This document shows, in pieces, positions 1 to 37,813 of a stretch of DNA of 37,813 nucleotides. The stretch's first letter is position 1. Each line of letters starts with the position of its first letter. Source of the stretch: Bacteroidota bacterium (GTDB lineage: Bacteria > Bacteroidota > Ignavibacteria > Ignavibacteriales > SURF-24); NCBI GenBank assembly GCA_030706145.1, contig JAUZPB010000034.1, positions 1 through 37,813 of the forward strand, given 5' to 3'. A model generated the notes under the pieces. The model was not told where the DNA came from and made no database searches. It saw nothing but the letters and a program-made list of their open reading frames with translations. The translations under genes and the position numbers were made by a program.

Positions 1-395
1 GTAAGTGGTTTTGATGTATCAAGAAACAAAAACCTTGTGCTTAAATGCTTTCCTGAGCCAAGTTCAATACTGTCTAGATTTGTTTCTTTCTTTGCTCTTA
101 TGCCTTCAAAACCTTTTCCCATTCCTATTATTCCAACCGTTGCAACATCCCCTTCTAAAAGTGCATTTGTTGCCTGAGTTGTTGAATGTGCTATTAATAT
201 TACTTCATCAGGATCTATTTTATTTTCTATAATCAGTTTCTTCATGGCCATTACAACACCTTGGGCCACACCTTCTTTGGCTAAGTGTGTTGTTGGCACA
301 CAAGCTTTACCAACAATTGAGTAATCACTTATTTCAACTGCAACGGCATGTGTAAAAGTACCGCCTACATCTATTCCAATTTTTATTTTTCGCAT
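1..395 (-). CDS. Hydantoinase/oxoprolinase family protein, N-terminal part (runs off the left edge)
   Basis: Translation of the minus strand from an ATG at 395 gives about 131 residues with no stop before the window edge, so the gene is cut at its 3' end. It opens with [20 protein letters not shown], the first phosphate-binding loop of the actin-like ATPase fold in the HyuA/OplA (Hydant_A_N) family. It continues with the family-typical stretch [15 protein letters not shown] and then [11 protein letters not shown]. Members hydrolyse cyclic amides such as hydantoins or 5-oxoproline with ATP; the substrate cannot be told from this piece. It lies 46 bases downstream of a permease gene on the same strand, which suggests uptake followed by hydrolysis of one compound. 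The family assignment is firm; the substrate link is inference. Confidence 0.85.
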
Positions 396-441
396 CTTTT
401 CTCTAGAAACAGCTTTGTTTTTAAGTCTTTTATTTTTCTAA

Positions 442-1914
442 TTACAAATAAATTACTGAGGCTATTATCAAACCCAGAAATGCAATTATCCAGGTATAAG
501 GAATAGTGTTCTTTAAGATTTTTTGAACATCTATCTGCATCTCATTTGCAAGCCAAACATTATGAGTATTGGTTGGATCACTTATTCCCTGGACTTGACC
601 TACAGATAATAATAGTCCCATAATAGCTCCCGGATTCAATCCGCTTGCTAGAAAAACTGCTGCTATTCCATATCCCATACCCCACACATTCAAAGGACCA
701 CGATATAGTGCAAGCGGTGCTGTAAATGTGAAGATTAAGACATATGATATTGCGTTGTGTGGAACTATATTTTGAAGTAATGGTTTCAATAGATTTAATA
801 CTGGCCAGCCACCTTGATAAGATTTTACTTCTACTCCTGGACCCATTATTGCAATGAGCAGCATCCCAATGCCGAACATTAATACAATAGCTGGCATTAC
901 AACTGCCCCTCCTTCAAATACGCAACGTATAAGGAGGTTCAATCTCCCCTTCTTATACGTTGAGAGAAAGGCATAGAATATTCCAAGGACAAATGAGGCT
1001 ATAAAATTAAGGTTAAATAAAAGTATCAGAAATAAAGGTATAACTGGGGAAAAATATGCGCTCCAGTGAACTTCATTACTGCTTTCATTTTTCTTTAAGT
1101 AAATTCGAATGAGCACTATTAAGAACAAAATACCAATTCCACATGCTATCACCCACGTTGCTGCTAAACCTATTGTAGAAAAGATATTTCCTATGATATT
1201 CTGCGTTTGTACGCTACAAGCATTGTAGCCTAGTACAGACAAAATTGTCAGTAACGAAACTGCAAATGTGACTAGTGATATTCTTTTAATGTTTATATTT
1301 TGTCCGTCTCTGTATAATTGAATTGTTATGTACACTATTGCAATTACCATTGAGATACAAAAAATGATCATAGCAAATTGTTTCACCTGCCATGCTTGCA
1401 GACCTATGACACTAATATAAACAGCCCAGTTACCTACGTTTAATATTCCACCTATGCTTAGGCCAAATAAAAATATCCCTACAACAGTCATAGGACCTAT
1501 ACCAACTGACGACATTATTGGAAGGACTATTGTTGCAACCATTATTATTGCACCGAGTCCGCCAAGAATACTAAATAAGAATGTAATTAGTATAAGAGTA
1601 ATTACAGCAATTACCCATGGATTATCTCCTGATAACTCCGCTCCTTTTTTGATCATGCTCTCGGCAACGCCAGTCTTCTGCAGTACAACACTTAGCATGC
1701 TTCCCATCATTGCGATTGTATAGGCATTGTATAGTTTTATTGATCCTTGACCAATTACATATTCAATTATATCCTTTGGATAAATTCCTCCTATCAATGC
1801 TATCAGAATAGCCATCACTGGCAATGTTATTAGTGCTGGCATTTTCCTCATGAACATCAGAAGGGCCATGGAAATAAAGACAGCTATTAGAAGTGTAGTT
1901 TGAATTATAGGCAT
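442..1914 (-). CDS. Multi-pass permease of the ion transporter superfamily (GntP/CitMHS-like)
   Basis: The 490-residue protein is hydrophobic throughout, with roughly a dozen membrane segments. Glycine-rich re-entrant stretches near residues 100-160 and a conserved-looking late segment around SDPTNTHNVW resemble citrate/gluconate-type secondary transporters. It has no ATPase domain or periplasmic binding protein, so it should be driven by H+ or Na+. The start at 1914 is an ATG without a clear Shine-Dalgarno sequence. The next gene downstream is the hydantoinase/oxoprolinase gene, so the cargo may be a cyclic amide or the related carboxylate. The exact family (GntP, CitMHS or a relative) is not certain; that it is a secondary transporter is well supported. 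Confidence 0.65.
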   Translation of the reverse strand: MPIIQTTLLIAVFISMALLMFMRKMPALITLPVMAILIALIGGIYPKDIIEYVIGQGSIKLYNAYTIAMMGSMLSVVLQKTGVAESMIKKGAELSGDNPWVIAVITLILITFLFSILGGLGAIIMVATIVLPIMSSVGIGPMTVVGIFLFGLSIGGILNVGNWAVYISVIGLQAWQVKQFAMIIFCISMVIAIVYITIQLYRDGQNINIKRISLVTFAVSLLTILSVLGYNACSVQTQNIIGNIFSTIGLAATWVIACGIGILFLIVLIRIYLKKNESSNEVHWSAYFSPVIPLFLILLFNLNFIASFVLGIFYAFLSTYKKGRLNLLIRCVFEGGAVVMPAIVLMFGIGMLLIAIMGPGVEVKSYQGGWPVLNLLKPLLQNIVPHNAISYVLIFTFTAPLALYRGPLNVWGMGYGIAAVFLASGLNPGAIMGLLLSVGQVQGISDPTNTHNVWLANEMQIDVQKILKNTIPYTWIIAFLGLIIASVIYL

Positions 1915-2143
1915 TACGTTATTTTTTTTTGCAAATAACTTAATTAAATGGAAATAGAAAAAAACCTACACTATGATGTAGTCGGCTACAAAACAACTAA
2001 AGAGAAATCATTCGAAAATTGATCATTTTTTAACCCTTTTCAGATTTTGTACTTATTTGATTTATTTTTTTGCTGCAAATTTGTTTTTGTTTCTTAATTT
2101 TGTCTCCTGAATTTCAATTCTAATAATTTCGGAAATAGTGCTC

Positions 2144-3577
2144 ATGAATGACAATATTATTTTTGGAACAGATGGATGGAGAGCTTTACTAGATAGTGAA
2201 ATAAACCATCAGACTGTTAAACTTGTTGCACAGGCTTTTGCAGATTATATTAACTCTAAAAATGCTTCTTCTAAGGAATGTAAAGTCGCAGTGGCTTTTG
2301 ATGGAAGAAAATATTCAAATGAATTTGCAGAGATATTTTCTCAGGTGTTATCAGGGAATTCAATATTGACTTTCCTCTCGGATAAGATAATTCCTACTCC
2401 CGCACTTTCTTACTTTGTCAAAGCAAATTCTTTAGATGCTGGAGTAATGATTACAGCAAGTCATAATCCGCCAATATATAATGGCATAAAATTCAAGGCA
2501 TCCTATGGAGGTCCCTTTGTAACCGAAGAAACTCTAAAGGTTGAAAAACTCCTAAACAAAAATGCTGTAAAATCGAGCAATGATAAGATCTGCAAGACAG
2601 ATTTTTTGCCCATCTATTATAGGCAACTTGAAGAATATATAGATTTTAAGTCTATTCAAGATTCTGGACTTAATATACTTGTAGACTCTATGTCAGGGGC
2701 AGGACAAAGATATTTAGAAGAATTATTAAAAAGACACGGCTGCAGTGCTACTACTATTTTCAGCCAAATCCACGAAGAGTTTTCAGGAAGATCTCCTGAA
2801 CCAATTGAGAAAAACCTTATTCCTTTAAAAAATTTCCTGATTGAAAATCCTGGATTTTCTTTTGCTGCAGCAACAGATGGAGATGCAGACAGATGCGGCA
2901 TCATGCTCGAAGATGGACGCTGGCTGAGTGCTCAGTATACAATTCTCCTGTTAAATGATTACTTTGTCAATTGTAAACATATTTCCGGTGGATTGGTAAA
3001 AACCTCTTCTGTAACAGATAAGATCAAATTATTTGAATCTCCAGCTAGAAAGGTTTATGATGTTCAGGTTGGATTCAAGTATATCTGTGAAAAAATGACC
3101 TCTGAAGATATCGCAATTGGATGCGAAGAAAGCGGAGGTTTTGGCTATAAGAACCATATACCCGAAAGAGATGGATTGCTCTCTACATTACTTATGGCAG
3201 AAATGCTTGCAAAATCTGGTTATTCAAAACTTAGCGACTATTTTGAAGAAAAAAAGAAAATATTTGGACAAATCTTCTATGACAGAATTGACTATAAATA
3301 TGAATTTAACGACCGTATGTCTAAACTGCCAGATTTATTCAAGAACCCGCCAAAAGAGATCTGCTCACTTAAGGTAACAGGCATTTCAGAATTTTATTCA
3401 AGCCGGAATATTATAAATGGCCTAAAGTTTAACCTACTGGGGAATTCCAGGTGGCTTTTGCTTAGGTCTTCCGAGACAGAACCTTTGATAAGAATTTATT
3501 CTGAAGGCAATAGTAATTCTGAGGTAAAAGAACTTCTACAGGCTGGAATCGATATTGTACTAAATAAAAAGGCCTAG
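2144..3577 (+). CDS. Phosphohexomutase (phosphoglucomutase/phosphomannomutase family)
   Basis: This is a 477-residue member of the alpha-D-phosphohexomutase superfamily, which moves phosphate between C1 and C6 of a hexose through a phosphoserine. All the expected motifs are present in order: FGTDGWRA at the N-terminus, the catalytic loop TASHNP with Ser106, the metal-binding loop DGDADR at 245-250, a sugar-binding GCEESGGFG segment, and the C-terminal phosphate-binding loop RSSETEPLIR. A GTG lies two codons upstream at 2138, but the ATG at 2144 is better spaced behind GGAAAT at 2131-2136. It is an isolated plus-strand gene divergent from the permease and closed by the hairpin at 3615-3644. 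Glucose, mannose and glucosamine phosphates are all possible substrates, so no symbol is given. Confidence 0.9.
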   Translation: MNDNIIFGTDGWRALLDSEINHQTVKLVAQAFADYINSKNASSKECKVAVAFDGRKYSNEFAEIFSQVLSGNSILTFLSDKIIPTPALSYFVKANSLDAGVMITASHNPPIYNGIKFKASYGGPFVTEETLKVEKLLNKNAVKSSNDKICKTDFLPIYYRQLEEYIDFKSIQDSGLNILVDSMSGAGQRYLEELLKRHGCSATTIFSQIHEEFSGRSPEPIEKNLIPLKNFLIENPGFSFAAATDGDADRCGIMLEDGRWLSAQYTILLLNDYFVNCKHISGGLVKTSSVTDKIKLFESPARKVYDVQVGFKYICEKMTSEDIAIGCEESGGFGYKNHIPERDGLLSTLLMAEMLAKSGYSKLSDYFEEKKKIFGQIFYDRIDYKYEFNDRMSKLPDLFKNPPKEICSLKVTGISEFYSSRNIINGLKFNLLGNSRWLLLRSSETEPLIRIYSEGNSNSEVKELLQAGIDIVLNKKA

Positions 3578-3614
3578 CCATCCAAAGGGAAAATATTTTG
3601 CAATAGAAACTATA

Positions 3615-3644
3615 AGAAAGCCGCTTTTGTCAAAGCGGCTTTCT
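3615..3644. terminator. Strong hairpin terminator shared by converging genes
   Basis: A perfect 13-bp inverted repeat (AGAAAGCCGCTTT at 3615-3627 and its complement at 3632-3644) encloses a 4-base TGTC loop. It sits between the end of the phosphohexomutase gene and the end of the minus-strand secreted protein gene, so it can serve both. The arm ends supply short T-runs on each strand. Confidence 0.85.
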
Positions 3645-3697
3645 ACTAAATTATACTTGCAAAAGACAATCTAAACTATATTTTGCAATTTTCTTAA

Positions 3698-6313
3698 TTA
3701 CTTCAAGAGCATCATCTTCTTTATTGCACTAAAGTTTGATCCATCAAATCCTCTTACTTCAAGCTTGTATATATATATACCGCTTGTAAGGTTTGATCCA
3801 CTAAAGTTTACTATCTGATGTCCTGCTGAATAAGCACGATTGTTCAGAATATTTGCAACTTCCTGTCCAAGTAAGTTAAATACTCTTAAGTTAACATTAG
3901 CACTTGCTTTAAGATCAAAGCTGATTGCTGTTGTTGGGTTAAATGGATTTGGATAATTCTGATCAAGTCCATAAGCTGTTGGAATCTTTGCCTCTGAAGC
4001 TACACCAACTGTAGATTTCTTGAAGTCAGCAACTGACCTTGGCAATATTTCATAACCCGTATTATATGGTGCTTTTGAAGCAAACTGAGTTGCAATACCT
4101 GTGATATCCTGAGGCCATACAACTTCAGTTGTTCCATCAATATCTGAATCCAAATCAATAAACAATGTTGTTGTATCTGTTCCGGCAAAAACTTTCATGT
4201 TAGCATTTTTACCTGCTGCAGGCCATGCTGCACTAGTTGAAGTCTTACTTAAGCCTTTTACAACAACAAGGCATCCTTCATATTTTTCTGAATTAAGGTC
4301 TTTTAATGTTATTTCAATCGGAGCTGGAACTTTTACGCCTGATTTAATTACAACAATACTTCCCTTGTCTCCAACTAAAGTATCAATAGGAACAAATTCT
4401 GTAACGCCATTATATTGGTCAACTTTACCCCTTACAAGAACACTATCACCAATATTCAAAGCTGCAGAAATTTTCTTAGCTGAATACATCAAAACACCGG
4501 AAACTCCATCGGAAATGTAGTAATTGTTTCCACCTGCACTTGCAGTAAAGTCAGGAGAAATTACAGTACCTGTAATTTTGAAATACTTACCCTTATTGTC
4601 TGGAACAAAGTCATTATCAGCATCAACTCTTGCTTGTGCAATTGTAGCAGAAGGAATAGTATCAACTACAACTGGAGTCTGGAAATCAGCTATTGAAGTT
4701 GGCATAAGTTCATATGCATTGTTTGGAGGTGTACTTCCAGTAAGCTGTGTAACAACACCAGTAATGTCCTGTGGCCATTTTACTTCAGTTGTTCCATCGA
4801 TATCTGTATCGAGATCGATATATAACATAAGTGAATCAGCTCCGGCTGCAACTCTCATTACGGCATTCTTTCCAGAAGCTGGCCAAGCTGGACTTGTAGG
4901 TGTCTTTGAAAGGCCTTTTACTTTTACAAGGCTGCCTTCATATTTTTCTGAGTTAACATCTTTTACAGTTACTTCGATTGGAGCTGGAACTGCAACTTTA
5001 GTCTTTGCAACAGTAACACTTCCTGTTGAAGAAACAACGCTATCAAATAATGCTATTTGATTTAATCCTTTGTACTGGTCAACATATCCCTTTACTACAA
5101 CGCTATCGCCAACACTCAACTGTGTAGAAAGTTTTTTTGAAGCCCTTATTGCAACACCAGCCTGACCGTCAAATATGTAATATGTATTTCCAGTTGAACT
5201 TGCTGTATAGTCTGGAGTTACAACAATACCGCTTACAGTAACTGCTGCACCTTTCATATCAGGTACAAAATCATTATTGACATCATCTCTTGTTTTTGCA
5301 ATAGCAAATGGCAGAGCAACTTTATAAGCTGACATACCATTGTTTGTAGCTAAGCCCATTATATCAATTGTACCATCGCTATTTGTTCTTACAGCTACAT
5401 CACCTGTACCGTTTGGATTTGCTTGTGCTCCCATTGAAAGAGTCTTAAATACAACCTGTGCAGCTTTTGTTCCGTCTGTAACATCAATAACCGATAAGTT
5501 TTCATTACTATTGGTACCATAGTTATAAGTAACAAGATATTTCTTTCCAAGAAGTTCAAAATATCTAAGAGCATTACTTCCTGTTGCAGAGACTGCAGTT
5601 GAAATAGTATCCAATGCCGTTCCTGTTGCTGAGAACCTTACAAGTGGATTACCATTTGCTTTAATATAAAAACCATCAGCACCATTGTTAATTGGAGCTA
5701 CAGATGGAGTTGATCCTACAGTTGTACTTAAAGTAACTTCAGTAGCTGTAAAAGTTGCACCATTATCTGTAGTTGTGAACTTTATCATTTTAGCCTTGCT
5801 TGCCACTGCTACCCAAATAACAATAGAATTATCAGCAGTTGAGCCAGTAACTGTTATCTTATCACCTACACGGTATCCACCTGCTTTGGTATTAAACTCG
5901 ATAACTTTTTCTGGATCAGAAGTAAGTGATTTCCATTTGTAAATTCTAAATAAAGAGTCACTTCCTGTGCTCACTGACATATTTGCAGCAAAGATAACAC
6001 TATCAGAAGAAACATCTATATCGTTTAACGGATATGTTCCACCTGTAATATTTGTTGTCTTTAATGTACCAATACTATCGCCTGTAGCTGCATTAAGTAT
6101 TATAATATTTGTTCCACTAAGTCTTGAAACTACAAATACTCTTTCACTAGTACCCATTTTGCCATATGCCATTCCTCTTTCGGTACTGCCGGTACCGAGA
6201 AAAGTTGGGAAATTGGCACTTGCCTTTGACTTTTCCCACAATCTGTAATACTGTGCATTAGTAGTACAGAAAGCTAAAAAGGAAATGAAAATTGTAATGA
6301 AAACGCGCTTCAA
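3698..6313 (-). CDS. Secreted DUF4623-like protein with two OB-fold-like repeats and a type IX-like sorting domain
   Basis: The 871-residue protein begins with a signal peptide (MKRVFITIFISFLAFCTTNA, cleavage expected after residue 20). Residues ~21-330 resemble the DUF4623 beta-propeller-like region (YRLWEKS, then ERGMAYG). Two copies of a ~220-residue unit follow, at ~336-553 and ~557-775. Each starts with a (N/D)NDFVPD(M/N)KG motif and a DNA-binding-like OB barrel (VSGIVVTPDYTAS and ITGTVISPDFTAS). The last ~90 residues are a Por/type IX-like sorting domain, with YPNPFNPTT starting at residue 787 and LRVFNLLGQEV after it. The start is TTG at 6311-6313 behind a perfect AGGAGG four bases upstream; no ATG would keep the signal peptide. 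The function is unknown: a surface or released protein, not a nuclease by any residue I can see. Confidence 0.85.
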   Translation of the reverse strand: MKRVFITIFISFLAFCTTNAQYYRLWEKSKASANFPTFLGTGSTERGMAYGKMGTSERVFVVSRLSGTNIIILNAATGDSIGTLKTTNITGGTYPLNDIDVSSDSVIFAANMSVSTGSDSLFRIYKWKSLTSDPEKVIEFNTKAGGYRVGDKITVTGSTADNSIVIWVAVASKAKMIKFTTTDNGATFTATEVTLSTTVGSTPSVAPINNGADGFYIKANGNPLVRFSATGTALDTISTAVSATGSNALRYFELLGKKYLVTYNYGTNSNENLSVIDVTDGTKAAQVVFKTLSMGAQANPNGTGDVAVRTNSDGTIDIMGLATNNGMSAYKVALPFAIAKTRDDVNNDFVPDMKGAAVTVSGIVVTPDYTASSTGNTYYIFDGQAGVAIRASKKLSTQLSVGDSVVVKGYVDQYKGLNQIALFDSVVSSTGSVTVAKTKVAVPAPIEVTVKDVNSEKYEGSLVKVKGLSKTPTSPAWPASGKNAVMRVAAGADSLMLYIDLDTDIDGTTEVKWPQDITGVVTQLTGSTPPNNAYELMPTSIADFQTPVVVDTIPSATIAQARVDADNDFVPDNKGKYFKITGTVISPDFTASAGGNNYYISDGVSGVLMYSAKKISAALNIGDSVLVRGKVDQYNGVTEFVPIDTLVGDKGSIVVIKSGVKVPAPIEITLKDLNSEKYEGCLVVVKGLSKTSTSAAWPAAGKNANMKVFAGTDTTTLFIDLDSDIDGTTEVVWPQDITGIATQFASKAPYNTGYEILPRSVADFKKSTVGVASEAKIPTAYGLDQNYPNPFNPTTAISFDLKASANVNLRVFNLLGQEVANILNNRAYSAGHQIVNFSGSNLTSGIYIYKLEVRGFDGSNFSAIKKMMLLK

Positions 6314-6373
6314 TTTACCTCCTGTTTTATTTTTTGAACATCTAACCTGTACATGGTTGATTTTTCGAAAGTA

Positions 6374-6402
6374 AAACTAGGAGAAAAATTGCTCCCTGTC
6401 AA
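6374..6402 (-). promoter_or_regulatory. Candidate sigma-70-type promoter for the DUF4623-like gene
   Basis: On the minus strand, a perfect TTGACA (-35) at 6402-6397 is followed after exactly 17 bases by TAGTTT (-10-like) at 6379-6374. This lies about 60 bases upstream of the TTG start. The -35 is a full match, but the -10 is weak, so this is a prediction only. Confidence 0.4.
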
Positions 6403-6622
6403 GTTTGACCTTTAAATTAAAAATAAAACCGGAATAAATTTGCAGAAACTTTGCTGGAAGTTAGGGATAAGACATTATTATTAGGTTTAGATGAGTAAGT
6501 TATTTTCGATTTTATTCTTTGCCTTTCAATGTTTTTCACAAAGTAAGGCCGATTGCGTTTGTATTAAGCTAAAAAGTCGCAATTTCGCATATAAATTAAA
6601 CAGAGTTTACCTTTATATAATT

Positions 6623-6662
6623 AAAGGCTATATATTTTATATTTCTAAAATATATAGCCTTT
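6623..6662 (-). terminator. Terminator of the GH2/M3 peptidase pair
   Basis: A perfect 17-bp inverted repeat (AAAGGCTATATATTTTA at 6623-6639 and its complement at 6646-6662) has a 6-base loop. It lies 30 bases after the stop of the peptidase gene. In the minus direction it is followed by an AT-rich tail (TTAATTATATAAAG). Confidence 0.8.
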
Positions 6663-6691
6663 GTTAAAATTGTACTAAATACTGACTAGAA

Positions 6692-8581
6692 TTACTTTTT
6701 ATTCAGTATCTGCTCAATCTGATCCATAACTTTATTCATCTTATTCATTGCCAGATTAAATGGTTCGGCTGATAAGGGATCTATTCCGGCTTTTTTTATC
6801 AGTTCTATCGGATAATCTGAACTGCCGCCTTTTAGTATATTATAATACTTATCAACAGCAGGCTTTCCTTCATTTATTATCTTCTCTGCAATAGCTGTAG
6901 AATAAATCAGTGAGGTTGAATACTGGAAGACATAGTATGTATAGTCTATAAAATGAGGAATATATTCCCATTCATATGCAATATATGGGTCTACTATACA
7001 GCCATCTTTATCATTACCATAATATGTCTTTACAAGATTGTAATAAATGTCATTCATTACTTCACCAGTTACAGGCTTGCCTGCTTCGACTAACTTATGA
7101 ATCTCAAGTTCAAATTCAGCAAAAAGTGTCTGCCTGAATATTGTTGTCCTGAGTAATTCAAGATAACTTCCAAGCAAGGATAACTTCTCTTCATCTGACT
7201 TTGCATTCTGAACCATGTAATTATTCAGCAGGTTCTCATTTAAGGTCGAGGCTATCTCGGCGACAAATGTTGCATAATTTGAATTTGCAAATGGCTGGTT
7301 CTTGTTTGAAAAATAACTATGCATAGTGTGCCCTAGCTCATGAGCTAAGGTTGAAACCGATTCATAATCATCATTCCAGTTCATCAGAATATATGGATGA
7401 ACATCATATGAAGCTCCGGTTGAATATGCACCGCTTCTTTTGCCAACTGTTGGCATCATATCTATCCATCTGGATCCGAATGCTTTTTGCAGAGTTGCAT
7501 TATATTCAGGTCCTAAGGGTTTTAGAGCATCAAGTATTACTTTCTGACCATCTTCAATACTAAAGTGCATACTTGTCTCTTTTACAATTGGAGCATATAG
7601 ATCATAATAATGAAGCGTATCAACATTAAGCATCCTTTTCTTTAAGGCTAGAAACCTGCGCAATGTTGGAAGACTATTATGGATCTGCTTTATCAGATTC
7701 TCATAGACCGATACTGGAATATTGGGGCCACTCAAAGAATATTCCAGAGTCGTATTGTATTTCCTATCCTTGGCATATACATAATCTGTTTTTACCTTAC
7801 CGGCTAGATTTGCTCCAAGTGTATTTTGAAAATTCTTAAAATTATTGAAAAAGCTTGAAAAGACCTTCTCTCTGTCTGATCTGTTCTGAAGTGTACGGTA
7901 TTTTGTATAAGCCGATGAGGTTAATTCAACTTCTTTCCCATCCGAGGTAACAACTTTTGCAAATGGCATTTCTGCATTTGTAAAGATACTATAAACATTT
8001 GTATATGTATCTCCCGAAAGTCCAAAGCTTGCAAGTATCTGTTCCTCGGGTTCAGATAAAGTATGAGCCTTCTGCCTTACAATATCTTTTACGAACATTT
8101 TGTAGTCAGCTAATTCCTTTTTCTCACTAAAGAATTTATCAAGTCTTTTTTGGTCAATCTTTAGTATTTCCGGACTTATAAATGCTGTCTTTTCTGATAT
8201 TTCAGTTGTCAATGCTGTTGCCTGCTGCACCAGTGATTGATTATGAGAATTATTTAGGTCCTCATCACTAATTCGACTTGCATAATCAGAAAGACGATTC
8301 AGTTCCTTCATTAAATCAAAATAGTTCTTGGTCCCATTAAGAAAACTTTCGGAACTTTGGCCTAGTTTTCCTTTATATTGAACAACCTTATCAATATTCT
8401 TCTGAATATTATCTTTTGCTTTTAACCAGTCACTTTCACTGGCATAAAGCTCTGATAAATTCCACTTATACTTGGGATCAACATTTTTTCTTTCAATGTT
8501 TTGTGCTTTTGTTATCATACATATTGAGATTAAAATAATGAATAAAATAACCGCTTTTACTCTCATATTCTTGCCCTTCAT
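6692..8581 (-). CDS. Exported oligoendopeptidase F-like zinc metallopeptidase (M3B)
   Basis: This 629-residue M3 peptidase has the zinc motif HELGHTMHS, with His414, Glu415 and His418, followed by FVAEIASTLNENLL carrying the third ligand. The N-terminal PepF lobe begins WNLSELYASESDW. Unlike cytoplasmic PepF, it has a signal peptide ending near CMITKAQ, so it should trim peptides outside the cytoplasmic membrane. The ATG at 8581 directly follows the TAA of the glucosaminidase gene, in the same reading frame. A second ATG at 8566 (residue 6) is preceded by AAGGGC and may be the true start; either choice keeps the signal peptide. Pairing with a secreted glycosidase suggests breakdown of glycopeptide or cell-wall-like material, which is inference. 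Confidence 0.9.
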   Translation of the reverse strand: MKGKNMRVKAVILFIILISICMITKAQNIERKNVDPKYKWNLSELYASESDWLKAKDNIQKNIDKVVQYKGKLGQSSESFLNGTKNYFDLMKELNRLSDYASRISDEDLNNSHNQSLVQQATALTTEISEKTAFISPEILKIDQKRLDKFFSEKKELADYKMFVKDIVRQKAHTLSEPEEQILASFGLSGDTYTNVYSIFTNAEMPFAKVVTSDGKEVELTSSAYTKYRTLQNRSDREKVFSSFFNNFKNFQNTLGANLAGKVKTDYVYAKDRKYNTTLEYSLSGPNIPVSVYENLIKQIHNSLPTLRRFLALKKRMLNVDTLHYYDLYAPIVKETSMHFSIEDGQKVILDALKPLGPEYNATLQKAFGSRWIDMMPTVGKRSGAYSTGASYDVHPYILMNWNDDYESVSTLAHELGHTMHSYFSNKNQPFANSNYATFVAEIASTLNENLLNNYMVQNAKSDEEKLSLLGSYLELLRTTIFRQTLFAEFELEIHKLVEAGKPVTGEVMNDIYYNLVKTYYGNDKDGCIVDPYIAYEWEYIPHFIDYTYYVFQYSTSLIYSTAIAEKIINEGKPAVDKYYNILKGGSSDYPIELIKKAGIDPLSAEPFNLAMNKMNKVMDQIEQILNKK

Positions 8582-11218
8582 TTATTTTACATTCCAACCA
8601 GTAACAACTATTTGAGGATGTGAAGCTTCCAGATCCTTTGTAAAATAGTACCCGTTTATTGTTCTCTTCTCGCCGGGTAATAATGAAATATAATTATCAT
8701 TCCAGAAAATTGGTAAAACATTCTCACCCGTAGTACTATTTTTTACCGAAATGTTTATCATAAAGGCCAGTTTATCTGTTGGATTTGCAAGTTCAACCGT
8801 TACTAATTGTTTCTGACCTTCTTTTTTTAACTTTTCATTAACCCTTAATTTGACGCTTTGAAGCTGATTAAGTTCTGAAAAATCGCCATATTCTTTATTA
8901 GGCGTAACATACCAGTTTGTTTTTGCTGTATCTAAGACTTCAGCTTTAGAGGAAAGACAATAAAAATTAGAGCTTACTAGTTTCTGTTCTTTGTCATATA
9001 ACTTCAGATCAACGAAATATGCCTTGCTTAGATCCGTTATCGAAGGAAGTATATCAATATTTTCTGTTCTGTCTGGGGCAAGGTTTACTGTACTTATAGT
9101 TCTTGTGTATTTTTTCTGTAAATTAAAATCAAATACGGAAATAACGGCCTGCAGAGCCTTAAATTCCTTCTGTGTATTATTTATAAGGTCAATTCCGTTT
9201 GTAGCATAATTATACTGTATATGCAGAGGCTCACAAGCTTTCTTTGCTCCATAAAAAGCTCCGTTTGGATTTAGATAATAATCATATAATTGCCACCAGA
9301 ATTTTGGCCAAGCGGCATTGTACATCCATTGTATAACACCTGTAGCTTTATATCTGTTTGCACCAAAAGCTTCAAACATCGCGCGCATACCCTCGTAATT
9401 CAGATACTGCGATTTCCAGCAGTATTCCTCCAGATCTGCAGGTTTACCCATCCTTTGATTCATCATTTCATTGTATCTGTCCAGTGTATTAAAGTCATTT
9501 CCACCGCAGTGATAATCATATATTTTTCCAACTGGCCACAAAGAATCCTGAGGAATCATTTTCTTTATAGTTTCAATAGGAGGGACTTGCGGTCCAGGTC
9601 CGGTTTCAGTATTAAAGCCATATGCCCCACCATACTTTTTATCAATATACCAATAATTTGGTGTAACATAATCATAAGGTCCTAACATCTTTACGCCTGT
9701 TTTACCTGTAACAGTACTGTTTTTACCGCTTGCAGCAGCAAGAAATGGCCTTGTTGGATCTTCATTTTTTAATATGTCCTGGTAGCGGCTTTCCAGTTCT
9801 GGCCTTGGCGTCTTATCGCTCCCATAAAGCCAAACAAATATTGAAGGATGGTTTCTTAACCACTTTACCTGATCACTCCAGGATTGTGCAATTAACTTCA
9901 TGTCTTCAGGGGTTTTTATTCCACCAAATTCATCTGTCTCTTTCCCTAGTGACCCTGGCCATTCCCACTGACAGCTCCATCCTGCCATTAGCAGTATACC
10001 ATTCTCATCACAAAGGTTATATAGATCTTCACTTGTACCCCAAAATCCTTCAAGTCTTATTGTATTAAGGTTCATGTGCTTTGCATAACTGACCTGCGCC
10101 TTGTAGTTATCAAAGGTATTATCTAATAGGAGATTGTCAACCCAGCCACCACCTCTTATAAGTATTTTCTTCCCATTTAGTTTATATCCTCTATGCCCAT
10201 CTTCAGTAAAATAATCAGATACTTCCCTTATGCCAAAACGGGTCTGTACTTTGTCGGATAACTTACTTTTTATCTTAAATTCCAGCTTTAGTGTGTTAAG
10301 TTCAGGCTTTCCAAGGTCATTTGTCCACCAGAGTTTTGGATTGTTTATTACCAAAGCCTTGAATTCTTCGGGTGAGAACTCAACTCTCTTTACTTCTTTT
10401 GGACCAAGCTCAACTGTTTTTGAAAACCTGGCTGATCCTATTACGCCGCTTAATATACCCGAGACTGAATTTCCGCTATTGTTTTCTACTTCTGCCAAAA
10501 CAGTTAGACTTGCTTTCTTTAACGTCTCAAGGTCAAGTTTTGTCTTTACAAAAGGGTTATTAATTGATACATTTCCGCTAAATCTTAGACTAACACCTCG
10601 CCATAGTCCCATGTTTCTATCTGGTGCCTTGGGATTCCAATCGACAAACCCCATTGTCGGCTCCCCTGGAACTGGTTGTAATACTTCAACAGCAAGAGTA
10701 TTGTTTTCACCATACCTTATTAGATTGCTAACGTCAAAACTAAACCTCCTGAATGCCCCCTCTACTGAATCTGATTTAGCAACTAAAGTACCATTTACCC
10801 ATATATTTGCACGATAATTAATTCCATCAAATTCAAGCTTTGCTATGCTTGTTTGAGCTGACTTTTTGGGCAAAATAAATTCCTTTCTATACCACCAGGA
10901 TTTCTTGAACTGATCTACTGGAATACTGGCAAGGTTTCTGCCCATGAAAATATCTTTATACACACCATTTTTTACCAAGGTACCTAATACTGTTGAGGGG
11001 ACATCTGTAGGATACCAATCTGCAGTCTTGTAGTCCGACATGGAAATCCTGCTGCCGCTATCGGCTAGCTTATCTGAGGACTGAATAAACCATCCGCTCT
11101 TTAACCAGAGAATATTCTCTCCACCTTTATGCTGACTACCAGCCTTTAATATTGGAGAAAGCATTATCAAACAAATAAATACCGAAAGTGAAATCAAATG
11201 TAAGTTGTTTAATTTCAT
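8582..11218 (-). CDS. Secreted GH2 exo-beta-D-glucosaminidase-like enzyme
   Basis: The 878-residue protein has a signal peptide (~residues 1-26, ending ILKAG) and a full GH2 layout: jelly-roll sugar-binding domain, two Ig-like domains, TIM barrel and a C-terminal Ig-like region. From memory of the family it is closest to CsxA-type exo-beta-D-glucosaminidases, which release GlcN from the non-reducing end of chitosan. Shared stretches are WLYGSD with Asp468 at the position of the CsxA acid/base region, FNTETGPG with the probable nucleophile Glu538, the late AFYGAKKACEPLHIQYNY stretch, and the C-terminal PIFWNDNYISLLPGE. It starts at an ATG with GGAG 8 bases upstream. The TAA abuts the peptidase ATG without a spacer. 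GH2 mannosidase activity is the main alternative. Confidence 0.8.
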   Translation of the reverse strand: MKLNNLHLISLSVFICLIMLSPILKAGSQHKGGENILWLKSGWFIQSSDKLADSGSRISMSDYKTADWYPTDVPSTVLGTLVKNGVYKDIFMGRNLASIPVDQFKKSWWYRKEFILPKKSAQTSIAKLEFDGINYRANIWVNGTLVAKSDSVEGAFRRFSFDVSNLIRYGENNTLAVEVLQPVPGEPTMGFVDWNPKAPDRNMGLWRGVSLRFSGNVSINNPFVKTKLDLETLKKASLTVLAEVENNSGNSVSGILSGVIGSARFSKTVELGPKEVKRVEFSPEEFKALVINNPKLWWTNDLGKPELNTLKLEFKIKSKLSDKVQTRFGIREVSDYFTEDGHRGYKLNGKKILIRGGGWVDNLLLDNTFDNYKAQVSYAKHMNLNTIRLEGFWGTSEDLYNLCDENGILLMAGWSCQWEWPGSLGKETDEFGGIKTPEDMKLIAQSWSDQVKWLRNHPSIFVWLYGSDKTPRPELESRYQDILKNEDPTRPFLAAASGKNSTVTGKTGVKMLGPYDYVTPNYWYIDKKYGGAYGFNTETGPGPQVPPIETIKKMIPQDSLWPVGKIYDYHCGGNDFNTLDRYNEMMNQRMGKPADLEEYCWKSQYLNYEGMRAMFEAFGANRYKATGVIQWMYNAAWPKFWWQLYDYYLNPNGAFYGAKKACEPLHIQYNYATNGIDLINNTQKEFKALQAVISVFDFNLQKKYTRTISTVNLAPDRTENIDILPSITDLSKAYFVDLKLYDKEQKLVSSNFYCLSSKAEVLDTAKTNWYVTPNKEYGDFSELNQLQSVKLRVNEKLKKEGQKQLVTVELANPTDKLAFMINISVKNSTTGENVLPIFWNDNYISLLPGEKRTINGYYFTKDLEASHPQIVVTGWNVK

Positions 11219-11374
11219 ATTTTTAGCTCCATTTTTGTTTAGGTACCCTCATAACTTTACTCTCTTTGCATTTCAGAAAACAAATATTTCAAAAATACGA
11301 AACTTTAAATTATAATCTTTAAGGTCTCTTCGCCTCACCAAAAATAATTTTATTTCTTTCTTGACATTTTGAAT

Positions 11375-11393
11375 TGTAGGACAAATACCTACA
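11375..11393. promoter_or_regulatory. Palindromic operator candidate TGTAGG-N7-CCTACA
   Basis: A two-fold symmetric site with perfect 6-bp arms and a 7-base AT-rich centre lies in the 276-base divergent region between the glucosaminidase gene and the acidic orphan. A perfect TTGACA sits 8 bases to its left (11361-11366), though no good -10 follows at 17 bases. A Bacteroidota-style -7 match (TATGTTTG, 11438-11445, consensus TAnnTTTG) lies closer to the orphan. The regulator is not identified. Confidence 0.45.
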
Positions 11394-11494
11394 TGAATAT
11401 CAGACATTACCCTATATTTTTAGGACCTCCTTAATATTATGTTTGTGACAAGAAAAATCAAATAACAAAAGAATATTTTATAAAGGAGAGGGCC

Positions 11495-12178
11495 ATGAGC
11501 GAGAACGAGCAAAACAAAATCGATATGTACGAAGCCGTTTTGTCATTATTGGCAGAGAACAAGGATATCATCTCTGGTATCCCATCTTTCAACTGGGCAA
11601 TTTCTAAGTTGCGTAAAGCAATCGATGAAATAAAAAGAGAAGATAAGATGATCTCCTCAGAAACCTTTAATATGACAATTCAAACATCTAAAATAAAAGA
11701 TGATCTAATTTTTAATTTAGTGCCAATTGCTTCTGCATTATTTAATTTTGCAAAAGCTAATAATGATCTGCCTCTGAAGGAAAAAACTAGATTCTCTCAG
11801 AGCCATTTTGTAAGAATGCTTGACAAAGAGTTGATCGAAAAGGCTGATCTGCTAATATTGTTGGCAGAAAAAAATATCGGGAAACTAAAAAGTTACCATG
11901 TTTCAAATGCTTCACTCAGCAATGTAAAAGGGATACTTAATACTTTTAAGAGCTCATTGGATAGCAAAATAGCAAGTCTTATTTCGACAAGTGCATTAAC
12001 TCCTCTAACGGAATTATTCAATGAGTCAGATAAAATACTCAGTAAATACCTGGATGTCTATATGGAAAACTTAATGGAAGAAAATGAAGAATTCTATGAT
12101 GAATACCTATGGACCAGAGATACTGAGAACCTGGATGATAAAAAAGCATTAATGGAACTTGAAGAAGACGAACAATAA
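11495..12178 (+). CDS. Acidic helical protein of unknown function
   Basis: I do not recognise this 227-residue protein. It has no signal peptide or membrane segment and is predicted mostly helical, with heptad-like leucine/isoleucine spacing. Its C-terminus is strongly acidic, ending in clusters of Glu/Asp around EENEEFYDEY and MELEEDEQ. The ATG follows AAAGGAG with good spacing, and the gene has its own hairpin terminator (12208-12238) and a palindrome upstream, so it looks like an independent, regulated cytoplasmic gene. The first third (SGIPSFNWAISKLRKAIDEI) resembles short orphan proteins I associate with Bacteroidota relatives, but I cannot name a family. Confidence 0.75.
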   Translation: MSENEQNKIDMYEAVLSLLAENKDIISGIPSFNWAISKLRKAIDEIKREDKMISSETFNMTIQTSKIKDDLIFNLVPIASALFNFAKANNDLPLKEKTRFSQSHFVRMLDKELIEKADLLILLAEKNIGKLKSYHVSNASLSNVKGILNTFKSSLDSKIASLISTSALTPLTELFNESDKILSKYLDVYMENLMEENEEFYDEYLWTRDTENLDDKKALMELEEDEQ

Positions 12179-12207
12179 TATAAATAATACTAAAAACAGT
12201 AGTAATT

Positions 12208-12238
12208 GCACTTACATTCTTTAAATGAATGTAAGTGC
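12208..12238. terminator. Hairpin terminator between two converging orphans
   Basis: A perfect 12-bp inverted repeat (GCACTTACATTC at 12208-12219 and its complement at 12227-12238) with a 7-base loop is followed by TTTGCTCTTT on the plus strand. It lies between the acidic orphan (plus) and the 94-residue orphan (minus) and may serve both. Confidence 0.8.
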
Positions 12239-12259
12239 TTTGCTCTTTATATCCCTGCC

Positions 12260-12544
12260 CTACTCGATTTTCCCCTTCTTTTCTTTTATGAGCTTTTCAA
12301 CAATAGTATCACTAACAAAGTATTTGGTCTGAAACTCCTTCAAGCCCCGTTCAAATTCTTTTTTCCCTTTTACATATTCGTAATCAATATCTTTTGATAA
12401 AAAGAGTTGATAACAAAATGCTGTTGCGGACATTTCTGTTTTCAAAATTTTTTGAACAACAGGTTTTACGGGCTCTTTTAATTCAAGTTTAACTCCCAAT
12501 TCCTCAGCCCATTTAGAAGGATTCTTAGTAATTTCTCTTACCAA
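12260..12544 (-). CDS. Small basic orphan protein (94 residues), TTG start
   Basis: This is a 94-residue soluble protein rich in Lys and Glu (EITKNPSKWAEELG at the N-terminus), with no recognised domain. The frame has a stop four codons upstream of the TTG at 12542-12544. A very good AAGGGGAG lies 6 bases before that TTG, so the start codon is well supported and the gene is probably real. An unusual 16-bp tandem repeat begins 44 bases upstream of the start. Function is unknown. It is an isolated minus-strand gene between plus-strand neighbours. Confidence 0.6.
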   Translation of the reverse strand: MVREITKNPSKWAEELGVKLELKEPVKPVVQKILKTEMSATAFCYQLFLSKDIDYEYVKGKKEFERGLKEFQTKYFVSDTIVEKLIKEKKGKIE

Positions 12545-12587
12545 GTTTAACTCCCCTTAGTTTAATTGTTAAAAATCTATAAAAACA

Positions 12588-12626
12588 ATAGATTTATATT
12601 TTTATAGATTTATATTTTTATAGATC
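12588..12626. repeat. 16-bp tandem repeat (2.4 copies) with an inverted partner
   Basis: The unit ATAGATTTATATTTTT occurs at 12588-12603 and 12604-12619, followed by a partial ATAGAT. AAATCTATAAAAA at 12573-12585 is the exact complement of 12599-12611, so a 13-bp hairpin with a 13-base loop is also possible. The array lies immediately upstream of the 94-residue orphan, where a promoter is expected. Confidence 0.8.
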
Positions 12627-12906
12627 TTGATCTTTCTTTGATTCCCGAATACATATTACCTAGACTGGACAATATACAGGTCAATTCCCTTTTAATTATC
12701 TTTTTTGCCCTAATGGTGTCAAAACGCCCTAAGGGTTTGAACATTTTCCTCCCAATGCAGAATAATTCAATTTTGGGAATTATCCTTTTACATACTTATT
12801 ATTTAAAAGAAATTCCTGATTTTCTAAAGTCAATTTTTGCTGAGTATTGCTTATTTCTGCTGATTTTCTTTCTAAGAACAGGGAATTCCATTACAACATT
12901 AATCTC

Positions 12907-12935
12907 TTGCATGATGTTGCTTTAAGTTATATACT
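12907..12935 (+). promoter_or_regulatory. Candidate promoter for the tail-anchored secreted protein
   Basis: TTGCAT at 12907-12912 is followed after 17 bases by TATACT at 12930-12935, a five-of-six match to the -10 consensus. It lies about 45 bases upstream of the preferred ATG. The -35 is weak. Confidence 0.35.
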
Positions 12936-12980
12936 ACTATTAAGGGTAAGTGGTTATAAATGAAGGAAGGAAAGATAACT

Positions 12981-13433
12981 ATGCTTAAGTTAAGAATAAT
13001 AGTAGCTTTAGTTCTGGCATTTGCTTTTGCGCAATCATTGTTTGCTGAAAGTGATGCAGTAATGGTTCAGAACAAATTCAAACAATATTTCAATTTAACA
13101 GCTCAAAAAGTAAAACAGGCTACCGATCCTGTTCAAAAACGTGCTATTCTGAACGAATCCTTTGAAAAAATGCAAAATACACTCAATAAGATCTCAAATA
13201 TGTCCAATATACCTTCAAAGGATCTTGTAGCTATCAATTCCATACAAAAATCTGTCCAGGATAAATATAATGAACTAAATGGCCTTAATGGCTATACCAA
13301 GCTTAAAGATAATCAGTTAAATAACTTTGCAGATTATGTTCAGCAGGACATGGAGCAGGCCGACCAATGGGTAACTATCAGTGTTACAACATTACTGCTT
13401 GTTGCCATCTTGCTAATTCTTCTTCTTCGTTAA
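12981..13433 (+). CDS. Secreted helical protein with a C-terminal membrane anchor
   Basis: From the ATG at 12981 the protein has 150 residues: a signal peptide (MLKLRIIVALVLAFAFAQSLFA), a ~100-residue polar helical region likely to form a coiled-coil or bundle, and a C-terminal membrane helix (WVTISVTTLLLVAILLILLLR) with only Arg after it. It should be attached to the inner membrane by its tail with the body in the periplasm. An ATG 21 bases upstream (12960) is also open, but GGAAGGAAAG at 12964-12973 is placed to serve the second ATG, and the shorter form has a more typical signal peptide. No family is recognised. A terminator hairpin (13448-13477) separates it from the next gene. Confidence 0.75.
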   Translation: MLKLRIIVALVLAFAFAQSLFAESDAVMVQNKFKQYFNLTAQKVKQATDPVQKRAILNESFEKMQNTLNKISNMSNIPSKDLVAINSIQKSVQDKYNELNGLNGYTKLKDNQLNNFADYVQQDMEQADQWVTISVTTLLLVAILLILLLR

Positions 13434-13447
13434 ATTAAGTTCGCTGT

Positions 13448-13477
13448 GAAGGCATGCCTTATATTAGGCATGTCTTC
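13448..13477 (+). terminator. Terminator after the tail-anchored protein gene
   Basis: GAAGGCATGCC (13448-13458) pairs with GGCATGTCTTC (13467-13477) through 11 bp including one G-U pair, with an 8-base loop, and is followed by ATTATTT. This argues against the GTG at 13446 as the start of the next gene, because that start would lie inside the hairpin. Confidence 0.65.
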
Positions 13478-13500
13478 ATTATTTATGTCTTCATTATTTA
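13471..13500. repeat. Perfect 15-bp tandem duplication
   Basis: TGTCTTCATTATTTA is present twice head to tail (13471-13485, 13486-13500). The first copy starts in the 3' arm of the terminator hairpin. It lies 30 bases before the lipoprotein start and has no in-frame coding role if that start is right. Confidence 0.8.
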
Positions 13501-13529
13501 TCTCTACATTTATGCACCTGATTCAAAAC

Positions 13530-14615
13530 ATGAAAAAGTATTTATTTTTCCTCATTTTTTGCCTTGCTCTCGCTTCATGCAGCAGCATTCCAAGCAAGTT
13601 TGAGAGTTTTCAGTCCAAAGGTAATATTAAGTATAGCATTATCTACCTGATCCATGGTGATGGGAGCTATTTATATCATGATTCTTCAGGAAATCAAATA
13701 AATGCCGATGAAAGAATGCTGCATCAGGCACAGCTTGTTGCAGAACACTCGCCTGAATCTGAAGTCTTTATATTCCACATTAAACCCAAAGAACACTTTC
13801 TATTTTTCTTCCCACTCAAGGACAGAGAATTATTTCATTACCAAAACGGAAAGCTAATTACTTCTATGACATATAATACGGAAGAATCCTATAGCAATCT
13901 GGAACTTGAATCAAGATATTACAAAAGATACACTCTGGATAATTATATGAATCCTAAAGCAGGAGCAATAAAAAAGCTGTTTTTGTTCTATGGGCACCAG
14001 ATCCCAGAATTTGGCGGAAATGGTTATAATTCCTCTTATCCGGATATGGCTTTCAATTTGGATAATTTTATTGCTGGCCTGTCACAATTTAGAATGTACT
14101 CAGAAGATAAATTTGATCTTGTAGTCTTATCTACCTGCAACAATGGTACCCCGGGCGTCATATCAAAACTTTCTCCTTTGGCTAGATATGCTATTGCTTC
14201 CCCAGAAGACCTGCACCTCTCTTACATTAGCAGCCTGCCAATTCTTGAGCTAAATAAGGCCTTACAAAACCATCCATTCGAAGAATTTGTAAAACAATTT
14301 GCTCAAAAAGGGTTTGATGAACTTACCAGGCTAACACAGACTATTGTAACTGTCTCTGTATATGATATGAACAAAGTCACTGTTTTCCTTAGTAATGTAA
14401 AGGAAAGCTATAGAAAACTGATAAATCAGACCGAAAACAGAGCCCAAAACCAGATAATATGTGATGACTGCATAAAAAATGGTCAACTTAATATGACAAA
14501 CTCAGATTATGGCGTTATTGTATTTTATAGACCTCCCATCTTTGGAAGATCAAAAGCCTTAAGCTCACATTCTGGATGGGGATGCCCACAATCCTCCCGA
14601 GCAAATCCACAATAA
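13530..14615 (+). CDS. Lipoprotein resembling clostripain-family (C11, clan CD) cysteine peptidases
   Basis: Taking the ATG at 13530, the protein has 361 residues with a clear lipoprotein signal (LALASC, Cys17). The body follows the clan CD pattern: a hydrophobic strand ending in a candidate catalytic His (LFLFYGHQ, His156), then KFDLVVLSTC with a candidate catalytic Cys203. This is followed by LARYAIASPEDLHLSYISSL, which parallels the strand, Ser-rich turn and helix after the clostripain Cys. The usual HG is GH-Q here and the DAC motif is STC, so it is a divergent member and may be inactive or of changed specificity. The GTG at 13446 gives a longer frame but lacks a sensible signal peptide. 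No Shine-Dalgarno is obvious at 13530. Surface-anchored processing or sensing is possible. Confidence 0.65.
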   Translation: MKKYLFFLIFCLALASCSSIPSKFESFQSKGNIKYSIIYLIHGDGSYLYHDSSGNQINADERMLHQAQLVAEHSPESEVFIFHIKPKEHFLFFFPLKDRELFHYQNGKLITSMTYNTEESYSNLELESRYYKRYTLDNYMNPKAGAIKKLFLFYGHQIPEFGGNGYNSSYPDMAFNLDNFIAGLSQFRMYSEDKFDLVVLSTCNNGTPGVISKLSPLARYAIASPEDLHLSYISSLPILELNKALQNHPFEEFVKQFAQKGFDELTRLTQTIVTVSVYDMNKVTVFLSNVKESYRKLINQTENRAQNQIICDDCIKNGQLNMTNSDYGVIVFYRPPIFGRSKALSSHSGWGCPQSSRANPQ

Positions 14616-14754
14616 AAAGCGGGAAAGTTATTTAACAAAACCCTATTGAAGTAATTAATTAAGAGCCAAATTTCTCCCCTTAAATCAAGGTAAATACATC
14701 CGATAATTCTTTTGAAACAATTATCTTATCCATACAAATGGGAAATTTTACAAA

Positions 14755-15003
14755 ATGAATGAATTAAAACAAAAGGATAGTAATCCTTTAGCAGATATCA
14801 TCAATGACGAAATCTATATAACTCTAAAGAATGAAGGATTGTTGGACAGAAAAGCTATTCGTGATTATCAGATCCAGATCAGGTTCAAGGAACTAAAGCT
14901 TGCTCAGCTTCAAACAATTGATGCAATAAAGATCTTGTTTATTGAATATCCTGATCTGGATTTTGCTACAATCAACAAAATTATATATCAGAAAGAGATA
15001 TAA
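14755..15003 (+). CDS. Small orphan protein (82 residues)
   Basis: This is a short, charged, mostly helical cytoplasmic protein (starts MNELKQKDSNPLADIINDEI, ends NKIIYQKEI) without a recognised domain. The ATG is preceded by GGGAAA about 9 bases upstream. The frame is a plausible gene because of its balanced composition and position after the lipoprotein gene on the same strand, with a 139-base gap. The segment RKAIRDYQIQIRFKEL could be a small helix-turn-helix, but I do not claim it. Function is unknown. Confidence 0.55.
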   Translation: MNELKQKDSNPLADIINDEIYITLKNEGLLDRKAIRDYQIQIRFKELKLAQLQTIDAIKILFIEYPDLDFATINKIIYQKEI

Positions 15004-15123
15004 TTTGACGATTTTATAGATATTAACTGTTTTTTTGCTTTAATTTTTTTCACGGAGAACTTAATCAAAAACTGATACAATTTTATATTTCATATTTGCG
15101 ATCGTTTCTGTTAAATCTTATAG

Positions 15124-16356
15124 CTATTTTTTTTCTCTGAACCTCTTCAGAATGCCCAATGCATAGTCAATATCTTTCTCAGTATGGTCCGCATTAACCT
15201 GGAACCTGATCTCTTCATCTCCTTTTGGAACTACTGGATAGTTTAACCCTGTGGCCAAAATGTTGTTTTCTATAAGAAAACTGACCAGATCAGAGGTTTT
15301 CTTTGTATCTCTAACCATTAGGGGTACTACGGGATGTTCACTTTGAATAACTTCGTAGCCAAGGTCTATTAATCCTTTTTCAAATCGCCTTGTAAGCATC
15401 CTCAGTTTCTCAAGAAGCTCAAGCCCCCGCTTACTATTGAGTAATTCAAGAGATTTTATTGCAGCTGAGGCTTCAGAGATAGTAATTGGATTTGAGTAGA
15501 TATAAAGTGGAGATGTTTCCCTTAAGTAATTAATAATTGTAGAACTGGTAGTAACATACCCTCCATTTACACCAAGGGCCTTTCCAAGAGTGGCAACAAT
15601 TATATCAATACCCTTTGCATTTGTGTATTCTTCGGTACCACGGCCTGTTTTTCCAAAAGCACCTACTCCATGAGAGTCATCAACTAGTGTTATTACCCCC
15701 TCTTCATATTCAGCATCATACTTCTTTGCAATCTGAGAAATAATATCAAGTGGAGCAAAATCTCCCCTCATACTGAATATCCCGTCTGTAATAACCAAAA
15801 CACGCTTACCTTTCCCAATGTTGTCTTTAAGCTTTGCTTCAAGCTCCTGCATATTCAGATGTTTATATAGTTCCTTTAATTTAGGTCTTGAAAGCCTGAT
15901 ACCGTTTATAATACAATTATGATTTAATTCATCACTAATTATTATTGTCTCACCATCTACTAAAGATGCAAGCGTGCCCAGCATTGTAGCATATGCTGAA
16001 CTAAAGATCATTGCTGCTTCTCTGCCATGGAATTCGGCCAATTTTTTTTCTAATTCTATATGCGGCCTGTAGGTCCCACTAATAAAACGCACTGCTCCTG
16101 GTCCTGTACCAAATTCCAATGCAGCACTTTCTTCTGATTTAATTATCTCATCCCGAAATGACATCCCCAAATAGCTATTTGAATTCATCCTTAAAAACTC
16201 TCTCTCCCCAAAACCTTCGATCAAAAACCTGGGCCCTTGCCCATCTTTTGCCGCTTTTATTCCACAGACTACCATTTCCTTGCCCTTTAATGCACCACGA
16301 TCCTGCATATCTTTAAGTTTTTTGGATAATACTTCCGATAGCTTAGAATAAGGCAT
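15124..16356 (-). CDS. kbl: 2-amino-3-ketobutyrate CoA ligase (glycine C-acetyltransferase)
   Basis: This is a 410-residue PLP enzyme of the alpha-oxoamine synthase family. It cleaves 2-amino-3-oxobutanoate with CoA to glycine and acetyl-CoA. Visible marks are NSNSYLGM near the N-terminus, FGTGPGAVRFISGT, the PLP aspartate region LVDDSHGVGAFG, and the Schiff-base lysine Lys259 in VATLGKALGV. Length and motifs fit Kbl; 8-amino-7-oxononanoate synthase is the usual alternative. The neighbour decides it: the gene starts 52 bases after a threonine dehydrogenase gene and has a strong AGGAGG. Together they form the complete threonine-to-glycine route. Confidence 0.9.
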   Translation of the reverse strand: MPYSKLSEVLSKKLKDMQDRGALKGKEMVVCGIKAAKDGQGPRFLIEGFGEREFLRMNSNSYLGMSFRDEIIKSEESAALEFGTGPGAVRFISGTYRPHIELEKKLAEFHGREAAMIFSSAYATMLGTLASLVDGETIIISDELNHNCIINGIRLSRPKLKELYKHLNMQELEAKLKDNIGKGKRVLVITDGIFSMRGDFAPLDIISQIAKKYDAEYEEGVITLVDDSHGVGAFGKTGRGTEEYTNAKGIDIIVATLGKALGVNGGYVTTSSTIINYLRETSPLYIYSNPITISEASAAIKSLELLNSKRGLELLEKLRMLTRRFEKGLIDLGYEVIQSEHPVVPLMVRDTKKTSDLVSFLIENNILATGLNYPVVPKGDEEIRFQVNADHTEKDIDYALGILKRFREKK

Positions 16357-16408
16357 ATTTCCTCCTGTTCGTTTTTTGCTTTTTGGCTTACTTATTTTTA
16401 GGATTTGT

Positions 16409-17380
16409 TTATTTAATTGAAAAGATCGCCTCAGATTTTAATTTGTCAGATAATTTGCTTAGCATATCCTTTGTCATTGCCTGCAAATCATATTCAGGAT
16501 TCCATGACCATTCCTCTTTAGCTGCACTATCATCAAGGTTGTTTGGCCATGAATCGGCTATCGATTGTCTTAAGGGATCTATATTATACTCAATTGTAAA
16601 TTCGGGGATGGTTTTTCTTATTTCGGCTGCAATTTCCTCGGGAGAAACACTCATGGCCGTTATATTAAAGGCATTTCTGTGGCATAATCCTGAGGAATCA
16701 ACTTCCATTAGATCTATTGCAGCTTTTATTGCATCAGGCATGTACATCATATCCAGGTAGGTCTTTTCTTCAAGATAACAGACATATTTTTTATGCAGTA
16801 AAGCTTCATAGTATATTTCAACGGCATAGTCTGTTGTCCCTCCACCGGGTAGCGTCTTGTAGGAGATTAGTCCTGGATAGCGCACACCTCTTGTATCAAC
16901 TTTATATTTCTTATAGTAATAGTCGCAAAGCAGCTCTCCAGCTACCTTTGTTATACCATACATTGTCGTTGGTCTTTGTGTAGTATCCTGAGGAACATCA
17001 TTGATTTGCGTTAAGGGGCCGAAAGATGCAATTGAACTAGGAACAAAGATCCTGCATTTGTTTTCTCTTGCTATTTCCAGAATGTTGTACAAACATCCCA
17101 TATTAACATTCCAGGCAAACTGAGGCTTTTCTTCTGCAACGGCTGATAATATGGAAGCAAGATGAAATATACAATCAATTCCATAGGTTTTTACTATCTT
17201 GTTTAATGTATCAAAATCCAGACAGTCTACAGGAAGCGCTATTCCACTATCATGACTACTGTCGAGTTTTCTTTTTAGATCTGTGGCAATTACATTTTCA
17301 AGTCCGTATTTTTCTCTTAAAGCTTGGGTTAATTCCGATCCGATTTGCCCAAATGCACCCGTAACAAGTATTTTACCCAT
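16409..17380 (-). CDS. tdh: L-threonine 3-dehydrogenase, short-chain (NAD-epimerase-like) type
   Basis: The 323-residue protein oxidises L-threonine to 2-amino-3-oxobutanoate with NAD. It has the Rossmann motif TGAFGQIG (Gly8, Gly11, Gly14), the SDR catalytic pair Tyr141-Lys145 in YGITKVAGE, and the stretch RYPGLISYKTLPGGGTTDYA. The last is typical of this TDH class and not of sugar epimerases. It is the extended-SDR type, unrelated to the zinc-dependent Tdh of E. coli. The ATG follows AAGGAG. It is first in the tdh-kbl operon, and a promoter is predicted at 17438-17466. Confidence 0.92.
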   Translation of the reverse strand: MGKILVTGAFGQIGSELTQALREKYGLENVIATDLKRKLDSSHDSGIALPVDCLDFDTLNKIVKTYGIDCIFHLASILSAVAEEKPQFAWNVNMGCLYNILEIARENKCRIFVPSSIASFGPLTQINDVPQDTTQRPTTMYGITKVAGELLCDYYYKKYKVDTRGVRYPGLISYKTLPGGGTTDYAVEIYYEALLHKKYVCYLEEKTYLDMMYMPDAIKAAIDLMEVDSSGLCHRNAFNITAMSVSPEEIAAEIRKTIPEFTIEYNIDPLRQSIADSWPNNLDDSAAKEEWSWNPEYDLQAMTKDMLSKLSDKLKSEAIFSIK

Positions 17381-17437
17381 GTTAGGCTCCTTTAAATGCT
17401 TTTTTGGGGAATTATCTTACATCGAACATTTTATTCT

Positions 17438-17466
17438 ATTCTAAGAATGTTTTAAGATAAAAGCAA
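17438..17466 (-). promoter_or_regulatory. Candidate promoter of the tdh-kbl operon
   Basis: On the minus strand TTGCTT (17466-17461) is followed after 17 bases by TAGAAT (17443-17438), a five-of-six -10 match. The -10 overlaps a small palindrome, ATTCTTAGAAT, which could serve as an operator. The start codon lies about 58 bases further on. Confidence 0.4.
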
Positions 17467-17532
17467 TTTTATTGGTGATCTTGTAATAGATTTTTTGTGG
17501 GGAGGGAAATCTCTTTTCTGATAAAGAAGGTA

Positions 17533-18762
17533 TTATTGCTCTTCAGATTCTACTTTGATCTTAACCAGCTCGATCCTTATGTTATTTGCCCTTAAAATAA
17601 TAATTTGAAAGCGCCCAATTACAATTTTTTCACCTTTTTGTGGTATTCTTCCAATATGGGATGTTATAAAGCCTGCTAAAGTAGCATAATCCCCTTCTGG
17701 AATATTAAGATCAAGCTGCTCATTTATGTAGTCTATTTCAACTTTGGCTCCAATTACAAATGTATTTTCGGAAACTTTTTTGCAAATCTCATCATCTGTG
17801 TCAAATTCATCCCTTATTTCACCGAAGAGCTCTTCAATTATATCTTCCATAGTTAGTATGCCAGCTGTTCCGCCAAACTCATCTACAGCAATAGCAAAAG
17901 TAGTACGCTTTTCCGAAAATTCCTTTAACATTTCTGTGGTCTTTTTGGTATCCGGGACAAATATTACAGGGCGCATTATATCCAAAAGTCTTTGGGGCTT
18001 TTTGAACAGGTCATATGCAAAAACAACCCCTTTTATGTTATCCAGGCTGTCTTCAAATACAGGAAGTTTTGAATAGCCAGATTTAATAAAGCTTTCTAAT
18101 ACATCCTCAATTGTACTGCTTATCTCAACACCTACAACATCTGTCCTTGGTCTCATTATCTCATATATTCTCTGATCGCCAAGTTCAATTATGTGTGTAA
18201 GAATATCAGTTTCATCTTTATTTACTACACCAGCTTCACTGCTTTCCTTTATTAAATCCTGAATATCCTGCCTGTTAAAGAGTAGATTTATACTCTCTTC
18301 TTTCATACTTTCGCTTTTTGTTAGAAAATTGGAAAGCGATGAGGTAAGCCTTACAAATGGATATAATATAATTGAAAATATCCTGACGGGTATTATTGTC
18401 ATCATCAGTGTTCTGTCTGCCATCTCGCGGGCAAAATATTTGGGAAGCAATTCTCCAAAAATGAGGAGTATTGCAGTCTCTACAACAAGTATTGTAAATT
18501 CTTCATAGTGAAAATAGAGCTCTAGGAATAAAGTACATAAAGAGGCAAAAACAATGTGAACAAGATTTGTCCCAATAAGTATCGTAGAAAAATATATCTG
18601 CGAGTTCCTGAAGAAATACAAAGCATTTGATGCAGCAAGGTTTTTCTTCCTGGCTTTTATCTCAAATTTTATCTTATTTGATACAACAAATGCAAGTTCC
18701 GAAGAGGAAAAAAAACCGCTAAGTAGCACAAGAACTATTAAGAAAATGACTTCAAAAAACAT
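17533..18762 (-). CDS. CorC/HlyC-type membrane protein with DUF21, CBS pair and C-terminal CorC domain
   Basis: The 409-residue protein has an N-terminal DUF21 (CNNM) membrane domain of about three to four helices (residues ~1-180, with GFFSSSELAFV near the start). A pair of CBS domains follows (~200-315, MRPRTDVVGV and AIAVDEFGGTAGILTMEDIIEELFGEI), then a CorC_HlyC domain (~325-405, GDYATLAGFI). Members act in Mg2+ or Co2+ efflux or as ion-transport regulators, with nucleotide bound by the CBS pair; the name hemolysin is historical. The gene starts only 3 bases after the stop of the upstream lipoprotein gene, so the two are probably translated together. Confidence 0.9.
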   Translation of the reverse strand: MFFEVIFLIVLVLLSGFFSSSELAFVVSNKIKFEIKARKKNLAASNALYFFRNSQIYFSTILIGTNLVHIVFASLCTLFLELYFHYEEFTILVVETAILLIFGELLPKYFAREMADRTLMMTIIPVRIFSIILYPFVRLTSSLSNFLTKSESMKEESINLLFNRQDIQDLIKESSEAGVVNKDETDILTHIIELGDQRIYEIMRPRTDVVGVEISSTIEDVLESFIKSGYSKLPVFEDSLDNIKGVVFAYDLFKKPQRLLDIMRPVIFVPDTKKTTEMLKEFSEKRTTFAIAVDEFGGTAGILTMEDIIEELFGEIRDEFDTDDEICKKVSENTFVIGAKVEIDYINEQLDLNIPEGDYATLAGFITSHIGRIPQKGEKIVIGRFQIIILRANNIRIELVKIKVESEEQ

Positions 18763-18765
18763 ATA

Positions 18766-19266
18766 TCAATAAACTTTTTCTATATTAATCACTTTTGAGC
18801 TATAAAAATATGACTCTGTTCCCAAAACAAAATGAAACTTAAGTTTTACTGGGTGATCCATCTTTAAACGACTATCAAGTTCAAAACCACCTGCATCAGA
18901 AAACTTTAAGTGCCGGCTTTCCAATGAATCTTTGACCTCACCACTCTTCGCTTTATCTCTTAAGACAGGCTGAAAGCTATAGAGCAACTTATCGTCCTGA
19001 TAGACTATTACTTCTTTAAACTGAACTTCATTTAGATCAATCTCACCCTTTTTCTCAATTTTTACATCCCCAGTTACATGGAACTTTGCCTTGCTCCCTG
19101 GCATCAGATTTACCCATGCATAAAGCTCACTTTCTTGTATGCCATATTTAGCATCAGAAGTCTTTTTATCCTTAGAAGAAGAAGAACAGCACCCATTAAC
19201 TATAAGTACGATGAGCAAAAAAACTATGACTCCTAAATTTCCTTTCATTAAGTATTCTTTCATCAT
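18766..19266 (-). CDS. Small lipoprotein of unknown function
   Basis: This 166-residue protein has a lipoprotein signal with lipobox VNGC (Cys26) followed by CSSSS and a lysine-rich linker. The mature part looks like an all-beta domain (ELYAWVNLMPGSKAKFHVTG, then KLKFHFVLGTESYFYSS). I recognise no family. Two adjacent ATGs open the gene; GAAGG 9 bases upstream suits the first. Its stop is 3 bases from the CorC-type gene and it lies 32 bases after the prenyltransferase gene, so all three may share a transcript. It may be an envelope partner of the CorC-like protein; that is inference. Confidence 0.7.
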   Translation of the reverse strand: MMKEYLMKGNLGVIVFLLIVLIVNGCCSSSSKDKKTSDAKYGIQESELYAWVNLMPGSKAKFHVTGDVKIEKKGEIDLNEVQFKEVIVYQDDKLLYSFQPVLRDKAKSGEVKDSLESRHLKFSDAGGFELDSRLKMDHPVKLKFHFVLGTESYFYSSKVINIEKVY

Positions 19267-19298
19267 GATTTTTTGCCTTCAAGTTATTTTACAACTAG

Positions 19299-20237
19299 TT
19301 AAAAATACACAATGTAAACTGTCACTAAAACATAAAGTATCACATTTACTATCATGGGTAGATCAGTTACCATGACTTCAGTTGCATTTTCACCCTTGCT
19401 TCTCTTATAGACAAGATACATAAAACGGAAGATACCAAAAACAACAAATATTGTAGTATATACTAAATTTTCGCTATGAAGGTAATTAACAGTCCTTTCG
19501 GACACTGAGTAAAGAGCATAACAGATTATCACTCCTGCAGCTGAAATAGATGCTATTTGCTCTGTAAAACTAATTGAATACTCTGACAAAACCTTCCTTG
19601 TAACACCATTACTCTCTGAAAGCGAAAGCCCAAGTTCAGAACGGCGCTTCATAATTGCAAGAAACAATGAAATAAATAGTGTAGTAAGTATCAGCCAGCT
19701 TGAAATATATACCGAAATAGCAAAAGCACCCCCAAGTACCCTAAGCATAAAGCCTCCTGCTATTGAAATAATATCAATTATTACAAGCTGCTTTAAGACC
19801 AAAGAGTAAAGAATATTAATGAGAATATATCCGGCAAGTACAAGATCAAATTTCAAATTTAAGTTCGTCATCAAAAAGATCACTATCAGGCCTAATAATA
19901 CTAGCCATATTATTGCATTCCTCTTTGAAATAGCACCACTTGCAATAGGCCTGTATTTCTTTTTCGGATGTAACCTGTCTTGTTCAATATCCACAAGATC
20001 ATTCATTATATAAACTAAACTTGAGGTAAGGCAAAAAGCAATAAATGCTATTATTACCTGCACAAAGTATTGCGTACTAAAGAGATTTTTGGAAAATATG
20101 AGTGGAACAAAGACAAAAAAGTTCTTTATCCATTGCTCCATTCTCATCATTTTCAGATAATTTCCTATTACATTTCCCAAACTCAATTGAGTCGGGACTT
20201 CTATTGTCTTTTTCATCTCAGGATTACCGTTTACCAT
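19299..20237 (-). CDS. UbiA-family prenyltransferase, DPPR-synthase type
   Basis: This is a 312-residue integral membrane protein with about eight helices. The first Asp-rich motif is NDLVDIEQDRLHP (residues 79-91: Asp80, Asp83, Asp87), followed by KKKYRPIASG. That pattern matches decaprenyl-phosphate phosphoribosyltransferase (UbiA_DPPR) rather than UbiA, MenA or heme O synthase. Such enzymes join PRPP to a polyprenyl phosphate to supply a lipid-linked pentose. RMEQWIKNFFVFVPL near residue 32 is also typical. No DprE-like epimerase is adjacent, so the use of the product is unknown. The start ATG at 20237 has no clear Shine-Dalgarno; an alternative is the ATG at residue 8. Confidence 0.85.
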   Translation of the reverse strand: MVNGNPEMKKTIEVPTQLSLGNVIGNYLKMMRMEQWIKNFFVFVPLIFSKNLFSTQYFVQVIIAFIAFCLTSSLVYIMNDLVDIEQDRLHPKKKYRPIASGAISKRNAIIWLVLLGLIVIFLMTNLNLKFDLVLAGYILINILYSLVLKQLVIIDIISIAGGFMLRVLGGAFAISVYISSWLILTTLFISLFLAIMKRRSELGLSLSESNGVTRKVLSEYSISFTEQIASISAAGVIICYALYSVSERTVNYLHSENLVYTTIFVVFGIFRFMYLVYKRSKGENATEVMVTDLPMIVNVILYVLVTVYIVYF

Positions 20238-20352
20238 TTTCGTAGTTAAAAGTTATTGATATTCGGTTTAACAAATGAGTTATACAAAATATAATTCCTT
20301 GGTTTTAGTCGGAAATATAAGCTATTTTCTCTGTAAACTCCATAAAATAAAA

Positions 20353-20396
20353 ATCCGCAGATAATCATTCTATAAACAGAACTATTACCTGCGGAT
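20353..20396 (-). terminator. Terminator of the acyl-CoA mutase gene
   Basis: ATCCGCAG-A-TAAT (20353-20365) pairs with ATTA-C-CTGCGGAT (20384-20396) with a single mismatch and an 18-base loop. In the minus direction it is followed by TTTTTATTTTATG. It lies about 50 bases after the mutase stop codon. Confidence 0.8.
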
Positions 20397-20447
20397 AAAA
20401 ACTGTTAAAACAAAAAACTATTAAAACAAACTGTTAATAAGAAAAAC

Positions 20448-22115
20448 TCAGAAGACCACAACTTCCTCATATGTTCCAAAATGCTTCTTTAGCTCAGAAA
20501 CCATCTCACCTAATGTCACATTATTTATGGCCGCTTTTATCATTACAGGCATAATATTATTGCCATCTATAGCTGAACGTCCTATTTCCTTTAATGACTC
20601 TTCTACTGCCTGGTTATCCCTGCTTTGGCGCAATTGGGAAAGAAGCTTCTTCTGCTTTTTTTCCACTTCTGGGCTTACCTGCAGGATTGGTATGTCAAGT
20701 CTTTCTTTTTCCTCAACAAATTCATTTACACCGACAATGATCTTTTCTTTTTTATCTAATTCAACCTGGTAACGGTAAGCTGCATCTGCAATTTCTTTTT
20801 GGAAATACCCTGTCTCAATTGCTTCAATTACTCCACCAAGAGAATCAATCTGTTTAAATATCTCTTCTGCCTGCTTTTCCATTTTCTCAGTTAGTGATTC
20901 AATATAGTAGCTTCCTCCTAGTGGATCTACTGTATTTATCACTCCTGTCTCATAGGCTATTATCTGCTGTGTCCTTAAAGCAATCTTAACTGCTTTTTCA
21001 CTTGGAAGTGCAAGTGTCTCATCCATTGAATTTGTATGAAGAGATTGTGTTCCTCCCAAAACAGCCGCAAGGGCCTGAAAGGCGGTCCGGACAATGTTGT
21101 TCTCGGGCTGTTGTGCCGTTAGTGTGCAGCCTGCTGTTTGCGTATGAAACCTTAACCAAAGTGATCTTGGATTTTTGGCACCATACTTTTCCTTCATTCT
21201 TTTTGCAAAGATTTTCCTTGCTGCCCTGTATTTTGCTATCTCTTCGAAAAAGTCCAGGTGAGAATTAAAGAAAAAAGATATTCTTGGAACGAACTCATCT
21301 ACATCCATTCCCCTTTTAATGCATTCTTCTATGTATGCAAACCCGTCGGCTAATGTATATGCAAGTTCCTGCGCAGCCGTTGAGCCGGCTTCCCTTATAT
21401 GATAGCCGCTTACAGAAACAGGGTTCCACTGAGGTACCTCACGCGTACAATACTCAATCATATCGGTTATTATCCGCATGGAAGGCCTTGGTGGAAAAAT
21501 ATATTCCTTTTGAGCTATATATTCCTTTAGTATGTCATTCTGTAATGTTCCTCTAAGATCCTTAAAATCCACACCCTGCGACTTTGCTACGGCCAGGTAA
21601 AATGCAAAGATGATAGAGGCCGGAGAGTTAATTGTCATTGAGGTCGAGACTTTCTCCAAAGGGATTTTGTCAAAGAGCACCTGCATATCCCTAAGCGAAG
21701 AGACCGCAACACCACAGATGCCAACTTCACCCTGACTCATTTCGGCATCAGAATCCCATCCCATAAGAGTAGGCAGGTCAAAGGCAACCGAAAGCCCTGT
21801 CTGCCCATGGTCAAGAAGATAATGAAACCTTGCATTTGTATCCTCTGGTGACCCAAAGCCTGCAAACTGCCTCATTGTCCAAATCTTGCCTCTGTATCCA
21901 TTCGAGTGAATACCTCTTGTAAATGGGTATTCACCAGGGAATCCAATCTCACTCAAATAATTAATATTTTCTATATCTTCAGGACTATAAAGCATTTGAA
22001 CTGGCTCTCCGCTTACAGAAGTAAACTTCATTCCAGTATTATATGATTTTGAAGCCCTTTGCTCAAACTTGCCTTTTGCCGTCTTGAACTCATCGTCTCT
22101 AGATCTTTGGTTCAT
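20448..22115 (-). CDS. B12-dependent acyl-CoA mutase, large subunit; residues point to isobutyryl-CoA mutase (IcmA type)
   Basis: The 555-residue protein is the TIM-barrel substrate domain of the methylmalonyl-CoA mutase family, without a fused cobalamin-binding domain. It must pair with a separate small subunit, which is not in this window. Family marks include [16 protein letters not shown] and [17 protein letters not shown]. Compared with the P. shermanii enzyme, the substrate carboxylate-binding Tyr89 is Phe84 here (TMRQFAGF) and Arg207 is Gln202 ([12 protein letters not shown]). The Phe/Gln pair is the published signature of isobutyryl-CoA mutase, so the expected reaction is isobutyryl-CoA to n-butyryl-CoA. 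The ATG follows GGGAGGG. It lies 28 bases downstream of mutL. Confidence 0.88.
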
Positions 22116-22143
22116 CTAATTCCCTCCCTTTATTTCTTTACTT

Positions 22144-24060
22144 TTACGAAGTCCTTCCAAATCTTCTATCAAATTCATCTAATGGAATCTTTATTATTAT
22201 TGGGCGTCCATGCGGACATACGTAAGGCATTGATGTAGCAAACAACTGGTCTACAAGAAGCCTCATCTCCTTTTCTGAGAGCTTATCACCCGATTTAATT
22301 GCTGTCTTACATGAAAACGACTTTGCCAGGTTATCCCTTTCTTCTAGCTGCTTTTCTCTTTGATTCTTCTTATATTCATCAATTATTTCAACAAGTATTC
22401 TCTCCTCAGTACCTATCTTTACATCAGGGGGAACTCCGTCAATTACAATTGTATTCTTACTAAAGAATTTAATCTCAAAACCTAACTTAGTCAAATGAGA
22501 ATGTAATTCCTTAAGTATTGCATAATCTCCTGGATCCATTTGCAAGGTTTGTGAAAATAAAAGCTGCTGCGAAAATGGAAGATCGGCATTAAATGACTTC
22601 AATGCTTTTTCATAAAGTATCCTCTCGTGTGCTACATGCTGGTCAATTATCATAAGCCCGCTTTTGATCTGTGAGAGTATATACTTATTGTGCAGTTGTA
22701 TAATAAAAGAAGTATTGCCCATACTGTCGCTTTCAAATTCTCCAGACCGGCTGCTGCTATTACTGCGGTGATATACTTCTCTTTGCTCGACTTCCTGAAA
22801 TGGGTTATTTACTTCTGACTTGGGAGCTGTTTTCTTTATTTCTGGATTCAGATTTGAAAACAGCAAATCAATTTCCTTGTCTGAATATGAACCTTGCTCC
22901 CTGTTAGCAGTCCCTTGCGAGGAGACAAAACTGCGCTCAGAGGAAGATGGGTGTTCAACAAATGGACGATCAGAAAAATTTTGCCTTTCGGTTTTCTGGA
23001 AATTATTGAAACTAAGCTTTTCTCCTGCCGCCCTTGTCTCCGAGTCAATTTTCATTGAAGGAACCAGATCATAGCTGCCCAGACTTTTCTTTATAACTGC
23101 ATGTACAAAAACATAAATATCCTTTTCATCACCAAATTTTACTTCGAGCTTTGATGGATGTACATTTATATCTACTCTTGATGGATCAATTTCCATAAAC
23201 AAAATAAAAAACGGATAATCCCCTTTATCCAGAAGGTTTTCATATGCACTAAATACTGCATGGTTAACCTGCTTACTTGAGACAAAGCGGTTGTTTATAT
23301 ATAAGTACTGCTCACCCTTGCTTTTTTTAAGAAAAGCAGGTTTTGCTACATATCCCGATATACTTATATAATCTGTTAGTTCCTTGACCTCAATTAGTGC
23401 ATCTAGCATATTATCGGCAAATACACTTTTTATCCTATCATCTCTGCTTCCTTTTGGATAGTCAAACAGAAGATCATCATCATTATAGAACTTAAAACTT
23501 ACCTTTGGATTACTGAGTGAAATTTTCTTAAATGTCTCTGTTATATGTTTTAGTTCAGTAGCATCCGACTTTAGAAAATTCCTCCTTGCAGGTGTATTGA
23601 AAAACAGGTTCTTTACAATTATGGAAGTCCCTTTTGCAAATGAGCCCTTCTCTTTGACTATTGTAACCCCATCTTCTATTTTCAAATGGGTACCTATCTC
23701 CTCATCCTTTGGTTCAGTCTTTATTTCAAGTTGACTGACAGAGGTTATTGAGCTTAAAGCTTCTCCTCTAAAACCAAATGTTCTAATAGCTTCCAGATCT
23801 TCATAAGTGAATATTTTGCTTGTTGCATGTCTTTGAAGGCTTAAAACTGCATCTTCCTCTGACATGCCATCCCCATCATCAACAACCTGAATAAGAGCTT
23901 TCCCTGCTCTTTTTACTATAACATCTATGTTTTCAGCATGCGCATCAAGCGCATTTTCCATTAATTCCTTAATCACTGACTCAGGGCGCTGTACTACCTC
24001 ACCGGCTGCAATTTTATTTGCTATATTTTCAGGCAGAATTTTTATTTTACTTTGAGACAT
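22144..24060 (-). CDS. mutL: DNA mismatch repair protein MutL (endonuclease type)
   Basis: The 638-residue protein has the GHKL ATPase domain (NKIAAGEVVQRPESVIKELMENALDA, then DDGDGM and TFGFRGEALSSI), a variable linker of about residues 330-430, and a C-terminal dimerisation/endonuclease domain. The nicking motif is DQHVAHERILYE at 473-484; the consensus DQHA has Val here, the acidic residues are kept. Later marks are SCKTAIKSGD and CPHGRP (Cys615), both part of the metal site. It should therefore nick DNA, as expected in bacteria without MutH. The ATG follows AAGGAAC. It lies upstream of the acyl-CoA mutase gene and downstream of folA. Confidence 0.95.
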   Translation of the reverse strand: MSQSKIKILPENIANKIAAGEVVQRPESVIKELMENALDAHAENIDVIVKRAGKALIQVVDDGDGMSEEDAVLSLQRHATSKIFTYEDLEAIRTFGFRGEALSSITSVSQLEIKTEPKDEEIGTHLKIEDGVTIVKEKGSFAKGTSIIVKNLFFNTPARRNFLKSDATELKHITETFKKISLSNPKVSFKFYNDDDLLFDYPKGSRDDRIKSVFADNMLDALIEVKELTDYISISGYVAKPAFLKKSKGEQYLYINNRFVSSKQVNHAVFSAYENLLDKGDYPFFILFMEIDPSRVDINVHPSKLEVKFGDEKDIYVFVHAVIKKSLGSYDLVPSMKIDSETRAAGEKLSFNNFQKTERQNFSDRPFVEHPSSSERSFVSSQGTANREQGSYSDKEIDLLFSNLNPEIKKTAPKSEVNNPFQEVEQREVYHRSNSSSRSGEFESDSMGNTSFIIQLHNKYILSQIKSGLMIIDQHVAHERILYEKALKSFNADLPFSQQLLFSQTLQMDPGDYAILKELHSHLTKLGFEIKFFSKNTIVIDGVPPDVKIGTEERILVEIIDEYKKNQREKQLEERDNLAKSFSCKTAIKSGDKLSEKEMRLLVDQLFATSMPYVCPHGRPIIIKIPLDEFDRRFGRTS

Positions 24061-24188
24061 ATGTTCCTTTTTCTTAAGTACTAATGGTTCTATTCTAATA
24101 TTTTACTGCTTTTTTTTCTATAGCTCATGATTTTTTTTATCTACCACACAATAAATTGGCTTAAGCTGTATAAAGCCTAACTCTCTAC

Positions 24189-24674
24189 TTACTTTCTTTT
24201 CCTTATATAAAGCACTACACTAAAATCTGGATACTTAATCCTTGTCTCTTCTTCCCATTTGCCCCAATCTAGCTCCGGGAAAAGGACGTCACCTTCAGCC
24301 TCAAAATCCATCCTGGAGACACTTAAAACATCTGCAGTCTTTATTGCTTGCTTGTAGATTTCAGCCCCGCCAATAATGAATATCTTTTCGACCTTTTCAT
24401 GATCACTACAGTAATTATATGCATCTGTAAGGTCATTAAAAACCTTAACTTCATCATAATTATATTTTAATTCTTTGTTCCTGGAAATTACAATGTTAAG
24501 CCTTCCCTTTAATGGTTTTTTTAACGATTCAAACGTCTTTCGGCCCATTACTACAGGAAAACCCATTGTAAGTGACTTAAAGTACTGCATGTCCTCCTTA
24601 GAGTGCCATGGAATAGTACCACCCTTTCCGATTACTCCGTTTTTTGAAACAGCAACAACTATTATTTTTTCCAA
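24189..24674 (-). CDS. folA: Dihydrofolate reductase
   Basis: This 161-residue DHFR reduces dihydrofolate to tetrahydrofolate with NADPH. It has VVAVSKNGVIGKGGTIPWH at the N-terminus, catalytic Asp28 in the HSKEDMQYFK helix, and MGRKTFESL plus IFIIGGAEIYKQA for NADPH binding. The start is TTG at 24672-24674: an in-frame TAG lies two codons upstream, no ATG is available, and GGGAG lies 10 bases before it. It follows thyA by 53 bases on the same strand, the classic thyA-folA pairing in which ThyA makes the dihydrofolate that FolA recycles. Confidence 0.95.
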   Translation of the reverse strand: MEKIIVVAVSKNGVIGKGGTIPWHSKEDMQYFKSLTMGFPVVMGRKTFESLKKPLKGRLNIVISRNKELKYNYDEVKVFNDLTDAYNYCSDHEKVEKIFIIGGAEIYKQAIKTADVLSVSRMDFEAEGDVLFPELDWGKWEEETRIKYPDFSVVLYIRKRK

Positions 24675-24727
24675 ATACTAAACTGCTCCCAAAATTTTTA
24701 ATATAGCATTTTTTTTTATTGTACTGA

Positions 24728-25567
24728 TCAAACAGCTACTTCAAACTTTATTCTATCATGATGTTTATATCCAATTAGCTGAAAATCTTCAAACGTAAGT
24801 TCATCAATTGGCTTTTGCGCAATTTTCAGCTGTGGCAATTCCAGGGGTTCTCTCTTAAGCTGTTCCTTTAAGCCTTCAAGGTGATCATATTTCTCCATAG
24901 CGCTCCCTTTGTCGGCAACGTAAATGTGAGCATCAACAATCGTGTGTGCAAACATTCCAAGCTTAAGGCCAACCTCCTGAGCAATGATCTGCGTTAATAA
25001 TGCATAGGCTGCCAGGTTAAATGGAATTCCAAGAGCAATATCACCCGACCTTTGAGTCAAATGGCAGTTTAACTTTCCGTCATTTACATTAAAGGCGTAT
25101 GTGTAATGACAAGGAGGAAGTTTACTCTTAGTGGCATTTCCAGGCTCCCAGGCTGTTACAACTAGCCTTCTGCTATATGGATCTTTCTTTAGTGTATCTA
25201 TAACATACTTAATCTGGTCAATTTCCTTTACAACCCAGTTACCATTTTTGTCTTTTTCAGCACTCGGAAAATGACGCCAGTAATATCCATATGCTGTCTC
25301 AAGATTTCCATCCTCATCTGCCCATGCATCCCAGATCTTTGTCTTTTGTCTTAAATTCCTTATATGGTTCTCTCCTGAAAGATACCATAATACTTCATGA
25401 AGCATTGAGCTCCAGATCATCTTCTTTGTTGTAAGTAATGGGAACCCTTTTGCAAGATCAACTCTGTAAAAGGCTCCAAAATATGATAGCGTATCAACAC
25501 CTGTTCTGGAAGGCTTCCTAACACCATTTTCAATTACTAGTTTTACTAAATCAAGATACTCTTTCAT
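24728..25567 (-). CDS. thyA: Thymidylate synthase
   Basis: The 279-residue protein converts dUMP and methylenetetrahydrofolate to dTMP and dihydrofolate. It has the N-terminal RTGVDTLSYFGAFYRVDL, the catalytic Cys153 in LPPCHYTYAF, QRSGDIALGIPFNLAAYALL for dUMP binding, and the expected C-terminal IKFEVAV, which closes over the active site. Length is normal for ThyA. The ATG follows GGGGTG. First gene of the thyA-folA pair, it lies downstream of a 197-base region in which I see no other feature. Confidence 0.97.
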   Translation of the reverse strand: MKEYLDLVKLVIENGVRKPSRTGVDTLSYFGAFYRVDLAKGFPLLTTKKMIWSSMLHEVLWYLSGENHIRNLRQKTKIWDAWADEDGNLETAYGYYWRHFPSAEKDKNGNWVVKEIDQIKYVIDTLKKDPYSRRLVVTAWEPGNATKSKLPPCHYTYAFNVNDGKLNCHLTQRSGDIALGIPFNLAAYALLTQIIAQEVGLKLGMFAHTIVDAHIYVADKGSAMEKYDHLEGLKEQLKREPLELPQLKIAQKPIDELTFEDFQLIGYKHHDRIKFEVAV

Positions 25568-25764
25568 TTCACCCCAATATTAAACTTTTATATTATTATA
25601 AAGAAATAAATGCTTTACTTAAGTAAAATAATAGCAGAAAACCGGACAATTTTTCGAAAGTCTGGTAATTACTCTGTCAGATATGATAAATGAAAAATGT
25701 ACGAAATCTCAGAGATATATACTATGAGCAGCACTCAGTGAATTTAATAGTTAAATATAACAAA

Positions 25765-26931
25765 TTATGACGAGACTTTTTCCGAAAAGTACCTTTTTAA
25801 GGCTTCATCTGCAGCCAAAAAAATTCCTTTATCTATATTTTCAATTGATTCCTTGCTGTTTGTAAAATACTTTGAAATATCTATAAAATGTAAATTACTA
25901 AAACTCTCAAGGTCAGCAGGCTTTTCCACTTTCCCGGCACAAATATAAACAGGCGTTTTCTTTCCCTTAAATTCCTCGATAACAATCATAGCACCCTTTT
26001 TTAACAAAGTCTGCTCGTCAAATGATCCTTCACCTGTAACAACCATATCTATATTAAAATTTCCACTATTAACAGACAAATCTCCACGAACAAAATCTTC
26101 AGAAGACTTATACTCAGCATCTAAGAAGTACTTAAAGGCTCCCGATAGCCCCCCTCCTGCCCCCATGAGTCTTTTACTGCTGCTTTCCGGATAAGTCTTA
26201 TTTAAAAGATCAACAAAGCTGGAAGTCCCTTCTTCTAAAAATGTTATCTCACCCTCACTTGCCCCTTTTTGCCGTGCAAATGTCATTGCGGCTCCTTTGG
26301 GGCCAAGAAGTGGACTGTTAACATCCAGAACGACTTCAATTTCAAAAGGGATTTTTGGCTTTTCCCATTTAAGAGTGCGCACCTTTTTTAGATTTACGGG
26401 TAATGGTTCCAGAGGGATCATATTTTCATCATAAATTTCTAAACCCAAAACTGAGCTCATCCCCAGACCAAAGTCACTTGTGCCCGTGCCTCCAATACCA
26501 ACAACAACTTTCGAGATAATCCTTTTTTTTGATAAGTGATCACCTATCAATTTTTGCAGAAGCTCGCCCATACCTCTTGAACTTAAAAACAACGGATGGC
26601 GCTTATCCAAGGGAATTAGTTTTAATCCAAGGACATCTGCTGACTCGATGTAAACTGTCCCATTATTTTTGCTGTAACCCATTTGAGTCTTTACTTTCTC
26701 TTCCTTATAAGGAGCAGATACCTCATAAGAAATTAGTTCAAGCTGAAATACTTCCCTGCAAACCGAAAGAAAACCATCTCCCCCATCTGAGATTGGTCTT
26801 ACAAATGTGTTTACCTCTGTATTATATTTTGCTTTTGCAAGTTTTGAAAAACTCTCATTCATTAGATGTGCAATTCTAACAGAGTCAGCACATTCCTTAA
26901 AGCTATTTGGACAAATAAGTATGTTAAGCAT
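25765..26931 (-). CDS. Glycerate 2-kinase-type enzyme (GlxK/GarK family)
   Basis: This 388-residue protein belongs to glycerate kinase type 1, which phosphorylates D-glycerate (usually to 2-phosphoglycerate) with ATP. Visible marks are ICPNSFKECADSVRIA at the N-terminus, PISDGGDGFL, VVGIGGTGTSDFGLGM, VDLLNKTYP before GAGGGLSGA, and VVTGEGSFDEQTLLKKG near residue 290. Length fits the family. It stands between the HIT gene and thyA on the same strand. No other glycerate or glycolate gene is nearby, so its pathway cannot be read from context. Confidence 0.9.
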   Translation of the reverse strand: MLNILICPNSFKECADSVRIAHLMNESFSKLAKAKYNTEVNTFVRPISDGGDGFLSVCREVFQLELISYEVSAPYKEEKVKTQMGYSKNNGTVYIESADVLGLKLIPLDKRHPLFLSSRGMGELLQKLIGDHLSKKRIISKVVVGIGGTGTSDFGLGMSSVLGLEIYDENMIPLEPLPVNLKKVRTLKWEKPKIPFEIEVVLDVNSPLLGPKGAAMTFARQKGASEGEITFLEEGTSSFVDLLNKTYPESSSKRLMGAGGGLSGAFKYFLDAEYKSSEDFVRGDLSVNSGNFNIDMVVTGEGSFDEQTLLKKGAMIVIEEFKGKKTPVYICAGKVEKPADLESFSNLHFIDISKYFTNSKESIENIDKGIFLAADEALKRYFSEKVSS

Positions 26932-27007
26932 TTAACTCTAAAATTTAAGTCATCAAAGAATTGTTTTATTCACCCTTTTTATATAATGCTCTTTTGTTTT
27001 AATAACA

Positions 27008-27517
27008 TCATATCACCGCCGTCAGAGACTTATATGCATCAACTAACTTTCTTTTTGTCTCAAGAAGATCCTGAGAAATTACCTTTACTTCCCCAATTAC
27101 AGGCATAAAGTTAATATCACCTAGCCATCTTGGAACTATATGGAAATGAAGATGAGTATCAATGCCTGCTCCAGCGGCTTTTCCAACATTTGCGCCAACA
27201 TTAAATCCTTGCGGGTTCATTATCTTCCCCAAAGCTTTTATGGCTAGCTGTATATTTTTCATTATCTCACTGTTTTCTGCAGCTGTAAGACTTAAAAAAT
27301 CACTTGTATGACGGTATGGAACAACCATAAGGTGTCCACCATTATATGGATATAAGTTAAGTACGGTAAATGTAAGGTCATCTTTATACACCATCAGGTT
27401 GCTTTCATCACTGATCTCTACATTTTTCTTATTGCAAAATATGCAGCTTTCTTCCTTTTTTTCTGTGTTAAAAGAATCAATATATTGTGAACGCCAGGGG
27501 GACCAAAGTTTATCCAT
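27008..27517 (-). CDS. HIT-family nucleotide hydrolase/phosphorylase
   Basis: The start is taken as the ATG at 27517, giving a 169-residue protein beginning MDKLWSPWRSQYI, behind GAGGC. The open frame continues 27 residues upstream with a hydrophobic stretch that does not fit a HIT protein. The histidine triad is THLHFHIVPRW with His122, His124 and His126, and CIFC (Cys25, Cys28) is a likely half of a zinc site. The WSPWR opening is shared with the AP4A-phosphorylase-like HIT group, which acts on dinucleoside polyphosphates or nucleotide monophosphoramidates. The real substrate is not known. Confidence 0.9.
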   Translation of the reverse strand: MDKLWSPWRSQYIDSFNTEKKEESCIFCNKKNVEISDESNLMVYKDDLTFTVLNLYPYNGGHLMVVPYRHTSDFLSLTAAENSEIMKNIQLAIKALGKIMNPQGFNVGANVGKAAGAGIDTHLHFHIVPRWLGDINFMPVIGEVKVISQDLLETKRKLVDAYKSLTAVI

Positions 27518-27634
27518 TATTGCCTCAAAAGTATGAAAAGAAAAAAATAATATTACTATAACTACATTACTATAACTATGAAAAATAATATTTCCCAAAG
27601 ACTAATTTAACAATATAACAATTCAGCTATGATA

Positions 27635-27674
27635 AAAAAAAAGGCGGAAGAAGTTAATCATCCGCCTTTTTTTT
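27635..27674 (-). terminator. Terminator of the EF-G2 gene
   Basis: A 14-bp stem (27635-27648 with 27661-27674) consists of an A8/T8 part and a GGCGGA/TCCGCC core, with a 12-base loop. The long T-tract makes it an efficient intrinsic terminator in either direction. It separates the EF-G2 gene from the HIT gene. Confidence 0.88.
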
Positions 27675-27689
27675 ATATACGATCTTGTC

Positions 27690-29780
27690 TTATTCTTCTT
27701 CTTTAGATTTCTTGTATTCTTCGATGATCTTGCCTTCAACTTCTTTTGGAACTTCTTCATAATGAGTAAACTTCATCTTGAATTGTCCGCGTCCTTGTGT
27801 AAGGCTTCGAAGCTGAGTTGAATACCTGTAGAGCTCAGAAAGAGGAACATTTGCCTTAATTATCTGAAAAGAACCGGAAGAATCCATTCCGAGTATCTTG
27901 CCTCTGCGGCTCGAAAGATTTCCCATAACATCACCCATGAATTCTTCAGGAACTGTTACTTCGACCTCATAGATCGGTTCAAGTATAACTGGTTTTGCTT
28001 CCATGAAACCTTTCTTGAAAGCCTGTGAAGCAGCTATCTTAAATGACATTTCATCTGAGTCAACGTCATGGTATGAACCAAAGAACAAGGTAGCTTTTAT
28101 ATCAATTACCTTAGAACCTGTGAGTATACCTTTTGTCATTGTCTCAACTACACCCTTTTCAACGGCAGGAATAAATCTGCCAGGGACAACACCGCCAACT
28201 ATAGCGTTGACAAACTCAAAACCAGTCCCTCTTTCCTGTGGTTCTAGTTTTAGAACAACGTGTCCGTACTGTCCACGCCCACCTGACTGCTTTTTATGTT
28301 TGTATTCAGCATTATCGCAGCGTCCTTTTATTGTCTCCCTGTAAGGAATCCTTGGCTCAGCAAGGTCTACTTCAACGCCATAGCGCTCTTTCAAAAGCTT
28401 TACAGCAAGTGAAAGCTGTAGTTCACCCTGACCTGTAACAATTGTCTGACTAAGCTCGGGATCGAATTTAACCTGGAATGTGGGATCCTCTTCATGAAGT
28501 GTATGTAAACCTGCCGAAATCTTATCTTCGTCTCCTTTTGCCTTTGGTATAATTGCACCATTGATGATTGGCTCAGGGAAGCTAATAGGAGCTAGAACAA
28601 CTGCAAGATTCTTTGATGTAAGCGTATTGTTTGTATGTGTATCTTTTAGTTTTACTACAGCTGCAATATCACCTGCAACAACTCTGGAAGCATCTTTTCT
28701 GTTCTTTCCGTTTAAATAGAAAAGCTGACTTAACCTTTCTGTCTTACCATTGTTCTGATTTATCAAATCCAGCCCCGGAGCAACTGAACCCGAATAAACC
28801 TTAAATACCGAAAGCTCACCTACATGCTGTTCAGAAAGTGTCTTAAATACAAACATTACAGGTTCACCCTTTACATTAGCAGGAATTTTAACTTTCTGAT
28901 TTTTATCCTTTAATGTAGCTTCAACAACATCTCTTTCAACTGGAGATGGGAAGTATTTTGCTGCAAAATCAAGGAAGTTGTTTGCACCGGTACCTTTAAG
29001 AGATGAAGCGGCAAAAACCGGAATAAGCCCTCTTTTAAGAACTGCGAGCTTTAGTCCCTTTTCTAACTCTTCATCTGTCAAAGTTCCATTTTCAAAAAAC
29101 GTATTAAGCAGATCTTCATCTGATTCTGCAACTTTTTCAATTAAGGCTTCCCTTAATGATTCTGCTTTTGCCTTTACATCACCTGGGATTTCTCCTTCGG
29201 TAATTTTCTTGCTTCCGGCCTGTCCATATGTATAGGCCTTCATTTTGATGACATCAACTACAGTATCAAAAGCTGGACCTTCTTTTGCTGGAAAACAAAC
29301 AACAGCAATATCAGAACTCAGTTTTTCTTTTGCCTGCTCGACTGTTTCATCGAATTTTGAATGCTCATTATCAACTTTATTTATAATAATAGCAGCTGGT
29401 AATTTATATTCGTTTACAAAGCCCCATGTAGATTCCGATCCTACCTCAACTCCTTCAGCTGATTTTAATACAGAAACAGCAGTATCTACTACGTATAAGG
29501 AACTTTTAACCTGTCCTATAAAATCTGAATAACCGGGAGTATCTAGAATGTTAATTTTTGTGTTTTGCCATTCAATATGAAGAGGAGTTGCAGAAATCGA
29601 GATTTGCCTTTCAATTTCATTCGCATTGTAATCGGAGGTTGTGTTACCTTCTTCAATTTTACCAATGCGGTTTGTTTCACCACCAGTAAACAGAATTAAT
29701 TCAGATAATGAAGTCTTTCCACTTCCACCGTGACCAATGAACGCAATATTTCGGATAGAATCCGATCCGTATTCTTTCAA
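27690..29780 (-). CDS. EF-G-like translational GTPase (EF-G2 type)
   Basis: This 696-residue GTPase has all EF-G domains. G motifs are GHGGSGKT (16-23), DTPGYSDF (80-87) and NKVD (134-137); domain IV begins around GGRGQYGHVVLKLEP and the C-terminal part includes GNLSSRRGKILGMD. The P-loop differs from canonical EF-G (AHIDAGKTT), and the switch and domain II sequences fit the second, EF-G2-like paralogue, whose role in translation is not settled. The main fusA gene is expected elsewhere. The start must be TTG (29778-29780): a TGA lies in frame eight codons upstream and GGAGG lies 4 bases before it. It follows the DUF948-like gene by 32 bases. Confidence 0.92.
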   Translation of the reverse strand: MKEYGSDSIRNIAFIGHGGSGKTSLSELILFTGGETNRIGKIEEGNTTSDYNANEIERQISISATPLHIEWQNTKINILDTPGYSDFIGQVKSSLYVVDTAVSVLKSAEGVEVGSESTWGFVNEYKLPAAIIINKVDNEHSKFDETVEQAKEKLSSDIAVVCFPAKEGPAFDTVVDVIKMKAYTYGQAGSKKITEGEIPGDVKAKAESLREALIEKVAESDEDLLNTFFENGTLTDEELEKGLKLAVLKRGLIPVFAASSLKGTGANNFLDFAAKYFPSPVERDVVEATLKDKNQKVKIPANVKGEPVMFVFKTLSEQHVGELSVFKVYSGSVAPGLDLINQNNGKTERLSQLFYLNGKNRKDASRVVAGDIAAVVKLKDTHTNNTLTSKNLAVVLAPISFPEPIINGAIIPKAKGDEDKISAGLHTLHEEDPTFQVKFDPELSQTIVTGQGELQLSLAVKLLKERYGVEVDLAEPRIPYRETIKGRCDNAEYKHKKQSGGRGQYGHVVLKLEPQERGTGFEFVNAIVGGVVPGRFIPAVEKGVVETMTKGILTGSKVIDIKATLFFGSYHDVDSDEMSFKIAASQAFKKGFMEAKPVILEPIYEVEVTVPEEFMGDVMGNLSSRRGKILGMDSSGSFQIIKANVPLSELYRYSTQLRSLTQGRGQFKMKFTHYEEVPKEVEGKIIEEYKKSKEEE

Positions 29781-29812
29781 GTGACCTCCAAAGTTAATAT
29801 TTCACTTATACT

Positions 29813-30202
29813 TTATTTATTTTTAAGAGTATTCCAGAAGGCCGATACACCACGAGATATACCAACGATTTTCTTAAACCACTCGGCATTAGGATGCTCA
29901 ATATTAGCTTTCATTTTCTTTGTCTTATCAAGAAGATCTTCAGCTTTGTGCTTTAGGTTATCTACTAAAATCTTCACTGCTGAAACTACCGACTCTACTT
30001 CTTCTGTGATTAGGACAACTTTACCACTTAAAACATCTACATTTGTAAGAATAGGATCGATCTTATTTTTTATCTGTTTTACATCTTCCTGAACCGATGC
30101 TATTGTCTGCGTTAGCTTCCTTAGTGTTATTACCAAATAGACGCACAAAAGAGAAGCAGAAATTAACAGGACAACTAAGAAAACATTGACCGCAACATCC
30201 AT
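29813..30202 (-). CDS. DUF948-like membrane-anchored coiled-coil protein
   Basis: The 129-residue protein has one N-terminal membrane helix (AVNVFLVVLLISASLLCVYLVITL) followed by a long amphipathic helix (TQTIASVQEDVKQIKNKIDPILTNVDVLSGKV) typical of DUF948 proteins. It should be held in the membrane with a coiled-coil body. The ATG is preceded by AAGGGAGG. DUF948 and YtxH genes are commonly neighbours, and here they are separated by 155 bases that contain a hairpin structure. Function is unknown; it is presumed related to envelope stress or to a scaffold. Confidence 0.8.
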   Translation of the reverse strand: MDVAVNVFLVVLLISASLLCVYLVITLRKLTQTIASVQEDVKQIKNKIDPILTNVDVLSGKVVLITEEVESVVSAVKILVDNLKHKAEDLLDKTKKMKANIEHPNAEWFKKIVGISRGVSAFWNTLKNK

Positions 30203-30275
30203 TTTTACCCTCCCTTTTCTACCGTGCTGTGATTATTGATTTTTACTAACTGATTCTCTCACAGGTGAATATCGC

Positions 30276-30306
30276 TTTATAAAAGCAGACCTTTTATAAA
30301 TCTGCT
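30276..30306 (-). terminator. Overlapping hairpins between ytxH-like and DUF948 genes
   Basis: On the minus strand AGCAGA (30306-30301) can pair with TCTGCT (30289-30284), followed by TTTATAAAG, as a weak terminator. TTTATAAAAG (30300-30291) can instead pair perfectly with CTTTTATAAA (30285-30276). The two stems share bases and cannot form together, which is the layout of an attenuator or partial terminator. No leader peptide or ligand-binding fold is seen. Confidence 0.5.
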
Positions 30307-30357
30307 CTTTTTCTTTCAAAGTCTACTTAACTTATTAAAGTTTGCTCTCTTTTTTTT

Positions 30358-30774
30358 CTAGGACTGCTGCTCATTTTTATAAGCATCTAAACCAGCCTTA
30401 AAAGCATTCTTTAACTTGTCACTTTCTTTCCCAACTGATTCCTTTGAGGTGTTTATTGCCTCACCAGCTTTATCTTTTGCGTCAGAGAGTATCTTTTCTG
30501 CATCTTGAAGTAATGAATCTACCTTTACTTTAGCGTCAGCTATTAACTTTTCCGATTTTTTTTTACCATCATTTATCATATCTACTGCTTTGTCTTTTGC
30601 TTCAGCAAGGTACTTTTCTGCATCTTCCATGAATTCATCAGTCTTATCCTTAATATCTTTCCTTAATTCTTTTCCGCTCTTTGGGGCATACAATAGAGCT
30701 ATTAGTGAACCTACAACAGATCCGGCTAATAAACCGATTAACAGACCTTTTCCCATTTCATTGTCTCTTGACAT
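30358..30774 (-). CDS. YtxH-like general stress protein
   Basis: The 138-residue protein has an N-terminal glycine-rich membrane segment (KGLLIGLLAGSVVGSLIALLYAPKSGKELR), the signature of YtxH proteins. A long lysine- and aspartate-rich amphipathic helix follows, resembling LEA-like repeats (DKTDEFMEDAEKYLAEAKDKAVDMI and ILSDAKDKAGEAI). The ATG follows GGAGG. YtxH proteins are stress-linked in Bacillus; the molecular role is unknown. It lies just downstream of the isocitrate dehydrogenase gene with a 106-base gap. Confidence 0.85.
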   Translation of the reverse strand: MSRDNEMGKGLLIGLLAGSVVGSLIALLYAPKSGKELRKDIKDKTDEFMEDAEKYLAEAKDKAVDMINDGKKKSEKLIADAKVKVDSLLQDAEKILSDAKDKAGEAINTSKESVGKESDKLKNAFKAGLDAYKNEQQS

Positions 30775-30880
30775 TGTGCCTCCATTTGTTAAAATAATTT
30801 TAAGTTAAAATAATAAGAGCTCTGATGAAAATCAATAATCCTACACTTACTCTATAGAGAACATTTTAAGTTTATCAAAT

Positions 30881-32134
30881 TTACTTCATATTTTGCACAA
30901 TTGCACGGGCAAATTCGGAGGTTTTAACTTCTTTTGCCCCTTTCATCAACCTTGCAAAATCATAGGTTACAACCTTTGATTTTATCGTCTTTGTCATGGC
31001 TTTCTCTATCATTAAAGCAGCTTCATTCCAACCCATATATTCCAGCATCATTACTCCTGAAAGTATAAGACTGCCTGGATTTATTTTATCAAGGCCTGCA
31101 TACTTTGGAGCTGTTCCATGTGTTGCTTCAAATAAAGCAACAAAGTAACTTATATTTGCTCCTGGAGCAATTCCTAAACCACCTACCTGCGCTGCAGCTG
31201 CATCTGAAAGATAGTCCCCATTCAGATTTGGCGTGGCAACTACCTCATATTCATCCGGACGAAGCAGTAGCTGCTGAAACATGCTATCTGCTATTCTATC
31301 CTTAATTACGATCTTCCCTTCCGGAAGATTTCCACCGTAATTTTTATTTAGCTCTTCTTCACTAATTGTTTTTTCCGGGAAGTCTTCTTTTGCAACTTCA
31401 TAACCCCACTCTTTGAAAGACCCCTCGGTAAATTTCATAATATTACCTTTATGTACTATAGTAACGCTCTTGCACTTATTACCTAGAGCATACTCAATAG
31501 CCTTTTTTACAAGTCTTTTTGACCCAAACTCGCTCATCGGCTTTATTCCAACTCCCGAGTCCTCTCTTATTTCTTTCTTTAAGTTCTCCCTTAAAAATCT
31601 TATTATCTCCTTTGCCTGCTTTGAACCCGACTTGAATTCTATACCTGCGTAAACATCTTCTGTGTTCTCACGAAAGATTACAATGTTTAAATCCTCTGGT
31701 TTTTTCATTGGACTGGGCGTTCCGGAATAATATTTCACGGGACGAACACAGGCAAACAGATCAAGCTTCTGCCTTAATGTAACATTAAGACTGCGGATAC
31801 CTCCGCCAACTGGTGTTGTAAGAGGACCTTTTATTGCAACTATATAGTCTTCTATAGCTTTCATCGTTTCATTTGGAAGCCATTCATCTTCACCATAAAC
31901 CTTTGTTGCCTTTTCTCCAGCATAGATCTCCATCCAGGAAATCTTCCTTTTTCCTTTATAGGCTTTTTCTATTGCTGAATCAAAGACTAATTGTGAAGCC
32001 TTCCAAATATCTGGCCCGGTCCCATCTCCCTCAATAAATGGAATGATTGGATTATCCGGCACAACTAACTTATTCTCCTGAACCGATATTTTTTCACCTT
32101 CAACTGGTATAGTTATATGCTTGAATTTAGCCAT
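30881..32134 (-). CDS. icd: Isocitrate dehydrogenase, NADP-dependent
   Basis: This 417-residue enzyme decarboxylates isocitrate to 2-oxoglutarate. The substrate loop is [13 protein letters not shown] with Ser115, the site phosphorylated in E. coli (Ser113). The metal-binding region and NADP site are intact: HGTAPKYAG places Lys344 and Tyr345 at the same numbers that confer NADP preference in E. coli. The ATG follows GAGAGGATC. It is separated by 154 bases from the flippase-like gene upstream and is transcribed with or just before the YtxH-like gene. Confidence 0.95.
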
Positions 32135-32288
32135 ATGATCCTCTCTATTTCTTTTTAAGTTAGACAGAATTCAATACTACTATTTTCTTTTAATATAATA
32201 ATACCAGTAAAAAAATAACGCAGCTATTAGAACTTTATTCAATAAATTTTACTGAAATTCCTTCAGCAGTTCCTTCAAAAGAAATATT

Positions 32289-33251
32289 TTAACTGTTGCC
32301 TGCATTTTCAAGAGCAACTTTTCCATATCTGCTCTGATAAAAAGACACACTTATAACACCAATTAAAACTGCAAACCACAGCGTAACAACTCTTATTATA
32401 AATGTAGATGAAACAGCTAAATCCTTTGCGATATTCTTTTGAACAAGCAAAAATGTCAAAGAACCATCGGTAACTCCCAGACCACCAGGCAACATTGTTA
32501 TTGCACCTGCAATTGTCGAAAAAGTATAGACAAAAGTCGACCATAGGATACTTAAATTGATCCCAAAGTTAATAAGAATTATATAATAACCCAAACACTC
32601 GAAGGACCAGGATACTAAACTAATTAAAACCATATATACAAGAGGCCATGGCCTTAAAAGATTATACGAACTTTCATAAGCTGTTCTTATCTTTTCGCCA
32701 TGCCCGTGAAGAAATTTTATTTTTTCAATTTGAGAAATTATCTGCAAGGAAAGCCTTTTGTTGCTGATAATTAATGTGAGTAAAATGAAAAAGACACCAG
32801 TGCCAAGCACTACTATCCTGCCATAGTTAAATACAAGAGCACCAGCCAGTGAAAGCAGTACAAGTGAAATAAAATCTGTTATCCTCTCAACTATTATAAT
32901 AGGAGCAGTTCTGCTTATTGGCTCGTGAGCTACTTGTTTTACAAGATAAGCCTTAAGAAGCTCTCCCATCTTACCAGGCGTTACACTCATTATAAGGCCT
33001 GACATAAAAATGGCAAAAGAATCCATCTTTGTTAATTTGATCTTTAATACTCTTAAGTAGTAATCCCACTTAAAGAATCTGGTAAGATAGTTTAAGAATG
33101 TCAGTAATAAAATCACTGGCAGCCAATACCAGTTAAATTTCATGAAAGCGGCAATGACATTCTTGTAATCTGCATAGACCATAAATCCCAGATAGAGCAT
33201 TGCCGCAATGGCCATAGAAATAAAAATATTCTTCTTTACTTTTTCAATCAA
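32289..33251 (-). CDS. Flippase-like membrane protein (lysylphosphatidylglycerol synthase TM-domain family)
   Basis: This 320-residue multi-pass protein has about eight helices. Family marks are the PGKMGELLKAYLV motif near residue 90, RTAPIIIVERITDFISL, and late LPGGLGVTDGSLTFLL. These fit the UPF0104/AglD-like family of membrane proteins linked to lipid or lipid-linked sugar transfer. It starts at TTG immediately after the TAA of maf in the same frame, with no Shine-Dalgarno of its own, so translation must depend on maf. Function is not known in detail; involvement in a lipid-linked envelope step is the best guess. Confidence 0.8.
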   Translation of the reverse strand: MIEKVKKNIFISMAIAAMLYLGFMVYADYKNVIAAFMKFNWYWLPVILLLTFLNYLTRFFKWDYYLRVLKIKLTKMDSFAIFMSGLIMSVTPGKMGELLKAYLVKQVAHEPISRTAPIIIVERITDFISLVLLSLAGALVFNYGRIVVLGTGVFFILLTLIISNKRLSLQIISQIEKIKFLHGHGEKIRTAYESSYNLLRPWPLVYMVLISLVSWSFECLGYYIILINFGINLSILWSTFVYTFSTIAGAITMLPGGLGVTDGSLTFLLVQKNIAKDLAVSSTFIIRVVTLWFAVLIGVISVSFYQSRYGKVALENAGNS

Positions 33252-33830
33252 TTAGACTACTCGCTTTAATATGTTATAAACTTTGGCAAGTGGTAATCCT
33301 ACCACGTTATAATAACAGCCATTAATCTTTTTAACAAACACCGCCCCAAAATCATCCTGTATACCATAGGCTCCGGCTTTATCCATCGGACTGCCTGTTT
33401 CAATATAATCCTTAATTTCTTTTTCGTCTAAATCTCTGAACGTCACTTTTGTCTTTTCATAATCTGTATACTGTTGATCTGTAACTGAATTATATATCGA
33501 AAATCCTGTATATACAGTATGTGTCCTCCCACTAAGATATTTTAATATCTTCATGGCATCTTTCTTATTTTTTGGTTTCCCTATTATCTTCTTATCAAGT
33601 ACTACAATGGTATCTGCTGTAATAATTATTCCTTTTTCGACCTTTTCCTTTGCAAGTGCAAGCTTTTCTAATGATAATCTCTTAACTGTCTTTATCGGAT
33701 GCTCACCATCCATTATCTCCTCTGCAGAATCTACACTAAAGGACTCAAATCCTAGATTTAGCAGCTTCAAAAGACTTCTTCTTCGTGGTGATTTAGAAGC
33801 CAAATATATTGGAATTTTATTTTTTTTCAT
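33252..33830 (-). CDS. maf: Maf-family nucleoside triphosphate pyrophosphatase
   Basis: The 192-residue protein hydrolyses non-canonical NTPs or dTTP/UTP to the monophosphate. Motifs are YLASKSPRRRSLL at the N-terminus, ITADTIVVLD with the catalytic Asp, KPKNKKDAMKILKYLSGRTHTVYTG in part, and GSPMDKAGAYGIQ. The ATG overlaps the stop of the SpoIID-like gene by one base (TAATG). Its own TAA is directly followed by the TTG of the flippase-like gene. Maf is often beside cell-shape and envelope genes, which fits this operon. Confidence 0.92.
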   Translation of the reverse strand: MKKNKIPIYLASKSPRRRSLLKLLNLGFESFSVDSAEEIMDGEHPIKTVKRLSLEKLALAKEKVEKGIIITADTIVVLDKKIIGKPKNKKDAMKILKYLSGRTHTVYTGFSIYNSVTDQQYTDYEKTKVTFRDLDEKEIKDYIETGSPMDKAGAYGIQDDFGAVFVKKINGCYYNVVGLPLAKVYNILKRVV

Positions 33831-35092
33831 TAGATCTCGCTTAATTTTGTCCCGGGAAAATAGGAATATAAAATCTCATGGAATTTCTTTCCTGCCCTTG
33901 ATTGCGCAATTGCTCCCCACTGGCAGAATCCAACTCCATGACCATTCCCCCTGCCTTTTATTTGTACACTGCTAAGCAGCCCTTTTTTATATTCTGTTTC
34001 TATGTCAAATAATGTACTTCGAAGAAGTCCTTTTGTCTCCTTTGAAGTAATAATGCTCCTGATCGAATTGCCGATAAGAAACAAACTACTAATCTGACCT
34101 TCCGGATTAACTGTTGTAATTTTCAGTTCGTTAACCCTGCCTGACTTAAATCTGCTCTGTACTTCAATGTTTTTTATCCTTATCTGGGGATTTGTTATAT
34201 ACTTTGCTTTCTTTAGCAAGCTTACGATTTCCTCTTGAGTATACCTTTCTGTCCAGTTAAAACTCGGAGAAATCATACAAAATGGCTCATCTTCATTTCC
34301 ATCTTCAACCCCATTAAGATAATCTATCCCCTTTTCGCTAAAAACATTGTCACTATTTTCTGTATGTCCACCGCAGGAGGAGTAATAAAAAGTTTTTGCC
34401 AGTTGCCCATTATATTCCAATACAAGGCCGTTTGTTTCATCAATTGCTGAATTTGAAAAGATCTTTTCTGAAGAAGCACCCCTATAGACCTGATCTCTTG
34501 AGTCAGGATAAAGATCGAAATCTGCCTTGCTCTCATGCACTTTCATAAATGTATAGTTCCTAAGGCAAACAGCAAATGCCTTTAAGGCTTCAAAATCCTG
34601 TGCTTTACTAGCTGGTCCCATTTCCGTAAAAATAACTGACTTTAGGTAGTCTTCCACGTCAACAATATTTATGAGTCTTATGTTACTTCCCGAGGGTTTT
34701 AGCCTTATTATGCCACGGTAAGTCCTCTTCTTGTAACTTAACAGATCAATATCAGAACTGGGACAAATGTCTACTGATTCAAGATTATAGCGCGACTTTG
34801 AGGTGCGGATCTCTATCTGATTTTTCTTCCGGCTTACCTGAAGAGTCTCACCAGCCTTAAGCACTAAAACGTTACTTTGCTCTGAACGCAGGACTACCTT
34901 GCAGTCAAACCTTAAATCCCTGAATTGGCTGCTCTCATCTAACAGTACCCGGATTTGTTTGGTTTCTTTTATAAACTTAAAATTATTCCTTAAAACTGCT
35001 TTTGAAGTAGTGGGATTGCATTGTAAGAAAAGGACACAAATAACTAAAGGAAGGAAAAAACTTTTGATGTTATGAATTCTAATGAATGACAA
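33830..35092 (-). CDS. SpoIID/LytB-domain protein (lytic transglycosylase-like)
   Basis: The 420-residue protein contains a full SpoIID/LytB domain, including VDVEDYLKSVIFTEMGP, KAFAVCLRNYTF, YYSSCGGHTENSDNVF and KGRGNGHGVGFCQWGAIAQSR near the C-terminus. SpoIID in Bacillus cleaves peptidoglycan stripped of its stem peptides; relatives in non-sporulating bacteria probably act on septal peptidoglycan. The N-terminus has a hydrophobic segment ending VLFLQCNP, a possible loose lipoprotein signal with Gln before the Cys. The start is TTG at 35090-35092, because a TAG lies three codons upstream and no ATG is available. It overlaps maf. Confidence 0.85.
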   Translation of the reverse strand: MSFIRIHNIKSFFLPLVICVLFLQCNPTTSKAVLRNNFKFIKETKQIRVLLDESSQFRDLRFDCKVVLRSEQSNVLVLKAGETLQVSRKKNQIEIRTSKSRYNLESVDICPSSDIDLLSYKKRTYRGIIRLKPSGSNIRLINIVDVEDYLKSVIFTEMGPASKAQDFEALKAFAVCLRNYTFMKVHESKADFDLYPDSRDQVYRGASSEKIFSNSAIDETNGLVLEYNGQLAKTFYYSSCGGHTENSDNVFSEKGIDYLNGVEDGNEDEPFCMISPSFNWTERYTQEEIVSLLKKAKYITNPQIRIKNIEVQSRFKSGRVNELKITTVNPEGQISSLFLIGNSIRSIITSKETKGLLRSTLFDIETEYKKGLLSSVQIKGRGNGHGVGFCQWGAIAQSRAGKKFHEILYSYFPGTKLSEI

Positions 35093-35112
35093 AATTGACT
35101 AAAAAAAATAGA

Positions 35113-35535
35113 TTATCTGAACAAAGCCTTAATGCTACCCCAGGTTCGTTTTACACCAGAAACATTATTGTGTATAACAAATATCTCACTGGAATGCGAA
35201 ACAGATCCGTCTTTATCAACAATAGCGATGCGGTAAGTATAGGCATTATCGGTAGTTTTATAAGCTGATTTATCTTCGTATCTATAGTAATGATTACTAT
35301 TTGGCCAAATTTGAACTCCAGCAATCCTTTGAAAATCTGTCATATTTGCGGCCTTTCTTTCAACTGCAAAATAATCCAGATTATCTTCGGTCAGGGTTTT
35401 CCATTCAATTACGACACTACCATTTTCACTTTTTGCCGTAAGTCCGTTCTGTGGGATGAATGCTCCGGCAAATATCTCACTAACTAAAGTGAGCGCAATA
35501 ACAATTGTAGCAAGTTTGAAAATGGTCTTTTTCAT
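35113..35535 (-). CDS. Small secreted protein with one fibronectin type III-like domain
   Basis: From the ATG at 35535 the protein has 140 residues: a signal peptide (MKKTIFKLATIVIALTLVSEIFAG), a single FN3-like domain (GSVVIEWKTLTEDNLDYFAVERK, then YTYRIAIVDKDGS) and a short basic C-terminus, VKRTWGSIKALFR. A GTG six codons upstream is open but worse supported. AAAGG lies very close to the ATG, so the ribosome-binding site is not ideal. No sorting domain is present. It lies 20 bases upstream of the SpoIID-like gene and may be its operon partner in the envelope. Confidence 0.7.
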   Translation of the reverse strand: MKKTIFKLATIVIALTLVSEIFAGAFIPQNGLTAKSENGSVVIEWKTLTEDNLDYFAVERKAANMTDFQRIAGVQIWPNSNHYYRYEDKSAYKTTDNAYTYRIAIVDKDGSVSHSSEIFVIHNNVSGVKRTWGSIKALFR

Positions 35536-35668
35536 GCCTTTAAAATATCTCACTGTTTTTTAAATGTCAACTGTTTTTTGAACTAATTATAAACACTAAG
35601 ATCTTTAAACAATCTATTCTTTTTTTCTTAAAATTCAAGAGAGTTATCCACATACTTTTTATCTCCTG

Positions 35669-36604
35669 TTAAAACCTCCTTCGGAATCCTTCACCGTGGA
35701 CTTCGTGTACATTTCCTATTATTACAAAGGCATTCGGGTCAATTTCATTTATTGTATCTGTTAATGTGGTTAGTTCTTTTAACGTAATTACAGTAAAGAT
35801 TATCTCTCTGTCTGTATTCTTATAAAGGCCATGAGCTTTTATACCCGTTGCTCCACGACTCATATCATGCATAATACAATTTGCAATCTCTTCGGCCTTG
35901 TCCGAGATGATGTATACCATCCTGGCATAATCAAATCCATCCAGTATCGTATCAACTAACTTGCTAGAAATAAAAAGCAGAAAAAATGCATAAAGTGTAA
36001 GTGAAAATGCCGGACGGTCGGGAGAAAGATGCTTTACTTCTATAATAAAGCCTGCAAGAGCTATTACAAAAAAATCTATGAACATGATTGCCTGTCCAGG
36101 CTTCCAGCCGAACCTCTTCTGCATTATTGCAGCAACGATATCTGATCCAGCTGTTGTACCCTTAAACTTAAAAATTATTCCAAGCCCAACCCCAAGCAGA
36201 ACAGCACCAATTAGTATCAAGAAAAGAAAATCATGAGCCATTAGATCTTTTATTGTCTGAGTCTCCTGTAGCTTAATAAATCTTAAACCAGGGACATCCC
36301 CTCTATAAAGATCAATAAAAAACGAGTTTAGAGTAAAGCCAAAGAAAGTTCTTGCACCAAACTGCTTTCCTAATTCCTTTATTCCCCAGGCATATAAAGG
36401 TACATTAAGTAGCCACATCATTAAACCAACAGGAACGCTTTTATTCGACAAGTAATGAATGGCCATAGAAAGACCACTTACTCCTCCTGGAACAACTTTA
36501 GCATCTACTAAGAAGATACCAATTCCAAGAGCCATTATTGCAGCACCTATTGCGATGAAAATATAATCAAGAAATGGATATTTTTTCAAGAATTTGGATT
36601 TCAT
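35669..36604 (-). CDS. YitT-family membrane protein (DUF161/DUF2179)
   Basis: The 311-residue protein has about five to six membrane helices, with the family-typical VPGGVSGLSMAIHY near residue 35 and GTTAGSDIVAAIMQKR in the middle. A cytoplasmic DUF2179 domain of about 80 residues closes the protein (IISDKAEEIANCIMHDMSRGATGIKAHG, then GNVHEVHGEGF). YitT proteins are widespread transport-like membrane proteins without a settled substrate. The gene stands alone between two non-coding gaps of 115 and 291 bases. Confidence 0.9.
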   Translation of the reverse strand: MKSKFLKKYPFLDYIFIAIGAAIMALGIGIFLVDAKVVPGGVSGLSMAIHYLSNKSVPVGLMMWLLNVPLYAWGIKELGKQFGARTFFGFTLNSFFIDLYRGDVPGLRFIKLQETQTIKDLMAHDFLFLILIGAVLLGVGLGIIFKFKGTTAGSDIVAAIMQKRFGWKPGQAIMFIDFFVIALAGFIIEVKHLSPDRPAFSLTLYAFFLLFISSKLVDTILDGFDYARMVYIISDKAEEIANCIMHDMSRGATGIKAHGLYKNTDREIIFTVITLKELTTLTDTINEIDPNAFVIIGNVHEVHGEGFRRRF

Positions 36605-36895
36605 TTTTCCCCTTATGTTTTACTAAAGCTGACCGGGAATTAAAGAACATGTACTAATTAAGACATCGTTATCCGATTGAATCCCGAATGTTTTCCTCTC
36701 ACCTTTTTATCACTTCATTTGAAAATACGAGATTATAAAAAAACCTGGTTAGCTTTTTTCAATGAGCAAAAAAACGGAACGAATTAAACTCTTCTATATA
36801 ATCAATAGTTAATAATCAAGGAACTTTGGCTAATTATCGTCTGGGACAAAAAGTCATTTACAAAAAAAAATATTTTTATCTGCCAGAGAGAAATG

Positions 36896-37477
36896 CTATC
36901 TGCGATAAAAATCATCATCGTCATCATCGTCGTCAAAGTCATCATGACCTAGGTCATAATCATCCTTATATGCATCACGGCTGTCAAAATCATCATCATC
37001 AATTGAGTCATCAAAGACATCATCATCTTCCATTGGATCATCAACAAAATCCATCTTTGATTTATCAAATTCCCCTTCTGTCTCTTCGAAGCCTCTTTCT
37101 CCTAAATCATCAAAATCATCTGAAGATTCAAAATCCATATCATAAGGACTAATAATCTCAGGAAGCCTCTTTCTTGAAGGAACTCCATTGTTAAAATTAT
37201 CCAGACTGCCGTTAAGAAAGAATAAGGACTGTCTTACATCAGGGAATTCTTTTTGCATAAGAATCGATCCAGAACTTTTCTTTGGAGACTTTTTCCCCTT
37301 GGATTTTGCTGCAAATTTGGCCTCGACATCTGATAGATCCTTCAGCATCGATTCTTCATTCTTTACAATATATCCTTCATCGTAAGAATAACTGAAAACC
37401 TTCTTTGATTCGTTTGTATATATATATTTGCATATGTATTCATCTTTTACAGTAGAGAAAAGAAAATATATGTTCAT
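36896..37477 (-). CDS. Orphan protein with a long aspartate-rich tail
   Basis: The 193-residue protein is unlike any family I know. Residues 1-60 look like a small folded domain (MNIYFLFSTVKDEYICKYIY), 60-75 form a lysine-rich linker, and about residues 110-193 form a very acidic tail of Asp/Glu runs, including eight consecutive Asp before FYRR. The ATG follows GAGGC with good spacing. The tail is encoded by GAT/GAC repeats, and the His-rich frame on the opposite strand is only its shadow. Binding of basic proteins, Ca2+ or other metals is possible but not shown. Confidence 0.65.
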   Translation of the reverse strand: MNIYFLFSTVKDEYICKYIYTNESKKVFSYSYDEGYIVKNEESMLKDLSDVEAKFAAKSKGKKSPKKSSGSILMQKEFPDVRQSLFFLNGSLDNFNNGVPSRKRLPEIISPYDMDFESSDDFDDLGERGFEETEGEFDKSKMDFVDDPMEDDDVFDDSIDDDDFDSRDAYKDDYDLGHDDFDDDDDDDDFYRR

Positions 37478-37813
37478 AGTTGCCTCAAGTATAAGCTAAA
37501 TAGTATAAATTTTATAAGACCAATAGAAATTTAGTTGCTAATTACTCAAAATTCAATCCGGACCGCTAAATATTTGGAAAAATAAATTTTTGGAAGTGTT
37601 TTCTTAGTAAATTTCTTTTGTAATAAGTAAAGACCGGCATAGATTCGCTTTGTGAAGCTTAAAAACACTGTGTTAAAAACACTGTGTTAAAAACACTGTG
37701 TTAAAAACACTGCCAATTAACATTTATTTATTTCTAATAATATCATATTTTTGGGAATTAAAAAAAACTAAGTATTTGAAAGTATTAGATGAATTTTGAA
37801 CCTTCGTATTTGA
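37478..37813. other. 336-base non-coding right edge
   Basis: No supported gene is present. It includes the upstream region of the acidic-tailed orphan and the 14-bp tandem repeat at 37661-37712. The last 100 bases are AT-rich without a recognisable feature. Confidence 0.65.
37661..37712. repeat. 14-bp tandem repeat, 3.7 copies
   Basis: The unit AAAAACACTGTGTT is repeated without mismatch at 37661, 37675 and 37689, with a fourth partial copy (AAAAACACTG) to 37712. Each unit contains AACAC-T-GTGTT, a small inverted repeat. No spacers exist, so it is not a CRISPR array. Confidence 0.92.

Follow-up and report, generated by a model that had tools for sequence, protein, structure and literature searches.

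The window, which is the whole 37,813-nucleotide stretch of DNA analyzed here, is an entire contig of a 5.3 Mb genome. On its plus strand it carries a gene (13530..14615) for a 361-aa lipoprotein, which was classed as a putative C11-fold peptidase on the basis of Pfam, alignment, and an AlphaFold2 model. A reading-frame check placed its ATG at 13530 and its stop codon at 14613-14615. The predicted lipidated residue, Cys17, closes a lipobox (L14-A-S-C17) and was kept in 59/59 aligned rows reaching that column, and the LPAM_1 model scored 14.7 on this protein, below its cut-off of 20. Two further motifs, LFLFYGHQ with His156 and KFDLVVLSTC with Cys203, give a His-to-Cys spacing of 47 residues. 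On re-reading the sequence, the frame, coordinates, and motifs listed in the first-pass annotation were all found as described, and the Pfam match, the modeled fold, and the invariant dyad given below mark the pattern as more than a chance likeness.

Five short segments of the lipoprotein gene, all on the plus strand, recur in the analysis. Gly155-His156-Gln157 (13992..14000) holds the putative catalytic histidine, and Ser201-Thr202-Cys203 (14130..14138) holds the putative catalytic cysteine, with Ser201 at the place of the C11 S1 aspartate. His42-Gly43-Asp44 (13653..13661) occupies an L1-loop position and was proposed as a wall of the S1 pocket. An L5-like segment, Ala223-Ser-Pro-Glu-Asp-Leu-His229-Leu-Ser231 (14196..14222), showed no variation at A223, S224, P225, L228, H229, or S231 across 63 rows; residues 216-227, which run into it, read LARYAIASPEDL. 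The fifth is an invariant C-terminal motif stretching from Asp313-Cys314 to His347-Ser-Gly-Trp-x-Cys352 (14466..14585), in which C314, W350, and C352 were found in 61/61 rows with a letter there, and whose two cysteines, Cys314 and Cys352, could possibly form a disulfide.

Directly upstream on the same strand lies a gene for a 150-aa protein (12981..13433), referred to here as the partner. From its homologues and a structural model, it is predicted to have a signal peptide, a four-helix ectodomain, and, at its C-terminus, a membrane helix followed by a single Arg. A purine-rich stretch resembling a ribosome site precedes it at ~12963-12972. Between the two genes, a terminator-like scan and RNA folding identified a hairpin on the plus strand with a 14-pair stem and a T-rich tail (13446..13479).

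The lipoprotein matched Pfam Peptidase_C11 (PF03415) with 27.7 bits (gathering cut-off 25.8, E 2.5e-6) and was the sole C11 match at E <=0.01 in its own genome; at this threshold, 44/63 members of its family matched PF03415. Pfam listed three families for the lipoprotein at E up to 10, none of them the caspase family, and NCBIfam returned no family above cut-off. A profile search of PDB sequences matched no C11 entry, and its sole match, spectrin, was judged to be due to chance. Profile comparison against six C11 sequences aligned STC to DAC and ASPED to the canonical ASPGE (probability 85, E 6.3e-6); this comparison aligned the Cys half alone, and the placement of the histidine rests on the model and the spacing.

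The AlphaFold2 model of the lipoprotein, made with a 63-row alignment, had a mean pLDDT of 90.4 and a pTM of 0.89. The top nine rows returned by Foldseek were all C11 structures. VIA-align Z scores were 22.0 for iotapain 6n9j_B, 21.1 for 6nag_A, 20.2 for clostripain 9cip_A, and 19.9 for 6mzo, in alignments that spanned 272-282 residues within model residues 28-361 at 12-15% identity. After C11, the next-best fold was that of SAVED-CHAT 8tl0 (Z 11.3 over 181 residues), followed by caspases and legumain with Z around 9: caspase-7, far below C11, reached 9.3 (rmsd 3.7 over 171 residues), and legumain reached 8.9. The GPI transamidase chain 7wld_K appeared at Foldseek rank 28 with E 0.057. According to the model, the lipoprotein is predicted to adopt the clostripain (C11) fold including its C-terminal part. 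This agrees with the original proposal of a divergent clostripain-like clan CD lipoprotein that retains the His/Cys dyad beside changed residues, and the fold search suggested at that stage returned the C11 fold (Z 19.9-22.0). Given that the fold is C11 and the Pfam cut-off is passed, yet two motifs characteristic of C11 are absent, the family is best described as a distinct sister subfamily on the C11 scaffold, accompanied by a new partner family.

The dyad itself was constant. G155, H156, and C203 were invariant in 63/63 aligned rows. Collection of the main loci had relied on two peptide patterns that cover the His and Cys regions; for this reason, invariance was rechecked on a set selected by profile only, which overlaps the main set in some genomes and in which 16/33 rows match neither pattern. 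In that set, His156, Cys203, His42, Asp44, Ser201, and His229 were kept in 33/33. The constancy of His156 and Cys203 that the first-pass annotation had put forward for checking was thus seen in both collections. Since these two residues are invariant, it is highly likely that the lipoprotein is a catalytic, C11-fold peptidase.

According to PMC4850289, the characteristic motifs of C11 peptidases are H(G/A) and D(A/S)C. The window lipoprotein has neither: its doublet is H-Q, and its triplet, S-T-C, does not have the S1 aspartate. Across 62 non-redundant rows, the residue following the catalytic His gave H-E in 56, H-Q in 2, and H-D, H-A, H-K, and H-G in 1 each, while the triplet at the Cys carried Ser201 in 59 (Ala in 3) and Thr202 in 59 (Ser in 3). 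The changes from HG to HQ and from DAC to STC noted earlier are therefore real and reflect family-wide traits (H-E/Q and S-T-C), with the correction that H-Q itself is the minority form. His42 was present in 60/61 rows with a letter at that position (Asn in the remaining one), and Asp44 in 61/61. Another lipoprotein-like C11 protein of the phylum (L108, 1354-2469) offers a contrast case, with a canonical D-A-C and with H-A instead of H-G.

These substitutions bear on specificity. In published work, Asp177 in the triplet of PmC11 is named as the main S1 residue and as conserved across the whole family (PMC4850288), whose members are described as specialized for Arg or Lys (PMC4850288, PMC12445089), and S1 specificity in clan CD is assigned to alpha1/L1, L4, and L5 (PMC4357240). 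By order and spacing, His42/Asp44, Ser201, and His229 map to the L1, L4, and L5 places, respectively, and we infer that these four residues line the S1 pocket. As the Asp of DAC is the published S1 residue and is Ser here, P1 specificity has probably changed and the Arg/Lys preference has probably been dropped; the substrate pocket was apparently rebuilt, judging from the residues at these positions. PmC11 autocleaves at a basic residue, Lys147, in the loop after the His (PMC4850288). Residues 157-186 of the lipoprotein contain no Lys or Arg, and autocleavage sites elsewhere in the protein remain conceivable.

An alignment-based scan of public genomes recovered 64 loci of the lipoprotein family, while a scan of the same genomes with the single protein gave no match. 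The locus titles included Ignavibacteria, Balneolaceae, Bacteroidetes, Calditrichaeota, Zixiibacteriota, KSB1, Krumholzibacteriota, Fibrobacteres, and others, and two carriers were cultured, Fodinibius salsisoli (L047) and Aliifodinibius salipaludis (L058). Misbinning of contigs may explain some of these titles: a locus titled Cloacimonadota (L078) and one titled Balneolales (L077) agree in profile score and gap. Alignment A3 omits L070 and L078, which nearly duplicate L067 and L077, and alignment A4 keeps both. When 146 related genomes were searched, 14 had a match, and 11 besides the window's own held a full or near full-length homologue with 39-47% identity; three short, weak matches of this search (L014, L015, and L016), like one of another search (L002), fell in unrelated reading frames and were dropped. 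Identity of family members to the window lipoprotein went down to 29%; in the tree, the latter was sister to a protein from an Ignavibacteria bin (support 100/92). No relatives were found in viral contigs.

A homologue of the partner lay upstream of the lipoprotein in 58/64 loci. Among the six loci with no partner row (L025, L037, L055, L061, L063, and L079), the contig ends within ~200 bases in five, and only L025 has room (1.3 kb) yet lacks the gene. With a family spread over 64 loci and an upstream gene of a single family in most of them, the earlier placement of the lipoprotein "among orphan genes" does not hold. In 395 genomes of the phylum, the lipoprotein was present in 34, the partner in 35, and both in 34 (Fisher 2e-48), so that 0/34 lipoprotein genomes were without a partner. 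One genome (G349) kept both genes on different contigs; with the genes unlinked there, linkage alone cannot account for the co-occurrence. Departures from one-to-one pairing consisted of a genome with the partner only (G422), two with extra partners (G335 and G449), and two (G481 and G298, loci L105/L106) in which decayed second lipoprotein copies sit beside intact partner genes. In a Fibrobacteres locus (L068), two partner-like genes, at 4385-4861 and ~6072-6528, flank the lipoprotein. We regard a functional pairing of the lipoprotein and the partner as nearly certain.

The partner was modeled with a mean pLDDT of 80.9, with helices at 25-47, 51-73, 80-101, and 111-130 and a terminal helix at 136-150 (numbering begins one codon before the ATG). 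In its 59-row alignment, the most conserved segment was the loop spanning 100-111 together with helix 4 (L100, G102, G105, L114, F117, and Q127), and this loop was predicted to be rigid (block pLDDT 97). Position 104 was N in 40 rows, D in 15, T in 1, and K in 1, with G105 in 56/57. A final Lys or Arg after the membrane helix was present in 11/57 non-redundant rows. The window partner matched no Pfam family, even at E 0.01, and a profile search of PDB sequences returned weak helical matches only. Pfam matches on the other partner rows were scattered, with <=3/59 members per family, and were taken as coiled-coil noise. Cytochrome b562-type four-helix bundles and other helical proteins returned by the partner fold search (E >=0.13) were attributed to a common shape and not to kinship.

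The intergenic hairpin of the window had a z of −3.5, and 0/200 shuffles were as stable. Fifty-two gaps were folded, after omission of seven gaps <15 nt. A z < −2 was found in 16 of them, corresponding to 15/20 gaps of at least 60 nt and 1/32 shorter gaps; three gaps counted as long (L019, L042, and L043) may really be shorter, since late start codons were chosen for them. The window hairpin is a possible partial terminator, and the hairpins of several relatives resemble intrinsic terminators, which suggests that the partner transcript may exceed that of the enzyme.

Neighbors beyond the pair vary, and most of the recurrent ones have envelope, sensor, or stress functions. Counted by cluster representative over the 64 loci, these were a histidine kinase (21), OmpA-DUF4398 (16), an M48 peptidase (8), an ice-binding-like protein with a type IX secretion tail (8; e.g., L034, 2121-3257), and YtxH (7), and a small lipoprotein-like protein without a Pfam match recurred in 7/64. 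In the 43 genomes with the lipoprotein or the partner, YtxH genes lay <=5 kb from the pair in 7 places against 0.26 expected, and 3/11 DUF4398 loci over cut-off did so against 0.03 expected, both being rough expectations that ignore kinship, use rounded genome sizes, and draw on 88 of 89 YtxH hits. In one genome (G213), two YtxH-type genes stand between the partner and the enzyme.

The window has a YtxH-like gene of its own (30358-30774), 16 kb from the pair. It is adjoined on the same strand by an open reading frame (29813-30202) with a sub-threshold DUF948 match (35.3 vs. 37.2 bits). The 871-aa product of 3698-6313 carries a type IX secretion sorting tail (PF18962) and weakly matches an OB-fold. 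A 227-aa ORF (11495-12178) precedes the pair on its strand; Pfam returned nothing over cut-off for it, and neither NCBIfam nor PADLOC matched it. Downstream of the lipoprotein, an 82-aa ORF (14755-15003) had no Pfam match.

Neither the lipoprotein nor the partner matched a PADLOC model at E up to 1, in a library of described systems only. A phage-defense reading was set low, and the neighbor counts, rough as they are, point to envelope or general stress and not to phage defense or viruses. Of the two roles suggested at first pass, cell-death-like signaling is thus not borne out, and surface or envelope processing by the lipoprotein is possible.

Taken together, the reading we place first, with confidence a little short of even, is an active envelope cysteine peptidase acting on or with a dedicated membrane partner. 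The lipoprotein, facing the periplasm or located at the surface, would act as a C11-fold cysteine peptidase via His156 and Cys203, and the small helical ectodomain of the partner would be held in the inner membrane by its terminal helix. Made in excess over the enzyme, the partner would be either a dedicated substrate, our first choice, or a membrane adaptor, with the lipoprotein performing limited proteolysis on it or together with it, and the pair may in this way serve envelope maintenance or stress signaling. That the partner is the substrate is a tentative choice, which we would put slightly below an even chance. It is preferred because the enzyme is never without the partner in 34 genomes and the partner is sometimes alone or in excess; additional copies would also fit a partner that has a job of its own. 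The rigid, conserved loop of the partner counts against it, as it suits docking and is unlike a typical cleavage site. That same loop and helix 4 resemble a docking face. This, and the presence of the partner in every one of the 34 genomes with the enzyme, favors a role as adaptor or activator, in which the partner would tether the peptidase at the membrane, placing it or turning it on, while the true substrates would be other envelope proteins. We consider this rather unlikely, as the partner persists without the enzyme (G422) and outnumbers it in G335, G449, G481, and G298, and the intergenic hairpins suggest unequal output. The order of the genes, with the partner first and possibly in excess, would also fit a dedicated inhibitor that shields the cell from the peptidase, and a decayed enzyme by an intact partner is the remnant expected after loss of a harmful enzyme. 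A membrane helix of its own and a conserved juxtamembrane motif are unusual for a small inhibitor, however, and the unlinked retention in G349 suggests a benefit from both genes, which makes this role distinctly unlikely. Any role of the partner other than substrate, adaptor or activator, or inhibitor has a slim chance.

A more specific and speculative version, which we judge improbable, is a two-gene envelope switch in which caspase- or legumain-like specificity would have been re-invented on the clostripain scaffold, with His42/Asp44, Ser201, and His229 replacing the acidic pocket of C11. The partner would be cut between Asn/Asp104 and Gly105, or its tail-less helix would be removed in the manner of GPI transamidase, signaling envelope stress. 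The absence of the H-G/A and D-A/S-C motifs by which C11 is characterized (PMC4850289) could instead mark lost activity, the lipoprotein then being a non-catalytic C11-fold binder of the partner. This is very unlikely, as His156 and Cys203, which an inactive enzyme should lose, were retained in both sets and down to 29% identity. The C11 fold and Pfam score would also accommodate a plain clostripain-type Arg/Lys peptidase in an incidental operon structure, but the S1 Asp is replaced by Ser (or Ala) across the whole family and the pairing persists across phyla and when unlinked, so we hold this reading to be extremely improbable.

Given the co-inheritance in 34/34 lipoprotein genomes, the pair stands as a strong candidate for an envelope module not yet described. 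A literature search, largely without subscription journals, returned no description of the pair or of a clostripain-like lipoprotein of Ignavibacteria or Balneolota, no paper joining "peptidase c11" and "ignavibacteria", and none with "clostripain-like lipoprotein". A deep family of environmental bacteria in which the dyad is kept and the S1 Asp is dropped represents a natural test of the specificity determinants of clan CD. The partner, in turn, supplies an enzyme-target hypothesis that could be tested in cultured halophiles, for example Fodinibius salsisoli.

Several known systems resemble parts of this one. CHAT proteases (SAVED-CHAT) form the second-best fold group and have an LSxC-like Cys strand, a trait shared with the lipoprotein. 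They are defense proteins without a lipoprotein signal, whereas the protein here carries a lipoprotein signal and the C-terminal part of C11 and matched no PADLOC model. Caspases and metacaspases (C14) share the core caspase fold and the order of the dyad; the lipoprotein differs in lacking QAC, the Cys motif of the caspase family, and in having a lipoprotein signal and a C11-type C-terminal part. Legumain (C13) and the GPI transamidase subunit PIG-K have the clan CD fold in common with the lipoprotein, although no sequence kinship was found. GPI signals end in a hydrophobic helix without a cytosolic tail, as the partner does; this likeness is an analogy only, and nothing points to transamidation. 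The closest resemblance is to the C11 peptidases (clostripain, PmC11, iotapain, distapain, and fragipain), which share the full-length fold with its C-terminal part, a dyad ~46-47 residues apart, and export. Unlike these, the lipoprotein family has H-E/Q in place of H-G/A, S-T-C in place of D-A/S-C, and no S1 Asp, and is further set apart by an invariant Asp44 and His229, a near-invariant His42, a C-terminal HSGWxC motif, and a co-inherited second gene family.
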